58,076 bases of DNA from assembly GCA_015059095.1 (NCBI GenBank), contig SVBA01000011.1, forward strand, positions 1 through 58,076. The letters are read 5' to 3'. Below are positions 1-58,076 of the stretch, piece after piece. Positions within the stretch are counted from its first letter, which is position 1; every line of letters starts with the position of its first letter. The notes beneath the pieces were generated by a model that worked only from the letters and a program-made list of their open reading frames with translations, did no database searches and had not been told where the DNA came from. This DNA comes from Erysipelotrichaceae bacterium (lineage in GTDB: Bacteria; Bacillota_I; Bacilli_A; RFN20; CAG-449). A program made the position numbers and the translations under genes.

Positions 1-21
1 ATTTTGAAAAGATGTTAAATT

Positions 22-63
22 TAATGGGGTGACTTTTTTATAAAAAAATTTAAAACCCCATTA
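22..63. repeat. Inverted repeat at left edge
   Basis: A 9-bp perfect inverted repeat (TAATGGGGT at 22-30, ACCCCATTA at 55-63), extendable by a few weaker pairs, encloses an AT-rich loop. No T-run follows on either strand, so a terminator is not supported. No coding frame is recognisable in 1-98. It may be the tail of an upstream gene's 3' region. Confidence 0.35.
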
Positions 64-98
64 GATTTTACAGAACCGAAAAATTTAATTAATGAATT

Positions 99-124
99 AC
101 GTATATGAGAACATATACGTTTTT
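99..124 (+). terminator. Intrinsic terminator of the upstream (off-window) gene
   Basis: Perfect 9-bp stem (ACGTATATG / CATATACGT) with an AGAA loop at 99-120, followed by a T-run. It separates whatever lies to the left from the cassette beginning at 186. Confidence 0.7.
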
Positions 125-125
125 C

Positions 126-154
126 TTTACAAAAGTAAGTTTAGAATTTAAAAT
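126..154 (+). promoter_or_regulatory. Sigma-A-type promoter of the radical SAM cassette
   Basis: TTTACA at 126-131, a 17-nt spacer and TAAAAT at 149-154. The inferred start near 161 leaves a short leader containing the GGAGGA ribosome site at about 171-177 ahead of the ATG at 186. Confidence 0.6.
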
Positions 155-185
155 TAAATTAATAAATAATTGGAGGAATAATATT

Positions 186-785
186 ATGAAAATCCAAATA
201 AGAAGAGGAATGTTTGAAACGAATAGTTCTTCAGTTCATTCTTTAATCATCACTAATAAAAGAGATAAAGATAAAGATTATGAAAAAATGAAAAAAGAAG
301 AAGCTATATGGTATCCAGAGTATATTTATGAATCAAATTGCGTTCATACTAAAGAAGATAAAGTTTTAATGCTTGGAGGATTATTTGATTTTGAAAATGT
401 CGAAGGTGGCTGGTTGAAAGATGAATATAAAATCTTTATCAAAGTACTAAAAGATAATAATGAATTTGAATTAATTGAAAAACTAAAAGCTAATAAAGAA
501 GAATATAGAAAAGAAAGAGATGAACCTTATTGTACTAATTATTTTTGTGAAGGATGTCTAATTGAATGTTCATGTTCTTTTTATTCGAAATTTAATGAGT
601 ATTTTAGAAGCGGTTCACTAAATATGCGTGAATTAAGAAAAGACATTGGTGATTTAGGTCTTTCTGAAGAAGAACATGAAAAATTACTAAGAAAAATGTT
701 AAGAGAAAATAAAAAAGAATTATATAAAAAGATATATGATTTTATATATGGAGATGGATTAATCATACCTTATGCAACAATGTAA
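186..785 (+). CDS. FETNSSS-signature protein of unknown function
   Basis: A 199-residue soluble protein with no assigned function. The start at 186 is chosen because TGGAGGA lies just upstream; the frame stays open back to 105 but has no ribosome site there. The first 20 residues carry the signature FETNSSSVHSL (F10-L20). From memory this recurs in uncharacterised phage and bacterial proteins, but I cannot verify that here. A Cys cluster (C116, C121, C124, C128, C130) suggests a bound metal. The rest is charged and Lys/Glu-rich. The gene overlaps the radical SAM gene by 14 nt, so the two are probably co-translated. The protein could be a substrate or partner of that enzyme; this is inference. 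Confidence 0.6.
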   Translation: MKIQIRRGMFETNSSSVHSLIITNKRDKDKDYEKMKKEEAIWYPEYIYESNCVHTKEDKVLMLGGLFDFENVEGGWLKDEYKIFIKVLKDNNEFELIEKLKANKEEYRKERDEPYCTNYFCEGCLIECSCSFYSKFNEYFRSGSLNMRELRKDIGDLGLSEEEHEKLLRKMLRENKKELYKKIYDFIYGDGLIIPYATM

Positions 786-2172
786 ATTATTAAAAGAATA
801 TCAAAATGGAAATTACAAAGTAAGAATATATTCTGATGGAACAAAGATTAGATTTTCTAAAGATGATGAACTAATTTCAGAATTCCCAGAAAGCATCGAT
901 TTAAAAATTACTAATCGATGTGATTTAAGATGTCCAATGTGTCATGAAAAATCTACTCCTAGTGGAAAAAATGGTTCTTTTGATTATCCTTTCTTTGATA
1001 CTTTAGTTCCAGGTACTGAACTTGCTATTGGAGGAGGAAATCCTTTAGATCATGTTGATTTAGTTCCATTTTTAAAGAAAATGAAAGAAAAAGGAATTAT
1101 CTGTAATATTACAGTTAATCAAATTCATTTAGTTAGATTCAAAGAATTAATTCAAAAATTAATAGATGAAGAATTAGTCTATGGAGTAGGAATATCGGTT
1201 ACTAAAGATTTATTTGTTGAGGAAGTTATTGAATTTGCCAATAAGAACTCTAATTGTGTAATTCATGTTATTGTTGGAATTATTGAAAAGAAAGTACTAG
1301 ATAAATTATCTAATAAAGGATTAAAACTATTAATATTAGGCTATAAATATAGAGGCAGAGGAAAGTTCTATCTAACAGAAAAAAATGATGTTAATAAAGA
1401 GTATTTATTTAATAATATTTTAGAAATATCTAAATGTTTTGATATCGTTTCTTTTGATAATATGGCGATAGTTCAATTACGAATGAAACAAAAAATAGCA
1501 AACTTTGATGAGAACTTTATGGGTGAAGATGGTGATTTTACTATGTATATTGATTTAGTAAAAAAAGAGTTTGCAGTATCTTCGACTAGTGAAGATAGAT
1601 TTCCATTAATGGACAACATTAAAGATATGTTTAAAAAAGTTAAAGAATCTATTATTGAATATCATGTAGAATATTATCTTTCAAAAGACGAAGATGAAAT
1701 TTTATATTCCTCTTTAAAAGAAGATGATTCATTTACTTTTACTTTTAATGAAGAAACTAGAGAATGGGAATTTTGTCCTTTAAGACTAAGAGATATTTCT
1801 CGACAATTAGAAAAAATAGATGAGAATTTGGCAATCTTTATAACAATGGGTGTATTTGTTGAAGACTTATATAGAGAAATGTTTGGATTACGAATATTTG
1901 AAAAAAAGGAAAGAAAAGTAGAACCTGTTGAAGATCTAATTAATAGTTTAATAGAGTTTACTAAAGATCATTATAAACATGGTGTTGATAAGGACTTTTT
2001 ATTAAATCTTTCAATTAAAGAAGTAGAAAATGCTTATCATTGTGGCTATCTAGATTTAGTAGAAGAATACTATAATGATATTAATAATAGAAATTTAGAT
2101 TATATTCATATTGAGAAAACAGAAGATGATTATATTGTTAGAATTAAAGAAGAAGTATTGAAAGGAGAATAA
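772..2172 (+). CDS. Radical SAM enzyme, unassigned reaction
   Basis: A 466-residue protein with the radical SAM CxxxCxxC motif at C50, C54 and C57 (CDLRCPMC), which binds a 4Fe-4S cluster and S-adenosylmethionine, followed by a glycine-rich AIGGGNP segment of the kind that contacts SAM. Only the N-terminal half looks like the TIM-barrel core. The C-terminal half, rich in Glu/Lys with one CPL segment, is not a domain I recognise and has no clear SPASM Cys set. The ATG at 772 lies inside the preceding gene, with a GGAGATGG site 15-20 nt upstream. It sits two nucleotides before the TerB-like gene. Family is confident; substrate unknown. Confidence 0.85.
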   Translation: MQQCKLLKEYQNGNYKVRIYSDGTKIRFSKDDELISEFPESIDLKITNRCDLRCPMCHEKSTPSGKNGSFDYPFFDTLVPGTELAIGGGNPLDHVDLVPFLKKMKEKGIICNITVNQIHLVRFKELIQKLIDEELVYGVGISVTKDLFVEEVIEFANKNSNCVIHVIVGIIEKKVLDKLSNKGLKLLILGYKYRGRGKFYLTEKNDVNKEYLFNNILEISKCFDIVSFDNMAIVQLRMKQKIANFDENFMGEDGDFTMYIDLVKKEFAVSSTSEDRFPLMDNIKDMFKKVKESIIEYHVEYYLSKDEDEILYSSLKEDDSFTFTFNEETREWEFCPLRLRDISRQLEKIDENLAIFITMGVFVEDLYREMFGLRIFEKKERKVEPVEDLINSLIEFTKDHYKHGVDKDFLLNLSIKEVENAYHCGYLDLVEEYYNDINNRNLDYIHIEKTEDDYIVRIKEEVLKGE

Positions 2173-2174
2173 AT

Positions 2175-2597
2175 ATGGGAAAATACGAAAGTTTAATTAA
2201 TGCTTATGAATCTTGGGATTTAGATTCATTATGTAATGAAGCATATTATGTATCATGTGCTTTAAGAGATGATGTTGCTAGAAAATGTAGAGACGTTAGA
2301 GATCCTTTAACTGCAGCATTAATGATTGGAGCGTATTTTATGGATGCAGATGGAATGAGTGATGGTGATGAAGACGAATTATATAGAAGATTATTTAAGG
2401 GCGCACCAATGTCAGAATCTGGCTTTTATTGGTTAAGAGATTATCGTCAATACAATTGGGAACCATGGGTAATTAGCTATTTAAGAAGTTGCAATTCTTA
2501 TGAATTAGAAAACGCATTAAGATTCGGTATTATTGTTTGTGCTGCTGATGGATTTGTAAAAGATTCTGAAAGAGCTAGAATTTTAAGATGGGCATAA
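2175..2597 (+). CDS. TerB-like helical protein
   Basis: A 140-residue acidic protein. Two segments resemble the DG-x-D-x-x-E helix turn of TerB-like domains: MDADGMSDGDEDEL near residues 55-68 and CAADGFVKDSERARI near the C-terminus. TerB-fold proteins are small helical, metal-associated domains found in stress and phage-response loci. The resemblance is by eye and modest. The ATG follows the radical SAM stop by two nucleotides and AAAGGAGAA supplies the ribosome site, so it belongs to the same operon. Function is not known. Confidence 0.5.
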   Translation: MGKYESLINAYESWDLDSLCNEAYYVSCALRDDVARKCRDVRDPLTAALMIGAYFMDADGMSDGDEDELYRRLFKGAPMSESGFYWLRDYRQYNWEPWVISYLRSCNSYELENALRFGIIVCAADGFVKDSERARILRWA

Positions 2598-2601
2598 AAT
2601 T

Positions 2602-3492
2602 ATGAGTTATTTATACAAAAAAAGTTTAAGATTTAAAGCAGGTAAAAAAGAATACCAATATTCTTTAGGAAAAGATGAGTTACCATCATTTATGGGTGGT
2701 ATGTTTGGAAAGAGTGAAGAAATTAATGGAGTACAAGATTTTATTGATATTGTTAATGGAATTGAAGATGCTCATAATTTTTCATTTTTTGAACTTCCAC
2801 AAGAAGATTTAAATTTGATTTTAAAGTCTATTAATAAGAAAGTAATTACTTTTAAATATGTAGATATAAAGAGTAGTCAAAAAACTTTAGATTTAAGATA
2901 TTTAAAATTGTGTAAAAAATTAAATAGTGTAGATGTTCAATACTGCAATAAAAATGTAAAATTATGGAACATGAGATTTAATCATAAGTTAGAGGAAGTT
3001 TCTATTACAGATTGTAAAAGACTATTAAATCAAAAAGGTTTAATAGGATGTAAAGCATCTAAAGTAACTATTAAAAGATATTCTCATGGAACTCCAGATA
3101 CTAAAGAATTAAGAATAGGTGATTTTAAAGTATTTGAAACGATGCCAAACTTAGTTGAATTAGTTTTATTTATTAAAAAGAAACAAAATAAGAAAGATGA
3201 TTTAATTTCATTATCTAGATTACAAAACTTAAAGAAAATTTCTTTACCAAAAAATTATTTTTTCTTTAATCAATATGCGTGGTTAACTAGCAAACTTCCT
3301 AATGTTAATGGACTAGGATGTTATAAAGTAGAGTATGATCATGCTAATGAAATGGATGGGTATATCATTAATGGATCTAGAATGTGTTGGTATGTTAGAG
3401 GGTTTGAACAAGCTAAACTAAGAAAGTATCAAAGAAGATTTGATAAACTAGTTGAGCAATATAAAAACGAAGAAATACCACCGGTTTGTTAA
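2602..3492 (+). CDS. Leucine-rich-repeat-like protein, unknown
   Basis: A 296-residue protein without signal peptide or membrane segments. The middle (about residues 95-215) contains irregular LxxLxL strands such as LRYLKLCKKLNSVDV, LEEVSITDC, MPNLVELVLF and LQNLKKISLP, consistent with a degenerate leucine-rich repeat solenoid for protein binding. The C-terminal 60 residues are basic and aromatic. It starts four nucleotides after the TerB-like gene with only a weak ribosome site, implying translational coupling, and is the last gene before a strong terminator. No homologue is recognised with confidence. It may be a recognition subunit for the radical SAM enzyme; this is inference. Confidence 0.5.
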   Translation: MSYLYKKSLRFKAGKKEYQYSLGKDELPSFMGGMFGKSEEINGVQDFIDIVNGIEDAHNFSFFELPQEDLNLILKSINKKVITFKYVDIKSSQKTLDLRYLKLCKKLNSVDVQYCNKNVKLWNMRFNHKLEEVSITDCKRLLNQKGLIGCKASKVTIKRYSHGTPDTKELRIGDFKVFETMPNLVELVLFIKKKQNKKDDLISLSRLQNLKKISLPKNYFFFNQYAWLTSKLPNVNGLGCYKVEYDHANEMDGYIINGSRMCWYVRGFEQAKLRKYQRRFDKLVEQYKNEEIPPVC

Positions 3493-3500
3493 ACATAATA

Positions 3501-3536
3501 AAAGATGAGATTTTTGCTAAAAACCTCATCTTTTTA
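3501..3536. terminator. Bidirectional terminator, cassette / metQ
   Basis: AAAGATGAG at 3501-3509 pairs with CTCATCTTT at 3525-3533, with T-runs on both strands. It lies between the convergent LRR-like gene and metQ. Confidence 0.85.
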
Positions 3537-3540
3537 TTTA

Positions 3541-4398
3541 TTATAATAAGTTTTCGTAGTGATATAATACTGAATCACCAAATGTAGTTGAAATATAATT
3601 TTTAACTCTAACATCAGAACAAGCTTCAACTAATGCTTTTGTTTTAGGTGAATCTAAATTAGATTTTTTAACACAGATAATATTAGTTCTTTCTGAAATT
3701 GTTTCTTCAGTTGCTTTTTCTGAAAGTACAATTCTTTCACTTAGACCTCCACCAAAACCTGTCAAAGCAGTATTTCCAGGTATTACACCAAAGTTATAAT
3801 CTGGTAAATTAACACATAAGTTTGATTCTAAGATACAAGTTAATTTACAATCTTCATAACCTTCTAAGAATGTTACACAACTATTTGGATTTGTAGTATC
3901 AAAGTTTTCAAATTCTCCTTTTGAATTATAACAAGATTCGTTAATTGAAAGAATATCATAAGATGCTAATAAGAGTAGTGCTCTTTCAATATTAGAAACA
4001 TCATTAACAATTTCAATTGTTTCGCCATTATCTAATTTTTTATTTTCATCCTTATCTGAAGCGTATAAACATAATTTTTCATAATGAACTTTACAAGCTG
4101 CAGATAATTCTTTATCACCTTCAAAGTTATTGATGTTTAAGTAAGGAATATGTTGGAAGTAGTTAGCATCGTATTGATCTGTTGCTACTTCTGTATTTTG
4201 TATCGTCCAATCTAGAACATCAACTTCTAAAGTATAACCTTTTTCTTCTAAGATTGGTGCGACTGCTTCTTTTAATATTTTTGCATGTGGTAATTCACTA
4301 GCACATACGCTAATCGTTGTTTCTTTATTTTTACAAGAGGTTAATGTTGTTCCTCCTATTAATAATAAACTTGCAATAAATAATGTTAATTTTCTCAT
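3541..4398 (-). CDS. metQ: Methionine ABC transporter substrate-binding lipoprotein
   Basis: A 285-residue MetQ/NlpA-family lipoprotein that captures methionine outside the membrane and hands it to MetI. The N-terminus is a lipoprotein signal with lipobox LTSC (C22). The following ASELPHAKILKEAVAPILEE and DYNFGVIPGNTALTGFG segments are typical of the NlpA fold. Its ATG overlaps the metI stop in an ATGA junction, so MetI and MetQ are translationally coupled. It is the last gene of a T-box-controlled metN-metI-metQ operon. Length and order match the family. Confidence 0.93.
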   Translation of the reverse strand: MRKLTLFIASLLLIGGTTLTSCKNKETTISVCASELPHAKILKEAVAPILEEKGYTLEVDVLDWTIQNTEVATDQYDANYFQHIPYLNINNFEGDKELSAACKVHYEKLCLYASDKDENKKLDNGETIEIVNDVSNIERALLLLASYDILSINESCYNSKGEFENFDTTNPNSCVTFLEGYEDCKLTCILESNLCVNLPDYNFGVIPGNTALTGFGGGLSERIVLSEKATEETISERTNIICVKKSNLDSPKTKALVEACSDVRVKNYISTTFGDSVLYHYENLL

Positions 4399-5093
4399 TT
4401 TGCTTTTCTCCTTTTATCAATTTTTTTAGAAATTCTTTGACCTAATTCTTGAACTAATTGAACTAGTAATACAATTAAGATAATAGTGACTATTAGATTC
4501 CAGATGTCTGGATTTTTAAAGAACTCACTATAAGAAATAAAATATTTTGTATTGTTTTTGTAAAAACTATATGCTTTTGATATTAATCCACCTGCTCCAA
4601 AATCATAAGCAAATGCAGTGAAACCAATAATATTGATAGTTGCAACTGCAATACCATTAATTAAAGAAGGTTTTGCTTCTACTATTAACACTTTAGTTAT
4701 GATTTGCCAAGTGGAAGCTCCCATAGATTTGGCAGCTTCTATAACGCCACCATCTACCTCATTTAATGAACTTTCTACAATTCTAGAAACAAATCCAAAC
4801 GCTGCTACAAATATTGGGATAATCATAACATACCATTCGCCAGAACTTCTTCCTAGAATCAATCTAGTTAATGGGAGAAGTACTACGATTAATAATACGC
4901 AAGGAATAGAACGCATAATGTTAACAATTGTTCCTAAAATACCATTAATATATTTATTTGGTTTAATACCATTTTTAGATGTAATATTAAGAATAATACC
5001 AATAGGGAAACCAATAACGTAACTAAGGATTGTACCTATTACTGTCATACCGATAGTTTCTAATAGTGCGATTAATAATGCTTGAATGTTCAT
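4395..5093 (-). CDS. metI: Methionine ABC transporter permease
   Basis: A 232-residue membrane permease with about five transmembrane segments and the EAA-like cytoplasmic loop EAAKSMGASTWQIITKVLI that docks onto the MetN ATPase. It forms the channel for methionine import. The start shares one nucleotide with the metN stop (TAATG junction), and the TGA stop overlaps the metQ start. That TGA is direct evidence that TGA is a stop codon in this genome. Confidence 0.93.
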   Translation of the reverse strand: MNIQALLIALLETIGMTVIGTILSYVIGFPIGIILNITSKNGIKPNKYINGILGTIVNIMRSIPCVLLIVVLLPLTRLILGRSSGEWYVMIIPIFVAAFGFVSRIVESSLNEVDGGVIEAAKSMGASTWQIITKVLIVEAKPSLINGIAVATINIIGFTAFAYDFGAGGLISKAYSFYKNNTKYFISYSEFFKNPDIWNLIVTIILIVLLVQLVQELGQRISKKIDKRRKAK

Positions 5094-6067
5094 TATTTAG
5101 TCACCTCCTCGTATTTGATATTATGTAAATCTAAATATTTACGAAGTTTTGTAATATCTTTAGTCTTTTTAGGTAGTTTAAATACTAATTGACCATAAAT
5201 TTTTCCATCTATTACTTTTGTATCGGCAAACAAAATTGAAACTAATATTCCACATTCTTCAACAATATTTGCAACAATTGGTTCATCTGAATTACCATCA
5301 AAAGTTAATCTAATAGTTTTTTCTTCATCTAATTTCGTTCTAACATGATTAGAATAAATTAAGTTTTTTGCAATCTCAGTTTTTGGATTTAAGAATACAT
5401 CAGATAAGTCGCCTTCTTCTACAAGTTTAGAATTTGAAAGAATTGCAACTCGATTACAAATAGATTCAATAACATTAATTTGATGAGAAATCATAATGAT
5501 AGTTAAGCCTAATTCTTTATTTAATTCTTTTAATAACTTAAGAATAGATTCAGTAGTTTCTGGATCTAAAGCAGAAGTTCCTTCATCTGAAAGTAATACT
5601 TCTGGTTCAAGAACTAAGGCTCTAGCAATTGCAACTCTTTGAGCTTGACCGCCTGATAATTCGGAAGGGTAAGAATGGATTTTATCTAGCAATCCAACTC
5701 TTTCTAGTGCTTTTAAAGCTTTTTCTCTTTTATTAGGAATATTGTTAATTTCTAATGCAAATTCAACGTTTTTTAACACATCAACCTGTTGAAGTAAATT
5801 AAATGATTGAAAAATCATAGCAATTTTACTTTTGTTAGTTCTTTCAACTCTTTTTGTAGATGAACAAAGAAGTTGATTATTAAATAATATTTCACCTTCA
5901 TCAAATGTTTCTAAACCATTAATACATCTAACTAAAGTAGATTTTCCTGCACCACTTAATCCTAGAATTCCATAAATGTCACCTTGATTAATGGATAGAG
6001 AAATATTGTCTAATACTTTAAGTTCACCAAAAGATTTAGATAAATTTTTAATTTCAATTTTAGACAT
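5093..6067 (-). CDS. metN: Methionine ABC transporter ATP-binding protein
   Basis: A 324-residue ABC ATPase powering methionine import. Walker A GLSGAGKST, signature LSGGQAQR, and the Walker B region with SDEGTSALD are all visible in the first 230 residues. The C-terminal ~80 residues form a NIL-type domain that in this family senses methionine and inhibits transport. A good ribosome site (AAAGGAG) precedes the ATG. It is the first gene after the T-box leader, so transcription should depend on the charging of tRNA-Met. Confidence 0.93.
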   Translation of the reverse strand: MSKIEIKNLSKSFGELKVLDNISLSINQGDIYGILGLSGAGKSTLVRCINGLETFDEGEILFNNQLLCSSTKRVERTNKSKIAMIFQSFNLLQQVDVLKNVEFALEINNIPNKREKALKALERVGLLDKIHSYPSELSGGQAQRVAIARALVLEPEVLLSDEGTSALDPETTESILKLLKELNKELGLTIIMISHQINVIESICNRVAILSNSKLVEEGDLSDVFLNPKTEIAKNLIYSNHVRTKLDEEKTIRLTFDGNSDEPIVANIVEECGILVSILFADTKVIDGKIYGQLVFKLPKKTKDITKLRKYLDLHNIKYEEVTK

Positions 6068-6089
6068 ATCTAAACTCCTTTCTTTAAAT

Positions 6090-6345
6090 AAAAAACTCGT
6101 CCCTAGAAAAATCTAAGGACGAGATTATAATCAATAATCACGTGTTACCACCTTAATTCACCTATATAATCACTTATATAAGCCTCATAGAGTACTACAT
6201 ACTCATCTGCTATAACGGGCATTCCCGAATGATACTACATATCGCACCATTAGCTCAAAGGCCATGTTCAATCTTTTTCAGTTATCTTCTTTCACCAATT
6301 GAAGACTCTCTAGGAACTTAATTATAGATTTACTCTTCCTCATCT
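6090..6345 (-). promoter_or_regulatory. T-box leader, methionine specifier
   Basis: Read on the minus strand, the leader begins GAGGAAGAGTAAAT, continues with an AGAGAG/GGTGAAAGAAG distal loop region, then GAACATGG, whose ATG (6263-6265) sits where the specifier codon is expected after GAA. The T-box core AAGGTGGTAACACG (6141-6154) follows and would bind the uncharged tRNA acceptor end. It ends with a terminator hairpin (arms 6112-6123 and 6096-6107) and a T-run just before metN. Uncharged tRNA-Met should stabilise the antiterminator and switch on metNIQ. Confidence 0.93.
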
Positions 6346-6359
6346 ACGCTTATGTTAAG

Positions 6360-6388
6360 ATTATAAATGCTTTTTTTAATCTTGTAAA
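6360..6388 (-). promoter_or_regulatory. Promoter of the T-box-metNIQ unit
   Basis: On the minus strand, TTTACA (6383-6388), exactly 17 nt, then a consensus TATAAT (6360-6365). It starts eight nucleotides beyond the stop of the upstream HD gene, so read-through from that gene is also possible. Confidence 0.8.
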
Positions 6389-6395
6389 TAAAATT

Positions 6396-7064
6396 TTAAA
6401 ATAATTCCAATCCATTAATAATTAATTTGAATGATAAACCTAATTTAGCTGCTGCACGCTTAGATAAATTAGTTCTAGTTAAGAATATTTCAAAATATTC
6501 CATAACTGGAGAAATTTTCGTATCGATTTCTAGATTTAATGTTATCGTTTCTTCATTTACATTAATATCTAAATCAGATTTAACTACAGCATAGTTAACT
6601 CGATCATGAATGTCATCTTTATCTGGATGAAGATTTCTTACTCTAGAACGTCTAACATCTGTTTTGTCAGCTAGAATAAGAGCAGCAGTAATTGGATTAA
6701 TAGGGTAAGCAGCTGATTCATCATGATTTCCAATAGCTCCTATAATAGTCGCAATATCTTCTGCATCCATTCCTAAGTTAGTTAAAATAGTAAATGCCAT
6801 AATAGCACCTGTTTGACCATGATCTACACGATTAATAGTATTACCAATGTCATGCATATATGCTGCTATTTGGCCAAGTTCAATATCGTGCGATGGATAA
6901 TTTAAAGCACTCAATATTCTTTTTACAGTATCAGCACATTTTCCAACATGAGCAAATGAGTGATCTGTATATCCCATTGCTTCTAAAGATAAATCTGCTT
7001 TTGCTACATATGCATTAATTACATCATTATTTTTAATAGATTCGAAAGTAATTTGTTTTTTCAT
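6396..7064 (-). CDS. HD-domain phosphohydrolase
   Basis: A 222-residue cytosolic protein with the HD metal-binding set: H39, the H71-D72 pair in AAYMHDIGN, and a later GNHDES segment. HD proteins hydrolyse phosphate esters such as nucleotides, cyclic dinucleotides or (p)ppGpp. The C-terminal ~70 residues form a separate small domain I do not recognise. GAGGTG precedes the ATG. It is transcribed toward metNIQ but has its own leader, and no terminator separates them other than the T-box. The substrate cannot be told from the sequence. Confidence 0.75.
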   Translation of the reverse strand: MKKQITFESIKNNDVINAYVAKADLSLEAMGYTDHSFAHVGKCADTVKRILSALNYPSHDIELGQIAAYMHDIGNTINRVDHGQTGAIMAFTILTNLGMDAEDIATIIGAIGNHDESAAYPINPITAALILADKTDVRRSRVRNLHPDKDDIHDRVNYAVVKSDLDINVNEETITLNLEIDTKISPVMEYFEIFLTRTNLSKRAAAKLGLSFKLIINGLELF

Positions 7065-7167
7065 AGTTAATCACCTCTTTTTTATTTTAAAATTTTAAAA
7101 TAAATATATTAAAGAATATTTATTCATGAATTAAAAAATGTTATACTTGGCTTCGAGGTAAAAAAAT

Positions 7168-8379
7168 ATGAAAGTAGTAATTATTGGAGCAGGACCTAGT
7201 GGATTAATGTGCGCGATTAACGCTAGTAAGAATGGTCATGATGTAACAATTTTAGAAAAAAATGAAAAAGCAGGTAAAAAAATTTATATTACAGGAAAAG
7301 GTAGATGTAATATCACAAATAATTGTGATGTTAATGAATTTATGAATAACGTTGTAAGAAATAACCGCTTTTTATATTCTGCTATCAACACATTTAAACC
7401 AATTGATACTATTTCATTTTTTGAAGATAGAGGAGTACCATTAGTAACTGAAAGAGGTAATAGAGTATTTCCGCTTAGTTATAAAGCAAGCGATATAACT
7501 AGAGTATTAACAAATGAATGTCAAAAAAATAAAGTAAGAATCTATTATCATAGTGATATTTATAAAATTGAAAAAGTAAAAGAAAAATTTGTTGTAAGTT
7601 ATAATAAAATTTTACAGATTGAAGCTGATAAACTAGTTATTGCAACAGGTGGACTATCATATCCTTTAACAGGATCTACAGGTGATGGATATACATATGC
7701 TAAACAGTTTGGTCATAGTATTATTGATACTTATCCTAGTCTTTGTTGTTTAAGAGTAAGTGATAAAGTAAGCTATGACGCTGATGGATTAACTTTAAAA
7801 AATGTTTGTCTACACGCCTATAATGATAAGGTTAGATATTCTTTTGAAGGAGAAATGAATTTTGCAAAAGGAATTATAGATGGACCAATTGTTTTAAAAC
7901 TAAGTACCCTTATACAAGAAGAAAAGAATTTAAGATTGTTTGTAGATTTAAAAATGGCGTTAACTAAGGAACAATTAAATGAACGCTTAATTAGAGATTT
8001 TAGCCAAAATCCTAATCTTTCTTTAAAAGAAGAGTTAGGTAAATTACTACCTCCTCAAATGATTAAAGATTTCATTACTAGAATAAAAATGGAGCCATCA
8101 ATTAAGTTAAATTCTATTAGAAAAGAACAAAGAGAAAAAATTGTTTCATATTTAAAAAGATATGATTTAGATTATCTTGGTTTAGGAGGATATAATCGTG
8201 CGATTGTTACTAGAGGTGGAGTCAGTATTAAAGAAGTAAATCCAAAAACATTTGAATCTAAAATAGTGCCTAATTTATATTTTGTAGGTGAAGTTTTAGA
8301 TGTCGATGCATTCACAGGTGGATTTAATATGCAAATCGCATTATCAACAGGATTTACATGTGGAAAATATATGGTATAG
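7168..8379 (+). CDS. FAD-dependent oxidoreductase, HI0933/BaiN family
   Basis: A 403-residue flavoprotein. The N-terminus is a dinucleotide-binding GAGPSGL motif (residues 7-13) followed by GKGRCNITN, a hallmark of the HI0933/YhiN/BaiN family. The C-terminal FVGEVLDVDAFTGGFNMQIALSTG segment binds FAD in this family. Some members reduce bile-acid intermediates in gut bacteria; most have no known substrate. GAGGT precedes the ATG and a TATACT box lies at 7142-7147. It is followed closely by a membrane protein gene whose ribosome site overlaps this stop codon. Confidence 0.85.
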   Translation: MKVVIIGAGPSGLMCAINASKNGHDVTILEKNEKAGKKIYITGKGRCNITNNCDVNEFMNNVVRNNRFLYSAINTFKPIDTISFFEDRGVPLVTERGNRVFPLSYKASDITRVLTNECQKNKVRIYYHSDIYKIEKVKEKFVVSYNKILQIEADKLVIATGGLSYPLTGSTGDGYTYAKQFGHSIIDTYPSLCCLRVSDKVSYDADGLTLKNVCLHAYNDKVRYSFEGEMNFAKGIIDGPIVLKLSTLIQEEKNLRLFVDLKMALTKEQLNERLIRDFSQNPNLSLKEELGKLLPPQMIKDFITRIKMEPSIKLNSIRKEQREKIVSYLKRYDLDYLGLGGYNRAIVTRGGVSIKEVNPKTFESKIVPNLYFVGEVLDVDAFTGGFNMQIALSTGFTCGKYMV

Positions 8380-8390
8380 GAGAAAAGATT

Positions 8391-9107
8391 ATGTGGAAAA
8401 AAGAAGATAATAAGAAGCAAAAAAGACCATCATATTTACCAGATACTACTAGTTTCAAATGGAAAGTAAAAGTTTTCTTTGGTAAGATATTTCGTCCAAG
8501 TCAATATAATGGAACAATTGAACAAGAACAAAAAAATAATAGAAGAAAGAATAAAAATTACTCATATTCTTCATCAAATAAAACTAAGTCTAATTTCAGT
8601 TTTAGTGGTGAATTTGATTTAGTTAGATTCTTATGGGTTGTTATTCCGACAATTTTATTAATTACAATATCTATACTATCTGCGTGTAATTTAATAATCC
8701 CTGCTTTTGATAATTTAGAGGATGTAATGTTAGATATGATTAATAATGCAGAATTTATGTATTTAACAATAAGACTCTGGGAATGGTTGACAGGGTTATT
8801 AAATAATTATGTTCTTTTAGCTATTTTATTAGGATTATTTATTTTAGCAGCAATTTTAGTTTTAATTATTTTGGAAGGAATATTATTTATTTTATTCTGG
8901 ATACTATATATCATTATATTCTTATTATTTGTATTAATAGGTAATATTTCAATGATTGTTTTACCACTAGCGATGTGTGTATTTATAGTAATTATGAGTG
9001 TAAAAGCATTTAATGATGGAGAAAATCAAATACCATCTGCAAGCTGTATTATTTTAAGTTTTATTTCTCTTATTATTTACTATATAACTTTCTTCACAAA
9101 TTATTAA
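8391..9107 (+). CDS. Multi-pass membrane protein, unknown
   Basis: A 238-residue protein: a basic, Asn/Ser/Lys-rich cytoplasmic N-terminus of about 75 residues, then roughly five to six hydrophobic segments. The start at 8391 is preferred because AGGAGA (8378-8383), overlapping the stop of the flavoprotein gene, is correctly spaced; an in-frame ATG at 8358 lies inside that gene. No conserved motif is recognised. It probably shares a transcript with the flavoprotein. Confidence 0.6.
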   Translation: MWKKEDNKKQKRPSYLPDTTSFKWKVKVFFGKIFRPSQYNGTIEQEQKNNRRKNKNYSYSSSNKTKSNFSFSGEFDLVRFLWVVIPTILLITISILSACNLIIPAFDNLEDVMLDMINNAEFMYLTIRLWEWLTGLLNNYVLLAILLGLFILAAILVLIILEGILFILFWILYIIIFLLFVLIGNISMIVLPLAMCVFIVIMSVKAFNDGENQIPSASCIILSFISLIIYYITFFTNY

Positions 9108-9120
9108 TTACAAATAAAAA

Positions 9121-9161
9121 ACTTTAAGAGTTAGAAATTATCTAGTTCTTAAAGTTTTTTT
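9121..9161. terminator. Bidirectional terminator
   Basis: ACTTTAAGA (9121-9129) pairs with TCTTAAAGT (9147-9155), flanked by A and T runs that suit both directions. It lies between the membrane protein gene and convergent patB. Confidence 0.85.
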
Positions 9162-9162
9162 C

Positions 9163-10332
9163 TTATTCAAATTGTTTCTTTATTCTTTCTAAAGCTTCTA
9201 ATACTTGCGCTTTAGGATTTGCAATACACATTCTTTGGAATTGTTCACATGATTTTTCATCATAATTAGTTCCACCTTGCATTACTACATGAGCTTCATC
9301 ATAAATTCTTCTTCTAATTTCTTCACATGGTAAATTATATTCACTAAAGTCTAACCATAAGATATAGGTACCTTCAGGTTTATGAACTTTTATTTTTGGT
9401 AAATTGGTGTTGATATAGGAAATAACTTCTTCAATTGAATTATCTAAATATTCATTTAGTTCATTTACCCAATCTTCAGATTCGTTGTATGCTGCTATGA
9501 CTGAAGCAATACCAAACGGTGTAGGGGAGTCATGATTATTGATAAATGGTTCTTTTAGTTTTGGGTCAGTAATAATCATATTTGTCATTTGTAGGCCAGC
9601 AAGATTGAAAGTTTTATTTACGGCGGTACAAACAATTAAATTGCTATTATCCATTACATTCATACTAGGAGTGAATTTGACATTTTTTCTAATTAAATCA
9701 CTATGCACTTCATCAGAGACAACTAAGACGTTATGTTTTTTACATATTCTTCCTAATTCGATCAATTCCTCTTTTTTAAATACTCTACCAGTAGGATTAT
9801 GTGGGTGACATAAAATGAAAAGGGTATTATTTGGATTTGAACAAGCTTTTTCAAATTCTTCATAATTAATAGTATAATATCCATTATTATTGATCATTTC
9901 TACGCCAACCATAACTCTATTTAATGGTTCAATATCCCAATGATATGAATAAGAAGGTGTTAAAACGATTATTCCTTCATTAATTTTTGTAAATTCTTTT
10001 ATACATTTACTAATAGCAGTATGAGTCCCTGCAGAATAGAAAATATCGTTCTTTGTAAAATGAAAATTCATACGTCTAGAATACCAAGAGATTACTGCAT
10101 CATAATATTCATTAGGAATACTTGAATAACCATAAATTCCTTCATTTGCTATTTTATGCATGGCTTCAATTACTTGTGGAGGACATTTAAAGTCCATATC
10201 AGCAACATGTAAACAAATTCTATCTTCTGGTAAAGTACCACCAAAAATATTTTTAGTCCAACCATCTTTAGACCATTTTGAAGAAAATGTGCATCTTCTA
10301 TCTATTATTTTATCAAAATTATATTTTCCCAT
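9163..10332 (-). CDS. patB: PatB/MalY-family C-S lyase (PLP enzyme)
   Basis: A 389-residue fold-type I PLP enzyme of the MalY/PatB group, which splits cystathionine or cysteine to pyruvate, ammonia and a thiol. Visible features are HVADMDFKCPP near the N-terminus, the substrate segment HPHNPTGRVF, SDEVHSDL, and the PLP lysine in AVNKTFNLAGLQ. AGAGGT precedes the ATG. It stands alone between terminators. A role in methionine or sulfur metabolism fits the nearby metNIQ, but a general aminotransferase role cannot be excluded. Confidence 0.85.
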   Translation of the reverse strand: MGKYNFDKIIDRRCTFSSKWSKDGWTKNIFGGTLPEDRICLHVADMDFKCPPQVIEAMHKIANEGIYGYSSIPNEYYDAVISWYSRRMNFHFTKNDIFYSAGTHTAISKCIKEFTKINEGIIVLTPSYSYHWDIEPLNRVMVGVEMINNNGYYTINYEEFEKACSNPNNTLFILCHPHNPTGRVFKKEELIELGRICKKHNVLVVSDEVHSDLIRKNVKFTPSMNVMDNSNLIVCTAVNKTFNLAGLQMTNMIITDPKLKEPFINNHDSPTPFGIASVIAAYNESEDWVNELNEYLDNSIEEVISYINTNLPKIKVHKPEGTYILWLDFSEYNLPCEEIRRRIYDEAHVVMQGGTNYDEKSCEQFQRMCIANPKAQVLEALERIKKQFE

Positions 10333-10389
10333 AATTTTTACCTCTTTTTTATTATAGCATAATAAAATAGTAAAAGATAAAAAAATAGA

Positions 10390-11187
10390 TTAATTATGAT
10401 TCATTAATTTTCTTACTAATTTTTGTAATAAATTAATAAGATGGTACATTCCTAAAGCAATAAAGGATAAAACTAATATTCCCATCATTACTAAATCCAT
10501 TTTAAATACCTGACCTCCATACAATATTAAATATCCTATACCTTCTTTAGAAACTAAGAATTCACCAACTACAATTCCTACCCAGGATAGACCAATATTA
10601 ACTTTTAGTAATGATAAAAGATTTTCAAAAGAGGAAGGGAGAATAACCTTAGTTAATATTTGAAATTTGTTGGCGCCCATTACTTGAACCATTTTAATAT
10701 ATTCCTTGTCAACAGATTTAAAATATGACAAACAATTGATTATTGTTATAACAATTGAAAAAGATACTGATACAGCAATAATACCCTTATATGATGTTCC
10801 AAACCAGATAATAAATATAATTCCAGATGCTGATTTTGGTATTGCATTTAATACAGTTAAAAAAGGATCTATTATTTTTGTAACAGTATCAGATAAATAT
10901 AATAGAATTGAAATTGCTATTCCAAAAAAAGTGGAAATTATCAATGCGATTAATGCTTCAAAAGTAGAAATTAGTAGGTGTTTAAATAGAGTTCCATCTC
11001 TTAAATAAGAAAAGAATAAAGAAATGATACTAGAAGGTTTTGAAAGTAAAAATTCATTAATTATGTTAAGTCTTGCTAAAATTTCCCAACAACCTAAAAA
11101 AAAGAATAATAGTAAAAATTGAATTACAAAAATAATAATTTTTTTTCTTTTAATAGAAGCTTTAAAATCAGAAATTGATTTAATCAT
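10390..11187 (-). CDS. ABC transporter permease, SsuC/TauC/ThiX type
   Basis: A 265-residue permease with about six transmembrane segments and the coupling loop VMGANKFQILTKVILP. It resembles permeases for small organic anions or thiamine precursors. The ATG at 11185-11187 is chosen because AAGGTG lies just before it; the TTG at 11202 has none. Its likely ATPase partner is at 12716-13450 on the same strand, with two opposite-strand genes between. No substrate-binding protein is present in the window. Confidence 0.8.
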   Translation of the reverse strand: MIKSISDFKASIKRKKIIIFVIQFLLLFFFLGCWEILARLNIINEFLLSKPSSIISLFFSYLRDGTLFKHLLISTFEALIALIISTFFGIAISILLYLSDTVTKIIDPFLTVLNAIPKSASGIIFIIWFGTSYKGIIAVSVSFSIVITIINCLSYFKSVDKEYIKMVQVMGANKFQILTKVILPSSFENLLSLLKVNIGLSWVGIVVGEFLVSKEGIGYLILYGGQVFKMDLVMMGILVLSFIALGMYHLINLLQKLVRKLMNHN

Positions 11188-11191
11188 ATTC

Positions 11192-11220
11192 TTCACCTTC
11201 AATATAAAATATGATATAAT
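11192..11220 (+). promoter_or_regulatory. Promoter of the VTC-DUF4956 pair
   Basis: TTCACC (11192-11197), 17-nt spacer, TATAAT (11215-11220), with an extended TGA just before the -10. The -35 overlaps the ribosome site of the divergent permease gene. Confidence 0.7.
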
Positions 11221-11283
11221 TCCTTTTGGCTTGAATAAATTGTTTGATAGCCTATTTGAAAAGTTAATAAAAAGGAGGGTAGT

Positions 11284-12003
11284 ATGGCAATTTTAAGTTT
11301 TAGAAGAATTGAAAAGAAGTATATTGTTACTGAAGAGCAAAAGCAACAATTGATTGAAGTCTTAAAAGAGCACATGGAATTAGATCCTTTTTGTAAAAAT
11401 GAATCGACTTATAGAATACAAAATATTTATTATGATACGCCAACAAACGAACTCATTTCTTTATCAATTAGGAAACCAAGATACAAACAAAAATTAAGAG
11501 CAAGAAAATATTTAGGAACAGATTTCTGTTATTTAGAAATTAAGAAAAAATGTGAAGGGGTAGTTGGAAAAAGAAGATTATCATTATCAATGAAAGAATT
11601 AGACGATTTTGTTTTAAGAGGTATAAAACCAAAAAGAGAATCATTTATCGATAATCATGTTATAGGAGAAATTGAGTATTTGTTATCTTTATACAAGGTA
11701 GTTCCTTCAACATTTATTTCTTACGAAAGACTTGGCTTTTTTGCTAAAAACGACCATGAATTAAGAGTAACTTTCGATAATCAAATCCATACCAAAAGAA
11801 ATAATTTTGAGTGGGATAAAGATGATTATGAAACAAGTTTACTTGAAGATGGAAAGTATATACTTGAAATAAAATATATACAAAATTTTCCTCTATGGTT
11901 GACTAGAGCATTGTCAAGATTAAAAATTTATCCACATTCATTTTCGAAATATGGAACAGAATATCAAAATAGATTAAAAGGAGAAGAGTATGAAACTATT
12001 TGA
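11284..12003 (+). CDS. VTC-domain protein (polyphosphate polymerase type)
   Basis: A 239-residue soluble VTC-domain protein. This family, named for yeast Vtc4, folds as a tunnel and polymerises ATP gamma-phosphates into polyphosphate. Recognisable pieces are the N-terminal FRRIEKKYIV, YYDTPTNEL, the Arg/Lys strand RKPRYKQKLRARKY, LEIKKK, and the C-terminal LEIKYIQNFPLWL plus SFSKYGTEYQ. It carries a strong AAAGGAGGG site and overlaps the following membrane protein by 14 nt. Bacterial VTC proteins are usually paired with DUF4956 membrane proteins, as here. Confidence 0.85.
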   Translation: MAILSFRRIEKKYIVTEEQKQQLIEVLKEHMELDPFCKNESTYRIQNIYYDTPTNELISLSIRKPRYKQKLRARKYLGTDFCYLEIKKKCEGVVGKRRLSLSMKELDDFVLRGIKPKRESFIDNHVIGEIEYLLSLYKVVPSTFISYERLGFFAKNDHELRVTFDNQIHTKRNNFEWDKDDYETSLLEDGKYILEIKYIQNFPLWLTRALSRLKIYPHSFSKYGTEYQNRLKGEEYETI

Positions 12004-12706
12004 ATCAATTATTAATCAAACAGCAACACCAGGACAAGCTATATTATTGTTGCTTGTTTCAGTTGCCATTGGAGTAGTCTTTGGACTAGTTTATTGTTTA
12101 TTAAAACAAAAAGATGGATACTTTAAAGATGTGCCTATTACTTTAGCTGTTTTCCCATTTATTGTATGCGGATTAACTTTAGCAATATCAGCATTGACAT
12201 ATGCTTACACTGGGGATATTGCTACAGTCAGATTTGGTAGATTATCTGTTGCTCTTGTAACAGCGTTTGCAATGTTAAAATTCCGTTCTCAACAAAGAAC
12301 AACAGAAGATTTAACTTATTTGTTCGGCATTACTGGCGCAGCACTAATTATCGGAATGGGTTATTTATGGTTTGGATTGGTGATTTTTGGTATTTTAACT
12401 GTATTAATTATTGCATTATATAAGTTAGGATATCCTTTACTAAGCAAAAGAAATTTGAATTTAAAAGTAACAATTCCAGAAGATTTAAATTATGAACATG
12501 TATTCGATGATATTTTTAAAAAATATACTAAATATAATCATTTAACAAAAGTTAAAACTTCAGATATGGGAACCATGTTTGTCTTAAATTTTGAGATCAT
12601 TTTAAAACCTGATGTTTCAACAAAAGAGTTTATTGATGAGATTAGAGAAAGAAATGGAAATCTAAATGTCGTATTAACTGTAAAGAAATATACAACTATT
12701 GAGTAA
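11990..12706 (+). CDS. DUF4956 membrane protein
   Basis: A 238-residue protein with about four transmembrane segments in the first 150 residues, including VRFGRLSVALVTAFAMLKFRSQQRTTEDLTYLFG split over a loop and helix, and a cytosolic C-terminal domain of about 85 residues. This is the DUF4956 family, the habitual partner of bacterial VTC proteins. A role in moving or anchoring polyphosphate is inference. AAGGAGAAG precedes the ATG, which lies inside the VTC gene, so the two are coupled. Confidence 0.8.
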   Translation: MKLFESIINQTATPGQAILLLLVSVAIGVVFGLVYCLLKQKDGYFKDVPITLAVFPFIVCGLTLAISALTYAYTGDIATVRFGRLSVALVTAFAMLKFRSQQRTTEDLTYLFGITGAALIIGMGYLWFGLVIFGILTVLIIALYKLGYPLLSKRNLNLKVTIPEDLNYEHVFDDIFKKYTKYNHLTKVKTSDMGTMFVLNFEIILKPDVSTKEFIDEIRERNGNLNVVLTVKKYTTIE

Positions 12707-12728
12707 AAAAAGGGATTACCCTTTTTTT
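12705..12728. terminator. Bidirectional terminator
   Basis: AAAAAAAGGG (12705-12714) pairs with CCCTTTTTTT (12719-12728). It overlaps the stop codons of both convergent genes. Confidence 0.85.
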
Positions 12729-13450
12729 ATTTCTTTAGTTATTAAATCATAGTAATTTATAAACCTAACATCCTTTCTTCTTTCATTTGGTTCTAAATTA
12801 TTTATTGCAATTTCAATAGTTTTTATGATTTTTGCAGGTCTTTCACTTAAAATTATTATTTTATCTGCTAAAGCAATTGCTTCAGAAATATCATGAGTAA
12901 CAATTAAAGCGGACTTTTTTTCTTGTTTAATGATATTATAAACATCATTTTGAACTTCTATTTTTGTTTGAGCATCTAAAGCTGAAAAGGGCTCATCTAA
13001 CAGTAATAAATCTGGTTTCAATACTAGAGTTCTTATAAGTGCAACTCTTTGTCTCATTCCACCGGATATTTGATTTGGAAAGCTATTTTTAAATTCCAGT
13101 AGGTGGTATTTATGTATTAATTCATCAACATATTTTTTATTTTCGATAGTTAAGATTTTATTAATCTCTAGTCCTATACATATATTCTTGTATACACTTC
13201 TCCAAGGTAATAATGCATCTTTTTGGAACATATAACCGAGTTTAGTATTTATTTTGATCTCACCATTAGTTGGTTTCTCTAGTGAAGAAATAATATTTAA
13301 TATTGTTGATTTTCCACATCCAGAAGGACCTAGTAACGCTATTATTTGATTATTTTCTATTGAAAAAGTAATATTATCTAAAACTTTAATTTCTTTTTTT
13401 ATATCAAAAAAAGATTTTGAGACATTAGTTAATGATAGTAATTGAGTCAT
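12716..13450 (-). CDS. ABC transporter ATPase, SsuB/TauB type
   Basis: A 244-residue ABC ATPase. Walker A GPSGCGKST, the Q-loop segment GYMFQKDALLPWRSV, signature ISGGMRQRVAL and Walker B LLLLDEPFSALD mark it as the nitrate/sulfonate/taurine-type importer class. Its logical permease is the same-strand gene at 10390-11187. The plus-strand VTC/DUF4956 pair lies between them, an unusual arrangement for an ABC operon. No riboswitch is visible upstream. Substrate unknown. Confidence 0.82.
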   Translation of the reverse strand: MTQLLSLTNVSKSFFDIKKEIKVLDNITFSIENNQIIALLGPSGCGKSTILNIISSLEKPTNGEIKINTKLGYMFQKDALLPWRSVYKNICIGLEINKILTIENKKYVDELIHKYHLLEFKNSFPNQISGGMRQRVALIRTLVLKPDLLLLDEPFSALDAQTKIEVQNDVYNIIKQEKKSALIVTHDISEAIALADKIIILSERPAKIIKTIEIAINNLEPNERRKDVRFINYYDLITKEIKKG

Positions 13451-13552
13451 TTAATAAATTTCACCTATAATATTCTATTCAAAATATAAAAAAAAGTGAG
13501 ATTTATTGTTATTTTAACAATAATTAATTAAAATAAGTAAGAGGTGAAAGTG

Positions 13553-14194
13553 ATGAATCCTTTTATTATAAATTATTATCATTTATTTTCAAAAGATGAA
13601 AATGTTTTTAGAAATGCCATCAAATTAAAATGGAATTGGATGTTTAAAAGATTATTTTTTCCGGTCACATTTGAATGCACAATTGAAAATGGAAAAGAAA
13701 TGTATTACGACTTATATGCATTAATGGATCAAACTGTTCTATTTAAAAAAGCTGATTTTCCTCTTGAATTATTTGATTCTTTAGAACAAAAAGAAAAGTT
13801 CGATAATGAATTTAATGAGTATTTTAGATATGCATATTGTTATGAAAAAATTCCAAATAATTTAAAAGATACTTTCTTTGTTGAAATGGATTTTAGAAAT
13901 GTTGATGTGGACATATATAAGCAACTAGTTGGTAATTTTTATCCATGTATTGATAAAAAAGAAGATTTAGATTTATGGTATGAAGAAAAGAATGACGTAG
14001 ATTTATTGAAATATCCAATGTATGGAGAGTTTAGAAAGTGGGTTTTTATTTTATCAAAAGATAAAGTGCCGTATGATCGCTATTATTTACCGATTATTAA
14101 AAAAATATATTTTAGAAAAGACTTAGATAGTGATAAAATTGAGGCAATACAAGAAATTGCAAAATGTTTAGAAGTAGAAACGGAGGAAATTTAA
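13553..14194 (+). CDS. Hypothetical protein
   Basis: A 213-residue aromatic, acidic cytosolic protein; I recognise no family. The ATG at 13553 is chosen over GTG at 13544 because AGAGGTG overlaps the GTG and is correctly spaced for the ATG. A short inverted repeat, TTGTTA-TTT-TAACAA, lies at 13507-13521 in the divergent intergenic region. The stop is immediately followed by the TTG start of the DUF5677 gene, so they are one transcription unit. Confidence 0.55.
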   Translation: MNPFIINYYHLFSKDENVFRNAIKLKWNWMFKRLFFPVTFECTIENGKEMYYDLYALMDQTVLFKKADFPLELFDSLEQKEKFDNEFNEYFRYAYCYEKIPNNLKDTFFVEMDFRNVDVDIYKQLVGNFYPCIDKKEDLDLWYEEKNDVDLLKYPMYGEFRKWVFILSKDKVPYDRYYLPIIKKIYFRKDLDSDKIEAIQEIAKCLEVETEEI

Positions 14195-15307
14195 TTGGGA
14201 AATAAGGATATATTTTTACAACTATATAGAGGTTATAATTTTCCTAAAGAGTTTGAGGAATATCTTTTTCCTGTGTTTGAAAGAATTATTGAAACTTTAA
14301 ATGTTAAGCTTCAAGAAATTCCACCGCAAAAAAGAAAAATCGATTTAAATGTATGTCTAAGATATTTAGTTGAAGAACATTTATACAATATGACAATGAT
14401 GAATGAAGAATTTATGAAAAGATTTATGGATTCTCCTGAATATACAAATCATCTATATATGATTGTTTGCGATAAATTATTTTTTAATGAATATTTAGAA
14501 TACAAATCTCCTTCAATCATTTCTAGATATAATCCATTGATTTCAGCGTTAACTTTATTTTTAAATTTTGTATTAAATAAGTTTGATCAAATCCCAAAAC
14601 AAATTACTGATTTAGGATTAGCATTAAAATTAGATATATTAAAAAAAGGATTTTTTATGACGAAATCGATTCTCACATTATTATGTGATGGATTTGAAAC
14701 CGAAGCCTTTTCTACTTGGAGAACTTTACATGAAATTGAATGTGTAGCTTTAACTATTAATAATAACCCAGAGTTAGCAAAAGTATATTACTATCATATT
14801 CAATACAATAAAATGTACAGAACAAATGAAAAAAACGAACAAATTGATAAATTTTATGAATTTATTAAAGGAAAATTAAAAGAACATAACTTGAAATCAA
14901 AAGATCTAAAAAAATATTTAGAATATGGATGGTTATTTAGTATAGATAACTGGCAAGAAAAATATCCAGAAATCAAACTTAATTTTAGAAAAGGCATCCA
15001 ATATGTAGCAGGATTAAGTCAATATTCAAATATTTATGAAGCTAGTAGTGAAATTGCGCATGGTTCGTCATTATTAGTATATTCTAATAAAGATTATTAT
15101 TGCAATTTAACACTAATTTGCCTATATGAGACATTTATTAGAATGGAAGCATTATTTAGTAATCTTATTTCATCCATGAAAGATATTGATTCAAGTGCAT
15201 ATTTCAAAATGAAAAATATTTATATTGAAGAACTGAATAAGAATCTAGTTAAACTAAAAATGTTAACAGAAATTAAAAAAGCAAGAAAAAAGCAAGTGCT
15301 TAAATAA
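14195..15307 (+). CDS. DUF5677-like protein
   Basis: A 370-residue, mainly helical protein. The central SILTLLCDGFETEAFSTWRTLHE segment, with its conserved Arg and Glu, and the later SSEIAHGSS motif fit the DUF5677 family of unknown function, often seen in accessory or defence-rich loci. The TTG start is supported by GGAGG at 14182-14186 with 8-nt spacing, directly after the upstream stop. There is no signal peptide. The stop lies inside a terminator hairpin. Confidence 0.6.
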   Translation: MGNKDIFLQLYRGYNFPKEFEEYLFPVFERIIETLNVKLQEIPPQKRKIDLNVCLRYLVEEHLYNMTMMNEEFMKRFMDSPEYTNHLYMIVCDKLFFNEYLEYKSPSIISRYNPLISALTLFLNFVLNKFDQIPKQITDLGLALKLDILKKGFFMTKSILTLLCDGFETEAFSTWRTLHEIECVALTINNNPELAKVYYYHIQYNKMYRTNEKNEQIDKFYEFIKGKLKEHNLKSKDLKKYLEYGWLFSIDNWQEKYPEIKLNFRKGIQYVAGLSQYSNIYEASSEIAHGSSLLVYSNKDYYCNLTLICLYETFIRMEALFSNLISSMKDIDSSAYFKMKNIYIEELNKNLVKLKMLTEIKKARKKQVLK

Positions 15308-15321
15308 GCATTTGCTTTTGT
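15292..15321. terminator. Terminator at DUF5677 stop
   Basis: GCAAGTGCTT (15292-15301) pairs with AAGCATTTGC (15306-15315) with one G-U, followed by TTTTGTTTTT. The convergent kinase gene ends at 15324. Confidence 0.8.
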
Positions 15322-15323
15322 TT

Positions 15324-16982
15324 TTAAACATCTTGGAAACAAGAATTTCCAATAAATTCTCTTAAAATAGAGTTGCAAGGTATCCATTTATCATCCATAT
15401 CTACAAATAATTTTAAGAATTTGATTAATCTATTTGCGGTTAGATAATATGGACCATTTTTATCGATAGCATTTAATAAAGGTAATGCATATTTTCTTAC
15501 AATACATAATTCATAAGGTAGTAGTGAATTGAACACAAAATCAGCATTCTCTTGAGTATCATAAATCCATTTAAATTCACCTTTTCTTACACTAGGCCAC
15601 ATTGAAATAGTTTCTTCGGCAGAAGATCCTCTAAATTGAAAATCTCGTACTATTCTCCTGACTAGCCTTAAGTCTGTTAGAGAAATAGGGTTATGGTTGT
15701 CTATATTGATTTGTGCTTGAGGAGCAATAAAAATTTTAAATTTTTGATGCTTTGGAATTAACGAAGTTAATTTGTCATTTAAAGCATGGATTCCTTCGAT
15801 AATTAGTGGTTGATCTTCATCAATTTTTAATGTTTTACCAGGTACTTGGTAACCTAATTTGAAGTCAAATCTAGGCAAAGTAACTTCTTCTCCATTAATT
15901 AATTTATATAAATCTTCATTAATTCTTTCGACTTCTAGAGCTTCTAAACATTCTAAATCTGGCTCTCCATTTTCATCAAGCGGTACATCTTTTCTTTCTT
16001 TATAATAATCGTCTAAACTTAATCTAATTGGTCTTAGTCCCTTAGACATAAGTTCTACTCTTAAGCGGTTAGCAAAAGTTGTTTTTCCAGAACTTGATGG
16101 GCCGGCAATACAGATAAGTCTAATATTTTCTGAACCAGACGAAATGCGGTTGCCTAAGTCTGCTAACATGGAGTTATGACGTTGTTCACACATATTTATA
16201 AAATCAATTGGACCATCGTTTAAAGCATAACTATTAATAGAAGCAACATCATCAGTATTTACTAATTTTGCCCAAGAATAAGAATCTTTTAAAGTTTTAC
16301 CAAAAATAGGAGCGTCTTTAAATTCTGGAATTTCACCTTTTACTTCGCTTCTAGGGTATTGAATTATAATTCCATTTCCATAAAGTCTTAATTTGTAATC
16401 TTGAATATGACCGGTTGAAGGAACCATATGACTATACATATAATTTACATAACCATTACATTCATATAGATGTACTGTTTTTTCAGGACGATACTTGATA
16501 ATGTCTATTTTATCAAATAAATTTCGTTGAAGATAGATTTTCTTAGCCTCTTCATTACTAACAACTTTCCTTACTAAAGGGTAATCTTGAGAAATAATGT
16601 AATCTATTTCTTCTTTTAATTTATTCATTAAAGTTAAGTTGATTTTGAAATTATTGTTAGCAGTTCCTTTAAATGATAAGAAAATAGAACGTGAAATATT
16701 ATAAGAAAATTTGATGTCAATATTAGGGAACACTTTAGAACAAGCATAAGCAATAATATATCTTAAAGAAGTTTCATAGATTCTATTAGTGTGCTCATCA
16801 CCTTTTTTTAATAATATAACTTCAGCGTCATAAAATATTTCATAAGTTAGTTCTCTTAATCTATTATTAACTTTTGCGTAAATATATTGATGCTTATCAC
16901 CTTTAATTAAATCGAGAATTTTTACTTTTTTATCAAAAGTAAGTATTTCATTATTAATTTTTACTTTAAAACTATTTTCCAT
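15324..16982 (-). CDS. Uridine-kinase-like nucleoside kinase with TGS-like N-terminus
   Basis: A 552-residue protein with three parts. Residues 1-60 look like a TGS-type beta-grasp domain. About 60-270 resembles the second additional domain of threonyl-tRNA synthetases (it has HMVPSTGHI). About 285-490 is a P-loop kinase of the uridine kinase/phosphoribulokinase family with Walker A GPSSSGKTT and LDDYYKERKDVP. This architecture is known in Firmicutes as a putative nucleoside kinase; the phosphate acceptor is uncertain. A strong AAAGGAGGT site precedes the ATG. It stands alone. Confidence 0.82.
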   Translation of the reverse strand: MENSFKVKINNEILTFDKKVKILDLIKGDKHQYIYAKVNNRLRELTYEIFYDAEVILLKKGDEHTNRIYETSLRYIIAYACSKVFPNIDIKFSYNISRSIFLSFKGTANNNFKINLTLMNKLKEEIDYIISQDYPLVRKVVSNEEAKKIYLQRNLFDKIDIIKYRPEKTVHLYECNGYVNYMYSHMVPSTGHIQDYKLRLYGNGIIIQYPRSEVKGEIPEFKDAPIFGKTLKDSYSWAKLVNTDDVASINSYALNDGPIDFINMCEQRHNSMLADLGNRISSGSENIRLICIAGPSSSGKTTFANRLRVELMSKGLRPIRLSLDDYYKERKDVPLDENGEPDLECLEALEVERINEDLYKLINGEEVTLPRFDFKLGYQVPGKTLKIDEDQPLIIEGIHALNDKLTSLIPKHQKFKIFIAPQAQINIDNHNPISLTDLRLVRRIVRDFQFRGSSAEETISMWPSVRKGEFKWIYDTQENADFVFNSLLPYELCIVRKYALPLLNAIDKNGPYYLTANRLIKFLKLFVDMDDKWIPCNSILREFIGNSCFQDV

Positions 16983-17116
16983 ACAAATACCTCCTTTGTA
17001 TAGGAATTAAATAATACAATGAAAGCCCTTAAATAGCAAGCATTATTTTTTAGAAATTATATTAATTATTAATAAATAAAAATTTATAAAACAAAAATAT
17101 ATAAGTTTTACTTATA

Positions 17117-17145
17117 TTGTTTTTTAAATGTAGATAGTTTATAAT
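17117..17145 (+). promoter_or_regulatory. Promoter of the M18 aminopeptidase gene
   Basis: TTGTTT (17117-17122), 17-nt spacer, TATAAT (17140-17145). The leader to the ATG at 17214 is about 60 nt and otherwise featureless AT-rich sequence. Confidence 0.65.
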
Positions 17146-17213
17146 TAATGACATAAATTTACTAAAACATAATAAGTTTATTTTTAGATTATATTAATAG
17201 GAAGGAAAATAAT

Positions 17214-18518
17214 ATGGAACAAGTAAAAGCGTTATTGCAATTTATCGATGAAAGTCCAACAGCTTATCATAGCGTTGAAAACGCATCAAAAATGCTCGAA
17301 AAAGAAGGATTTAAATATATTCCTGAGTCAAAAAAATATCAATTAAAAAAGGGCGGAAAATATTATACAACAAGAAATGGGACATCATTAATCGCGTTTA
17401 AGATTGGTGAAAATAATACTAGTGATTATTCATTTAATATAACTGCTAGTCATGGTGATTCGCCAACATTTAAAGTAAAACCAAATAACAATATTGATAT
17501 TGGAAAATATCAAAAAGTATCCGTAGAAGCATATGGCGGCATGTTGTGTTCTACTTGGTTTGATCGACCATTATCAATCGCAGGGAGAGTTTCCGTTTCT
17601 AGTGAAAAAGGAATTGATAATAGATTGGTTAACATAGATAGAGATTTATTAGTGATTCCTAATATGGCTATACATATGAATAGAATGGCTAACGAGGGAT
17701 TTAAATATAATCTTGCAATTGATATGCAACCTATGATGTATTCTCAAGAAAAAACTTCATTAACTAAAATATTAGCAAAAGAACTAGATGTTAAAGAAGA
17801 AGATATCGTAGGCCAAGATTTATTCTTATACAATAGAAATAAATCTATTATTGTTGGAGAAAATAATGAAATATTTTTAGCGCCTAGAATTGATGATTTA
17901 GAATGTGGATATACAACTTTAGTTGGTTTTATTGCATCAAATAATAATCAATCTATTTCTGTTTATTGTTTATTTGATAATGAAGAAGTTGGTTCTCATA
18001 CTAGACAAGGAGCAGCTTCAACATTCTTAAGTGATACATTAGAAAGAATTAATTCTTCATTAGGCTATTCAAGGGAGGACTTATTACAAGCATTAAGTTC
18101 TTCATTCTTAGTAAGTTCAGATAATGCGCATGCTGTTCATCCTAATCATCCTGAATTATCTGATGCTTTAAATAAAGTATATATGAATGAAGGAATTGTA
18201 ATTAAACATAATGCCGCTCAATCATACACTACTGATGGAGTTTCTTCTGCAGTATTTAAAAAGATTTGTCAAAAAGTTAATGTTCCGGTCCAACATTTTA
18301 CAAATAGAGCAGATCTAAGAGGCGGAGGTACTTTAGGTAATATTTCTACTTCTCAAGTATCAATTATGAGTGTAGATATTGGTTTAGCTCAACTTGCTAT
18401 GCATTCTGCATATGAATTAGCAGGTGTAAAAGATGTTAATTATATGATTGAAGGAATAAAAGAGTTTTATAATACAGTAATATCATTAGATGATAATGGA
18501 AATATTATCTTAAAATAA
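17214..18518 (+). CDS. M18-family metallo-aminopeptidase
   Basis: A 434-residue cytosolic zinc aminopeptidase of the M18 family (aspartyl aminopeptidase / ApeB type), which trims N-terminal residues from peptides. It opens with the typical LLQFIDESPTAYHSV, followed by metal-binding ITASHGDSP, APRIDDLECG, FDNEEVGSHTRQGA and SDNAHAVHPNHPE. Length is normal for the family. GGAAGG precedes the ATG. It is monocistronic between its own promoter and terminator. Confidence 0.92.
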   Translation: MEQVKALLQFIDESPTAYHSVENASKMLEKEGFKYIPESKKYQLKKGGKYYTTRNGTSLIAFKIGENNTSDYSFNITASHGDSPTFKVKPNNNIDIGKYQKVSVEAYGGMLCSTWFDRPLSIAGRVSVSSEKGIDNRLVNIDRDLLVIPNMAIHMNRMANEGFKYNLAIDMQPMMYSQEKTSLTKILAKELDVKEEDIVGQDLFLYNRNKSIIVGENNEIFLAPRIDDLECGYTTLVGFIASNNNQSISVYCLFDNEEVGSHTRQGAASTFLSDTLERINSSLGYSREDLLQALSSSFLVSSDNAHAVHPNHPELSDALNKVYMNEGIVIKHNAAQSYTTDGVSSAVFKKICQKVNVPVQHFTNRADLRGGGTLGNISTSQVSIMSVDIGLAQLAMHSAYELAGVKDVNYMIEGIKEFYNTVISLDDNGNIILK

Positions 18519-18524
18519 AAAATC

Positions 18525-18558
18525 AAAGTGAATTCTAAAAAAATTCACTTTTTTTTAG
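18525..18558 (+). terminator. Terminator after the M18 gene
   Basis: AAAGTGAATT (18525-18534) pairs with AATTCACTTT (18542-18551), followed by a long T-run. Confidence 0.85.
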
Positions 18559-18617
18559 ACTTTTTTTGTTTTTTAACGAAATAAATATATAGAAGACAAA
18601 AAAAGGAGGATATAAAT

Positions 18618-19361
18618 ATGTCGGATCAATGTATATTTTGTACAAAAACAGTTTATAAAAATTCAATGTGTGAAGGTCATTATCAGACCTATATAGAACA
18701 CAAGCAAAAACTATTTGATGAAGATAAAAAATCAATAGATTTTAAACCTCATTATCACAACTTAAAACATAAAATTTATAATATGATTACTTATCCTCAT
18801 ATTGTAGATTTATGTATTAAGTTAATCGCAATAGCTGATTTATATTACGAGAAATATGATAAATCAGAACTAAAATTGGTGGTAATAAATGACGTAAACA
18901 AAATAATTAGATATAAAGTAAAACAAATTAAAGAAAATAGAGCAATAATGGATTCAAGATATTCGAAATTATTTAATGATATTGATTTTAGAAATAAATG
19001 GAAAAAAGATATTAAAACAGAAGATGGTCATTATGTAAGAAGTAGAGCAGAACAATTAATAGATAATTTCTTATATCATAATAATATTGTCCATGCTTAT
19101 GAAAAGTTAATAATTTTACCGTTTCAAAATGAAGCAACAATATTGTGTGATTTTTATATACCAGAGATTGATACATATATTGAATATTATGGAAAGTATG
19201 ATGAAGAATATATTGCAAGAAAATATGCTAAAGAACAAATATATAAAGAGAATAATCTAAATCATATTGCGTTAGGAAGAAAAGACTTAGACAATCTAGA
19301 TGATATATTAATGAGAGAAATATTAATTCATCGAATACAAAAGAAAAAAGGACAACAATAG
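18618..19361 (+). CDS. PD-(D/E)XK-type nuclease with N-terminal zinc finger
   Basis: A 247-residue protein. The N-terminus has a C-x2-C-x9-C-x2-H zinc site (C5, C8, C18, H21). A helical linker follows. The C-terminal ~110 residues carry RSRAEQ (E145), LCDFYIP (D178) and YIEYYG (E189), the acidic pattern of a restriction-endonuclease-like fold. DNA or RNA cleavage is expected from the fold; the target is unknown. AAAGGAGG precedes the ATG. The stop lies inside a GGACAAC/GTTGTCC hairpin, just before the 3' end of the oppositely transcribed tRNA-fMet. Confidence 0.65.
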   Translation: MSDQCIFCTKTVYKNSMCEGHYQTYIEHKQKLFDEDKKSIDFKPHYHNLKHKIYNMITYPHIVDLCIKLIAIADLYYEKYDKSELKLVVINDVNKIIRYKVKQIKENRAIMDSRYSKLFNDIDFRNKWKKDIKTEDGHYVRSRAEQLIDNFLYHNNIVHAYEKLIILPFQNEATILCDFYIPEIDTYIEYYGKYDEEYIARKYAKEQIYKENNLNHIALGRKDLDNLDDILMREILIHRIQKKKGQQ

Positions 19362-19369
19362 TTGTCCTT
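19348..19369 (+). terminator. Weak terminator after nuclease gene
   Basis: AAGGACAAC (19348-19356) pairs with GTTGTCCTT (19361-19369). The stem is good, but only two T residues follow, so efficiency is doubtful. Confidence 0.45.
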
Positions 19370-19378
19370 GAATAAACA

Positions 19379-19456
19379 TGGTTGCAGGGGCAAGATTTGA
19401 ACTATGCGACCTCCGGGTTATGGGCCCGACGAGCTACCGGACTGCTCTACCCTGCG
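19379..19456 (-). tRNA. Initiator tRNA-fMet (CAT)
   Basis: The minus strand gives CGCAGGG...CCCTGCA-ACCA with encoded CCA. Initiator identity is shown by the unpaired C1-A72 and three consecutive G-C pairs (GGG/CCC) closing the anticodon loop CCCATAA (anticodon CAT). Two oddities: position 33 is C, where bacterial tRNAs normally have T, and the T-stem reads GCATAG/CTTGC, with one extra T relative to the usual five pairs, making the gene 78 nt. It may still fold with a bulge. The upstream promoter is separate from that of tRNA-Asp/Phe. Confidence 0.88.
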
Positions 19457-19473
19457 ATGTGGTTTGCTTGATT

Positions 19474-19502
19474 ATAATATCATTATATTTTATTATATGC
19501 AA
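19474..19502 (-). promoter_or_regulatory. Promoter of tRNA-fMet
   Basis: On the minus strand, TTGCAT (19497-19502), 17-nt spacer, TATTAT (19474-19479). Transcription would start about 10 nt before the mature tRNA end. Confidence 0.65.
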
Positions 19503-19526
19503 GTAATTTTTTTATATTCTTTAAAA

Positions 19527-19583
19527 ATAATAAAATATAATGATGAGCAGTCCTAGCTCGAATATTGTCGCATAGTTCAAAAT
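19527..19583 (+). pseudogene. Decayed inverted copy of tRNA-fMet and its promoter
   Basis: Plus strand 19527-19544 is an exact 18-nt copy of the fMet promoter spacer (complement of 19479-19496). It is fused directly to GAGCAGTCC-TAGCTCG, the D-arm minus GG, then, after loss of the anticodon arm, to GTCGCATAGTTCAAA (19567-19581), identical to the T-arm of the intact gene including its extra T. It cannot fold as a tRNA. Confidence 0.75.
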
Positions 19584-19631
19584 GTGAATTAGTATTTTTT
19601 AGTGAATTATGAAATATTTGGAGAAAATAAT

Positions 19632-19646
19632 GGCCTGTTCCACCAT
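19632..19646 (+). repeat. Inverted fragment of the tRNA-Phe 3' end
   Basis: GGCCTGTTCCACCAT matches the 3' end of tRNA-Phe (GGCCTGGGCCACCAT) at 13 of 15 positions, in the opposite orientation to the gene. It sits symmetrically across the palindromic terminator at 19658-19677 from the intact 3' end. Confidence 0.55.
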
Positions 19647-19657
19647 AAAACAAAAAA

Positions 19658-19677
19658 AGAGGAAGAATTCTTCCTCT
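19658..19677 (-). terminator. Perfectly palindromic terminator of tRNA-Asp-Phe
   Basis: A perfect 20-nt palindrome with arms AGAGGAAGAA and TTCTTCCTCT. On the minus strand it is followed by seven T residues, fitting termination downstream of tRNA-Phe. Confidence 0.75.
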
Positions 19678-19690
19678 AATTTTCTTTAAA

Positions 19691-19766
19691 TGGTGGCCCA
19701 GGCCGGAATCGAACCGGCGACACAGGGATTTTCAGTCCCTTGCTCTACCAACTGAGCTACCGGGCC
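19691..19766 (-). tRNA. tRNA-Phe (GAA)
   Basis: A complete 76-nt cloverleaf with encoded CCA. Acceptor GGCCCGG/CTGGGCC, D-arm GCTC...GAGC, anticodon stem AGGGA/TCCCT with loop CTGAAAA (anticodon GAA), T-arm GCCGG-TTCGATT-CCGGC. It lies nine nucleotides downstream of tRNA-Asp and shares its promoter. Confidence 0.97.
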
Positions 19767-19775
19767 AATTGTTAA

Positions 19776-19851
19776 TGGCGGACCAGACGGGAATCGAACC
19801 CGCGATCTTCTCCGTGACAGGGAGACATGTTAACCGCTACACCACTGGTCC
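19776..19851 (-). tRNA. tRNA-Asp (GTC)
   Basis: A complete 76-nt cloverleaf with encoded CCA. Acceptor GGACCAG/CTGGTCC, anticodon stem TCTCC/GGAGA with loop CTGTCAC (anticodon GTC), T-arm CGGG-TTCGATT-CCCG. It is the first gene of a two-tRNA unit with tRNA-Phe. Confidence 0.97.
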
Positions 19852-19867
19852 TTAACAACGCTATATT

Positions 19868-19896
19868 ATTATCACTAATCTATAGAAAAAATGCAA
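19868..19896 (-). promoter_or_regulatory. Promoter of tRNA-Asp-Phe
   Basis: On the minus strand, TTGCAT (19891-19896), 17-nt spacer, GATAAT (19868-19873). The -35 and spacing equal those of the tRNA-fMet promoter. Confidence 0.65.
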
Positions 19897-19909
19897 GCGT
19901 TTTTTAAAA

Positions 19910-20005
19910 AAACTTTACATTTTTTCTTAACATGTCTCCTGTCATCTTTGAAGATCGGGTCCGCCCATTAAAAATTAGCCCTATCCTGTGTCGCCTAGGT
20001 ATTGA
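19910..20005 (+). pseudogene. Decayed inverted copy of the tRNA-Asp-Phe unit
   Basis: Plus strand 19914-19927 resembles the Asp -35 region (TTTACATTTTTTCT versus TTGCATTTTTTCT). It is joined to TAACATGTCTCC-TGTCA, GAAGATCG and GGTCCGCC-CATTA of tRNA-Asp with internal deletions. The intergenic spacer and tRNA-Phe follow in the same order: AATTAGCCC, then ATCCTGTGTCGCC. The copy keeps gene order but lost most of both tRNAs. Neither part can fold as tRNA. Confidence 0.75.
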
Positions 20006-20065
20006 AATGAATAAAAAAGTATTAACGTACAATAATATATTCTTTTTTAAATAATAGAAGATTGA

Positions 20066-20090
20066 TATAATAATTTTAGCTAAAATTATT
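20066..20090 (+). promoter_or_regulatory. Extended -10 with overlapping palindrome, ttcA-tcdA
   Basis: TGA-TATAAT (-10 at 20066-20071) is followed and overlapped by a 22-nt perfect palindrome at 20069-20090 (arms AATAATTTTAG / CTAAAATTATT), spanning the expected transcription start. This position suits an operator. The -35 is poor (T-run). Confidence 0.5.
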
Positions 20091-20148
20091 TGGCTTACTA
20101 ATACTGCTTACTCAAAAGGTCGAGAAAGTAAGTTAGAAAGAGGTATTT

Positions 20149-21699
20149 ATGGAAAGATATGAATTAATCGAAAGATCGATTACCACTAGATTCAGAGCAA
20201 GAATCTGGTCAAAATTTGTTAAAGCAATTAAAGATTATCAATTACTCCAACCTGGAGATAAAGTTTGCTGCTGTATTTCTGGTGGAAAAGATTCTATGAT
20301 AATGGCAAAGTGTTTTGAATTATTACATAGATATTCTGATTTTGACTTTGAAGTAAAGTATATGGTTATGAACCCAGGATACAATAAAAAAAATTTAGAT
20401 ATGATTGTGAATAATCTTAAAATATTAAATATTGACGCGACTATTGTAGAAACAAATATTTTTGAAGTAGCTGCAATTCAAACAAAGTCACCTTGTTATT
20501 TATGTGCACGTATGAGGAGAGGAGCATTATATAGAATTGCTGAAGATTTAGGATGTAATAAAATCGCATTGGGTCACCATTTTGATGATGTTATTGAAAC
20601 TACTTTACTAAATATGTTTCAAGTGGCAAAAATTGAAACAATGCTTCCAAAACTTCATAGTGATAACTTTAATGGTATGCAATTAATTAGACCATTATAT
20701 CTGATTAGAGAACAAGACATCATATCTTGGTCAACATACAACGAATTAGAATTTATTGCATGTGCTTGTAAATTTACAGAAGAATATAAAAATGCTGCTG
20801 ATCATATTGGTGGATCAAAAAGAGCATATATCAAGGCTCTGATTAAAGAATTAAAGAAAGATAACAAAGATTTTGAAGGTAATATTTTTAAAAGTATGGA
20901 AAATATTAATCTAGACAAAATTATTGGATATAGAAAAAGCGGACAAAAACATTCGTATTTAGATAATTATGATAATTTAATAAAAAGTAATGACTCATTT
21001 TCAAGAAGTGAAAAACTTTTAGGAACTGAAGGAATAGAAAAATTGAAGAATGCGAAAGTACTTTTATTTGGTGTCGGAGGAGTTGGAGGTCATATTGCTG
21101 AAGCTCTTGCTAGAAGTGGAATAGGTAGAATTGATTTAGTAGATAATGATTTAGTTTCATCAACAAATATAAATAGACAAATTGTAGCTTTAAATTCGAC
21201 AATAGGACATTATAAAGTTGATATTATGAGAGAAAGAATCATTGACATTAATCCAAAATGTGAAGTAAAAGCGTTTAAATTATTTTATTTGCCTAAAAAT
21301 TCAAATACATTTGATTTTTCTCAATATGATTATGTAATTGATGCTGTTGATACGGTTACTGCTAAAATAGAAATTATCGAAAAAGCAAAAAAATCAAATG
21401 TAAGAGTAATTAGTGCAATGGGTGCAGGAAACAAACTAGACCCAACTAAATTTGTTGTAACTGACATTTCCAAAACAAAAGTTTGTCCTCTTGCAAAAGT
21501 AATGAGACACGAATTAAAAAAACGAGGAATCACAAATTTAAAAGTAGTTTATTCGACTGAAGAAGCAATTAAATTTCCTTCTCAAGAAGGAGAAAAAGTG
21601 GTTCCTGGAAGTGTTTCATTTGTTCCATCAGTATGTGGATTAATAGTAGCAAGTGAAGTAATTAAAGATTTAATTAAAGAGGAAAAAAATAATGAATAA
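20149..21699 (+). CDS. TtcA-TcdA fusion, tRNA anticodon-loop modification
   Basis: A 516-residue two-domain protein in one uninterrupted frame. Residues 1-265 are a TtcA-type 2-thiocytidine synthetase: PP-loop SGGKDSM (about 44-50), Cys pair C116/C119 and Cys 205/207 for a 4Fe-4S cluster. TtcA thiolates C32. Residues 285-516 are a TcdA/CsdL-type E1-like enzyme with ATP-binding GVGGVGG (about 308), DNDLVSSTNINRQ, KVCPLAKVMRHELKKRG and a C-terminal SFVPSVCGLIVASEVI. TcdA dehydrates t6A37 to cyclic ct6A. Both act on the anticodon loop, and the gene follows the tRNA cluster. It overlaps the GNAT gene by 8 nt. Confidence 0.9.
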   Translation: MERYELIERSITTRFRARIWSKFVKAIKDYQLLQPGDKVCCCISGGKDSMIMAKCFELLHRYSDFDFEVKYMVMNPGYNKKNLDMIVNNLKILNIDATIVETNIFEVAAIQTKSPCYLCARMRRGALYRIAEDLGCNKIALGHHFDDVIETTLLNMFQVAKIETMLPKLHSDNFNGMQLIRPLYLIREQDIISWSTYNELEFIACACKFTEEYKNAADHIGGSKRAYIKALIKELKKDNKDFEGNIFKSMENINLDKIIGYRKSGQKHSYLDNYDNLIKSNDSFSRSEKLLGTEGIEKLKNAKVLLFGVGGVGGHIAEALARSGIGRIDLVDNDLVSSTNINRQIVALNSTIGHYKVDIMRERIIDINPKCEVKAFKLFYLPKNSNTFDFSQYDYVIDAVDTVTAKIEIIEKAKKSNVRVISAMGAGNKLDPTKFVVTDISKTKVCPLAKVMRHELKKRGITNLKVVYSTEEAIKFPSQEGEKVVPGSVSFVPSVCGLIVASEVIKDLIKEEKNNE

Positions 21700-22258
21700 A
21701 CTTTTTGAATCTAATCCTAAAATTGAAAATTCTTCATATCGAATTAGATTAGTAAGAAAAAAAGATTTAGATGACTTATTAGAATTGTATTCCAATACAG
21801 ATAATATTAGATATATAAATAATGACGATTGTAATGGTGATAATTTTTATTATCAAAGCAAAGAAGAACTAATTGAAAAATATACTTTTTGGAAGCACGC
21901 ATATACTAAGAAATGGTTCATTAGATTATCTCTAATCGATAAAAAAGAAAATAAAGTAATTGGTGTCATAGAACTTTTAAAAAGAGGTGGATATGATTCT
22001 TTTAAAGATTCGATTGTGATTAGATTAGATTTAATTTCAAGATACGAAATCAAAGATAACTTAGTAGAAATTTTAGGGTTGCTAGAAAATAAACTAAGAA
22101 AAACATGTAAATATAGTAAAATTGCTATTAAAGCATTTGATGAACAAAAAGAAAGAATAGAAGCATTAATTGCACTTAATTACAAACTATCTAGTAGAAA
22201 AATGATTGGTCTTGAGGATAATAAAGAATATAAAAATTATTATGTCAAAAGAAAGTAA
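21692..22258 (+). CDS. GNAT-family acetyltransferase-like protein
   Basis: A 188-residue protein resembling GNAT N-acetyltransferases: IRLVRKKDLDDLLELYSN at the start, a KVIGVIELLKRGG strand where acetyl-CoA contacts occur, and a C-terminal pairing segment. The canonical Q/RxxGxG/A loop is weak, so activity is unsure. It starts inside the ttcA-tcdA gene (GAGGAAAAAAATAATG), so it is coupled to it. It might act on the translation apparatus, which is inference from context alone. Confidence 0.6.
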   Translation: MNKLFESNPKIENSSYRIRLVRKKDLDDLLELYSNTDNIRYINNDDCNGDNFYYQSKEELIEKYTFWKHAYTKKWFIRLSLIDKKENKVIGVIELLKRGGYDSFKDSIVIRLDLISRYEIKDNLVEILGLLENKLRKTCKYSKIAIKAFDEQKERIEALIALNYKLSSRKMIGLEDNKEYKNYYVKRK

Positions 22259-22275
22259 AACTAATTTTTAAATTT

Positions 22276-22297
22276 TCCTTCTTACGAAGGATGTTTA
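22276..22297 (+). terminator. Possible weak terminator
   Basis: TCCTTC-TTAC-GAAGGA hairpin (22276-22291) followed by TGTTTATTTTT. It separates the tRNA-modification operon from the carD promoter. Confidence 0.4.
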
Positions 22298-22301
22298 TTT
22301 T

Positions 22302-22310
22302 TGGTATAAT
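22302..22310 (+). promoter_or_regulatory. Extended -10 promoter of carD
   Basis: TGG-TATAAT with the -10 at 22305-22310. No good -35 is visible at 17 nt. Confidence 0.5.
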
Positions 22311-22332
22311 ATCTTTAAGGAAGGTGAAAGAT

Positions 22333-22836
22333 ATGTGCCAAATTGGTGATAAAGTTATTCATATAAATGGTGGAGTATTTGAAGTTTCAGAAATTAAAAT
22401 AATGAATTATGGTTTTGGAGATGTAAAATATATTTGTCTTAAACCTCACTTTGTAGATCCAATAAATAAAACTTTAACTATTTATGTGCCGTTTGATAAA
22501 AAAGATGAATTAATTAGGCCAATTATGACTAGAGCAATGGCACTAGAAGTTATTGAAAAAATAAAAAGTATTGAACCTATATGGTATAATGAAGCAAAAA
22601 TTAGAAAAGAAAAATTTGCTTTATTATTAAATTCTCATGAAATCGATAACATTTGCATAATTGTTAAATCATTATATGTTAAACAATTAGAATTGGAAGA
22701 AAATAATAAATCACTTAACTTAATGGATTATGATTATTTAAGAAAATTAAAAAAAGGAATCGAAGAAGAGTTAGCAATTTCCTTAAATATCCCTATTGAA
22801 GAAGTAGGGGATTTAATTGCAAAGACTATAAGTTAA
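22333..22836 (+). CDS. CarD/CdnL-family transcription regulator
   Basis: A 167-residue protein of the CarD_TRCF family, which binds RNA polymerase beta and stabilises open promoter complexes, notably at rRNA promoters. The N-terminal 60 residues (IGDKVIHINGGVFEVSEI ... YVPFDKKDELIRPIM) form the Tudor-like RNAP-binding domain, and the helical C-terminus fits the DNA-binding part. The ATG at 22333 is chosen because GGAAGGTGA precedes it; an upstream in-frame ATG at 22291 lies before the -10 box. Confidence 0.82.
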   Translation: MCQIGDKVIHINGGVFEVSEIKIMNYGFGDVKYICLKPHFVDPINKTLTIYVPFDKKDELIRPIMTRAMALEVIEKIKSIEPIWYNEAKIRKEKFALLLNSHEIDNICIIVKSLYVKQLELEENNKSLNLMDYDYLRKLKKGIEEELAISLNIPIEEVGDLIAKTIS

Positions 22837-22864
22837 AAAAAATCAGACTTTACTCTGATTTTTT
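22837..22864. terminator. Bidirectional terminator, carD / phosphatase
   Basis: AAAAAATCAGA (22837-22847) pairs with TCTGATTTTTT (22854-22864). It serves both convergent units and overlaps the phosphatase stop. Confidence 0.85.
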
Positions 22865-23323
22865 ATTTTTATCTATTAGGTAATTAATAAAATCTCTTAC
22901 GGCACCATATCCACCATTTCTAGGACAAATAAATGTTGCTACTTTTTTTATAGAATCCTCTCCATCATTTGGAACTCCACGCTCTTTACAAAGAAGCATA
23001 GTATCTAAATCATTAAGATCATCACCAATATAAGCAACTTCATCAAAAGTAAGATGATATTTTTCTAAAACTTCTTTAGCTTTAGAAACTTTATCTTTAA
23101 TATTTTGGTGAACATCATAAATATCTAATTCTTTTGCTCTTCTAGTGACGCAATAAGATTCTCTTCCTGTAATAATAACAGGAATAATGTTATTTTGTTG
23201 AGCTAATCTTATGCCCATACCATCTTATGTAGAAAAGCTTTTTGTTTCAGTTCCATCACTAGATAAATGTAACAATCCATCTGTTAATGTACCATCAACA
23301 TCCATAATTAATAATTTAATCAT
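22850..23323 (-). pseudogene. KdsC-type HAD phosphatase with in-frame TAA
   Basis: Read from the ATG at 23323-23321 (AAGGAG just upstream), this is a 157-codon KdsC/YrbI-type phosphatase: DVDGT at D8/D10, then KSFST-stop-DGMGIRLAQ, with TAA at codon 33 (23227-23225). The frame is otherwise intact to VAYIGDDLNDLDTM and NGGYGAVRDF at the end. Relatives have a sense codon (often Lys, Arg or Glu) in the F-x-x-x-DG-x-G segment, so a single A-to-T change of AAA would explain it. These enzymes remove phosphate from ulosonic or nonulosonic acid phosphates. A restart at ATG 23218 would lack the nucleophile Asp. It closes the operon. Confidence 0.85.
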
Positions 23324-23327
23324 AAGT

Positions 23328-24905
23328 TTACTCCTTTTCATATAAAGAAGGGGTAATGAAATTAATCTTTATTTCTTCACTGATATTTTTAATGAAGAAT
23401 CGATAAAAATTATTTCGCTTATTAACTTCAATTTCACTTAGACCTCTTCTTAAATTTTTATCAAAATAATTTGAATTAATATTTGTTGAAAAACCATCTA
23501 AACCTGCAAGAGTTATTGAATTTGCTTTTAAAAAACAAGCGAGTTTTAAGGCAAAAACGGCACTTGAATCGAAAATAGTATCATTATATTTTTCAATCCA
23601 ATTTTTATAGTTAATTACTAAATCGTTATCAGTAGTGATGTTTGAAGAAATAAGCAAATTTTTATTAGATTTTAATTTTTCATATACCTCATCGCGATTA
23701 ATTAATATTAAATCTGATTTTAAAAAAGGGACTTCAAAATTCAAACTGATTATAAATTTATTTTTACTTGCGCTTATAATTTCATAACTATAGTCATTAA
23801 TAGATTTTCCTGGCCCAATTATTAAAACATCTTTTCCACTTATTAATTTACTTAATTTTGAGATTGTTTCAGTTTCATCAAAAAGATTTTCTTCATTATA
23901 TTCCTTGTATATTTTTTCGGCATAATCTCTATCAAATGATATTTTTTTATTTTCATCTAATCGTGATAACAATTCATTTATTTTGCTAATAGGTAACATA
24001 TGTTTATTATAATAATGCGAAGCATAGCTAGGAGTACAATGATTAACACTAGATAAATAATATTCAACAGAATAACCCCAACGATATTCATTATGGATTG
24101 GTTTAATTACTGTATCTATAATTTCTAATAATGGGGAAATGTTGTACTTTGTATGGCTCATTATATTAATATGTTCTAGTAATAATTCGGTATTTAGGTT
24201 GCCTGCTCCTTTACCCATTCCCATTATTGATGAGTCTAACATAATATTACGTTTTGTAGGATAGTTTAAAAAAGAAATTGCATTACTATATGATAGTTGA
24301 AGATTATTATGAGAGTGGAAGCCAAGTGTAATACTGTCTAATAAATAAGTATCAAAAATTTTTATTTTATCTAATAAATCTTGGTTTCTCATTTCACCAA
24401 AGCTATCTACTATATAAATACCTTGTATATTTGGTAATTTTTCATTTATATAATAAATGAAATCGATGAGCTCATCATTATTGTAACGCATTGTCAACAT
24501 TGGTTGAATAAAGCACTCATATCCAAGTTCTATTATTTTCAAGCAAGATTCAAGTATATTAAATCTATCTTTTTTATGGAAACAAAAACGTATTCCATCA
24601 ATACCTTGAGGAGTTCTTTTTTCTAATTTATTAACATCAAATTTTCCATAGTCAATCATTGCAACATATTTAATATTATTTTTTTTATTAATTAAAAAAT
24701 TTTGGTAAATACATTTTTCATTTAAAAATTGAGTTCTATTATCAATAGATCCCTTTTTTTCATCTAAATAACCTAGTTCTATATAATCAATAGAGGAATT
24801 TTCTAATGATTCTAAAATTTTATTCATGTAATCTATACCAAAATTGAAATCATTAACACATCCGCCGTCTCTTAATGTAACATCTAAAATTTTTAATCTT
24901 TCCAT
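23328..24905 (-). CDS. HMGL-type aldolase fused to a DUF115-like domain
   Basis: A 525-residue protein. Residues 1-300 are an HMGL-like pyruvate aldolase domain (family of 4-hydroxy-2-oxovalerate aldolase and homocitrate synthase): LDVTLRDGG at the start and metal-binding GFHSHNNLQLSYSNA. Residues 350-525, with VLIIGPGKSINDY and SITLAGLDGF, resemble MptE/DUF115-like domains. Such fused aldolases occur in surface-glycan clusters, and the neighbours (CMP-sugar synthetase, KdsC-type phosphatase, DUF115 protein) agree. A plausible role is joining pyruvate to an aldehyde sugar to give an ulosonic acid; this is inference. Confidence 0.75.
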   Translation of the reverse strand: MERLKILDVTLRDGGCVNDFNFGIDYMNKILESLENSSIDYIELGYLDEKKGSIDNRTQFLNEKCIYQNFLINKKNNIKYVAMIDYGKFDVNKLEKRTPQGIDGIRFCFHKKDRFNILESCLKIIELGYECFIQPMLTMRYNNDELIDFIYYINEKLPNIQGIYIVDSFGEMRNQDLLDKIKIFDTYLLDSITLGFHSHNNLQLSYSNAISFLNYPTKRNIMLDSSIMGMGKGAGNLNTELLLEHINIMSHTKYNISPLLEIIDTVIKPIHNEYRWGYSVEYYLSSVNHCTPSYASHYYNKHMLPISKINELLSRLDENKKISFDRDYAEKIYKEYNEENLFDETETISKLSKLISGKDVLIIGPGKSINDYSYEIISASKNKFIISLNFEVPFLKSDLILINRDEVYEKLKSNKNLLISSNITTDNDLVINYKNWIEKYNDTIFDSSAVFALKLACFLKANSITLAGLDGFSTNINSNYFDKNLRRGLSEIEVNKRNNFYRFFIKNISEEIKINFITPSLYEKE

Positions 24906-24914
24906 TTAATTCTC

Positions 24915-25559
24915 CTAAAATTTTACATTTAATAATGCTTCTGCTAGATAAAAATCTTCTGGGTTATTAATGTCCACAGATTCTTTATAGTTTACAAGTT
25001 TTATGTAAGGATTATTACCAATTCTTCTTTTTAGATTAGTAAAAACTGACTTTTTGAAAACATAGATTCCACTTGTTTCACGAAAAATTGGCTTTAAATC
25101 TTGACTACGAGGAAGATTAGATGGATCAAAATTTAAAGGCTTATTATCTACCCATAAAAAATCTTGAATAGAAACTGCGCAAAAACTAGAATCATATTCT
25201 TTGTTGATAACTGCATTGATACATTCTTTCATTGTATCTACGCTTACAAAAGGAGCAGTTGCATGCATAAAAACATAAACGTCTGCATCTATTTGATTCA
25301 TAAACGATTCGAAAATTTGAGTGAAATTAGATGTTGGTAAATCTAGTTTACTATCTCTTTTTAAAAAATTGACTCCTTTAGGAAGATAATTTATTATTTC
25401 TTCGTTAGAACAATAAACATATATTTTATCACATAAAGAAGTTTCTACTAGATTATCTAAAGCGTATTGCAACAAAGGTTTATTACCTAATAGTTTGGTA
25501 TTTTTGCCTGGTAAACGCTCATTTTGTAATTTTATAGGCATAATTCCTACTATTTTCAT
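24915..25559 (-). CDS. Acylneuraminate cytidylyltransferase-family CMP-sugar synthetase
   Basis: A 214-residue nucleotidyltransferase of the NeuA/KdsB type, which activates an ulosonic acid with CTP. The N-terminal GIMPIKLQNERLPGKNTKLL carries the nucleotide-binding Arg/Lys residues, MHATAPFV corresponds to the usual LQPTSPL stretch, and DINNPEDFYLAEALL is the typical C-terminus. Its ATG overlaps the stop of the DUF115 gene (TAATG junction). The sugar cannot be read from the sequence: neuraminate, legionaminate, pseudaminate and Kdo-like acids all remain possible. Confidence 0.82.
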   Translation of the reverse strand: MKIVGIMPIKLQNERLPGKNTKLLGNKPLLQYALDNLVETSLCDKIYVYCSNEEIINYLPKGVNFLKRDSKLDLPTSNFTQIFESFMNQIDADVYVFMHATAPFVSVDTMKECINAVINKEYDSSFCAVSIQDFLWVDNKPLNFDPSNLPRSQDLKPIFRETSGIYVFKKSVFTNLKRRIGNNPYIKLVNYKESVDINNPEDFYLAEALLNVKF

Positions 25560-26263
25560 TATTTTTCCTCCTTATTTAATGCTTGTTCTAGAGAAACACG
25601 AGGGAATAATTCTAACATTCCTCCGCGAGTGGAATTAAAAACATGCATCTTGGTACTAGGTAAATGCTTTTTTATTGAACGCCATGCTTTTAATACGTGA
25701 TTGCCTGCATTTTTTGAAATTTTTACTTTAGGAATATATCCAGCTACTTCTGAATGTTGATTTGGAAGAGAATAGTTACAATCCGCTCCAATAACATAGA
25801 CGTCTTTAAATCCCATATAATTTGCAATTTGCATTACAGCATAGACACAACTTGGTGCATCGGCAATTCCTTTATTGATATCATTACTCCATCCTAAAGT
25901 TGTTCTTCCACCAGTAATAAAATTAATAAAATGATGAAAATATAATGATTTAAATGGAAGAGCATTTTTCTTTTTTATTTGAGTGCCGATACCATTTCTT
26001 GAATAGAAAATAGGAGAAGATAAATCGGAATTTTCAAGTTCTTTGCCAATACTTTGATAGACTAATTTGTCTGTCATAACATAATAGTTTGGACGCCAAG
26101 AAGTTTTAGAAAATAATTTAATACACGAATTAACTGCAAAGGTAACTTCGTTTTTTAGTAAATTAACATCACTAAGAGTAAGACTAGGTCCAGTCAAAAT
26201 AACAAAGCATCTTTCTCCTCTATGAATATCTTTAAATTTAGTAAAATCGCAATATTTTTTCAT
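25559..26263 (-). CDS. DUF115/MptE-like protein
   Basis: A 234-residue protein with the DUF115 (6-hydroxymethylpterin pyrophosphokinase MptE-like / Maf) pattern: ERCFVILTGPSL, FAVNSCIKL, and YMGFKDVYVIGADCNY. In motility-associated Maf proteins this domain belongs to transferases that attach nonulosonic acids to surface proteins. That makes it a candidate acceptor-side enzyme for the CMP-sugar next door, though a non-enzymatic or other role is possible. It is eight nucleotides downstream of birA and shares a nucleotide with the CMP-sugar synthetase gene. Confidence 0.7.
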   Translation of the reverse strand: MKKYCDFTKFKDIHRGERCFVILTGPSLTLSDVNLLKNEVTFAVNSCIKLFSKTSWRPNYYVMTDKLVYQSIGKELENSDLSSPIFYSRNGIGTQIKKKNALPFKSLYFHHFINFITGGRTTLGWSNDINKGIADAPSCVYAVMQIANYMGFKDVYVIGADCNYSLPNQHSEVAGYIPKVKISKNAGNHVLKAWRSIKKHLPSTKMHVFNSTRGGMLELFPRVSLEQALNKEEK

Positions 26264-26271
26264 ATAGTCTC

Positions 26272-26979
26272 CTAATCTTTATGGAAAGATATTTCTCCTG
26301 TCGAAACCTCAATCAACTCATTATTGCATTCAACTAGTAAATGATTGTTATTAAGTATTTTTAAAACTTTTACTAATTGTTTATTAGATCCAATAGTGGC
26401 GTAGGTTTCTTTATTTAAAAGATAATTGTTTTTGTTAATTATTTCAATATGTTTTAGACTTCCATTTTTAAATAGTTCAACATTTTTTAACAAATTGTTA
26501 ATAATTTCTAACATTATATCCTCGATATTAGTTTTTAAATTATTTTCTAGATAGATAGATGTAGCATTTAAACTATCATCAAAATGTTCATTATTTACAT
26601 TTAATCCAATCCCTAAAATTAATCCTTCCATTTTAGTAGATATCCTACTTTCTAACAAAATCCCACATATTTTTTTGTTATTTACTATAATATCATTAGG
26701 CCATTTGATGGATACATTATTTATTTTTTTTGAAAGTACTTCAAAAAGAGAAACGGCACTAATTAATGAAAGACTTTCATAATTTTTATATAAAAAGTCA
26801 TCCTTAAAAATAATGGAAAAGGTAAGACTATCTTTAGTAGAACACCAACTTCTAGAAATTCTACCATGTCCATTTGTTTGGTTAAATGTAAAAACCACAT
26901 CATGATTGATATGCTCATTGATATGGTCTTTTAAATAACTATTTGTAGATTGAAGTGTATCAAATTTAAATATTCTCAT
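26272..26979 (-). CDS. birA: Biotin-protein ligase, no DNA-binding domain
   Basis: A 235-residue class I biotin ligase that joins biotin to the carrier lysine through biotinyl-AMP. FDTLQSTNSYL, TNGHGRISRSW, SIKWPNDIIVNNKKICGILLE and GIGLNVN are all present. It lacks the N-terminal helix-turn-helix of repressor-type BirA. The ATG at 26979 is chosen as the family start, four nucleotides after the carrier stop and without a clear ribosome site, so it probably relies on coupling. The neighbouring carrier protein is the obvious substrate. Confidence 0.9.
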   Translation of the reverse strand: MRIFKFDTLQSTNSYLKDHINEHINHDVVFTFNQTNGHGRISRSWCSTKDSLTFSIIFKDDFLYKNYESLSLISAVSLFEVLSKKINNVSIKWPNDIIVNNKKICGILLESRISTKMEGLILGIGLNVNNEHFDDSLNATSIYLENNLKTNIEDIMLEIINNLLKNVELFKNGSLKHIEIINKNNYLLNKETYATIGSNKQLVKVLKILNNNHLLVECNNELIEVSTGEISFHKD

Positions 26980-26983
26980 TATA

Positions 26984-27322
26984 TTAACCAATGATAAATA
27001 AAGGATCTTTATTTGCAACAGTGTCGCCTTTATTTACTCTTACTTGTTTAATTGTACCGTCTACTAAAGCAGTGACTTCGTTTTCAAGTTTCATGGCTTC
27101 AATAACACATAATACATCGCCTTTTTTGATAGAAGAACCTACAGTAACTTTTACATCTAATACTTTACCACCGATTGGAGCTAAAAATGGTTCGCCGTCT
27201 CCATTATTAGTTGTTTGAGAACTAGTAACTTCTTTTGGAGAAATTGTTCCGCTTGTTTCAGAAACAGCTTCTAATTCTACTTCATATAATTTTCCATTAA
27301 CTTTTACACGATATAATTTCAT
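26984..27322 (-). CDS. Biotin carboxyl carrier protein of the OAD complex
   Basis: A 112-residue biotinyl-domain protein. The C-terminal 75 residues are the lipoyl/biotinyl beta-barrel with EAMKLENEV, whose Lys is biotinylated. The N-terminal strand YRVKVNGKLYEVEL and a short Ser/Thr linker complete it. It carries CO2 between OadA and the membrane subunit. GGAGA precedes the ATG. It sits between the oadG-like and birA genes. Confidence 0.92.
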   Translation of the reverse strand: MKLYRVKVNGKLYEVELEAVSETSGTISPKEVTSSQTTNNGDGEPFLAPIGGKVLDVKVTVGSSIKKGDVLCVIEAMKLENEVTALVDGTIKQVRVNKGDTVANKDPLFIIG

Positions 27323-27336
27323 ATGTATTAATCTCC

Positions 27337-27639
27337 TTATTTAATCTTGTTGACGCTTACTAATCTAACGTCTTCTTTAATTTCGTTTCTAAAATCAATT
27401 GTTGCTACTAAAACTGCAGCCATCATATCATCATCTTCTATATTTGTATTTCTTGGTCTATTAATAACTGGGGAAGAAACATTTTCTACTTTTTTTGTTT
27501 CTTTTTTTGAACCATCCATTAACTTTGATAAAAAGTATGCTCCAAAAATTATTCCACCGATTACTACAAATACAATAATGACACATAAGATTGTGAAGAA
27601 AATTCCTTCACCCATTCCCATATTTGTTGCTAATAACAT
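27337..27639 (-). CDS. OadG-like sodium-pump decarboxylase gamma subunit
   Basis: A 100-residue protein with one transmembrane helix (about residues 13-38, GIFFTILCVIIVFVVIGGIIFG), a charged linker, and a short C-terminal DDDMMAAVLVATIDF segment typical of OadG-like proteins, which anchor the OAD complex. AGGAG precedes the ATG. It lies ten nucleotides downstream of oadA. Confidence 0.8.
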   Translation of the reverse strand: MLLATNMGMGEGIFFTILCVIIVFVVIGGIIFGAYFLSKLMDGSKKETKKVENVSSPVINRPRNTNIEDDDMMAAVLVATIDFRNEIKEDVRLVSVNKIK

Positions 27640-27648
27640 ATTTTACTC

Positions 27649-29031
27649 CTAACCGATGATTAAGTTGAATTCTTCAACCTCTTCAGCTTTATTTTGATTA
27701 TTTCTTTTTGTCATAAAGTCTACAGCCACTTTTTCAAATAGTGCTAATGAAAGAACATCTTCATCTGACCTAGCTAAGTCTTTATACTTTTCTTTTAATG
27801 ATTCGAACTCAGGAGAAAGCAAATCAGCAGGACGACATGTAATAACTTCATCGTCACCAATTATTTTTCTTTTAATTTCTTCATTAATTTCTGCTGGTGC
27901 TTGACCATATCTTCCATGTAGATATTCATTAATTTCTTTTGGAACCATTTTGTATCTTTGTCCAGAAATAACATTTAAAACAGCTTGAGTTCCAACCATT
28001 TGAGATAATGGGGTAACTAACGGAGGATAACCCATATCTTTTCTAACATTTGGAATTTCTTTTAACACGTCTTCAAACTTATCCATTGCATTTTGATCGC
28101 TTAATTGTTTTATTAAGTTTGATAGCATTCCACCAGGTACTTGATATTTTAGGATATTAGGGTTAACACTTAAAGACTTGGCATTGAGCAAACCATTACC
28201 TAAATACTTATCTTTAATTTTTGTTAATAAAGATTCCGCTTTATTTAATGCTTCAATATTTAATTTTGGATCATATTTTGTTCCTTTATAACAAGAATTA
28301 AATGCCTGAGTTGAAGGTTGAGCAGTGCCATTTGATAAAGGTGAAACACCACAGTCAATAATGTCACATCCTGCTTCAATTGCTTTAGCATATGTCATTT
28401 CACATACACCTGCAGTACAGTGTGAATGCAATTCAATAGGTAATTTAGTATTTTTCTTAAGTGCTTTAATTAGTGTGTATGCATCTTCTGGAAGTAAAAC
28501 GCCGGCCATATCTTTAATACATAAGGAATCTGCACCTAACTCTTCAATATCCTTAGCTAGTTGAACATAATATTCAATTGTGTGAACAGGGGAAGTAGTG
28601 TAAGAAAGTGCAATTTGAACATGACCACCATATTTTTTTGTAGATAGTACAGCTTGTTTTAGATTTCTAATATCATTTAAAGCATCAAATACACGAATTA
28701 TATCAATTCCATTTTCAATTGATTTTTTACAAAACATATCAACAACATCATCAGAATAATGACGATATCCTAAAATGTTTTGACCTCTAAATAACATTTG
28801 TAATTTTGTCTTTTTACAAACTTTACGAATTTCACGTAATCTTTCCCATGGATCTTCATTTAAGAATCTTAAGCAAGAATCAAATGTTGCGCCTCCCCAA
28901 ACTTCTAAAGCATGAAATCCAGCGTCATCTAATTCTTTAGCAACCGATACAACTTCTTCGGTTGTCATTCTAGTAGCAAATAAAGATTGATGACCATCAC
29001 GAAGACTAGTTTCTACGATTTTTACACCCAT
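27649..29031 (-). CDS. oadA: Oxaloacetate decarboxylase alpha subunit (carboxyltransferase)
   Basis: A 460-residue carboxyltransferase domain of the OadA/pyruvate carboxylase type, which moves CO2 from oxaloacetate to biotin and releases pyruvate. TSLRDGHQSLFATRM, LFRGQNILGYRHY, SLCIKDMAGVL and the metal-binding HSHCTAG are visible. The biotin domain is encoded separately downstream. AGGAG precedes the ATG. The leader contains a 19-nt palindrome. No beta (Na+-pumping) subunit gene is in the window. Confidence 0.92.
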   Translation of the reverse strand: MGVKIVETSLRDGHQSLFATRMTTEEVVSVAKELDDAGFHALEVWGGATFDSCLRFLNEDPWERLREIRKVCKKTKLQMLFRGQNILGYRHYSDDVVDMFCKKSIENGIDIIRVFDALNDIRNLKQAVLSTKKYGGHVQIALSYTTSPVHTIEYYVQLAKDIEELGADSLCIKDMAGVLLPEDAYTLIKALKKNTKLPIELHSHCTAGVCEMTYAKAIEAGCDIIDCGVSPLSNGTAQPSTQAFNSCYKGTKYDPKLNIEALNKAESLLTKIKDKYLGNGLLNAKSLSVNPNILKYQVPGGMLSNLIKQLSDQNAMDKFEDVLKEIPNVRKDMGYPPLVTPLSQMVGTQAVLNVISGQRYKMVPKEINEYLHGRYGQAPAEINEEIKRKIIGDDEVITCRPADLLSPEFESLKEKYKDLARSDEDVLSLALFEKVAVDFMTKRNNQNKAEEVEEFNLIIG

Positions 29032-29057
29032 AATTTTTCATCTCCTTAATTTTTATG

Positions 29058-29076
29058 TTGTTATCTAAGATAACAA
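29058..29076 (-). promoter_or_regulatory. Palindrome in the oadA leader, possible operator
   Basis: Perfect inverted repeat TTGTTATCT-A-AGATAACAA, 27 nt upstream of oadA. A second short inverted repeat, ATGAAT-TTAT-ATTCAT, lies at 29081-29096. Half-sites TTGTTA/TAACAA resemble those of Rex-type redox repressors, but the spacing is 7 rather than 6 nt. Confidence 0.4.
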
Positions 29077-29287
29077 TTTCATGAATTTATATTCATAAAC
29101 ATTATGAATAATTTAAACTCAAAATCAAATCAATTCTATCACAATTAATTTCTAATAATCAATAAATCAGTAAAAAAATATTGATAATAATTTAAAAAAA
29201 TATAAATCTTTATTATTTTATGAAAAAGTGATTTAAATATAACTATTTAAAATATGATGTTGTATAATTTAAACGGATGGTGAAATT

Positions 29288-29821
29288 ATGGAAATAAAAA
29301 ATACAACAACATTTTCTAAAGAAGGATATTTTAGTTTAAATAAAGCATTGCAAGATAAAATTATTATTCCTGTTGTAGCGATTGAATTAGTTCTTTTAGC
29401 ATTTGCTTTATTTTTATTAATTGGAGAACATGATTATCTCAAATCAGGAATTTTAGGATTATTAATGATAATATATCCTTTTGTTTTATTACTCATTATG
29501 AATCTACAGGTTAAAAGAAATTACAATATTAATAAAGTAGTATACGATACAATGACATATGATTACTTGTTTACAGATGAAAAATTATTCGTTACATTAC
29601 ATCAAAAAGAACATGAAAGTAAAGGACATATTACTTATAGAGCGATGTATAAAGTAATTGATACTCCTAAATTTTTGTTTATTTTTATATCATCTAATCA
29701 AGCTTATTTGATTCAAAAAGATAGATTTGAATCTATTGAAAAATATGAAAAAGTGATTGAAAGAATCAAAAAAGAAAATGTAAAGTATAAATTCAAAAAA
29801 ATTAAAGTAAAAGCAAATTAG
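29288..29821 (+). CDS. YcxB-like membrane protein
   Basis: A 177-residue protein with two transmembrane helices (about residues 28-48 and 55-73) and a cytosolic C-terminus in which a beta-rich segment with YKVIDTPKFLFIFISSNQAYLIQKDRF resembles the YcxB C-terminal domain. Function unknown. The ATG follows GGATGGTGA, and TATAAT lies at 29263-29268. It is ten nucleotides upstream of the M20 peptidase gene and likely cotranscribed. Confidence 0.6.
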   Translation: MEIKNTTTFSKEGYFSLNKALQDKIIIPVVAIELVLLAFALFLLIGEHDYLKSGILGLLMIIYPFVLLLIMNLQVKRNYNINKVVYDTMTYDYLFTDEKLFVTLHQKEHESKGHITYRAMYKVIDTPKFLFIFISSNQAYLIQKDRFESIEKYEKVIERIKKENVKYKFKKIKVKAN

Positions 29822-29831
29822 GAGGTAGATT

Positions 29832-31268
29832 ATGCCAGAATTATTATATGTATTAGGAGGATTAGTAGTATTACTAATAATAGTAATATTAGTTAAGACG
29901 TTAACATTTAAAGATAAAACGAATTTCAAAACTCAAGGTCAAGATATACAATGGGAAAAAGATGACATTGTATATAAATTAGGAGAATTAATCAAAATTC
30001 CTACCATTTCATATGAAGACACGTCTTTAATAGATTTTACTCAATATGAAAGATATATTGAAAAAGTTAAAGAATTATATCCTAATGTGTTCAAGTATTG
30101 TGAATATGAACAAACAAAAGATTACGCATTAATTTTTAAATTAAAAGGTGAATCAAGCGAAAAGCCAACAGTGTTAATGGCGCATTATGATGTAGTTCCA
30201 GTTACTGAAGGATGGGAACATGATCCTTTCTTAGGTGAAGTAGTAGATGGATATTTATATGGAAGAGGAACACTAGATACTAAGAATACTATGGCGTGTG
30301 TTTTATCTAGTTTAGAAACAGCATTAGAAAAAGGTTATGTTCCAAAAAATGATTTATATTTAACATTTGGTAGTAACGAAGAAATCTGTGGCAATGCACA
30401 ATATGACATAGTTCAAGAATTTGAAAAAAGAGGAATAAAACCTGCATTAGTTTTTGATGAAGGTGGCGGTGTACTTCAAAATGCATTCCCAGGTGTAACA
30501 AAAGATACTGCATTTTTAGGAGTAGTAGAAAAAGGAATGGTTAATTTCAAGTTATCTCTTGATGGTAATGGTGGTCACTCTTCAAGTCCAAGAAAAAATG
30601 GTCCTGCTATAAGAATGGCAAAGGCATTAGTTAGATTAGAAAAAAATCCTATGAAACCTAAAATAATAAAAACAGTGGATGAAACACTTAGAGTAATGGG
30701 AAAAAATGAGGTTTTTGGCTTAAAACTAGTATTTGCAAATATGTGGTTATTCAAACCATTGATTACAAAATTATTACCAGTATTAGGCTCTGATACTAGA
30801 GCGTTAGTTTCTTCTACTTTTGCTTTTACTATATTAAATGGTGGAAATCAAACTAATGTTATTCCAAATCATGTTGAAGCAAATGTTAATGTTAGATTAG
30901 CTCCTTTTAATTCAATAGATGATGTAGAAAAACATATTAGAAAAGTTATTAAAGATCATGATATAGTAATTACAAGAGGTTATCAATTCCAATGTACTAA
31001 AGAATGTTCATTTGAAAGTGAAGAATATAATATAGTTAAACAAACAGTATTAGAAACTTATCACGATACAATAGTTGCTCCATTTGTAATGATAGGTGGA
31101 ACAGATGCAAAACATTATTCTCAAATTTCTGATTGTGTAGTTCGTTTTTCTCCAATGAAAGTAAGTAATGAAGATAGAAAAGGTGTCCACGGATTAAATG
31201 AAAGAATCTCTGTTGAAGCATTAGAAAAATGCTTGGAATTCTATCAAAGATTATTACAAAAGATTTAA
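29832..31268 (+). CDS. M20-family metallopeptidase with N-terminal membrane anchor
   Basis: A 478-residue M20 dipeptidase/carboxypeptidase. The first ~25 residues form one membrane helix, as in carboxypeptidase S-like members. Metal and catalytic residues appear in LMAHYDVVPV, YGRGTLDTKN, FGSNEEICGN and FDEGGG, with the dimerisation domain after GNGGHSSSP. It probably releases amino acids from peptides at the membrane. AGGAGGT precedes the ATG. The convergent DUF5058 pair downstream may carry its products, which is inference from neighbourhood. Confidence 0.88.
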   Translation: MPELLYVLGGLVVLLIIVILVKTLTFKDKTNFKTQGQDIQWEKDDIVYKLGELIKIPTISYEDTSLIDFTQYERYIEKVKELYPNVFKYCEYEQTKDYALIFKLKGESSEKPTVLMAHYDVVPVTEGWEHDPFLGEVVDGYLYGRGTLDTKNTMACVLSSLETALEKGYVPKNDLYLTFGSNEEICGNAQYDIVQEFEKRGIKPALVFDEGGGVLQNAFPGVTKDTAFLGVVEKGMVNFKLSLDGNGGHSSSPRKNGPAIRMAKALVRLEKNPMKPKIIKTVDETLRVMGKNEVFGLKLVFANMWLFKPLITKLLPVLGSDTRALVSSTFAFTILNGGNQTNVIPNHVEANVNVRLAPFNSIDDVEKHIRKVIKDHDIVITRGYQFQCTKECSFESEEYNIVKQTVLETYHDTIVAPFVMIGGTDAKHYSQISDCVVRFSPMKVSNEDRKGVHGLNERISVEALEKCLEFYQRLLQKI

Positions 31269-31270
31269 AA

Positions 31271-31304
31271 AAAATCTCTAGCCAAATGGTTAGAGATTTT
31301 TATT
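31271..31304. terminator. Bidirectional terminator, M20 / DUF5058 unit
   Basis: AAAATCTCTAGCC (31271-31283) pairs with GGTTAGAGATTTT (31288-31300), AAAT loop, with flanking T-runs. Confidence 0.88.
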
Positions 31305-31313
31305 TGATAATTA

Positions 31314-31970
31314 TTATTGTACTTTCTTTTGTTCTCTTTTAAGTAAAAGATATGCTATAACTATTGAAATAATTGCGCAAACTGGAATAGTAATACCCGT
31401 ACCTTGTTTTAAGAAGAATGATAAAATAAATGCTATAATTAATGGGATAGGTACTAGTTTTAAATCTTTAATAAAATATTTATAAGCAAGTGCACCAAAT
31501 AAAGCAGTGAATGCTGCATCAAATGCAGGAACTAAATATTCATTTTGAAGAACTGGTTCTAATGGTTTTAATAAAGCAACCCCTAAAGCTAGGATAACTG
31601 TTGTAACTAAAGTAGAAACTGCAACTGAAATTGTAGAAATAATTTCGCCTTCTTTTGAACCATGTTTAACTCCAGCTTGTTCTCTAGCATTAACTGCACA
31701 AGGAACTTTTAAGTTTACTAAGTTACCGGTGAAGAAACCTAAATAAGTTCCACTAACACCTAGCATTGGAGAATATGTGATAACTTCAACAAACCCGCCG
31801 ATAATAAAAGTGATAAGAGGGAAAATACATTGTAATATAACTAAGAAATTAGGTAATACTTGTAAAATAATACACATTATTATAGGTATTAATACAATTA
31901 AGATAATAGCAAGTGCTAAGAAGATGCGACCATAGAAATGATCATCGATAACAAATTTTTTCTTTTCCAT
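31314..31970 (-). CDS. Small membrane protein partner of DUF5058
   Basis: A 218-residue hydrophobic protein with about six transmembrane segments and a loop, NLKVPCAVNAREQAGVKHGSKEGE, between helices 2 and 3 that looks conserved and charged. It lies ten nucleotides downstream of the DUF5058 gene. The pair looks like a two-subunit membrane transporter; the function is not established. Confidence 0.6.
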   Translation of the reverse strand: MEKKKFVIDDHFYGRIFLALAIILIVLIPIIMCIILQVLPNFLVILQCIFPLITFIIGGFVEVITYSPMLGVSGTYLGFFTGNLVNLKVPCAVNAREQAGVKHGSKEGEIISTISVAVSTLVTTVILALGVALLKPLEPVLQNEYLVPAFDAAFTALFGALAYKYFIKDLKLVPIPLIIAFILSFFLKQGTGITIPVCAIISIVIAYLLLKREQKKVQ

Positions 31971-31980
31971 AATCTACCTC

Positions 31981-32826
31981 CTATAAAATTGCTACTATAG
32001 CAGCAGCTGCCATACCAACTATCATACTTAGGCCAAGAGAGAAATCACTTAACCATTTTTGTTTACATTTCTTTTCTAAAAATTCACATAGTGCCATCGT
32101 ACCAAATGATACTATTGCAACAATAATTGGGATATATAATTTATCAGATAAATATGGTTGTTCTTCAAAGAATTTTAGAGCATTCTCAAGAGCTTTGCCA
32201 TCACTGTTTAAGTCTTTCTTTCTAATAAATGGTTCTACAGCATCCCAAATAATGAATGCACCTATCATAGCAATAAATACAGCATTAAATATGACATCTC
32301 CTAATCCTTTTTTCTTTTTAGGTTTTTCAACAACTTCAACAGATTCAACTGAAACATTATTTTCTGTTGGTTGAGCATTTGCTTTTGCTAATAATTTTTT
32401 ATCATATGCTTTAAAACCAAATAAACAGAATATTGGTCCAGTAAGAATACCTAAAGTCATTACTGAAGCAACTGTGACCATAGCAATTTTTGGATCATCA
32501 ATTCCAGCTTCTTTTAAGAAACCTAGAGCAGTATCAGCAGCAATACCTTCATAATGAAGTGCTCCGATAACTGACAATCTAATCCAAGGCAATGGAATAC
32601 CTAATTGACCTGCTAAGGCGAAAATACCAACTAAAATACTAATAGAAGGTAAAATAGTAAATATTGCACTACTAAAAATAGTTTTCTTTATTACTTTTTT
32701 GTCCATATTTAAGCTTTTAGCTTCTTTAAATGCTTTAATGATAAAAAATAAACAACCAGCAATAACGAATATGGTAACGATGATACCAAAAAGATACATC
32801 CACCAGGAATTACCAATTTCTAACAT
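31981..32826 (-). CDS. DUF5058-family membrane protein
   Basis: A 281-residue protein with about six transmembrane segments. The N-terminal GNSWWMYLFG and the segment GIPLPWIRLSVIGALHYEGIA are typical of DUF5058 proteins, a family of unknown function commonly next to peptidases or amidohydrolases. The middle cytosolic loop is Lys/Glu-rich. A strong AAAGGAGG site precedes the ATG. A transport role is inferred from topology and context only. Confidence 0.7.
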   Translation of the reverse strand: MLEIGNSWWMYLFGIIVTIFVIAGCLFFIIKAFKEAKSLNMDKKVIKKTIFSSAIFTILPSISILVGIFALAGQLGIPLPWIRLSVIGALHYEGIAADTALGFLKEAGIDDPKIAMVTVASVMTLGILTGPIFCLFGFKAYDKKLLAKANAQPTENNVSVESVEVVEKPKKKKGLGDVIFNAVFIAMIGAFIIWDAVEPFIRKKDLNSDGKALENALKFFEEQPYLSDKLYIPIIVAIVSFGTMALCEFLEKKCKQKWLSDFSLGLSMIVGMAAAAIVAIL

Positions 32827-33013
32827 TATGAAATCCTCCTTTGAATTCTATTTATAATTATACAATAAAAAGTTCAAAAAATAAGACTTTTTATTAAAAA
32901 TAAGAGAAAAATTAAAATAGTTAGACTTTTCTAAGAAAAACGCGCATTAAATAAAAATATTAGCATTAATGTTAAAAAATTAAAAAAAGTATACTAAATG
33001 TTGAGTTTTCCTA

Positions 33014-33042
33014 TTGAAAGTCCATTATTTTCCATTTATAAT
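33014..33042 (+). promoter_or_regulatory. Promoter of the EP-rich membrane protein
   Basis: TTGAAA (33014-33019), 17-nt spacer, TATAAT (33037-33042). The rest of 32827-33086 is AT-rich with nothing else recognisable apart from the divergent ribosome site. Confidence 0.72.
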
Positions 33043-33086
33043 TTAACTAGAAAATAGGTTGTCCTATTAAGAAAGGAAAAATTAAA

Positions 33087-34274
33087 ATGAAGAAAGCTAC
33101 TAAATTTAATACTATTCTTGGTATTATTAACATTTTCTTCTTCGTAGTAATCGCAATGTGCGTATTACTAAAAACAGGTGTAGAAGGTGTTGTTAATAAA
33201 GCCAAAACTTTTATTGGACTAGGTGTTGATTATTTTAAAGGTATTACAACATTCTGGAATGGCGATTTTGTTAAAATTGCAATCTTTGTTGTCTTAGCTA
33301 TTTTAATTGTTATTACATTAGTATTAATGGTTATGTCAATCGTTAAAAAACAAGGACAATTCTGGAGTCCATTATCTATCCCATGCTTATGTGCAATGGC
33401 AGCATTAGTTGTAAGAAATCCTAACGTTGTTTTAGGAGTAACATCTATTGGTTCAGACTTAGTTTATGGATTAAGATGTCTTGCAACAACCTTAGCATTA
33501 GTTGGTGTTTTAGTTTATATGATTATTGCTGTTGTAACAATTACTGGTAAAGCGAAAGAAGAACCTTCTGTAGAAGAAACTCCAGTTGTTGAAGAATCAA
33601 AAGAAGAATCTGCACCAGTTGCTGAAGAAGCTCCAGTTGTAGAAGAAGTTAAGGAAGAAAAAGTAGAAGAAGTTCCTCCAACTCCAGTAGTTGAAGAAGA
33701 ACCAGCTCCAGCTCCTGTAAAAGAAGAACCAAAAGTTGAACCTAAAAAAGTTGAAAAGAAAGAAGAACCAAGAGTTGAAGAAAAACCAGCTCCAGTTCGT
33801 GAATCTAAACCAGTATTTATTTTTGATGAAGATGGTAATAAAATTTATCCAGGAAGAGATTTCGAAGATAGATTATATGAAGCAGATCCAGAATTATTAC
33901 AAATGTATTCGGATTTAAAGAACGAAATGTTATCTTATCGTAAAGTTCATACTAGAGTAAGTAAAACAAACGATGCATTTAGATTTGAGGGTAAATTAAT
34001 TGCAAAAATTATTGTTGCAGGTAAAGGTTTAAAAGTATACTTTGCATTAGATCCATTATCTGTTGACTCTGCAATTTATCACCAAAGAGATGCTTCTGGT
34101 AAGAAAAAATTCGTTGAAACTCCATTAGAAGTTAAAGTTAAATCAGGACTTTCTTTTAGAAAATGTAAACAATTAATCGCTCTAGCAATGGAACAAGTTG
34201 GTACAGTTAAAAAGACAAGATATACTCCAATTGACTGGACAAAACCAAACGCTAAAGAAAAAGTTGAAGCATAA
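33087..34274 (+). CDS. Membrane protein with EP-rich linker and conserved C-terminal domain
   Basis: A 395-residue protein. About four transmembrane segments occupy residues 1-155. A low-complexity Glu/Pro/Val/Lys linker (about 160-245), extended and flexible, follows. The last ~150 residues form a mixed alpha/beta domain with GKLIAKIIVAGKGLKVYFALDP and SGLSFRKCKQLIALAMEQVG. I have the impression that this C-terminal domain recurs in hypothetical proteins of this lineage but cannot name it. GAAAGGA precedes the ATG. It is monocistronic with a strong promoter and terminator, implying substantial expression. Confidence 0.65.
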   Translation: MKKATKFNTILGIINIFFFVVIAMCVLLKTGVEGVVNKAKTFIGLGVDYFKGITTFWNGDFVKIAIFVVLAILIVITLVLMVMSIVKKQGQFWSPLSIPCLCAMAALVVRNPNVVLGVTSIGSDLVYGLRCLATTLALVGVLVYMIIAVVTITGKAKEEPSVEETPVVEESKEESAPVAEEAPVVEEVKEEKVEEVPPTPVVEEEPAPAPVKEEPKVEPKKVEKKEEPRVEEKPAPVRESKPVFIFDEDGNKIYPGRDFEDRLYEADPELLQMYSDLKNEMLSYRKVHTRVSKTNDAFRFEGKLIAKIIVAGKGLKVYFALDPLSVDSAIYHQRDASGKKKFVETPLEVKVKSGLSFRKCKQLIALAMEQVGTVKKTRYTPIDWTKPNAKEKVEA

Positions 34275-34281
34275 TAAAAAT

Positions 34282-34308
34282 AAGCACTTCTATCGAAGTG
34301 CTTTTCTT
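34282..34308. terminator. Bidirectional terminator
   Basis: AAGCACTTC (34282-34290) pairs with GAAGTGCTT (34295-34303) around a TATC loop, then TTTCTTTT. It sits between convergent genes. Confidence 0.85.
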
Positions 34309-34312
34309 TTGT

Positions 34313-36019
34313 CTATATTTTTAATTGTTCTTTGATTTTTAACATATCTTCTTTATGAACTTTACATACTTTTCTATCATAAGTTAATAAGCCATTTGTT
34401 TCATCTTCTACATCACTTACTTGAGTATAAATTGTACCCATTAATCCATTTTTAATATTTGGAATTACTTGATTAAAGTATAATGAATTAACAGCATTTT
34501 GATAATCTTCTTGGTTTGTAAATAGTCCATAACCATATGTATTGTCAGGGTTGAAAGAGTGTTCATTTAATTTGTAACCAAAGCCACCAAATTCAGAAAT
34601 AAATATTGGTTTATCACTTGGTTTAAAAGATATTTCTCTAAAGTATATATGTAGAGATGTGAAGTCACTTTGTTTTCTTTTAAACCAACCCGAAGTAGAG
34701 TCAATTAGTCTAGTAGAATCTAATTCTTTTAATACTTTATATGCTTTATCTGGATTCTTTTGGCCCCATGCCTCATTATAAATTGTATACATGAATAATG
34801 AAGTAGAGTTATATAATAAATCAACTGTTTTTTCCATTTGGTCATAGAATATTTTGTCAGCTTTTTTGGATTTGAATAAAGTCCATTCAGGGAAATAAAT
34901 TCTAATAGTTGGTAAAGCAGTATCTCTAATGAAATTATATCCTCCGTTATTAACAAAATCTTGAATGACTAACATACCATGTTTATCACATAAATAGTAA
35001 AAGTATAATGGTTCGATTTTAATGTGTTTTCTTAATGTATTAAAACCTAACTCTTTCATTCTTAAGATATCTCTTTCATATTCATTATAAGAATGAGGAG
35101 TATAAATGCCATCAGGATAATAACCTTGATCTAGTAATCCATGGATAAATACAGGTTGATCATTTAAGAAGAAATAAGGATAACCATTTTTCTTCTTAAT
35201 GGAGAATGTTCTTAATCCAAAGTAAGAGGAAATTTTATCATTTGGTGTTTCAATATCAAAACTATATAAATAAGGATTATTGACATCCCAACAAATTGGA
35301 GAAGGGATTTTAACTACGATTTCATTTTCTTTGGTTCTTCTAATAATATCATTATTTGGAGTATGTATAGTAATTTTTTTAGAAGTTGCTTCAGAATCAA
35401 TTTTAATTTTAACTTCTTCTAATGTAGTTTCAATTTTTATAGATTTAATATAATCAGAAGAAACACTTTCTAACCAAACACTTTTCCATATACCTGAAAC
35501 TGGAGTATACCACATTCCTTTTCTATCAATTCTTTGTTTTCCCCAAGGATAGTCATGGTTTAGTGTATCTCTAACTATTACAGTAATAGTATTTGTTCCT
35601 TCGATATTTAGGGCATCTTTTATTTCGCAAGTAAAAGGGATATATCCACCTTTATTTTCTCCTACTTTAATTGAGTTAACAAATACATCACATTCTTGGT
35701 CGACACCATCAAAGTGAAGTAAAACTTTATCTTTGATAAAGGATTTATCTAAAGTGATTTCTTTTTTATAGAAATAATATGTTGTAGTAGGGTAACGATA
35801 ATTGATTTTTGATAGATAAGATTCTATACAATATGGGACAATAATTTTTTTGTCAAAATTAGGGATAGAATTCTTGTCTGAAGAAATAGCGAATTCCCAT
35901 TCACCATTTAAATTAATGTAAGAATCTCTTACTAATTGAGGACGAGGATATTCACTTAATGGAATACTATCTAGTTTTTTATCAGTTGTTTTTAATTGTT
36001 GAAAATTATTTGCTTTCAT
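34313..36019 (-). CDS. Glycoside hydrolase family 2 (beta-glucuronidase-like)
   Basis: A 568-residue GH2 enzyme: N-terminal jelly roll (LNGEWEFAI ... VFVNSIKVGENKGGYIPF), immunoglobulin-like domain, then the TIM barrel from about residue 275. Acid/base Glu in IYNEAWG and nucleophile Glu in FISEFGG are both present. There is no signal peptide, so it acts on imported glycosides. The overall pattern is closest to beta-glucuronidases, but the characteristic NxK sugar-acid motif is not obvious, so galactoside or mannoside substrates are possible. It overlaps the MFS transporter gene by 14 nt. Confidence 0.85.
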   Translation of the reverse strand: MKANNFQQLKTTDKKLDSIPLSEYPRPQLVRDSYINLNGEWEFAISSDKNSIPNFDKKIIVPYCIESYLSKINYRYPTTTYYFYKKEITLDKSFIKDKVLLHFDGVDQECDVFVNSIKVGENKGGYIPFTCEIKDALNIEGTNTITVIVRDTLNHDYPWGKQRIDRKGMWYTPVSGIWKSVWLESVSSDYIKSIKIETTLEEVKIKIDSEATSKKITIHTPNNDIIRRTKENEIVVKIPSPICWDVNNPYLYSFDIETPNDKISSYFGLRTFSIKKKNGYPYFFLNDQPVFIHGLLDQGYYPDGIYTPHSYNEYERDILRMKELGFNTLRKHIKIEPLYFYYLCDKHGMLVIQDFVNNGGYNFIRDTALPTIRIYFPEWTLFKSKKADKIFYDQMEKTVDLLYNSTSLFMYTIYNEAWGQKNPDKAYKVLKELDSTRLIDSTSGWFKRKQSDFTSLHIYFREISFKPSDKPIFISEFGGFGYKLNEHSFNPDNTYGYGLFTNQEDYQNAVNSLYFNQVIPNIKNGLMGTIYTQVSDVEDETNGLLTYDRKVCKVHKEDMLKIKEQLKI

Positions 36020-37340
36020 GCTTATTCTCCTTTAAGAAAAAATAATCTACTAGGATACATAATCCTAGAGTTAAGATAATTACAATTGCTGCTGCTAGGA
36101 AGATGTTAGAGTTTAATGGATATGAATATCCACCAGTTAATACATTTTCATCATAAGTGAAATTACCACTTAAAGATACAGCGCCTAACCATGGACCAAT
36201 TAACATTGGAATTAATACTTGAGCGATAATTCTAATTCCTTGGAATAATCCTACTTTACCTTCTGGAGTTAAATCACGGATTTTTGCTCCAAAGATTGCA
36301 TTTGAACCTAAATATCCACACATCATTAATAGTGAACCAATGAATACAGGAATTAATTGTTCATTTGGATTTTTAAAGAAGAAGAGAATGAATAGTCCAA
36401 CAATTAATATTGCTAAACTACCAATAATTGATTTGAAAAAACCGATTTTATCATATAGTTTTCCATAAAAGAAAGTAAAGACGGATGCTAGAACAATAGC
36501 AGGTGCCATAATAATTACATATTTATCAAAGCCTAAGAATGTTCCTTCAATAGTCGCATCATAATATTGAACTAAGAAAGTCATGAAAGTCTGCACACCT
36601 ATTCCAAATAAAGCAGTTGTAATTAATACGCTATATAAAGATTTATTTTCTTTGATAGATGAAGGTCTAAATCCATAAAAAATATCTTTAAAGTAGTGAG
36701 AATCTTTTTTTGCTTCAATTGGAGCATCTTTAATTGTGAATATACCTAGAATACCAGCAGAAATTGTTAAAACTGCTAAGACGATAAACATAATGTGCCA
36801 TTTGCCTTCATTAGCGTATCCAGATAATAATCCAAATACGATTAATATTGCAACTAATGGCATCATAGAGTTAATACCTTCAACTGCTCCTCTATTTGTT
36901 GAATCGGTTGAGTCGGTTAACCATGAATTAAAGCAAGCATCGTTAGCACTACTTCCAAAGAAAGTCATGATACAGTCAAGTAAGATAACCATAGTAATTC
37001 CAAATGCTGCCACATCTACTCCGGGACCTAATATTTTAGTTAATGAATCTCTAGTAAATAAACTAAAGCAGAGAATAGATAATCCCCAAATGATGTATCC
37101 TGCACAAATAAAAATTTTTCTTTTGCCTAATTTATCAGATAGTGCGCCGATTAATAAAGTAGTAATAGTCGCAGTGATTGCAGATAAAGAAACCATTAAT
37201 GCCACTTGGTAACTATCTGCAGCAAATTCTTTAGATAAAAATACATTTAAATACATGTTTTCAACTACCCAGGCAATTTGACCAAATAGTGAAAAGATGA
37301 TTAATGAAAGATAAAACTTTCCACTTAATTTTGTTTTCAT
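36006..37340 (-). CDS. MFS transporter, glycoside/sugar symporter type
   Basis: A 444-residue major-facilitator transporter with about twelve transmembrane helices and the loop motif GALSDKLGKRK between helices 2 and 3. It resembles sugar:cation symporters. Coupling by overlap to the intracellular GH2 hydrolase suggests it imports the glycoside that GH2 cleaves. AAGGAG precedes the ATG, and a TGT-TATAAT extended -10 lies at 37361-37369 on the minus strand, back to back with the next gene's promoter. Confidence 0.85.
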   Translation of the reverse strand: MKTKLSGKFYLSLIIFSLFGQIAWVVENMYLNVFLSKEFAADSYQVALMVSLSAITATITTLLIGALSDKLGKRKIFICAGYIIWGLSILCFSLFTRDSLTKILGPGVDVAAFGITMVILLDCIMTFFGSSANDACFNSWLTDSTDSTNRGAVEGINSMMPLVAILIVFGLLSGYANEGKWHIMFIVLAVLTISAGILGIFTIKDAPIEAKKDSHYFKDIFYGFRPSSIKENKSLYSVLITTALFGIGVQTFMTFLVQYYDATIEGTFLGFDKYVIIMAPAIVLASVFTFFYGKLYDKIGFFKSIIGSLAILIVGLFILFFFKNPNEQLIPVFIGSLLMMCGYLGSNAIFGAKIRDLTPEGKVGLFQGIRIIAQVLIPMLIGPWLGAVSLSGNFTYDENVLTGGYSYPLNSNIFLAAAIVIILTLGLCILVDYFFLKENKHESK

Positions 37341-37403
37341 AAAAAACTCCTTACTTTTTAATTATAACATTAATTTTTAAATTAAAATAGATAGAAAATG
37401 ATG

Positions 37404-37409
37404 TATAAT
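37404..37409 (+). promoter_or_regulatory. -10 box immediately before the phosphodiesterase start
   Basis: TATAAT ends at 37409 and the ATG begins at 37416. The expected transcription start therefore falls on the ATG itself, and there is no ribosome site between them, so the mRNA should be leaderless. Confidence 0.6.
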
Positions 37410-37415
37410 TAAGAC

Positions 37416-37859
37416 ATGAAGATAGTTATTGTAAGTGATAGTCATGGAGAAGTTGACTTATTAAGAAAAATAGTAAATCAGCATGGAGATGCTGATGTGT
37501 TTTTGCATTTAGGTGATTCTCAACTTCCAGAAGAGTATTTACATCCTTTTGTTTCAGTTAAAGGAAATGGAGATTATTTTATGCCTTATCCTAGATATAG
37601 AATATTAAAAACACCATACGGTAACTTTTATTGTGAACATGGACATTTAAGAAGTATAGTTAGTACTGATTTTTTAAAAATGAATCAATGTATTGGTTAT
37701 TTATATGGTCATTCTCATTGTAGAAAAAATGTTGTTATTGATGGAATGCATTATATTAATCCTGGTTCATTGACTAGACCTAGAGATGGATTAAATGGAT
37801 GTTACATAGTAATGAATTGTGAGAAAAACGAAATAAAAATAGACTATATTGAAGTTTAA
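37416..37859 (+). CDS. YfcE/MJ0936-family metallophosphodiesterase
   Basis: A 147-residue calcineurin-fold phosphodiesterase. Metal ligands are visible as VSDSHG, HLGDSQ, KGNGD, CEHGH and YGHSHC, ending with INPGSLTRPR. The family hydrolyses artificial phosphodiesters; natural substrates are mostly unknown. The start has no Shine-Dalgarno sequence and lies six nucleotides after a TATAAT box, suggesting a leaderless message. Confidence 0.9.
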   Translation: MKIVIVSDSHGEVDLLRKIVNQHGDADVFLHLGDSQLPEEYLHPFVSVKGNGDYFMPYPRYRILKTPYGNFYCEHGHLRSIVSTDFLKMNQCIGYLYGHSHCRKNVVIDGMHYINPGSLTRPRDGLNGCYIVMNCEKNEIKIDYIEV

Positions 37860-37863
37860 TAGT

Positions 37864-37885
37864 AAGACTTGTATAGTCTTTTTTT
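37864..37885 (+). terminator. Terminator after the phosphodiesterase gene
   Basis: AAGACT (37864-37869) pairs with AGTCTT (37875-37880), followed by TTTTT. Short stem. Confidence 0.65.
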
Positions 37886-37959
37886 ATGTAATTTAACAAA
37901 TTGTTGCGAAGTGTAAAGAAATCTATTAAAATACTATTAGTATTTAAGGAAATTGATTT

Positions 37960-39228
37960 ATGAAAAAAGTGAAAAAAGATACAATAGATATTAATAGACT
38001 ACCAAAGAAACCTACATGGTATTTAAGACCAATCATTGTAGTAGGAGCGTTCTTTGCTACATTATTTAGTAAGATTAAAGTTAATAAAGTTAATTGTGAA
38101 AATTTAAAATGGCCATATATTTTAATCTGTTCTCATGCAGCATTTTTAGATTTTATTATGAATGCAAAAATGACTTTCCCTCACCACACAAGTTATATTT
38201 GTTCGATTGAAGAATTTGTAGGTAGAGAATGGTTACTGAGAGGAATTGGAGCTTTCCCAAAAAGAAAATATACAAAAGATATCCGTGTTGTTAAAAATAG
38301 TCTTCATGTATTAAAGAAACAAAAGAATACTCTAAGTATTTATGCTGAAGCTAGATATTCTCCTTCTGGAACTAATGAAAGAATCGATGGTGCGATGGGA
38401 AAATTGGCTAAAACTGCTAAAGTACCAGTAGTTATGATGATTACTCATGGTAACTTCTTACATCAACCTCAATGGGATCAAAAGCATCCTAGAAATCTAA
38501 AATATGAAATTGATTTTAAATGTATTGCAACTCAAGAAGAAGTTGAAACTTTATCAGCAGAAGAAATTCAACAAAGAATCGTTGATAATTTTGTTTATGA
38601 TGATTATAAATGGCAATATGAAAATAAAATTAAAGTAAAATCTAAGTATCGTGCAAATAATATACATAATTTATTATATAAATGTCCTCATTGTGGTAAA
38701 GATTACGCAATGGATTCAAAACATACTCATTTATGGTGTAAAGAATGTGGCGCAAAATATGAAATGGATGTATATGGAAGATTACATTGTTTAACAGGAG
38801 AAGGTAAATTTGAACATGTACCAGATTGGTATAGATGGGAAAGAGAAGAAGTTAGAAAAGAAGTTGAAAATGGAACATATCGTTTCGAAGATACAGTAAG
38901 AATTGAAAAATTATCTGTTTCGAGTAAAGGGTTTATTCCATTAGGACACGTTAAATTTGTTCAAGATATTGATGGTATTCATCTTCACGGTACATTAGAT
39001 AATGGTGAAGAATTCCATTTCGATAATGATCCAATTAATACTCCTTCAATTCATATTGACTATAACTTTAAAAAACGTGGTGTTTTAAAACGTGGTCAAA
39101 CTCTAGATATTGATACATTAAATGATACTTGGTATATTTATCCTCAAACAGAGAATAGAGTAGTAACTAAAATTCACTTAGCAACAGAAGCTTTATATGA
39201 TAGAGCAGAAAGAGAACTAAAAAAATAA
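37960..39228 (+). CDS. PlsC-type acyltransferase with C-terminal zinc ribbon
   Basis: A 422-residue protein. Residues 25-210 form a lysophospholipid acyltransferase domain, with the HxxxxD motif in SHAAFLDF, and later EARYSPSG and PVVMMITHGN. Near residue 245 a zinc ribbon, CPHCGKDY...CKECGAKYE, begins a C-terminal beta-rich domain of about 170 residues that is not part of ordinary PlsC. It likely acylates a glycerol phosphate lipid, with the C-terminal part of unknown role. AAGGAA precedes the ATG. A candidate promoter, TTGTTG-N17-TATTAA, starts at about 37901. Confidence 0.8.
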   Translation: MKKVKKDTIDINRLPKKPTWYLRPIIVVGAFFATLFSKIKVNKVNCENLKWPYILICSHAAFLDFIMNAKMTFPHHTSYICSIEEFVGREWLLRGIGAFPKRKYTKDIRVVKNSLHVLKKQKNTLSIYAEARYSPSGTNERIDGAMGKLAKTAKVPVVMMITHGNFLHQPQWDQKHPRNLKYEIDFKCIATQEEVETLSAEEIQQRIVDNFVYDDYKWQYENKIKVKSKYRANNIHNLLYKCPHCGKDYAMDSKHTHLWCKECGAKYEMDVYGRLHCLTGEGKFEHVPDWYRWEREEVRKEVENGTYRFEDTVRIEKLSVSSKGFIPLGHVKFVQDIDGIHLHGTLDNGEEFHFDNDPINTPSIHIDYNFKKRGVLKRGQTLDIDTLNDTWYIYPQTENRVVTKIHLATEALYDRAERELKK

Positions 39229-39235
39229 ATTAATT

Positions 39236-39270
39236 AGCCTCACAAATAAATATAAGTGAGGCTTTTTCTT
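39236..39270 (+). terminator. Terminator after the acyltransferase gene
   Basis: AGCCTCAC (39236-39243) pairs with GTGAGGCT (39256-39263), followed by TTTTCTTTG. Confidence 0.82.
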
Positions 39271-39342
39271 TGAATTTTTAAAAAAAGATATATTTTTTAT
39301 AATATATTTAGTATTATAAAAATGACTTAGGAGACATTATTT

Positions 39343-42300
39343 ATGAAAACATTTTTTAAGAAATTGATTTTCTTTGTATGCTTTTTCTTAATAGGCATAC
39401 TTTTTGTAGCATGTTCTAATCTTCCTGGAGGTAGTTCTAGTGAACCAAATAATCCTACTAATCCTCCAAGTTCTAGTGAAAAAGAAGATAATGGTGAACA
39501 CGTATGTAATTTTAAATTAATGAAGGAAGTGCCTTCTAATTGTAAAGAAGAAGGAATTCTTTATTATGAGTGTGAATGTGGCAAGTCTAAAGAAGAAAGA
39601 CTTGGATTTGGAGATCATCAATTTACTGAATGGTATGTTGTTGATGAACCTACTCACGAAAGCGAAGGTATGGAAGAAAGATACTGTGAAGTTTGTACTA
39701 TTCTTGAAAGTCGTAGTATTCCAAAATTAGAAGGTGGAGAAAATGAAAATCCAGAGAATCCTGATATTCCAGTACATAAACATAAGTATGAATATGAAAT
39801 GATTGATGAAAAGAATCATAGAGCATATTGTCCTACTTGTGGAGATGAATATATAGAAGAGCATAAAATTAATGCTGAACTAGGTTATACAGATTGTAGA
39901 TATTGTGATTATGATATGAAAGACAATCAAACTCATGAACATGATTGGGTTGATTGTGGTATGAGTGATGATGATTATCATTATTCTTATTGTCCATCAT
40001 GTGGAGAAACTACAAATCCTCAACCTCATGAATGGATAGAAGAAATATATTTTCCTGCTGATTGTTTAAATAGTGGAACAAAATATATTTATTGTTCAGT
40101 ATGTGGAAATGGACATGAAGAATTATATTTTGGTGATCATAGTTATGGTTATGGCGAATATAATGATGAATATCATATATCAGTATGTTGGTTATGTGGT
40201 GAAAGTGATGAAAATGCAAAATTTGAACATAATTTTACTTATGAAACAAAACTTATTCCTACATATAATACTGAAGGAATTAAAGAAGGAACTTGTCAAG
40301 ATTGTGGATTTAAAAAAGAATTCCCAATTCCAACTAGTGAACATACTTGCTCATTAATGGAATATGGTACTTTCCCAGCGACTTGTTTAGAACCTGAATA
40401 TAAATTATATATTTGTAGAACTGGTATTTGTACTTACGAAGAAAAAGAATATATTGGTCAAGTTATAGGCCCTCATAGTTGTACTTCAAAAGTATTAGAA
40501 CCTGCGACTTGTACAGAAAAAGGTCTTAGAGAATATACTTGTACATATGGATGTGGACATACATATACAGAAGAAATTGATTATCTTTCACATTCATATG
40601 ATGATAATAAGTTATGTGTTGATTGTTCTAGAAATCAAAGATTAGATTATTTAACATTTGTAGATTATGGCGATTACTATGTAATTACTGATGTTGATTA
40701 TTATTATTTCTCTACTTTCTATGATAAAGTTAGTGAAAATAGTAGCTATTATAGTGTTACTTTCCCTGCGGTTTATGAAGGCAAACCAGTAAAGAGAGTT
40801 TCATTAAATATTAATAATAATTCTTACTATAGAATTTATGAAAGAGACTTAGTATTAGAAGAAGGTATTGAAGAATTCTATATTTCTAATACATTTACTT
40901 CTTGGAATTCAAATATCTATTTACCAAAATCAATTAAATTAATTGGTGGAACTCCATTTAATTATGAAAGATACTACGGTGTTAGTGTCTATTATGCAGG
41001 TAGTATTGAAGATTGGATGAAAGTTGAATTAGAAGCATCTTCATCATTACCAACTAGAGAACATTTCTATTGTGTAAATGAAGAAGGTAATTATTGTGAT
41101 GTAACTTCAATTACTATTGGTAGTGATGTAACTTCTATTAATGGATTCATCTTTAGTAGAATGATGTCATTAAAAACTTTGATTGTTCCTAATTCTGTTA
41201 CTTCAATCGGACCATTATTCATTGATTATTGTGAAAATTTAGAAACATTAGAAGTTCCATTTATTGGAGCAGACTCAATTGATGTTTGGTCTTTAGATAG
41301 TTTTGCTTCTTATGGTACATTAATTAATTTAAAATCAATTACTGTTCATGGTGGTAAAACTGCAGATATTAGTAATTGTTATTTGCTTGAATATGCGGAT
41401 TTAGGTGGAGTTACTGGAAATATTATTGCTACAGGATGCTCTAATTTAAAAGAATTAGTTCTTCCTCAAGGTATGACTGAAATTGTTGATTTTGCATTTA
41501 ATGGATGTGCTTCTTTAGAAAGTTTAGAATTCCCAAATACTATTGAAAGTATTGGAGAAAATGCGTTTAGAATGTGTAGAAATCTTACATCTCTAACTTT
41601 CCAAGAAGGTATTATTAGTATTGGAAATTATGCATTTGAATATTGTGAAAAATTGGAAGTATTAAAAATTCCTGATACAGTTGAAACTATTGGTAGTAAC
41701 TTTATTAATAGTTGTACTGCATTAAAAGAATTATATCTTCCTGATAATTTAAAAACTATTGCAAAAGAGTTCTCTTATGATAATTATGAATTAACTAAGC
41801 TTTCTCTAACTCTTCCTACTGAAGTTGAATATTCCAAATTATATGAATTGGTTGGATATAACACTGCTCGTAAAATCGTTGAATTAGAAGTAAGAACAGA
41901 AATGGATGATATTCCTGAATCATTCTTTGAAAACTTTGCTTATGCAGAAATAATTAAATTACCAACTACTGAATTTGATTCAATCGGATCAAGAGCTTTC
42001 TATGGCTGTAGTAGATTAAAAGAATTACCTGTTACTAGAGCAAATTCAATTGGAAATAGTGCATTTGAAAGTTGTAATTCGATTGAAAGTGTAAATATTG
42101 TTATTACAAGTACTAATGTTGGAACTAATATTTTTAAAGAGTGTAATTCATTAGTTGATGCTGCTGTTAGTAGACTAGCAGACAGTATGTTCTATGATTG
42201 TGATGTTTTAGAAAAAGTAAGTATCTTTAATCCAATAACTAGTATTCCTTCTAGATGTTTCCAATATTGTTCATCTTTAGATGAATTTGATTTCTCTTCA

Positions 42301-45300
42301 ATTTATGATGTTGGTGATTATGCATTCTTTGGTTCTTCAATTAGTTATATTCGTTTAGTTAATAATGGAAGTATCGGCGCATTTGCTTTTGGCAACTTAG
42401 GCGAAGATATTTATGTTAGAATTGAACAACCTATGGAGGTAAATTATCTAGCATTTAGTTCTCAATATTCTGATCAAGTTTCAAAAATAAAATATTTATA
42501 TATTAATGGATCAGTTAATTGGGTTAATAAAACTTATGGTAATCATCTTATCTATGATTCATTAACTTTACTTGGTGAAGAGATTACAACAGAATTTGAT
42601 TCTTATACTTGTAAAGAATTAACAATTTCTTCTAGTGTTAAAACTATTAAAACAGGTTCTTTAACTTATCTAACTAATGTTAAAGAATTAAAGATTCCTG
42701 TAGGTATAGAAACTATTGAAAATAATTCTTTACCAAACTATTTAACTAGTTTAACAATGCCACAAGGTTATGTTATTAATAATTTAAGTGCATATGCAAG
42801 ATATCACATTCAATATGTATTAGTTACTGACTCAACAGAAGTTATTGATAATCAATTCTATAACTTAGGTGCATTAGAAATTGTTGAATATAGTAATTCG
42901 ATTACTTCAATTGGTAGTAATGCTTTCAAAGATTGTAAAGCTTTAACTACACTTCCACATTTTAAAGAAGTAACTTCATATTATTCAAACTCATTTATTA
43001 ATTGTGAATCTTTAGAAGCAATTAGTTTACCTAATAGAAACTTAGAAATGATTTATAATTCTATAAATAGTAATCCATTTAGTGGATGTAAGTCATTAAC
43101 TAGCTTAACTTTAGGTAATTTCTCACCTAATTTAGTAATTAATAAGAATACTGGTTCATTGGCTAAAACTCTTAAATATATTTCTATTAGTGGTAATACT
43201 AATATTACAAACACAATGCTTTCAAATATGTATGCGCTTGAAGAAGTTCACTTGGGAAGTGGTGTTAATGTGATTAAAAATTCTGCATTTAGTGGATGTA
43301 TATCATTAAGTAATATTACTATGGAAGAAGTTACTACTATTGAGTCTTATGCGTTTGCAGATTGTATCTCTTTAGAAACATTAATCATTCCAGAAACAAT
43401 GGAATCTATTGTCGAATCTGCATTTGAAAGATGTTATCATTTATACCAAGTTATTAATTTATCTGATGTTGAAATTAAGAAAAATGGTGAAAAAGGACAA
43501 CAAATTCCTTACTTAGTAAACGAATTTAAGACTATCGATTCTGAACTTAAAGAAGTAAAAAGAAAAGATGGATTTGAATATTTATACGATATTAATAAGG
43601 ATATGTATACTATCGTTTGTTATTATGGAGAAGGAGGAGAAGTTGTTCTTCCAAGTGATATTGAAGATGAAAAATTCTATATTGGTTATAGAGCATTTGA
43701 AAAACACGCTTTATTTAACTATCTATCAAATGAAACAATTACTAATATTACTGGTGATATTACTTCTATTAAATTCTCATATGGAGTAGAGGGAATTTAT
43801 GATTATGTATTACAAAATTCTACTCCTACTAAATTAACTATTAATAAAATATTTGATAATTTAGGTAAAGCTTATTATGGAAATAATAATGATAATAAAT
43901 CAATTGTTACACTTGAATTATTATATGGACCTGAAATAATACCAGATGGTGCATTTGAGGTATTTGGAAAACTTGAAACTTTAATTATTCCAAGTAGTGT
44001 AACTTCTATTGGTAATTGTATATATAATGAAAAATATTTAGTTGAAGTAGTAAATGAATCTAATTGTGAATTACCATTTAATAATGTTATTAATGAATAT
44101 AGTTCGTTAGAAGATTATTCATCTAATATCGTTTATGAAGGATACTTAAAATTTGTTTATTCACTTTCTGAAGAAAGATATTATATTTATGATAGTACAA
44201 TACCTTCATATACCCGTCTTGATATAACTATTCCAGGTTTATTTAATGGAAAAGAAGTTGTAATAGGAAAAAGTGGTTTATCTGGTTTATATTTCAATAA
44301 TTTAGTTATTGAAGAAGGGGTTAAAGAAATTAAAGGACAAGGATTATACAATATTAATGTTTCTGAAACGTTAACTCTTCCTCATTCATTAGAAAAGATT
44401 AACGCAAATGGTTTATATGGCGATTTTATTAATCTTAACTTACCACAATTATCTAATTTATTGGATGGTAATATTGGAATTCGTTATGCTGAGAATATTT
44501 ATTATAATGGAACAAAAGAACAATATTTGACTAATGTTGTAAAATTAGGAAAAGAAAATACAGAAGTATTAAATTTCCAAAGTGGTGTTGTTTCATTATA
44601 CGTTTTAGGAAATAATCAATATGAACTAGTTACTTCGTTTGATTTATCTTCTAAAAATATTACTGTAATTCCTAAAAATGCATTCAAGAATATTATTTCT
44701 ATTACAGATATCATATTACCTTCTACTATAAATAAGATTGGTGATGCTGCATTCTATAATTGTGAAAACTTAACTAGCATTAATTTACCAGAAGGTTTAA
44801 TTGAAATTGGATATTCAGCGTTTAGCTATACTAATATCTCTACGATTAAATTGCCTTCAACATTAATTACAATTAATGATTATGCGTTTACAGGAAGTGA
44901 ACTAATGTCCATTGAGATTCCAAGTAGTGTGGAATATTTAGGAAATCATGTATTTGGTAGTACTAATCTAATATCTGTTGAGATTCCAAGTAATGTAGAA
45001 TATTTAGGATCTTACGCATTTGGATATTGTGAAAAGTTAACTAATGTAGTTATTAAAGAAGGACTAGAAATAATTAAAGATAGGACGTTTATTAATTGTC
45101 CAATCACATATTTAGAATTACCTACTAGTGTAAATACTATAGGATGTGAAGCATTTGCAGAATGTGAGTTAGGAACAATTGATTTATCGAATGTTAAAAC
45201 TATAGAGCAACATGCATTTAGAAATAATAAAAATTTATCTACAATTTATCTATCCACAAAATGTAGATCAATTGGAAATTATTGGATCACATCTTCATAT

Positions 45301-45429
45301 AATCAAAATAAGATTACTATTATTTATAGTGGAACTGAAACAGAATTTAATAATTATATTGCTAAAGGTCAATATTGGAATTCTGGATTTGATTCAACTA
45401 ATTTAGAAATTAAATATACTCAAGAATAA
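39343..45429 (+). CDS. Giant BspA-like surface lipoprotein
   Basis: A 2028-residue surface protein. A lipoprotein signal with lipobox FVAC (C24) is followed by a Gly/Ser/Pro/Asn-rich spacer. Residues about 50-440 hold roughly nine Cys/His-rich repeats (CxxC pairs with conserved His and aromatic residues, such as YCPTCGDEY and YCPSCGETT), probably metal-binding. From about 480 to the end run BspA-type leucine-rich repeats (LRR_5) of about 23 residues with the pattern IGxxAFxxCxxLxxLxIPxxV. BspA-like proteins mediate host or bacterial adhesion. The reading frame is unbroken. AGGAGA precedes the ATG, and it is flanked by terminators. Confidence 0.9.
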   Translation: MKTFFKKLIFFVCFFLIGILFVACSNLPGGSSSEPNNPTNPPSSSEKEDNGEHVCNFKLMKEVPSNCKEEGILYYECECGKSKEERLGFGDHQFTEWYVVDEPTHESEGMEERYCEVCTILESRSIPKLEGGENENPENPDIPVHKHKYEYEMIDEKNHRAYCPTCGDEYIEEHKINAELGYTDCRYCDYDMKDNQTHEHDWVDCGMSDDDYHYSYCPSCGETTNPQPHEWIEEIYFPADCLNSGTKYIYCSVCGNGHEELYFGDHSYGYGEYNDEYHISVCWLCGESDENAKFEHNFTYETKLIPTYNTEGIKEGTCQDCGFKKEFPIPTSEHTCSLMEYGTFPATCLEPEYKLYICRTGICTYEEKEYIGQVIGPHSCTSKVLEPATCTEKGLREYTCTYGCGHTYTEEIDYLSHSYDDNKLCVDCSRNQRLDYLTFVDYGDYYVITDVDYYYFSTFYDKVSENSSYYSVTFPAVYEGKPVKRVSLNINNNSYYRIYERDLVLEEGIEEFYISNTFTSWNSNIYLPKSIKLIGGTPFNYERYYGVSVYYAGSIEDWMKVELEASSSLPTREHFYCVNEEGNYCDVTSITIGSDVTSINGFIFSRMMSLKTLIVPNSVTSIGPLFIDYCENLETLEVPFIGADSIDVWSLDSFASYGTLINLKSITVHGGKTADISNCYLLEYADLGGVTGNIIATGCSNLKELVLPQGMTEIVDFAFNGCASLESLEFPNTIESIGENAFRMCRNLTSLTFQEGIISIGNYAFEYCEKLEVLKIPDTVETIGSNFINSCTALKELYLPDNLKTIAKEFSYDNYELTKLSLTLPTEVEYSKLYELVGYNTARKIVELEVRTEMDDIPESFFENFAYAEIIKLPTTEFDSIGSRAFYGCSRLKELPVTRANSIGNSAFESCNSIESVNIVITSTNVGTNIFKECNSLVDAAVSRLADSMFYDCDVLEKVSIFNPITSIPSRCFQYCSSLDEFDFSSIYDVGDYAFFGSSISYIRLVNNGSIGAFAFGNLGEDIYVRIEQPMEVNYLAFSSQYSDQVSKIKYLYINGSVNWVNKTYGNHLIYDSLTLLGEEITTEFDSYTCKELTISSSVKTIKTGSLTYLTNVKELKIPVGIETIENNSLPNYLTSLTMPQGYVINNLSAYARYHIQYVLVTDSTEVIDNQFYNLGALEIVEYSNSITSIGSNAFKDCKALTTLPHFKEVTSYYSNSFINCESLEAISLPNRNLEMIYNSINSNPFSGCKSLTSLTLGNFSPNLVINKNTGSLAKTLKYISISGNTNITNTMLSNMYALEEVHLGSGVNVIKNSAFSGCISLSNITMEEVTTIESYAFADCISLETLIIPETMESIVESAFERCYHLYQVINLSDVEIKKNGEKGQQIPYLVNEFKTIDSELKEVKRKDGFEYLYDINKDMYTIVCYYGEGGEVVLPSDIEDEKFYIGYRAFEKHALFNYLSNETITNITGDITSIKFSYGVEGIYDYVLQNSTPTKLTINKIFDNLGKAYYGNNNDNKSIVTLELLYGPEIIPDGAFEVFGKLETLIIPSSVTSIGNCIYNEKYLVEVVNESNCELPFNNVINEYSSLEDYSSNIVYEGYLKFVYSLSEERYYIYDSTIPSYTRLDITIPGLFNGKEVVIGKSGLSGLYFNNLVIEEGVKEIKGQGLYNINVSETLTLPHSLEKINANGLYGDFINLNLPQLSNLLDGNIGIRYAENIYYNGTKEQYLTNVVKLGKENTEVLNFQSGVVSLYVLGNNQYELVTSFDLSSKNITVIPKNAFKNIISITDIILPSTINKIGDAAFYNCENLTSINLPEGLIEIGYSAFSYTNISTIKLPSTLITINDYAFTGSELMSIEIPSSVEYLGNHVFGSTNLISVEIPSNVEYLGSYAFGYCEKLTNVVIKEGLEIIKDRTFINCPITYLELPTSVNTIGCEAFAECELGTIDLSNVKTIEQHAFRNNKNLSTIYLSTKCRSIGNYWITSSYNQNKITIIYSGTETEFNNYIAKGQYWNSGFDSTNLEIKYTQE

Positions 45430-45448
45430 GAGTAAAAATAAAAAGAGT

Positions 45449-45483
45449 ACAATCCTCTAATATTAGGGGATTGTTTTCTTTTT
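45449..45483 (+). terminator. Terminator after the BspA-like gene
   Basis: ACAATCCTCTA (45449-45459) pairs with TAGGGGATTGT (45464-45474), followed by TTTCTTTTT. Confidence 0.87.
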
Positions 45484-45529
45484 GATGAAAATATTGAAGA
45501 AGTATTATATAATAAAAAAGGTGAATAAA

Positions 45530-46180
45530 ATGAAAATTAAACATTTAGATATTAAAGCAGTTATATTTGATTTAGATGGTACTTTACTTGATTCTTGTAA
45601 AGTATGGTTTGAAGTTGATCAAAATTTCTTTAATAAAAGAGGTAGAGAAGTTCCAAAAGATTATGGTAAAACTATTGGAACAATGGGACTTGCTCAGGCT
45701 GCTGTATATACAAAAGAAACTTATGGGATAGAGGAATCTCCAGAAGAGATATTTTCAGAATGGATGGATGCGGTTGTATCTAAATATTCTGATGAAGTAG
45801 AATTGAAACCTCATGCTAGAGAATATCTTGAGTTTTTAGCGAAAAACTCGATTCCAATGGCAGTTGCAACAGCATCGAGTAAAGTGATGTATGAACCATG
45901 TTTAAAAAATAATGGCATATATTATTATTTTGATCATATATGTGATGTTAAGAAATTTAAAAATGGTAAAAATACACCTGAATTATTTATTCATGTTGCT
46001 AATTTATTAGGAGTTAAACCAAGTGAAATATTAATTTTTGAAGACACATTACATGCGATTAAAGTTGCTTTAGAGGCAGGATTTAATGTATGTTCGGTTT
46101 ATGAAGAAACTTGTCATGATGAAGAAGAAAAGAAAGAAATTTCTTCTTTATATATTCATGATTTTAATGAATTATTATAA
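45530..46180 (+). CDS. HAD-family phosphatase, beta-phosphoglucomutase-like
   Basis: A 216-residue HAD hydrolase with nucleophile motif FDLDGTLLDS, motif II ATASSK and motif III FEDTLHAI. The cap position and size fit the beta-phosphoglucomutase-like subfamily, which dephosphorylates small sugar phosphates. The ATG at 45530 is chosen because AAAGGTG lies just upstream; an earlier in-frame ATG at 45482 overlaps the terminator T-run. It heads a three-gene run with the GT4 enzyme and a membrane protein. Confidence 0.85.
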   Translation: MKIKHLDIKAVIFDLDGTLLDSCKVWFEVDQNFFNKRGREVPKDYGKTIGTMGLAQAAVYTKETYGIEESPEEIFSEWMDAVVSKYSDEVELKPHAREYLEFLAKNSIPMAVATASSKVMYEPCLKNNGIYYYFDHICDVKKFKNGKNTPELFIHVANLLGVKPSEILIFEDTLHAIKVALEAGFNVCSVYEETCHDEEEKKEISSLYIHDFNELL

Positions 46181-46191
46181 GGTAAATTAAT

Positions 46192-47211
46192 ATGAAAGTA
46201 CTATTATACGAACAAAATGCTAAAATGCAAAAACGTTCAGGCATCGGTAGAGCATTAAAACATCAAAAAAGAGCGTTAGAATTAAATGGAATTGAGACTA
46301 CTTTTGATCCAAATGATCAATATGATTTTGTTCATGTCAACTCTTCTTTTGCTCATACTTATAGATTTGTAAAAAAATTACAAAAAAAGAACATCCCTGT
46401 AGTAGTTCATGGACATTCCACTTATGAAGATTTTAGAGAATCTTTTAGACTATGGAAATTTATTGAACCTTGGTTTGATAGAAATTTAACTAGATTGTAC
46501 GGAATTGCAGATTATATTATTACCCCGACTAATTATTCTAAAAAATTAATTGAGAATTATCCTTGTACAAAATGTCCAGTAGAAGCTATTTCTAATGGAG
46601 TTATTTTAGAGGAATATGCTTATAATCAAGAAAAAGTGAATAAGTATAAGGAGTTTTTTAATATTCAAGATAATGATAAAGTTGTTATTGGTATTGGATT
46701 ATTATTTAAAAGAAAAGGTCTTCATGATTTTATCGAGATTGCTAAAAAAATGCCGCATATCAAATTTATTTGGTTCGGTCATTTAAATAAATTATTATGT
46801 ACTAGTGAAATAAATAAAGCAATTAAAAATAAACCTAGTAACGTGTATATGCCTGGATATATTGATGGAGATGTAATTAAAGGAGCTCTTCAAGGAGCGG
46901 ATTTATGTTTCTTTCCTTCTTACGAAGAAACTGAAGGGATTGTAGTTTTAGAAGCTTTGGCAAGTAGAATTCCATTATTAATTAGAGATGTTCCAGTTTA
47001 TGAAGATTGGTTAACAGACAGAGTTAATTGTTATAAAGGTAAAAATAATGAAGAATTTATTACTTTAATTGAAGAAATTGTTCATAATGACAATTCAAAA
47101 ATCATTGAAAATGGCTATAAAATAGCAGAAAATCGTAGTATTGAGAAAGTTGGAAAACAACTTATTGAAGCATATAAAAAAGTGATTGAAATTACAGAAA
47201 GGAGAAAATAA
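46192..47211 (+). CDS. GT4-family glycosyltransferase
   Basis: A 339-residue GT-B enzyme of family GT4. The N-terminal EQNAKMQKRSGIGRALKHQ, VVHGHSTYEDF and the C-terminal EETEGIVVLEALA (the EX7E nucleotide-sugar motif) are clear. The pattern resembles diacylglycerol glucosyltransferases that make glycolipids in Mollicutes and related Firmicutes, but capsule synthesis is possible. AAGGT precedes the ATG, which lies 12 nt after the HAD gene. Confidence 0.82.
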   Translation: MKVLLYEQNAKMQKRSGIGRALKHQKRALELNGIETTFDPNDQYDFVHVNSSFAHTYRFVKKLQKKNIPVVVHGHSTYEDFRESFRLWKFIEPWFDRNLTRLYGIADYIITPTNYSKKLIENYPCTKCPVEAISNGVILEEYAYNQEKVNKYKEFFNIQDNDKVVIGIGLLFKRKGLHDFIEIAKKMPHIKFIWFGHLNKLLCTSEINKAIKNKPSNVYMPGYIDGDVIKGALQGADLCFFPSYEETEGIVVLEALASRIPLLIRDVPVYEDWLTDRVNCYKGKNNEEFITLIEEIVHNDNSKIIENGYKIAENRSIEKVGKQLIEAYKKVIEITERRK

Positions 47212-47214
47212 ATT

Positions 47215-48021
47215 ATGGTAAAAAGAGTTGTGAGATTTATATTATCTATTTTAATGTTAGCAGTATTATTTATTCCACTAGGTTATATTGATCCTTCTAA
47301 AAGTGTATTAACTAAAATCATTGATTTATTTAAGGTAGAATATTTTGGCTTAGTATATTTTGCTTACCTTGTTGTAATATTTGCAAATTTTGTTTTTAGT
47401 TTAATCGGTGTATTTACTGAAAGTTATAAATGTATGTCAATAAGTAGAAACACATCATTTATTAGTGCGATATTATTATTTAATTATGCAATCATGAGTT
47501 ATGAATCTATTTTAACTGTAATTTTAGTTATTTTAGGCCTTATTACTGTTATTTTTGAATTTGTATATTTTTTAATAGAAAAGAATATTGCAGAATATCA
47601 GTATGGTGGAAAAAGAAAAAAGAGTTTTATTGATATTTTAAGATTAATTTGTGTGTTAGTATGTTTTATTTCAATTGGAGTTAATAAGCCTGAATTAGGT
47701 TATTCAGCGATGTATTATCATCAAAATTTATTGAAAGAATATGGAAGTTTAGCAAACGGAATTAATTTCTTCTTATGTTTCTTATTTATTTTTACAATTA
47801 TTTTATCCATTATTTCTTTGATTAAAAATTATTTTAGACTTAGAATGCATCCTTCAATTTTTAGTTTAGTTTTATATTTTGTCTTACTATTTATTCCATT
47901 CTTTGTTCAAGATAAGGTATTTGCTATTGCATTATTAATTCCAGTAGGAGCAGTAATAGGAATTATTAATGAATTAATTTCAATAATCTTAGAAAAAGGT
48001 TTCGATAATAGAGAAAGTTAA
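47215..48021 (+). CDS. Multi-pass membrane protein, unknown
   Basis: A 268-residue protein with about eight hydrophobic helices and few charged loops; no motif is recognised. AAAGGAGAA precedes the ATG, three nucleotides after the GT4 gene, so it likely works with the glycosyltransferase. A role in envelope lipid or polymer handling would be inference. Confidence 0.6.
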   Translation: MVKRVVRFILSILMLAVLFIPLGYIDPSKSVLTKIIDLFKVEYFGLVYFAYLVVIFANFVFSLIGVFTESYKCMSISRNTSFISAILLFNYAIMSYESILTVILVILGLITVIFEFVYFLIEKNIAEYQYGGKRKKSFIDILRLICVLVCFISIGVNKPELGYSAMYYHQNLLKEYGSLANGINFFLCFLFIFTIILSIISLIKNYFRLRMHPSIFSLVLYFVLLFIPFFVQDKVFAIALLIPVGAVIGIINELISIILEKGFDNRES

Positions 48022-48050
48022 GTATGATGTAAAAATCATACTTTTTTCTT
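48021..48050 (+). terminator. Terminator of the HAD-GT4-membrane unit
   Basis: AGTATGAT (48021-48028) pairs with ATCATACT (48035-48042), followed by TTTTTCTTTTTT. The stem begins at the last base of the stop codon. Confidence 0.82.
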
Positions 48051-48053
48051 TTT

Positions 48054-48077
48054 TAACAAATAGATATTTGTTATAAT
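48054..48077 (+). promoter_or_regulatory. gpmI promoter with overlapping palindrome
   Basis: TATAAT at 48072-48077 with extended TGT. A perfect inverted repeat TAACAAATA-GA-TATTTGTTA (48054-48073) covers the spacer and reaches into the -10, a position suited to a repressor site. Confidence 0.5.
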
Positions 48078-48103
48078 ACTTTCGGTAAAAGGAGATTTAT
48101 ATT

Positions 48104-49678
48104 ATGAAAAAACCTATTTTATTAGTTATTATGGATGGCGTTGGATTTTCTAAAACTGGATTAGGCGATGCAGTTAGTTTAGCAAATACTCCAACTCTTG
48201 ATCATTTCTTACAAACTTATCCTAATGTTAGATTAAAGGCTCATGGACCTGCAGTTGGTTTACCAAGTGATGATGATATGGGAAACTCAGAAGTTGGTCA
48301 TAATGCGTTAGGATGTGGACAAATTTATTCTCAAGGTGCAAAACTTGTTAATGAATCTATTGAATCAGGAAAAATTTATACTTCAGAAGCTTGGAAAGAA
48401 GTTTCTTCTAATGCAAGACTACATAACTCTACTTTACACTTTATTGGTTTATTAAGTGATGGTAATGTTCATTCAAATATTTCACATTTAATTGCAATGA
48501 TTAAACAAGCAAAAGAAGAAGGTGTATCTAAAGTAAGAGCACATATTCTTTTAGATGGTAGAGATGTACCTGCAACTAGTGCATTAGTTTATGTCGAACA
48601 ATTAGAAGAAGTTATGGCTTCTTTAAATGATGAATCTTTTGATGCAAGAATCGCTTCAGGTGGTGGTAGAATGAAAATAACTATGGATAGATATCAAGCA
48701 AACTGGAAGATGGTTGAAGAAGGATGGAAAACTCATGTTCTTGGTTTAGGTAGAGGTTTTTCTACTACTAAAGACGCTATTGAAACATTTAGAAATGAAA
48801 ATCCTGGTATTATTGACCAAGATTTACCAGCATTCGTAGTTGTTGAAAATGGTAACCCTGTTGGAACAATTGAAGATAATGATTCAGTAATTTTATTTAA
48901 TTTCCGTGGCGATAGAGCTATTGAAATTTCTATGGCATTTGATCAAACTGATTTTACTGCTTTTGATAGAGTAAGAGTTCCTACAGTTTGTTATGCTGGT
49001 TTACTTCAATATGATGGAGATTTAAAACTTCCAAGAAGATTCTTAGTAAATCCACCAGAAATTAAACATACATTAACAGAATTATTAGTAGAAGCTAATA
49101 TTAATGAATATGCTATTTCTGAAACTCAAAAGTATGGTCATGTCACTTATTTCTGGAATGGTAATAGATCAGGTAAAGTTTCTGAAACTTTAGAAACATA
49201 TAAAGAAATTCCTTCTGATAATGTTTCTTTTGATCAAAGACCTTGGATGAAATCAGCAGAAATTACTGATGAAGTAATTAAAGCTATGGAATCTAAACAA
49301 TATGATTTTATTAGATTAAATTATCCAAATGGTGATATGGTTGGTCATACTGGTAATTTAGACGCTACTATCTGTTCTATGGAAGCATTAGATTTAGGCT
49401 TAGCAAGACTTTGGAAAGTTGCAAAAGAACAAGGTTATACAATGTTAATTACAGCAGACCATGGTAATGCTGATGAAATGCTTGAAAAGAATAAAAAAGG
49501 TCAAATTGCAGTTAGAACTGCTCACTCATTAAACCCAGTTCCATTTATCATTGTTGATGATGAATTAAAGGTTGAATTAAATGAAGGTGAATTTGGTTTA
49601 GCTAACGTAGCTCCAACAGTTGCAAAATTATTTGGACTAGTTGCTCCTTCATGTTGGGAAAAATCAATTATTAAATAA
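48104..49678 (+). CDS. gpmI: 2,3-bisphosphoglycerate-independent phosphoglycerate mutase
   Basis: A 524-residue Mn-dependent enzyme that interconverts 3- and 2-phosphoglycerate in glycolysis. VIMDGVGF holds the metal Asp, DDDMGNSEVGHNALG the phosphoserine nucleophile, LLDGRDVPATSA and GGGRMKITMDRY the substrate Arg/Lys set, and ITADHGNADEM the C-terminal metal ligands. Length is close to the family norm of 510. AAAGGAGA precedes the ATG. It is monocistronic. Confidence 0.95.
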   Translation: MKKPILLVIMDGVGFSKTGLGDAVSLANTPTLDHFLQTYPNVRLKAHGPAVGLPSDDDMGNSEVGHNALGCGQIYSQGAKLVNESIESGKIYTSEAWKEVSSNARLHNSTLHFIGLLSDGNVHSNISHLIAMIKQAKEEGVSKVRAHILLDGRDVPATSALVYVEQLEEVMASLNDESFDARIASGGGRMKITMDRYQANWKMVEEGWKTHVLGLGRGFSTTKDAIETFRNENPGIIDQDLPAFVVVENGNPVGTIEDNDSVILFNFRGDRAIEISMAFDQTDFTAFDRVRVPTVCYAGLLQYDGDLKLPRRFLVNPPEIKHTLTELLVEANINEYAISETQKYGHVTYFWNGNRSGKVSETLETYKEIPSDNVSFDQRPWMKSAEITDEVIKAMESKQYDFIRLNYPNGDMVGHTGNLDATICSMEALDLGLARLWKVAKEQGYTMLITADHGNADEMLEKNKKGQIAVRTAHSLNPVPFIIVDDELKVELNEGEFGLANVAPTVAKLFGLVAPSCWEKSIIK

Positions 49679-49680
49679 TA

Positions 49681-49706
49681 AGAGTAACATTAGTTACTCT
49701 TTTTAC
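49681..49706 (+). terminator. Terminator after gpmI
   Basis: AGAGTAAC (49681-49688) pairs with GTTACTCT (49693-49700), followed by TTTT. Confidence 0.82.
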
Positions 49707-49721
49707 TCCTAGGAGGTAATT

Positions 49722-50921
49722 ATGAAACAAGAATTAATTATGGTTCGTTATGGCGAATTAGGTACTAAAGGAAAAAATAAACAAGACTTCATTAATAAAT
49801 TAGGTGAAAATATTAAAAGAACTCTAAAAAAATTTACTAAGTTAACTTACGAAGTAAATAGAGATCATACATATATTCATTTAAATGATGAGCCTTATGA
49901 AGAAATTAAAAAGTTACTAAAAGGTGTTTCAGGCGCATCTAGTTTTTCTCTTGTATATAAAGTAGAAAATGATATTGAAAAGATGAAAGAAGCATGTTTA
50001 GCTTTAGCTTTAGAAGAAAATAAAAAGACTTTTAAAATGAAGGCTAAAAGAGCAGAAAAAGCTTTTCCAATGATTTCTGATGATATTAATAGAGCGATTG
50101 CTACTCACATATTAAAAAATTCGCATTATAAAGTAGATGTTCATAATCCTGATTTATTAATTTCTTTAACAGTAAGACAAAATGAAACTTATATCTTCAT
50201 TAATCAAGAAGAAGGTGCGGGAGGTTATCCTTTAGGAATTGCAGGAAAAGGATTAATGATGATGAGTGGAGGGATTGATTCTCCAGTAGCAGCATATTTA
50301 ATGATGAAAAGAGGAATCAAAATGGAATGTATCCACTTTGCTGCACCTCCATACACTAGTGAAGCTGTTATTACAAAAATCACTGATTTATTAAAAGTTT
50401 TAGCAAGATATCAAGGAGAAATTAAATTATATATTGTTCCATTCACTCATCTTCAAGAAGATATTTATAAATACGCTAAAGAAAGTTATGCGATTACTAT
50501 TATGAGAAGGATGATGTATCGTATTACTGAAAGAGTTGCTAGAAGATATAATAATTTGATTATCGCTAATGGTGAATCGATTGGACAAGTTGCTTCTCAA
50601 ACTTTAAAGAGTATGCAAGCAATTGAAAATGTAGTCAACATTCCAGTAATTAGACCTCTAGCAATCTTTGATAAGGTAGATATTATTAAAATAAGTAAAG
50701 AACTAGGAACTTATGATATTTCTATTAGACCATTTGAAGATTGCTGTACAATATTTGAACCTAAAAATCCAACAACATCTCCTAATTTAGAAAAAATCTT
50801 AGAAATTGAATCTTCCTTTGATTTTGAATCACATATTAGAAATTGTATATCTAATATTAAGGTCATTAAAGTTACTGAAGATTATGAGGATATTAAAGAA
50901 GACGTAGATGAATATTTTTAA
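49722..50921 (+). CDS. thiI: tRNA 4-thiouridine synthetase
   Basis: A 399-residue ThiI enzyme that adenylates U8 of tRNA for sulfur transfer, and in some bacteria also feeds thiazole synthesis. The order is a ferredoxin-like and THUMP region (about 1-165), then the PP-loop MMSGGIDSPVAAY (about 185). The C-terminal rhodanese domain of the E. coli enzyme is absent, as usual in Firmicutes. A perfect AGGAGGT site precedes the ATG. The only promoter candidate is upstream of gpmI or within the short gap, so some read-through is possible. Confidence 0.95.
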   Translation: MKQELIMVRYGELGTKGKNKQDFINKLGENIKRTLKKFTKLTYEVNRDHTYIHLNDEPYEEIKKLLKGVSGASSFSLVYKVENDIEKMKEACLALALEENKKTFKMKAKRAEKAFPMISDDINRAIATHILKNSHYKVDVHNPDLLISLTVRQNETYIFINQEEGAGGYPLGIAGKGLMMMSGGIDSPVAAYLMMKRGIKMECIHFAAPPYTSEAVITKITDLLKVLARYQGEIKLYIVPFTHLQEDIYKYAKESYAITIMRRMMYRITERVARRYNNLIIANGESIGQVASQTLKSMQAIENVVNIPVIRPLAIFDKVDIIKISKELGTYDISIRPFEDCCTIFEPKNPTTSPNLEKILEIESSFDFESHIRNCISNIKVIKVTEDYEDIKEDVDEYF

Positions 50922-50953
50922 ACCTAATACTTCCAAGTATTGGGTTTTTATTT
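50921..50953 (+). terminator. Terminator after thiI
   Basis: AACCTAATAC (50921-50930) pairs with GTATTGGGTT (50937-50946), one G-U, followed by TTTATTTTG. Confidence 0.8.
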
Positions 50954-50962
50954 TGTTATAAT
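50954..50962 (+). promoter_or_regulatory. Extended -10 promoter of the small basic protein
   Basis: TGT-TATAAT with the -10 at 50957-50962; no good -35 is visible at 17 nt. Confidence 0.5.
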
Positions 50963-51006
50963 AACCTAAAATAGGGGTAACACTAGTTTTAGAAAGAGGT
51001 GAATTT

Positions 51007-51264
51007 ATGAAAAGTGCTAAAAAGCTTACTGAAAAAGTAAAGAGTGCATTCACAAAAAAATATGGTAGAACTGCAGTAGAAGGTGCAGAACCAACGTTCC
51101 ATACTTCTAAAACTCATGGTGGAACTATTCCTTATTTACCAGGAAAGTTTAGAGAAGAATTTGCAGAAGATTTAATTGAAAACGAAGAAAAAAGAACTAC
51201 AAAAACTAGAACTTCAACAAACAAAAAGAATAATAACTCGAATACAAAAAATCAAAAGAAATAA
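51007..51264 (+). CDS. Small basic protein, unknown
   Basis: An 85-residue protein. The N-terminal 60 residues contain an ordered-looking EPTFHTSKTHGGTIPYLPGKFREEFAEDLIE, and the last 25 are Lys/Asn/Thr-rich and probably disordered. It could bind nucleic acid or ribosomes, but no family is recognised. AGAGGTG precedes the ATG. It has its own promoter and terminator, supporting a real gene. Confidence 0.6.
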   Translation: MKSAKKLTEKVKSAFTKKYGRTAVEGAEPTFHTSKTHGGTIPYLPGKFREEFAEDLIENEEKRTTKTRTSTNKKNNNSNTKNQKK

Positions 51265-51271
51265 TGTTTTT

Positions 51272-51297
51272 AGGCTCATTTTGAGCCTTTTTTTATA
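51272..51297 (+). terminator. Terminator after the small basic protein
   Basis: AGGCTCA (51272-51278) pairs with TGAGCCT (51282-51288), TTT loop, long T-run. Confidence 0.85.
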
Positions 51298-51327
51298 AAA
51301 AGTTATAATTTAGTTTAAAATAATATT

Positions 51328-51822
51328 ATGGTTCTCTATTTTATCGTTTTGAGTATATTAATTATTTTATGGTTATTATTCGTTTATAACCTACATGTAA
51401 ATATATTTTTTTCTTTAAATAGTCTAAGAGTTATTATATTTAAATTACCTCTAATAAATTATAAAAATGAGAAATATATTAAATTTTTAAGTAAATTTAT
51501 TCCAACATCAACCAAACAAGTTCAAGAAGAAATTGATTTATCTTCTTTAGTGACTTTGATTCATTTTGATGTAATTGAAATAAAGTTGGATACTTCTACT
51601 TATGATTACCCAAGAATTGTGTTAATCAATACTTTAATAAATATAATATTATCTATGTATAAAGATAAATTAATTAGTAATGGAACAAAGTATACTTACA
51701 TAGTAGAAAAAAGTGATAATAGTGATCTTAATGGGGTTATAAAATGTAATTTTAATATAGGAGTCATATTAATAAATTATTTAATTATTAAAAGGAGATA
51801 TAGATATGAAAAGACCAATTAA
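51328..51822 (+). CDS. ytfI: YtfI/DUF2953-like protein
   Basis: A 164-residue protein with an N-terminal membrane helix (about residues 3-22) and a cytosolic or extracellular beta-rich part. Similarity to DUF2953 is weak by eye, but its position just before and overlapping ytfJ by 17 nt reproduces the ytfI-ytfJ pair of Bacillus. It has no Shine-Dalgarno site. A TATAAT at 51304-51309 puts the transcript start about 12 nt before the ATG, so the leader is minimal. Confidence 0.55.
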   Translation: MVLYFIVLSILIILWLLFVYNLHVNIFFSLNSLRVIIFKLPLINYKNEKYIKFLSKFIPTSTKQVQEEIDLSSLVTLIHFDVIEIKLDTSTYDYPRIVLINTLINIILSMYKDKLISNGTKYTYIVEKSDNSDLNGVIKCNFNIGVILINYLIIKRRYRYEKTN

Positions 51823-52210
51823 TGAATTATTTGAATCATCGTTAGAAAATGTTGGAGTATTAATGGATGCATCTAAAATAGTAGGAAATCCAATTAAAAT
51901 TGATGAAAGTACAATTATTATTCCAATATCAAAAATTACGATGGGATTTGGTATTGGAGGTAGTGAATTTAAATCAAAAGAAGATAAGAAAAAGAATAAA
52001 AAAGAAGACTTATTATTTGAAATAAGTGAAGAAAGCATGCCTTATGGAGGCGGAACATTAGGTGGATTATCTATGATTCCTGAAGCATTTATTATTAAAA
52101 CAAATGAAAAAGTAGAAATAATTCAAATGGAGAAAAATAAGGATTTATTTGAAAAAACGATAGATTTAGTGAATGAAATAGTAGAAAAGAGTAAGAACAA
52201 AAAAGAGTAG
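51806..52210 (+). CDS. ytfJ: GerW/YtfJ-family protein
   Basis: A 134-residue YtfJ (GerW) protein. RPINELFESSLENVGVLMDASKIVGNPI, STIIIPISKITMGFGIGGSEF and PYGGGTLGGLSMIPEAFII are diagnostic. In Bacillus it is a spore protein needed for germination, but homologues are widespread in Firmicutes, including those not known to sporulate, so it does not prove sporulation. AAAGGAGAT precedes the ATG, which lies inside ytfI. Confidence 0.88.
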   Translation: MKRPINELFESSLENVGVLMDASKIVGNPIKIDESTIIIPISKITMGFGIGGSEFKSKEDKKKNKKEDLLFEISEESMPYGGGTLGGLSMIPEAFIIKTNEKVEIIQMEKNKDLFEKTIDLVNEIVEKSKNKKE

Positions 52211-52267
52211 AATTGACAGTAATACGGTTTTTTTTATAAAATATAATTAAAGATGGAGGAATATTTT

Positions 52268-52933
52268 ATGAAAATGTTAGATAAATGTTTTAAGTTAATA
52301 TTGATTCCTTTTCTTTTTTTAAGTTCTTCTTGTAAGAATTATGGAGAACCTATTAATAAAGAAGCAGCAGAATTTGTATTTTGGGATATTTTAGAAAAAG
52401 AGAATTCGCAAGATGTAGATATGAATAATTGTGAATTTCATTTTAAAAATGAAAAGAAATATAATAGTAAACAATCAAGAATATCCTATAAAAAAGAAGT
52501 AATTCGTGAAAAAGATAAAATTTATTATTATGAGTATGATAGTAGTTTACAAGAGCAAAAAGAAATTGAATATTGCATATACAAAAATAGTAATAGATAT
52601 TATTTCGTTAATATGATTAAAGATGAAAAAAAAGAAATAACAGAACGAAGTTATCAATCCTATTTTTTAGGTCATACATATTATCTTTATATGGCAGATT
52701 ATAGAAGTATAATTTATGGTGCTCTTATAGATGCTAAAGATGATTCATTATTTTACACTCTAGGTCCAGGGAATTTATATGGAAAGTGGCAACAAAATAG
52801 CTTGGAGTATAAATATGAAGTTGAATATGAAAATTATTTTTTGAAACAATTTAATATATCTTTTGAATCAGGGAAATATAATAACGTCATATTTGATTAT
52901 GATAATATTAAAGTAGATATTCCTAAACTATAA
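52268..52933 (+). CDS. Lipoprotein of unknown function
   Basis: A 221-residue protein with a lipoprotein signal and lipobox LSSSC (C22). The mature part is acidic, Tyr/Lys/Asn-rich and likely beta-structured; no family is recognised. The ATG at 52268 is chosen because GGAGGA sits at 52256-52261; the ATG at 52253 overlaps that site. It is followed by a strong terminator. Confidence 0.65.
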   Translation: MKMLDKCFKLILIPFLFLSSSCKNYGEPINKEAAEFVFWDILEKENSQDVDMNNCEFHFKNEKKYNSKQSRISYKKEVIREKDKIYYYEYDSSLQEQKEIEYCIYKNSNRYYFVNMIKDEKKEITERSYQSYFLGHTYYLYMADYRSIIYGALIDAKDDSLFYTLGPGNLYGKWQQNSLEYKYEVEYENYFLKQFNISFESGKYNNVIFDYDNIKVDIPKL

Positions 52934-52936
52934 TAG

Positions 52937-52987
52937 AAAAACGACCCACATGATCTTATTAAAATAAGAAGTGAGTCGTTTTTTTAT
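52937..52987 (+). terminator. Terminator after the lipoprotein gene
   Basis: AAAAACGACCCAC (52937-52949) pairs with GTGAGTCGTTTTT (52971-52983) with one mismatch; the inner CTTATT/AATAAG extends it. A T-run follows. Confidence 0.82.
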
Positions 52988-53005
52988 GTTGATATAAATC
53001 AAAAA

Positions 53006-53026
53006 AAGAGGAATAAATCCTCTTAA
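53006..53026 (-). terminator. Terminator of infC-rpmI-rplT
   Basis: AAGAGGA (53006-53012) pairs with TCCTCTT (53018-53024). On the minus strand it is followed by seven T residues, just downstream of rplT. Confidence 0.8.
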
Positions 53027-53041
53027 ATTAAGTTGCTTATC

Positions 53042-53398
53042 TTATTTACCTAATGCAGCTTTAGCAGCTTCAACGATTTTTGCAAATCCAGCTTCGTCTG
53101 TAATAGCCATTTCTGATAACATTTTTCTGTTAACATTGATACCAGCTAATTTTAAGCCGTGCATTAATGTTGAATATGAGATGCCATGGTTTCTTACTGC
53201 AGCATTAATTCTAACGATCCATAATTTTCTGTAGTCAGATTTTCTTTTTCTACGAGAAACGTATGCATAGTGTAATGAATGTAATACTTGTTCATTAGCT
53301 GTTTTAAATAAAGCGTGTTTTGAACCAAAGTAACCTTTAGCCATTTTTAAAATCTTTTTTCTTCTTGCGCGTGTTGTTGTTCCACCTTTTACTCTCAT
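53042..53398 (-). CDS. rplT: Ribosomal protein bL20
   Basis: A 118-residue bL20, a 50S assembly protein binding 23S r[27 protein letters not shown] at the start and the C-terminal [19 protein letters not shown] are unmistakable. It commonly represses its own operon by binding the leader RNA. Third gene after infC and rpmI, 12 nt from rpmI, with an AGGAGGT site. Confidence 0.97.
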
Positions 53399-53410
53399 GG
53401 TTCTAACCTC

Positions 53411-53605
53411 CTACTTTTGAATTAAGATTCTAACTCTCTTGACGTCAGATTTCGCCATAGTGTTAGGCATTCTTAAATGTCTTTTTTGTTTTGTTGTTTT
53501 GTTGTGGCTTAAATGTGATACATGTGAATGGAAAATTTTAACTTTTCCTGAGCCTGTGACTTTAATTCTTTTTAAAAGTGCACGTTTTGATTTCATTTTT
53601 GGCAT
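53411..53605 (-). CDS. rpmI: Ribosomal protein bL35
   Basis: A 64-residue basic bL35 of the 50S subunit: MPKMKSKRALLKRIKVTGSGK at the start and a His/Lys-rich middle. It lies between infC and rplT, as in most bacteria, with a GGAGGA site before the ATG. Confidence 0.97.
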   Translation of the reverse strand: MPKMKSKRALLKRIKVTGSGKVKIFHSHVSHLSHNKTTKQKRHLRMPNTMAKSDVKRVRILIQK

Positions 53606-53617
53606 GATTTTGTCCTC

Positions 53618-54175
53618 CTATTTTTTAATTTTTGATGCTAAAACGCAATATAAGATTTTTCCTTCAAGCTTTGGTTGTTTTTCAACGTTTGCGATTTCTT
53701 CAACTGCTTGAATGAAACGATTCACAACTTCTAGACCTACTTCAGTGTGTGATAATTGTCTTCCTCTAAAACGCATTGTGACTTTTACTTTATCACCTGA
53801 TTGTAAGAATTTTTGAGCGTGTTTTACTCTTGTATCGAAGTCATGGATACCAATAACTGGTGAAAGTTGAATTTCTTTGACAGAAATTTCTTTAGCTTTT
53901 TGTGCTTTTTTCATATCGTGTAATTTCTTTTGCATTTCGAAACGATATTTTCCGTAGTTTAGAATCTTACAAACTGGTGGGTTTGCTTCTTTAGCAACAC
54001 ATACTAGGTCTAGTGAGTAAGTTTCTGCTACTTGAAGAGCTCTTGCTCTAGGCATAATGCCTAATTGATCACCATTAGGTCCGATAACACGAACTTGAGG
54101 GAAACGAATATCTCCATTTACTAGGTCATCTCCGTTATTGTTTCTACGAAGATTTGGTCTTTCGTTATTTATAAT
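53618..54175 (-). CDS. infC: Translation initiation factor IF-3
   Basis: A 185-residue IF-3, which keeps 30S subunits free and checks start codon and fMet-tRNA. The N-domain has INGDIR-type DLVNGDIRFPQVRVIGPNGDQLG, and the C-domain has KAKEISVKEIQLSPVIGIHDFDTRV and VTMRFRGRQLSH. The start is read as AUU at 54175-54173: AAGGAGG lies five nucleotides upstream, the protein begins I-I-N-N-E-R-P as family members do, and no ATG, GTG or TTG is suitably placed. AUU starts let IF-3 repress its own synthesis. A hairpin leader precedes it. Confidence 0.93.
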   Translation of the reverse strand: MINNERPNLRRNNNGDDLVNGDIRFPQVRVIGPNGDQLGIMPRARALQVAETYSLDLVCVAKEANPPVCKILNYGKYRFEMQKKLHDMKKAQKAKEISVKEIQLSPVIGIHDFDTRVKHAQKFLQSGDKVKVTMRFRGRQLSHTEVGLEVVNRFIQAVEEIANVEKQPKLEGKILYCVLASKIKK

Positions 54176-54200
54176 AGAATCCTCCTTATATAAAATAAAA

Positions 54201-54222
54201 TGGGCACAGAATCCTGCGCCCA
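54201..54222 (-). promoter_or_regulatory. Attenuator-like hairpin in the infC leader
   Basis: The minus-strand RNA folds UGGGCGCAG/CUGUGCCCA (one G-U), followed by TTTTATTTT and then the infC ribosome site. It looks like an intrinsic terminator used for attenuation or L20-type leader control of infC-rpmI-rplT. Confidence 0.65.
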
Positions 54223-54335
54223 TTAAAATACATAGAGAATAAATCATCTATTGTAGCATTTACCAATTCGATCTAGTCAAATCTGGTGAGAAGTTTGAGC
54301 GCCTCTTCTTTCCACAAATTTTATTTGCATAGTAA

Positions 54336-54364
54336 TTATATGTATTTATGCATAATAAGTCAAT
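54336..54364 (-). promoter_or_regulatory. Promoter of infC-rpmI-rplT
   Basis: On the minus strand, TTGACT (54359-54364), exactly 17 nt, TATAAT (54336-54341). This gives a leader of about 155 nt up to the AUU start, long enough for a structured regulatory RNA. The remaining 54365-54421 is featureless AT-rich sequence. Confidence 0.82.
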
Positions 54365-54421
54365 AATAATTTAATAATTTTTTTAAATTTAAATTAAGTT
54401 TGAGTTTAATATATTAATATA

Positions 54422-55693
54422 TTAAGAGATAGTGATTGCAGGAGCAAATTTAGTATAGAATACTTGCATTTCTGAATCGTAAGGTTCAGAGAAGGTTCCG
54501 TCATTTAAGTATTCTCTAAATGATTTATAGTGATCACTTGTAAATGTACTTACTGGAGAATCATCGTATCCTTCAGAAGTGAATCCATATTGCCATACTA
54601 CTAATCTACCTACACCTCTATTGCCACTTGAGTAACTATTTTCTACATCAATATCTAATTCATGATATAATGGAGCATTATTAGAAGGTTGTCTTTCCCA
54701 AGGAACTGAAGTAGCATAGCCAGTAGTTCTACTGTAAGTAGATATACATCTAGTTTTATTACCAAATAATGTTTTAGCAGCAGTATAATTTTTCTTCAAA
54801 ACATAATTAGCTGGGGCTTCTTTAAATGTATTATAGTAAGCAGCAATATCTAGAGGATCAACTAAACTTGCTTCTTCTGCCTTAGAAGGATTATTTTTAA
54901 TGTAATCATAAGTATAGTATGTATATTCTTTTGTTTCTAAAACATTATATCCAGTTTTAGTGTATTCAACTTTAATTGGAACTTTTATTGTAGTAGAACC
55001 AGGAACTAAATTTTCATTACAAATTACAGGATTTAATCGATAATCATTAGAACTATTGCCGTATTTATTATCATCATATTGTTCTCTAATATTTGTATAT
55101 CCGATTTCAATATGATAAATGTTAATTCTATTGTCATTTGCATCTATTTTAAAGAAATTTGAATGACTTAAAGAATATGTTTTAGTCACTTTTTCATCAG
55201 AAGGTTCAATATATATAATATTTTCTTTTTTAAAATCTTCACCATATGATAATTTTGGGGAATTACCATTTGTAATATTTGTTTGATATGTAATAGTAAT
55301 TTCTCTAATTCCGAAAATTGGTGTGATATTATAAAAAGATCCTTCCTGATTTCCATCATCGACATATGAAGAATATGGGATTAAAGAAATAAATGCATCA
55401 CCTACAGGATCATTTACTCTATAAAATCCAAAATCATAATTACTAATATATTTTGTACCAAAATTAGAAGTATAAGAGCCATAACTTCCACAATTGGAAG
55501 ATGAAATATTTATAGTGGATAAATCTAATTCTTCTCTAGAGGAAATGCTAGAAGAAGATGCACTAGAAGATATTTCATTAGAGGAAATTTCATTAGAACT
55601 AGATAAAGAAGAACTAGTAGTATTACTAGAAGGAATAAAATTGCATCCGCTTATAAATAATGACATTAATAATAAAACTACTTTTTTCTTCAT
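54422..55693 (-). CDS. Ser-rich lipoprotein of unknown function
   Basis: A 423-residue lipoprotein: lipobox FISGC (C17), then a roughly 35-residue Ser/Asn/Glu-rich stalk. Residues about 60-200 look like a beta-rich domain. The C-terminal 130 residues, with CISTYSRTTGYATSVPW, NAPLYHELDID and GVGRLVVWQYGF, form a second domain that looks conserved, but I cannot name it. A surface enzyme or binding protein is likely from the anchor. It ends near the infC promoter and has no obvious terminator. Confidence 0.65.
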   Translation of the reverse strand: MKKKVVLLLMSLFISGCNFIPSSNTTSSSLSSSNEISSNEISSSASSSSISSREELDLSTINISSSNCGSYGSYTSNFGTKYISNYDFGFYRVNDPVGDAFISLIPYSSYVDDGNQEGSFYNITPIFGIREITITYQTNITNGNSPKLSYGEDFKKENIIYIEPSDEKVTKTYSLSHSNFFKIDANDNRINIYHIEIGYTNIREQYDDNKYGNSSNDYRLNPVICNENLVPGSTTIKVPIKVEYTKTGYNVLETKEYTYYTYDYIKNNPSKAEEASLVDPLDIAAYYNTFKEAPANYVLKKNYTAAKTLFGNKTRCISTYSRTTGYATSVPWERQPSNNAPLYHELDIDVENSYSSGNRGVGRLVVWQYGFTSEGYDDSPVSTFTSDHYKSFREYLNDGTFSEPYDSEMQVFYTKFAPAITIS

Positions 55694-55800
55694 AATAAAT
55701 CTCCATAATAAAATATAATTAATTATTGATAAGAAATCAATAATAGTTATTAAAATATTGACTAAACTAATAATGACATCTAGAGTTTTTTAAATTATTA

Positions 55801-55809
55801 TGATAAAAT
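55801..55809 (+). promoter_or_regulatory. Extended -10 promoter of the 6S-like RNA
   Basis: TGA-TAAAAT, with the -10 at 55804-55809, seven nucleotides before the first paired base of the RNA at 55816. No convincing -35. Confidence 0.5.
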
Positions 55810-55815
55810 AATTTT

Positions 55816-55992
55816 GTCTAGGGGCATTTATGCGTTTCCTACATTTTAAAATCGGGAATCTTTTATATAATTTCTTACCGAGTTGAAGGCCGTTGGTTTA
55901 AGTTAATCTTATTCATTTCACTTCGGAATCCGGACGTAAGAAACAAGATGCCCACCTGGTGAACCAGGAATTCCGGTGTCTCTAGACTTTTT
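55816..55992 (+). ncRNA. ssrS: Structured RNA, probable 6S RNA
   Basis: About 177 nt with closed ends. GTCTAG (55816-55821) pairs with CTAGAC (55982-55987), which runs into TTTTT. GGGCAT (55822-55827) pairs with ATGCCC (55948-55953). An inner helix TTTCTTAC (55871-55878)/GTAAGAAA (55936-55943) encloses the apical part. CACC-TGGTGAACCAGG-...-GGTG near the 3' side recalls the CACCUUGAACCAAGG hairpin of 6S RNA. Size, closed long-hairpin form and central open region fit 6S RNA, which sequesters sigma-70-type RNA polymerase. A cis-acting leader of tkt is the alternative. Confidence 0.6.
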
Positions 55993-56011
55993 GTATTTAA
56001 GGAGAAAAATT

Positions 56012-57979
56012 ATGAGAAGAGATGATTTATGCGTAGCAGCAATTAGATCCACTTGTATTGATGCAATCAACAAATCTAATTCTGGACATCCAGGTATGTC
56101 AATTGGTAGTGCGCCTATTATTTATGCTTTATATAGCAAACATTTAATCGCAGACCCTAAACACCCTGATTGGATTAATAGAGACCGTTTTGTTTTATCT
56201 GCAGGACATGCTTCAGTGTTACTTTATACAATGCTACATGTTGCAGGGTATAAGATTTCAATGGATGATCTAAAACAATTTAGACAAATTAATTCTATTA
56301 CTCCAGGACATCCAGAAGTTGATGTAACTCCAGGAGTAGACGCTTCTAGTGGTCCTTTAGGTCAAGGTATTGCTCAAGCAGTTGGTCTAGCAATGGCAGA
56401 ACAATCTCTTAGAAATATTTATAAAGAAGGTTATAGATTTATTGATCACTATACATATTGTTTATGTGGTGATGGTTGTTTACAAGAAGGTATTTCTCAA
56501 GAAGCAATTTCTTTTGCAGGTAGACAAAAATTAAATAAATTAATTTTATTATATGATTGTAATAATGTTACTTTAGATGGTGGTCTTGAAATGTCATCTA
56601 ATGAAAATACTAAAAAAAGATTTGAATCATGTAATTGGAATGTAATTGAAGTAAAAGATGGAAATAATGTAAAAGCTATTGATAGAGCAATTAAAAAGGC
56701 TAAAGAATCCAATGAAAAACCTACAATTATTATTTGTCATACAATTATCGGTTATGGTTCTAAGAATCAAGGAACTTCTAAAGTACATGGTGCTCCTTTA
56801 GGTGCAGAAGATGGAAAAAATACTAAACTATCTTATGGCTATGATTATCCTGATTTTACAATTCCAAATACAGTGTATAATCATATGAATAAAACTTTTG
56901 GTGCTAGAGGCGAAAAAGAATACTCTGATTGGGAAAAAAGATTTGCTAGTTATAGAAATACTTATCCTCATGAAGCAGCTAAGTTTATTTCTACTCAAGA
57001 TAATGATGTTTCTACTTATGTTTTTGATAAAGGTCCTTACTATGAACCAGGATATAAAGATGCAACTAGAAATTCTAGTGGAATTATCTTAAACTTAGTT
57101 CATAAATCTGTATTTAATTTAATTGGTGGTTCAGCAGACGTTGCTGGTTCAGTAAAAACTGCAATTAAAGATGGAATTGATTTTACTCCAGAACATAGAG
57201 AAGGAAGAAACGTTAATTTTGGTATTAGAGAATTTGCTATGGGATGTATTCAAAATGGTATGTTACTACATGGTGGAGTTAGAACTTATGGCGGTTGTTT
57301 CCTAGTATTCTCAGATTACTTAAAGCCTGCTATTAGAATGGCAAGTTTATCTAAGTTACCAGCAATCTATTTATTCTCACATGATTCACTAGCAGTAGGG
57401 GAAGATGGTCCAACTCATCAACCAGTTGAACAATTAGCAATGTTAAGATCTATTCCTCATAACTTTGTATATCGTCCATGTGATATTAATGAAACAGCAG
57501 CAGCTTGGAAATTATCCTTAAAATCAACAAATCATCCTTCATGCATAATTCTTTCTAGACAAAATTTACCTTTAATTGAAGGTTCAAGAAGCGATGATGT
57601 ATATAAGGGTGGTTATGTTATTTCTAAAGAAAGAGGTGCTAAACCAGATATTACATTAATTGCAACAGGTAGTGAAGTAAGTTTAGCAGTTGAAGCTCAA
57701 GAAAAATTGTTATTAGATAATATTGATGCAAGAGTAGTATCTATTCCATGTGTTGAATTATTCTTACAACAAGATGCTCAATACATAAACGATGTATTGG
57801 GATGTGAATATAATCATCGTTTAGCAATTGAAATGTTATCTCCATTTGGATGGCATAGATTTGCTCCTCATGTAATGGGTGTAGAAGAATTTGGTAAATC
57901 AGGACCTGCAAATGCTGTTATTAAAGAATACAATTTTACAGTAGAAGAAGTAATTAAAAGAGTTCAAGATATCATTTAA
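56012..57979 (+). CDS. tkt: Transketolase
   Basis: A 655-residue thiamine-diphosphate transketolase of the pentose phosphate pathway. Visible are SNSGHPGMSIGSAPI, SAGHASVLLYTMLH, the ThDP/metal segment CGDGCLQEGISQEA, GIREFAMGCIQNG, and SHDSLAVGEDGPTHQPVEQ. The ATG at 56012 is chosen because AAGGAGA (55999-56005) precedes it. The frame is open back to 55976, but that part overlaps the 6S-like RNA. It may be transcribed by read-through from the RNA's promoter. Confidence 0.96.
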   Translation: MRRDDLCVAAIRSTCIDAINKSNSGHPGMSIGSAPIIYALYSKHLIADPKHPDWINRDRFVLSAGHASVLLYTMLHVAGYKISMDDLKQFRQINSITPGHPEVDVTPGVDASSGPLGQGIAQAVGLAMAEQSLRNIYKEGYRFIDHYTYCLCGDGCLQEGISQEAISFAGRQKLNKLILLYDCNNVTLDGGLEMSSNENTKKRFESCNWNVIEVKDGNNVKAIDRAIKKAKESNEKPTIIICHTIIGYGSKNQGTSKVHGAPLGAEDGKNTKLSYGYDYPDFTIPNTVYNHMNKTFGARGEKEYSDWEKRFASYRNTYPHEAAKFISTQDNDVSTYVFDKGPYYEPGYKDATRNSSGIILNLVHKSVFNLIGGSADVAGSVKTAIKDGIDFTPEHREGRNVNFGIREFAMGCIQNGMLLHGGVRTYGGCFLVFSDYLKPAIRMASLSKLPAIYLFSHDSLAVGEDGPTHQPVEQLAMLRSIPHNFVYRPCDINETAAAWKLSLKSTNHPSCIILSRQNLPLIEGSRSDDVYKGGYVISKERGAKPDITLIATGSEVSLAVEAQEKLLLDNIDARVVSIPCVELFLQQDAQYINDVLGCEYNHRLAIEMLSPFGWHRFAPHVMGVEEFGKSGPANAVIKEYNFTVEEVIKRVQDII

Positions 57980-58048
57980 TTAAACAAAAAAAGTGCGATT
58001 TATGATATGATCCTTCTTAAGTAGACAAAGAAAAAAAGTAAAACAAAT

Positions 58049-58070
58049 ATAATCCCTATATAGGGATTAG
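58049..58070. promoter_or_regulatory. TATAAT followed by an 18-nt palindrome at right edge
   Basis: TATAAT at about 58048-58053 overlaps the perfect palindrome AATCCCTATATAGGGATT. This resembles a promoter with an operator or the stem of a regulatory element for a gene beyond the window. 57980-58047 shows no other feature. Confidence 0.35.
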
Positions 58071-58076
58071 AAAATT

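Follow-up and report, generated by a model that had tools for sequence, protein, structure and literature searches.

A radical SAM enzyme encoded beside many different proteins with a shared N-terminal FETNSSS tag suggests a tag-guided modification system

Results

The window, meaning the whole 58,076-nucleotide stretch of Erysipelotrichaceae bacterium DNA analysed here (contig SVBA01000011.1), carries four tightly spaced genes across 186-3492, of which gene 1 encodes a FETNSSS protein and gene 2 a radical SAM enzyme (rSAM). A preliminary description of this DNA had treated the four as one cassette with gaps of -14, +2 and +4 nt, and the coordinates agree with that spacing. The features of the locus are the following:

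99..120, + strand: hairpin then T-run, upstream of the promoter-like site
126..154, + strand: sigma-70-like promoter candidate, TTTACA-17-TAAAAT, 10/12 matches
186..785, + strand: gene 1, tag-bearing protein of 199 aa, proposed rSAM substrate, with GGAGG at 172-176
201..239, + strand: N-terminal tag R6-x3-F10-E-T-N-S-S-S16-x-H18, shared with the other tag proteins
531..575, + strand: Cys cluster of gene 1 (C116, C121, C124, C128, C130)
772..2172, + strand: gene 2, class I radical SAM enzyme of 466 aa (phrog_16999), with a 14-nt overlap with gene 1
919..942, + strand: CxxxCxxC motif (C50, C54, C57), invariant in 25 sequences
1519..1590, + strand: MGEDG..FTMYIDLVKKEFAVSSTS segment, interpreted as a SPASM remnant that lacks auxiliary-cluster Cys
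1669..2169, + strand: C-terminal extension of ~165 aa, not shared by the other 24 relatives in the alignment
2175..2597, + strand: gene 3, weakly TerB-like, 140 aa; co-transcribed by spacing, not a conserved member
2602..3492, + strand: gene 4, LRR-like, 296 aa; relative known from a genome without rSAM
3500..3534, no strand assigned: terminator hairpin of 16 pairs, T-rich tails on both strands

The hairpin confirms the terminator described after gene 4, and terminator-like sites are enriched in this region (3 found against 0.5 expected in shuffles). The promoter described upstream is present as a site, but the region holds no more sites of this kind than chance would give (22 found against 31.8 expected in shuffles). 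The hairpin at 99-120 is a candidate terminator of an upstream gene beyond the contig edge, or a candidate operator; base 1 of the window is base 1 of the contig, where the upstream view ends, so upstream gene content is invisible. An in-frame ATG at 105 is a possible alternative start for gene 1.

The identification of gene 2 as a radical SAM enzyme holds: its CxxxCxxC motif is real, and the protein matches phrog_16999 with an E-value of 5.7e-44. Its score against Pfam Radical_SAM is 21.7 bits, below the 29.5 cut-off, and it is the cluster motif and the phrog_16999 match that place it, by sequence, in the superfamily. The three Cys of the motif are the only invariant ones across the 25 sequences, and no auxiliary-cluster Cys is conserved in class I. 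The SPASM-remnant reading of 1519-1590 comes from by-eye comparison with class II enzymes. We also considered that the enzyme C-terminus (FA..SS.S) mimics the tag, and rejected this idea: the profile alignment scored -2.5 bits, and the class II comparison points to a SPASM remnant.

Genes 3 and 4 are local additions. The TerB match of gene 3 (PF05099, E 0.14, 12.9 bits) lies below the gathering score of 24.4, and the LRR match of gene 4 (E 0.34) is below the Pfam cut-off and its assignment is backed by a relative that passes LRR_4. No relative of either gene was found in loci L004-L190 examined. Across 195 genomes, gene 3 matched, besides itself, a single 25-residue stretch (E 8.6e-4); gene 4 matched two genomes, G077 (E 5e-23) and G172 (E 8e-5), the former having neither rSAM nor TerB. 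The proposed four-gene system was therefore abandoned, and with it the suggested membership of the TerB-like protein and the suggested recognition role of the LRR-like protein. Nor did a conserved third gene emerge, as the commonest neighbour family occurs in just 10/122 rSAM loci (viral loci being the best 80 of 185 matches). Defence was likewise rejected as a function: for the window enzyme, PADLOC yielded just a weak pVip (viperin) match that spans 89 residues (E 7.8e-5, from a library without cut-off), and the 17 models listed for the enzyme do not include the NCBIfam one for viperins.

In the gene 1 protein, FETNSSSVHSL starts at residue 10, as described. We found that FETNSSS belongs to an N-terminal tag, R-x3-F-E-T-N-S-S-S-x-H, common to 276 different proteins (276 unique of 335). 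Leave-one-out comparison gave R, E and N in 254/254 cases each and H in 254/255, and in the set analysed the Phe is replaced solely by W, Y or H. The exact heptapeptide occurs in 105 of the 122 rSAM loci and each of 839 other orderings in at most two (viral loci again the best 80 of 185). Because FETNSSS is spelled in 208 different ways in DNA among 265 tags, with each Ser codon roughly half TCN and half AGY, the tag is under protein-level selection; the same 208 spellings rule out a DNA-level cause, such as recombination or an RNA element at the starts of tag genes. The Cys cluster said to follow the signature is real, but its five Cys lie at residues 116-130, some 100 residues C-terminal to the tag. 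C116, C128 and C130 are nearly invariant among 11 sequences of the window's clade, and the cluster is probably a metal site. It is restricted to that clade, whereas the tag is universal.

The proposed pairing of rSAM and FETNSSS protein in one system gained support from a neighbourhood survey in both search directions. Starting from the enzyme, a FETNSS ORF lies near the rSAM in 108/122 loci (36/42 genome loci and 72/80 viral loci, the latter the best 80 of 185 matches), and all 225 FETNSS ORFs in these loci, with the same viral sampling, are on the rSAM strand at a median distance of 396 nt. The 14 loci without FETNSS include five with variant tags, one fusion with a variant tag (L103) and several cut by contig ends; in two (L149 and L185) no tag is visible despite long flanks. 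Starting from the tag, an rSAM was found in 42 of 48 tag-bearing viral contigs by our own tally, and none of the other six is classed as at least 90% complete. Within the phylum, 2 of 392 genomes carry the rSAM and the same two carry the tag. Among 50,697 phage records, the fam-0 tag protein occurs in 24 and the rSAM in 25, which include those 24; the twenty-fifth, phage Arash, encodes a tag-body-rSAM fusion. Tag and rSAM also occur together in housekeeping chromosomal contexts. Loci were counted without dereplication, and some of the 163 class I ORFs are copies of gene 2 itself. Variant tags were missed because one viral search pattern demanded Q at tag position -6 and the pattern for the 392 genomes demanded FETN...H.

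The association extends to single proteins and to a second enzyme class. Tag, body and rSAM form one protein in phage Arash and in a Methylobacterium plasmid, and the L103 fusion bears a diverged tag. DFV[TS]NSSSSSF marks a second tag class, with at least 80 loci, whose partner is another rSAM class (class II), and two of the tested class II enzymes score above the cut-off of the SPASM model TIGR04085. The tree has 92 rows, drawn from the genome loci whose enzyme ORF spans 271-359 aa, one in every three viral loci, three fusions and class II (15 of 51 enzymes); it contains identical pairs, and its row L008_vir represents the locus described here. In L222, L228, L275, L282 and L284, additional rSAM genes of another type lie near class II tags, outside the count of 50.

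The bodies that carry the tag are diverse. Tag proteins fall into 46 body clusters and range from 94 to 318 aa among the clusters listed. Of the 105 loci that hold more than one tag ORF, 90 represent at least two clusters. In the fam-0 family nearly all invariant columns fall in the tag. The confident model of a fam-0 protein (pLDDT 91.3) predicts a compact body fold with its first structured element at residue 15, and residues 1-10 average 50; in this one body family the tag is thus predicted to lie outside the folded domain, and it is not the buried structural element that would have counted against the proposed system. The model of the window's gene 1 protein is poor (pLDDT 61.7). For the main body family, no PDB match was found at E <= 0.001 (best E 0.86), a second fold comparison gave Z of at most 2.1, and the fold matches an uncharacterised phage protein, A0A8S5QGU7 (E 6e-7). 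No function thus follows from the fold.

Discussion

The occurrence of an rSAM beside many different tag-bearing proteins suggests an undescribed tag-guided protein modification system. From the two-way association of tag and enzyme, the fusions, the protein-level conservation and the variety of bodies observed here, we infer that the enzyme acts on the tag. We consider it likely that gene 1 encodes the substrate of gene 2, the rSAM recognising the tag and radically modifying a residue inside it while the carrier body is free to vary. A class I rSAM would recognise R-x3-F-E-T-N-S-S-S-x-H(S/T)(L/I) and carry out a SAM-dependent radical modification on a residue within it. In phages, one enzyme would serve up to six tagged proteins encoded nearby, often of different families; in the window's chromosomal clade it would usually serve one or two Cys-cluster proteins. 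The preliminary description had left the target as either the N-terminus or the Cys cluster. The pairing of tag and enzyme upholds its central idea, and we narrow the target to the tag because the tag is universal and the Cys cluster confined to one clade.

Among the rSAM peptide maturases already described, docking on a leader and modification of a distinct core are common, and the conserved Cys cluster of the window's clade would suit such an arrangement, with the tag acting as docking signal alone and the enzyme modifying the carrier body, for example at those Cys. We regard this as unlikely: the 46 body clusters have no common residue pattern evident by eye although the tag is nearly invariant, and the body of fam-0 is predicted to fold compactly. 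Somewhat less likely still, the tagged proteins may be adaptors rather than substrates, the tag docking on the rSAM and the bodies bringing host or phage targets to it. One enzyme with many bodies, and body-enzyme fusions, fit this idea, but nothing in it calls for a Thr-Asn-Ser-Ser-Ser core that stays invariant, and a docking site should change along with its enzyme, whereas class II keeps [TS]NSSS despite a different enzyme.

T4-type capsid-targeting sequences are phage-encoded and cleaved by the prohead protease, and tandem genes with one N-terminus and different bodies, as well as the other repeated N-terminus of Lak phages, recall such signals. A localisation or packaging role for the tag in phages, of the kind found on T4 internal proteins and with the rSAM a frequent neighbour, is nevertheless improbable: housekeeping chromosomal contexts also hold both tag and rSAM, the two share the same 2 genomes out of 392, and some proteins fuse them. 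Least probable of all is the earlier alternative in which the TerB-like and LRR-like genes mark out a stress or phage-response cassette: the 2- and 4-nt spacing and shared terminator favour it, but PADLOC gave just the weak viperin match, genes 3 and 4 lack relatives in loci L004-L190, the TerB match is below cut-off and G077, the genome with the LRR-like relative, has neither rSAM nor TerB.

Returning to modification of the tag itself, the reading can be generalised, and we rate the general form as evenly balanced between true and false: at least two rSAM classes, found widely among large phages and, in domesticated form, in gut bacteria, would place a single modification on an N-terminal x-[TS]-N-S-S-S tag that can pass from protein to protein. 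Unrelated carriers would thereby gain the same new chemical group, and phages would diversify carriers while keeping one enzyme. If true, a short N-terminal tag would direct radical chemistry onto chosen proteins, and a large enzyme-substrate system would lie hidden among phage genes listed as unknown, on a scale of 108/122 class I loci tagged (viral loci the best 80 of 185) and at least 80 class II loci; a chromosomal enzyme-substrate pair would also be defined for gut Clostridia and Bacilli.

We found no description of a tag-rSAM system in the literature searched, a scope that leaves aside preprints and most subscription journals. The strings FETNSSS, ETNSSS, NSSSTHS and NSSSSSF returned no paper, and VTNSSS returned one, on hemp-seed peptides. 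A marine T4-like phage carries 12 radical SAM genes, and the tag does not appear in the available passages of that paper (PMC5332604).

PqqE, the mycofactocin maturase, SkfB, SuiB and the anaerobic sulfatase maturase likewise are rSAMs that stand beside a ribosomally made, motif-bearing partner, and radical SAM peptide and protein maturases show weak profile similarity to the enzyme described here. Unlike them, the window enzyme falls far below every NCBIfam cut-off (the best RiPP maturase family, TIGR04317, scores 28.3 bits against a cut-off of 380), and the conserved positions of class I include none of the C-terminal Cys that ligate auxiliary clusters in SPASM-type maturases. The partners differ as well: tag proteins of 94-318 aa (clusters listed) come from many families and share the tag alone, and one is confidently predicted to be a folded domain. 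A RiPP precursor, for comparison, consists of a leader and a short core that is released. Anaerobic sulfatase maturation uses the motif Ser/Cys-x-Ala/Pro-x-Arg, which the tag lacks, and TIGR03942 is absent from the 17 models listed. His-Xaa-Ser, ranthipeptide and triceptide systems likewise combine an rSAM with a motif containing Ser and aromatic residues, and W, Y and H, the residues that replace the tag Phe, are able to form radical cyclophanes; none of the maturase or precursor models of these systems reaches its cut-off for the window proteins.

Microcystis phage Ma-LMM01 encodes an rSAM, gp128 (phrog_16999), at a distance of two genes from gp130 (phrog_28997), which bears the tag. phrog_16999, which the window rSAM matches, is annotated 'Fe-S oxidoreductase', and phrog_28997, which covers the fam-0 body family (73/75 members) and other tag proteins over the tag alone, is annotated 'unknown function'; the two entries as shown state no mutual link. 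If tag and enzyme do form such a system, what the PHROG families 28997 and 7293, both unexplained, do becomes directly testable.

Pairing of the tag protein with a radical SAM enzyme

The window starts at base 1 of its contig, so that the upstream side lies outside view; within it, the preliminary description correctly set out four genes with their spacings, a CxxxCxxC motif and a terminator. The promoter candidate proposed there is indeed present, but such sites are no more frequent here than expected by chance. Directly upstream of this candidate, near the contig end, we observed a perfect hairpin followed by a T-run (99-120). Neither gene 1, encoding the FETNSSS tag protein, nor gene 2, encoding the radical SAM enzyme, had an above-cut-off match in Pfam or NCBIfam, and the system carries no name in the curated libraries searched. 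The library match of the enzyme is to the phage family phrog_16999 ('Fe-S oxidoreductase', E 5.7e-44); that of gene 1, to phrog_28997 (unknown function), is limited to residues 2-23. In the literature searched, neither the tag nor its pairing with a radical SAM enzyme was found described.

The proposed pairing of these two proteins proved correct, and far wider than the preliminary description could see. Using an alignment of 25 sequences (A2) as query, we collected 122 enzyme-first loci: 42 in genomes, plus the best 80 of 185 in viral contigs. FETNSS ORFs were found in 108 of the 122, all on the strand of the enzyme (225/225) and at a median distance of 396 nt, while each of the 839 other orderings of the FETNSSS letters occurred in at most two loci. 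Among the 14 loci without FETNSS, five carry variant tags (L096, L137, L172, L178 and L187), several are truncated by contig ends, L103 bears a diverged tag within a fusion, and L109 is a cut-off relative of L103. L149 and L185 are real exceptions: each has a window-type (class I) enzyme and long flanks, yet no tag gene could be recognised in the stretch. In Lak megaphages of Prevotella, four or five tag genes lie in tandem after the enzyme gene, sharing the start MK(I/V)x(I/V)Rx(G/S)VFETNSSSxH and diverging thereafter; in Ma-LMM01, a phage of Microcystis, gp130 (the tag protein) is encoded two genes before the enzyme gp128.

The tag-first search returned 54 stretches on 48 contigs by our count. 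Counting an enzyme if it lay in the same stretch, at another locus of the same contig or anywhere in the whole record, we found it for 42 of the 48 contigs; the whole-record search yielded it in 5 of the 11 records searched. It was not found for the other six, none of which is classed as complete. Across 392 genomes of the window's phylum, enzyme and tag pattern occur in the same two. Among 50,697 phage records, 25 contain the enzyme and 24 of these a tag protein of the main body family (fam-0); the remaining record, that of Salmonella phage Arash, encodes a single protein made up of the tag FATNSSSSH, the body and the enzyme. A Methylobacterium plasmid encodes the same fusion with the tag HATNSSSSH, and in both proteins each half matches its own profile. 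A third fusion, with the tag HETSSSSAS, lies at the chromosomal Clostridia locus L103.

Several side observations were made at these loci. One class I enzyme gene has an intein-like insertion by the conserved GGG region (L022:3195-4802). In L106 (Breznakiella homolactica chromosome) and L108 the enzyme is split across two ORFs, perhaps a decayed copy, and the neighbouring tag gene is still open. Lak phages also carry another repeated N-terminus on different bodies, LYE.I..SI.KSVK..INE (L004:10109-10690, L006:5966-6463, L006:9691-10263), which is unrelated to the tag and is possibly a packaging signal.

Conservation of the tag and proposed mechanism

We assessed conservation by leave-one-out counting over 335 tag ORFs (276 unique). 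R, E and N are invariant (254/254), and H is kept in 254 of 255. In place of F only W (8), Y (2) and H (1) occur, and in place of T only S (3) and I (2); the three serines seldom change. The bodies fall into 46 clusters (121, 77, 7 and smaller; 28 singletons), and 90 of the 105 loci having two or more tag ORFs contain at least two of them. As FETNSSS is spelled in 208 ways among 265 tags, with TCN and AGY serine codons near half each, the constraint acts at the protein level.

By the preliminary description, a tag forming a buried structural element would refute the proposed system. In fam-0, nearly all invariant columns come from the tag, and the confident model of its protein (75 sequences, pLDDT 91.3) predicts otherwise: residues 1-10 average a pLDDT of 50 and the first strand begins at residue 15. 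The model of the window's own tag protein (pLDDT 61.7, residues 1-18 below 50) is too poor to add weight. The main body family gave no match at a meaningful level to solved structures.

We propose that the enzyme binds the N-terminal tag and modifies a residue within it. For class I, where the conserved auxiliary-cluster ligands are absent, our inference leans slightly towards a redox-neutral reaction (epimerisation, rearrangement or cleavage) rather than oxidative cross-linking; an aromatic cross-link, for its part, would agree with an aromatic position at which F, W, Y and H alone are tolerated.

The window's clade

The window's enzyme falls in a clade (support 98/85) whose other members, L069-L074, L076, L077, L081 and L086, come without exception from genomes of bacteria. 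Tag gene and enzyme gene adjoin or overlap in those members that were read (L069, L071, L073, L074, L076 and L077), and no tag is visible in L070, where the contig ends just beyond the enzyme. The Cys cluster is present in 10 of 11 aligned tag proteins; the long C-terminal extension is confined to the window's enzyme among 25 aligned. The neighbouring genes that were scanned have housekeeping functions (HisZ/HisG-like, family 4 glycosidase, EF-Tu, ABC transporter, glucosamine-6-phosphate isomerase). From the loci examined, and from profile and relative searches with genes 3 (TerB-like) and 4 (LRR-like), the four-gene cassette finds no support as a unit, nor does the stress-response alternative that the TerB-like member had suggested. 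A stand-alone relative of gene 4, passing Pfam LRR_4, was observed in genome G077 (L208:4412-5320).

A second class of tag and enzyme

A match on an Agrobacterium plasmid revealed a second tag, MK(I/V)RxDFV[TS]NSSSSSF (class II). Scanning viral contigs for it gave at least 120 stretches, with 80 loci among the matches listed; these, two stretches from genomes and the plasmid make up the 83 examined. In this set, whose viral part is 80 of at least 120, the tag is present in 81 of 83 stretches, a second-class enzyme in 50 of the 81 bearing the tag and in 15 of 21 with at least 3 kb on both sides, and 79 of 79 tag ORFs lie on the enzyme's strand. Two of the six stretches with such flanks that lack this enzyme, L228 and L282, contain a different radical SAM enzyme.

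Tandem small proteins carry DFV[TS]NSSSSSF in viral contigs (L216-L295), a genome (L214) and Agrobacterium plasmid pAt2 (L207), and some bodies (L231, L237, L258 and L273) appear zinc-finger-like. Class II tags in L222, L228, L275, L282 and L284 share their stretch with yet another type of radical SAM enzyme (W.LTR.CNL.C.YCAI or similar), possibly a third enzyme class. Class II is the commoner tag class, and the adjoining SPASM-like enzyme class is phrog_7293.

Profile scores separate class I from class II enzymes cleanly, as does the tree, with 15 rows of class II standing apart from class I (support 100/100). SPASM cysteines are retained in several class II enzymes and absent from class I. 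Both classes share the tag core x-[TS]-N-S-S-S, and the type of tag thus tracks the type of enzyme.

Follow-up and report, generated by a model that had tools for sequence, protein, structure and literature searches.

Introduction

Tandem inversion duplications (TID) of Salmonella, reportedly described by Kugelberg et al. in 2010 (cited in PMC4689423 and PMC8763031), are composed of a copy, an inverse copy and a further copy with palindromic junctions, and are later remodelled by deletion. Around Asp-Phe, the tRNA locus analysed here may resemble them in this geometry, in its palindromic junctions and in its later remodelling by deletion. The Salmonella duplications come from laboratory amplification selection, whereas the present case is natural, a few hundred bp in size, located in a tRNA operon and preserved only as remnants.

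On a smaller scale, RNA genes are known to undergo template switching at hairpins (PMC8794818), and quasipalindrome-associated template-switch mutations (PMC7202029; PMC8794818) are, like the copies reported here, short reverse-complement copies arising at hairpins. Compared with such mutations (PMC7202029), some of our copies are longer and take in entire tRNA genes. Origin-dependent inverted-repeat amplification in yeast (PMC4689423) shares with the locus palindromic junctions at short inverted repeats and an inverted triplication; unlike it, the yeast process needs an origin and an extrachromosomal intermediate and acts on a much larger scale. Inverted duplications centred on palindromes are also permitted in Escherichia coli lacking SbcCD and RecA (PMC3315005), and occur at palindromes in yeast lacking Mre11 nuclease activity (PMC10622511).

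The mutation type is already known. The interest of the locus is its natural setting at tRNA terminators, with several events at one locus and recurrence in related genomes; mutations of this type are rarely caught in a wild bacterial genome.

Decayed inverted copies of three tRNA genes

The window (the whole stretch of DNA analysed, 58,076 nucleotides from the Erysipelotrichaceae genome G000) contains three intact tRNA genes on the minus strand, each identified with ARAGORN and Rfam RF00005: tRNA-fMet (CAT, 19379–19456), tRNA-Phe (GAA, 19691–19766) and tRNA-Asp (GTC, 19776–19851). The fMet gene has an intrinsic terminator hairpin (19348–19369, minus strand) and a promoter region recognised from its sequence (19457–19511, minus strand; −35 TTGCAT, −10 TATAAT). 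The Asp promoter (−35 TTGCAT), with an A/T tract, occupies 19852–19905 on the same strand, and the Phe terminator hairpin lies at 19658–19677. Elsewhere in the window, Rfam RF00230 identifies a T-box leader at 6112–6355 (minus strand, 122 bits).

Decayed copies of these genes, all inverted, lie on the plus strand, as defined by alignment and its scores. The first, fMet′ (19512–19581), carries the fMet promoter spacer and pieces of the D-arm and T-arm, with deletions. Its recognisable tRNA and promoter match (19527–19581) includes an exact 18-nt copy of the promoter spacer (ATAATAAAATATAATGAT), the D-arm pieces GAGCAGTCC and TAGCTCG and a 15-nt exact match (GTCGCATAGTTCAAA). The second (19632–19667) consists of an inverted Phe 3′ end (19632–19646, 13/15 positions) and the left half of the palindrome around the Phe terminator. 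The third, Asp′-Phe′ (19906–20003, recognisable match 19914–20003), contains the Asp −35 region, Asp, the Asp–Phe spacer and part of Phe in that order with deletions, 84 of the 94 alignable positions being identical.

When only the tRNA body was used as query, fMet′ reached a score of 44, where shuffles gave at most 30 (z 10.3); for Asp′ the score was 45.5 and the shuffle maximum 31 (z 9.2). Both exceeded all 3,772 cross-pairings of tRNAs with the flanks of other, unrelated tRNAs (maximum 40). The Phe′ part of the third copy is weaker when scored alone (p about 0.01), and its −35 piece is AT-rich and weak taken by itself. The Phe 3′-end piece is not significant alone (p 0.07) and is convincing only because it forms part of a 73-nt palindrome (19632–19704). 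The preliminary description, which had reported inverted decayed copies of all three tRNAs, the make-up of fMet′ and Asp′-Phe′, and scores unlikely to be matched by shuffled sequence, is thus borne out; its Phe 3′-end copy stands as part of the palindrome, but not as the exact 15-nt match it was taken for. A scan of all 37 tRNA genes of G000 found clear inverted copies only at the fMet/Phe/Asp locus, while direct (non-inverted) decayed copies were near background, with none of fMet, Phe or Asp. Inverted matches at Pro, Arg, Thr and Leu loci were weak, in or near the cross-pairing null, and were not counted.

The copies have lost their acceptor stems, the greater part of the anticodon arms and their own promoters, and the Rfam tRNA model finds no match in them, even at E up to 10. 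The plus-strand copies are mutational scars, not genes. A retained function (as a pseudo-tRNA or tRNA-like RNA, a regulatory RNA or an extension of a bidirectional terminator), which the preliminary description had kept as an option, might be read from the fact that the terminator at 19658–19677 scores on both strands. These losses speak against it, as does the absence of the remnants from the sister genomes G001 and G005 and the rest of the order searched; any RNA made from them would also be sense-like to the tRNAs rather than antisense. We regard a retained function as very unlikely.

Since the promoter spacer and the intergenic spacer were copied, and not only the mature transcript, a retrotransposed tRNA pseudogene is ruled out, and the earlier interpretation of the fragments as DNA duplications by foldback, not reverse-transcribed tRNAs, is upheld. 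tRNA genes are common integration sites, and solitary PD-(D/E)XK or restriction-type nuclease genes adjoin fMet in G000 and in its relative G002, which might suggest that mobile elements, attaching at the 3′ ends of tRNA genes, left integration scars here. Integration of this kind duplicates the 3′ end as a direct repeat, whereas every copy at this locus is inverted and promoters and spacers are included. An integrase attachment-site duplication was rejected for lack of a direct 3′-end repeat, the flanking genes examined yielded no integrase, and an origin by integration seems most improbable. Short-read assembly can produce chimeric inverted joins, and G000 is a metagenome-assembled genome in 38 contigs; a misjoin, by contrast, does not produce the many substitutions and internal deletions of the copies, and the same class of structure occurs in the separate assemblies G002, G156 and G042, so that an assembly artefact is scarcely credible.

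Palindromic centres and foldback synthesis

Each inverted copy is adjacent to its intact counterpart and shares a palindromic centre with it. Palindrome 1 (19479–19544, E 1.2e-8), whose intact arm belongs to the fMet promoter region, is centred at 19511.5, where an A/T palindrome, itself imperfect, precedes the fMet −35 box. Palindrome 2 (19632–19704, 73 nt, 81%, E 1.6e-13) is the strongest of the 58-kb window, and its centre, 19668, coincides with the Phe terminator stem-loop. Palindrome 3 (19884–19927, E 1.5e-7) has arms at 19884–19905, in the Asp promoter, and 19906–19927, and its centre (19905.5) is the TTTTTTAAAAAA tract at 19905/19906, upstream of the Asp −35 box. T-run/A-run tracts occur upstream of the Asp −35 box in relatives too (G005, G006 and G007). 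Of the centres previously placed, the first (near 19513) lies close to our 19511.5 and the second (19668) is the same; the third, 19888, was displaced from 19905.5 because the copy arm has lost about 50 nt by deletion.

The terminator and the Asp A/T tract are pre-existing inverted repeats, and the fMet centre is weaker in this respect. The events seem to have been seeded at the intrinsic terminator and at A/T tracts that precede the −35 boxes, rather than at the cloverleaf of the tRNAs. Template switching or foldback, as proposed in the preliminary description, is supported by these centres and by separate similar cases in relatives; its location of the event at tRNA hairpins is refined by these seeds.

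We consider it probable that several short events of foldback (hairpin-primed, template-switch) DNA synthesis left the plus-strand fragments behind as scars. A 3′ end would fold on an existing inverted repeat (the Phe terminator hairpin, or the A/T tracts that precede the −35 boxes of Asp and fMet) and be extended backwards along the neighbouring tRNA gene, so that inverted duplications would arise in head-to-head and tail-to-tail arrangement. At Asp-Phe, inverse copies flanking both sides would have made a small symmetrical tandem inversion duplication, since decayed. The redundant arms would then be lost by deletion and substitution, which would remove the long palindromes as well. Folding on a hairpin followed by synthesis would explain the inversion, the inclusion of promoters and spacers, the palindromic centres on terminators, the partial length and the multiplicity of the copies. 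The copies, their orientation and centres, their absence in sister genomes and the separate cases elsewhere are observed, and the enzymatic route, the number and order of events and any role of missing SbcCD are inferred.

Inverse pieces are present on both sides of the intact Asp-Phe pair, as are both palindromic junctions. The expected pattern is direct, inverse, direct, and the left copy survives only as the Phe 3′-end remnant; to this extent the arrangement is reminiscent of a tandem inversion duplication that has decayed. Counting against foldback synthesis, no intermediate retaining both arms intact was seen, and the A/T seed of palindrome 1 is imperfect.

Ancestral arrangement of the locus

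In relatives, the order fMet-Asp-Phe runs along a single strand and diverges from a uridine-kinase-like gene, or else has longer tRNA arrays upstream of it. The window homologue of the kinase gene is at 15324–16982, and in the frame of the window the ancestral tRNA direction is the plus strand, i.e. the orientation of the remnants. In the kinase tree, G000 is sister to G001 plus G005 (support 99/97), and G002 falls outside this group. The gene order in G001 and G005 is kinase(−) fMet(+) M18(−), and that of G000 is kinase(−) M18(+) nuclease(+) fMet(−), followed by fMet′(+). Comparison of these orders suggests that the intact fMet gene, together with its neighbour M18, is in a newly inverted orientation relative to the kinase gene, and that the plus-strand remnant keeps the ancestral one. 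The right-hand neighbour ORF (21692–22258) is shared with G001, where the intact Asp-Phe pair has the same orientation relative to it, so no strand flip can be claimed for Asp-Phe within the clade.

The loci of G001 and G005 contain no significant inverted or Asp′ remnants, and the remnants of this locus were not found elsewhere in the order in what was searched. They are a derived state, absent in the sister lineages. A motif left of Phe in G001 (GGTTCGAGTCTGG) was dismissed as a remnant, being too short.

The inverted fMet-M18 pair is what would be expected of an ordinary or repeated inversion, by recombination or staggered breaks, that left breakpoint duplications without foldback synthesis. 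A staggered-break inversion should place the duplicated pieces at opposite ends of the segment, and here they stand back to back on short palindromes. No fMet remnant was found at the other breakpoint, between kinase and M18 (16983–17213), nor does any inverted segment separate the copies in the Asp-Phe and tRNA-Glu cases. We therefore judge inversion alone an improbable source of the copies, and retain foldback synthesis as the preferred reading.

Two neighbouring ORFs are of separate interest. The ORF adjoining fMet (18618–19361) matches PADLOC PDC-S69 and PD-(D/E)XK candidate defence nucleases (E 2e-32), and a 37% homologue is located near the Asp-Phe genes of G012. The ORF at 20149–21699 is a fusion of an N-terminal TtcA-like PP-loop ATPase and a C-terminal ThiF/TcdA-like domain. 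In several relatives (e.g. G001, G003, G004, G006, G010 and G016) tcdA and then ttcA are separate adjacent genes in the opposite order, which makes the fusion a permuted one.

Separate cases in related genomes

Approximately 185 tRNA genes of relatives were scanned for inverted copies, and G002 stands out. Its fMet gene has a copy of its 3′ half arranged tail-to-tail across the terminator (8434–8466, z 8.0). Its fMet promoter holds an inverted 16-mer of the anticodon arm (15/16) between the −35 and −10 boxes (8274–8289, p 0.0015) and was apparently rebuilt by a template switch; this spacer replacement has the size of quasipalindrome template-switch mutations (PMC7202029). The spacer of this promoter (L060 8259–8321) is largely the reverse complement of the fMet anticodon arm. 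The inverted copy of Phe in G002 (p 0.02) is probably genuine. A 23-nt match to the fMet 3′ end inside a nuclease ORF (8907–8929) was treated as possible chance. Between fMet and Phe, G002 also carries a type II restriction-enzyme-like ORF (L060 8470–9219; PADLOC REase_II, E 3e-13), which suggests that solitary nuclease genes insert recurrently into the fMet–Phe gap.

Two T-arm pattern scans across 279 genomes of the order led to five genomes, from which a clear case (G156) and a weaker one (G042) were accepted. In G156, the tRNA-Glu gene faces a decayed copy of itself, tail-to-tail, with its terminator between them (z 8.8; found by pattern search, so that its rate cannot be read from the 3,772-pairing null), and G042 shows a weaker trace at the same place (p 0.02). 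At L089 11721–11872, a palindrome of 93 columns (E 1.3e-8) takes in the 3′ end of a tRNA-Leu and may be a further extension centred on a terminator.

SbcD in genomes with and without remnants

SbcD is a palindrome nuclease. No SbcD match was found in G000, G002, G156 or G042, and SbcD is present in G001, G003 and G004. Genomes without SbcD mostly lack a remnant in what was scanned (G005, G006, G007 and most of genus g25), and the association between SbcD absence and remnants is not significant, with small numbers and with G002 only 76% complete. Because most SbcD-less genomes show no remnant, any role of the missing SbcCD would at best be permissive; the pattern is suggestive, a lead and not a result. 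The duplications of E. coli lacking SbcCD and RecA (PMC3315005) are, like those here, centred on a pre-existing inverted repeat, and SbcD was not detected in our remnant genomes. The E. coli duplications differ in being chromosome-scale and hairpin-capped, whereas ours are local, with copies that range from 15 to about 200 bp.

Discussion

Strand changes of single genes or small operons are frequent between related bacteria, and their route is seldom visible. At this locus and its counterparts in relatives, intermediates survive in part-decayed form and the events can be traced to recognisable seeds, the terminator hairpins; a link to the palindrome nuclease SbcCD that can be tested is also suggested. 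We tentatively propose that in small AT-rich Bacilli, often without SbcCD, tRNA terminators and the A/T tracts upstream of promoters may act as recurrent foldback seeds, and that inverted duplication followed by random loss could then lead to tRNA strand changes and operon splitting. Such a process in Bacilli would be a bacterial counterpart of the inverse duplication-loss model of mitochondrial gene order.
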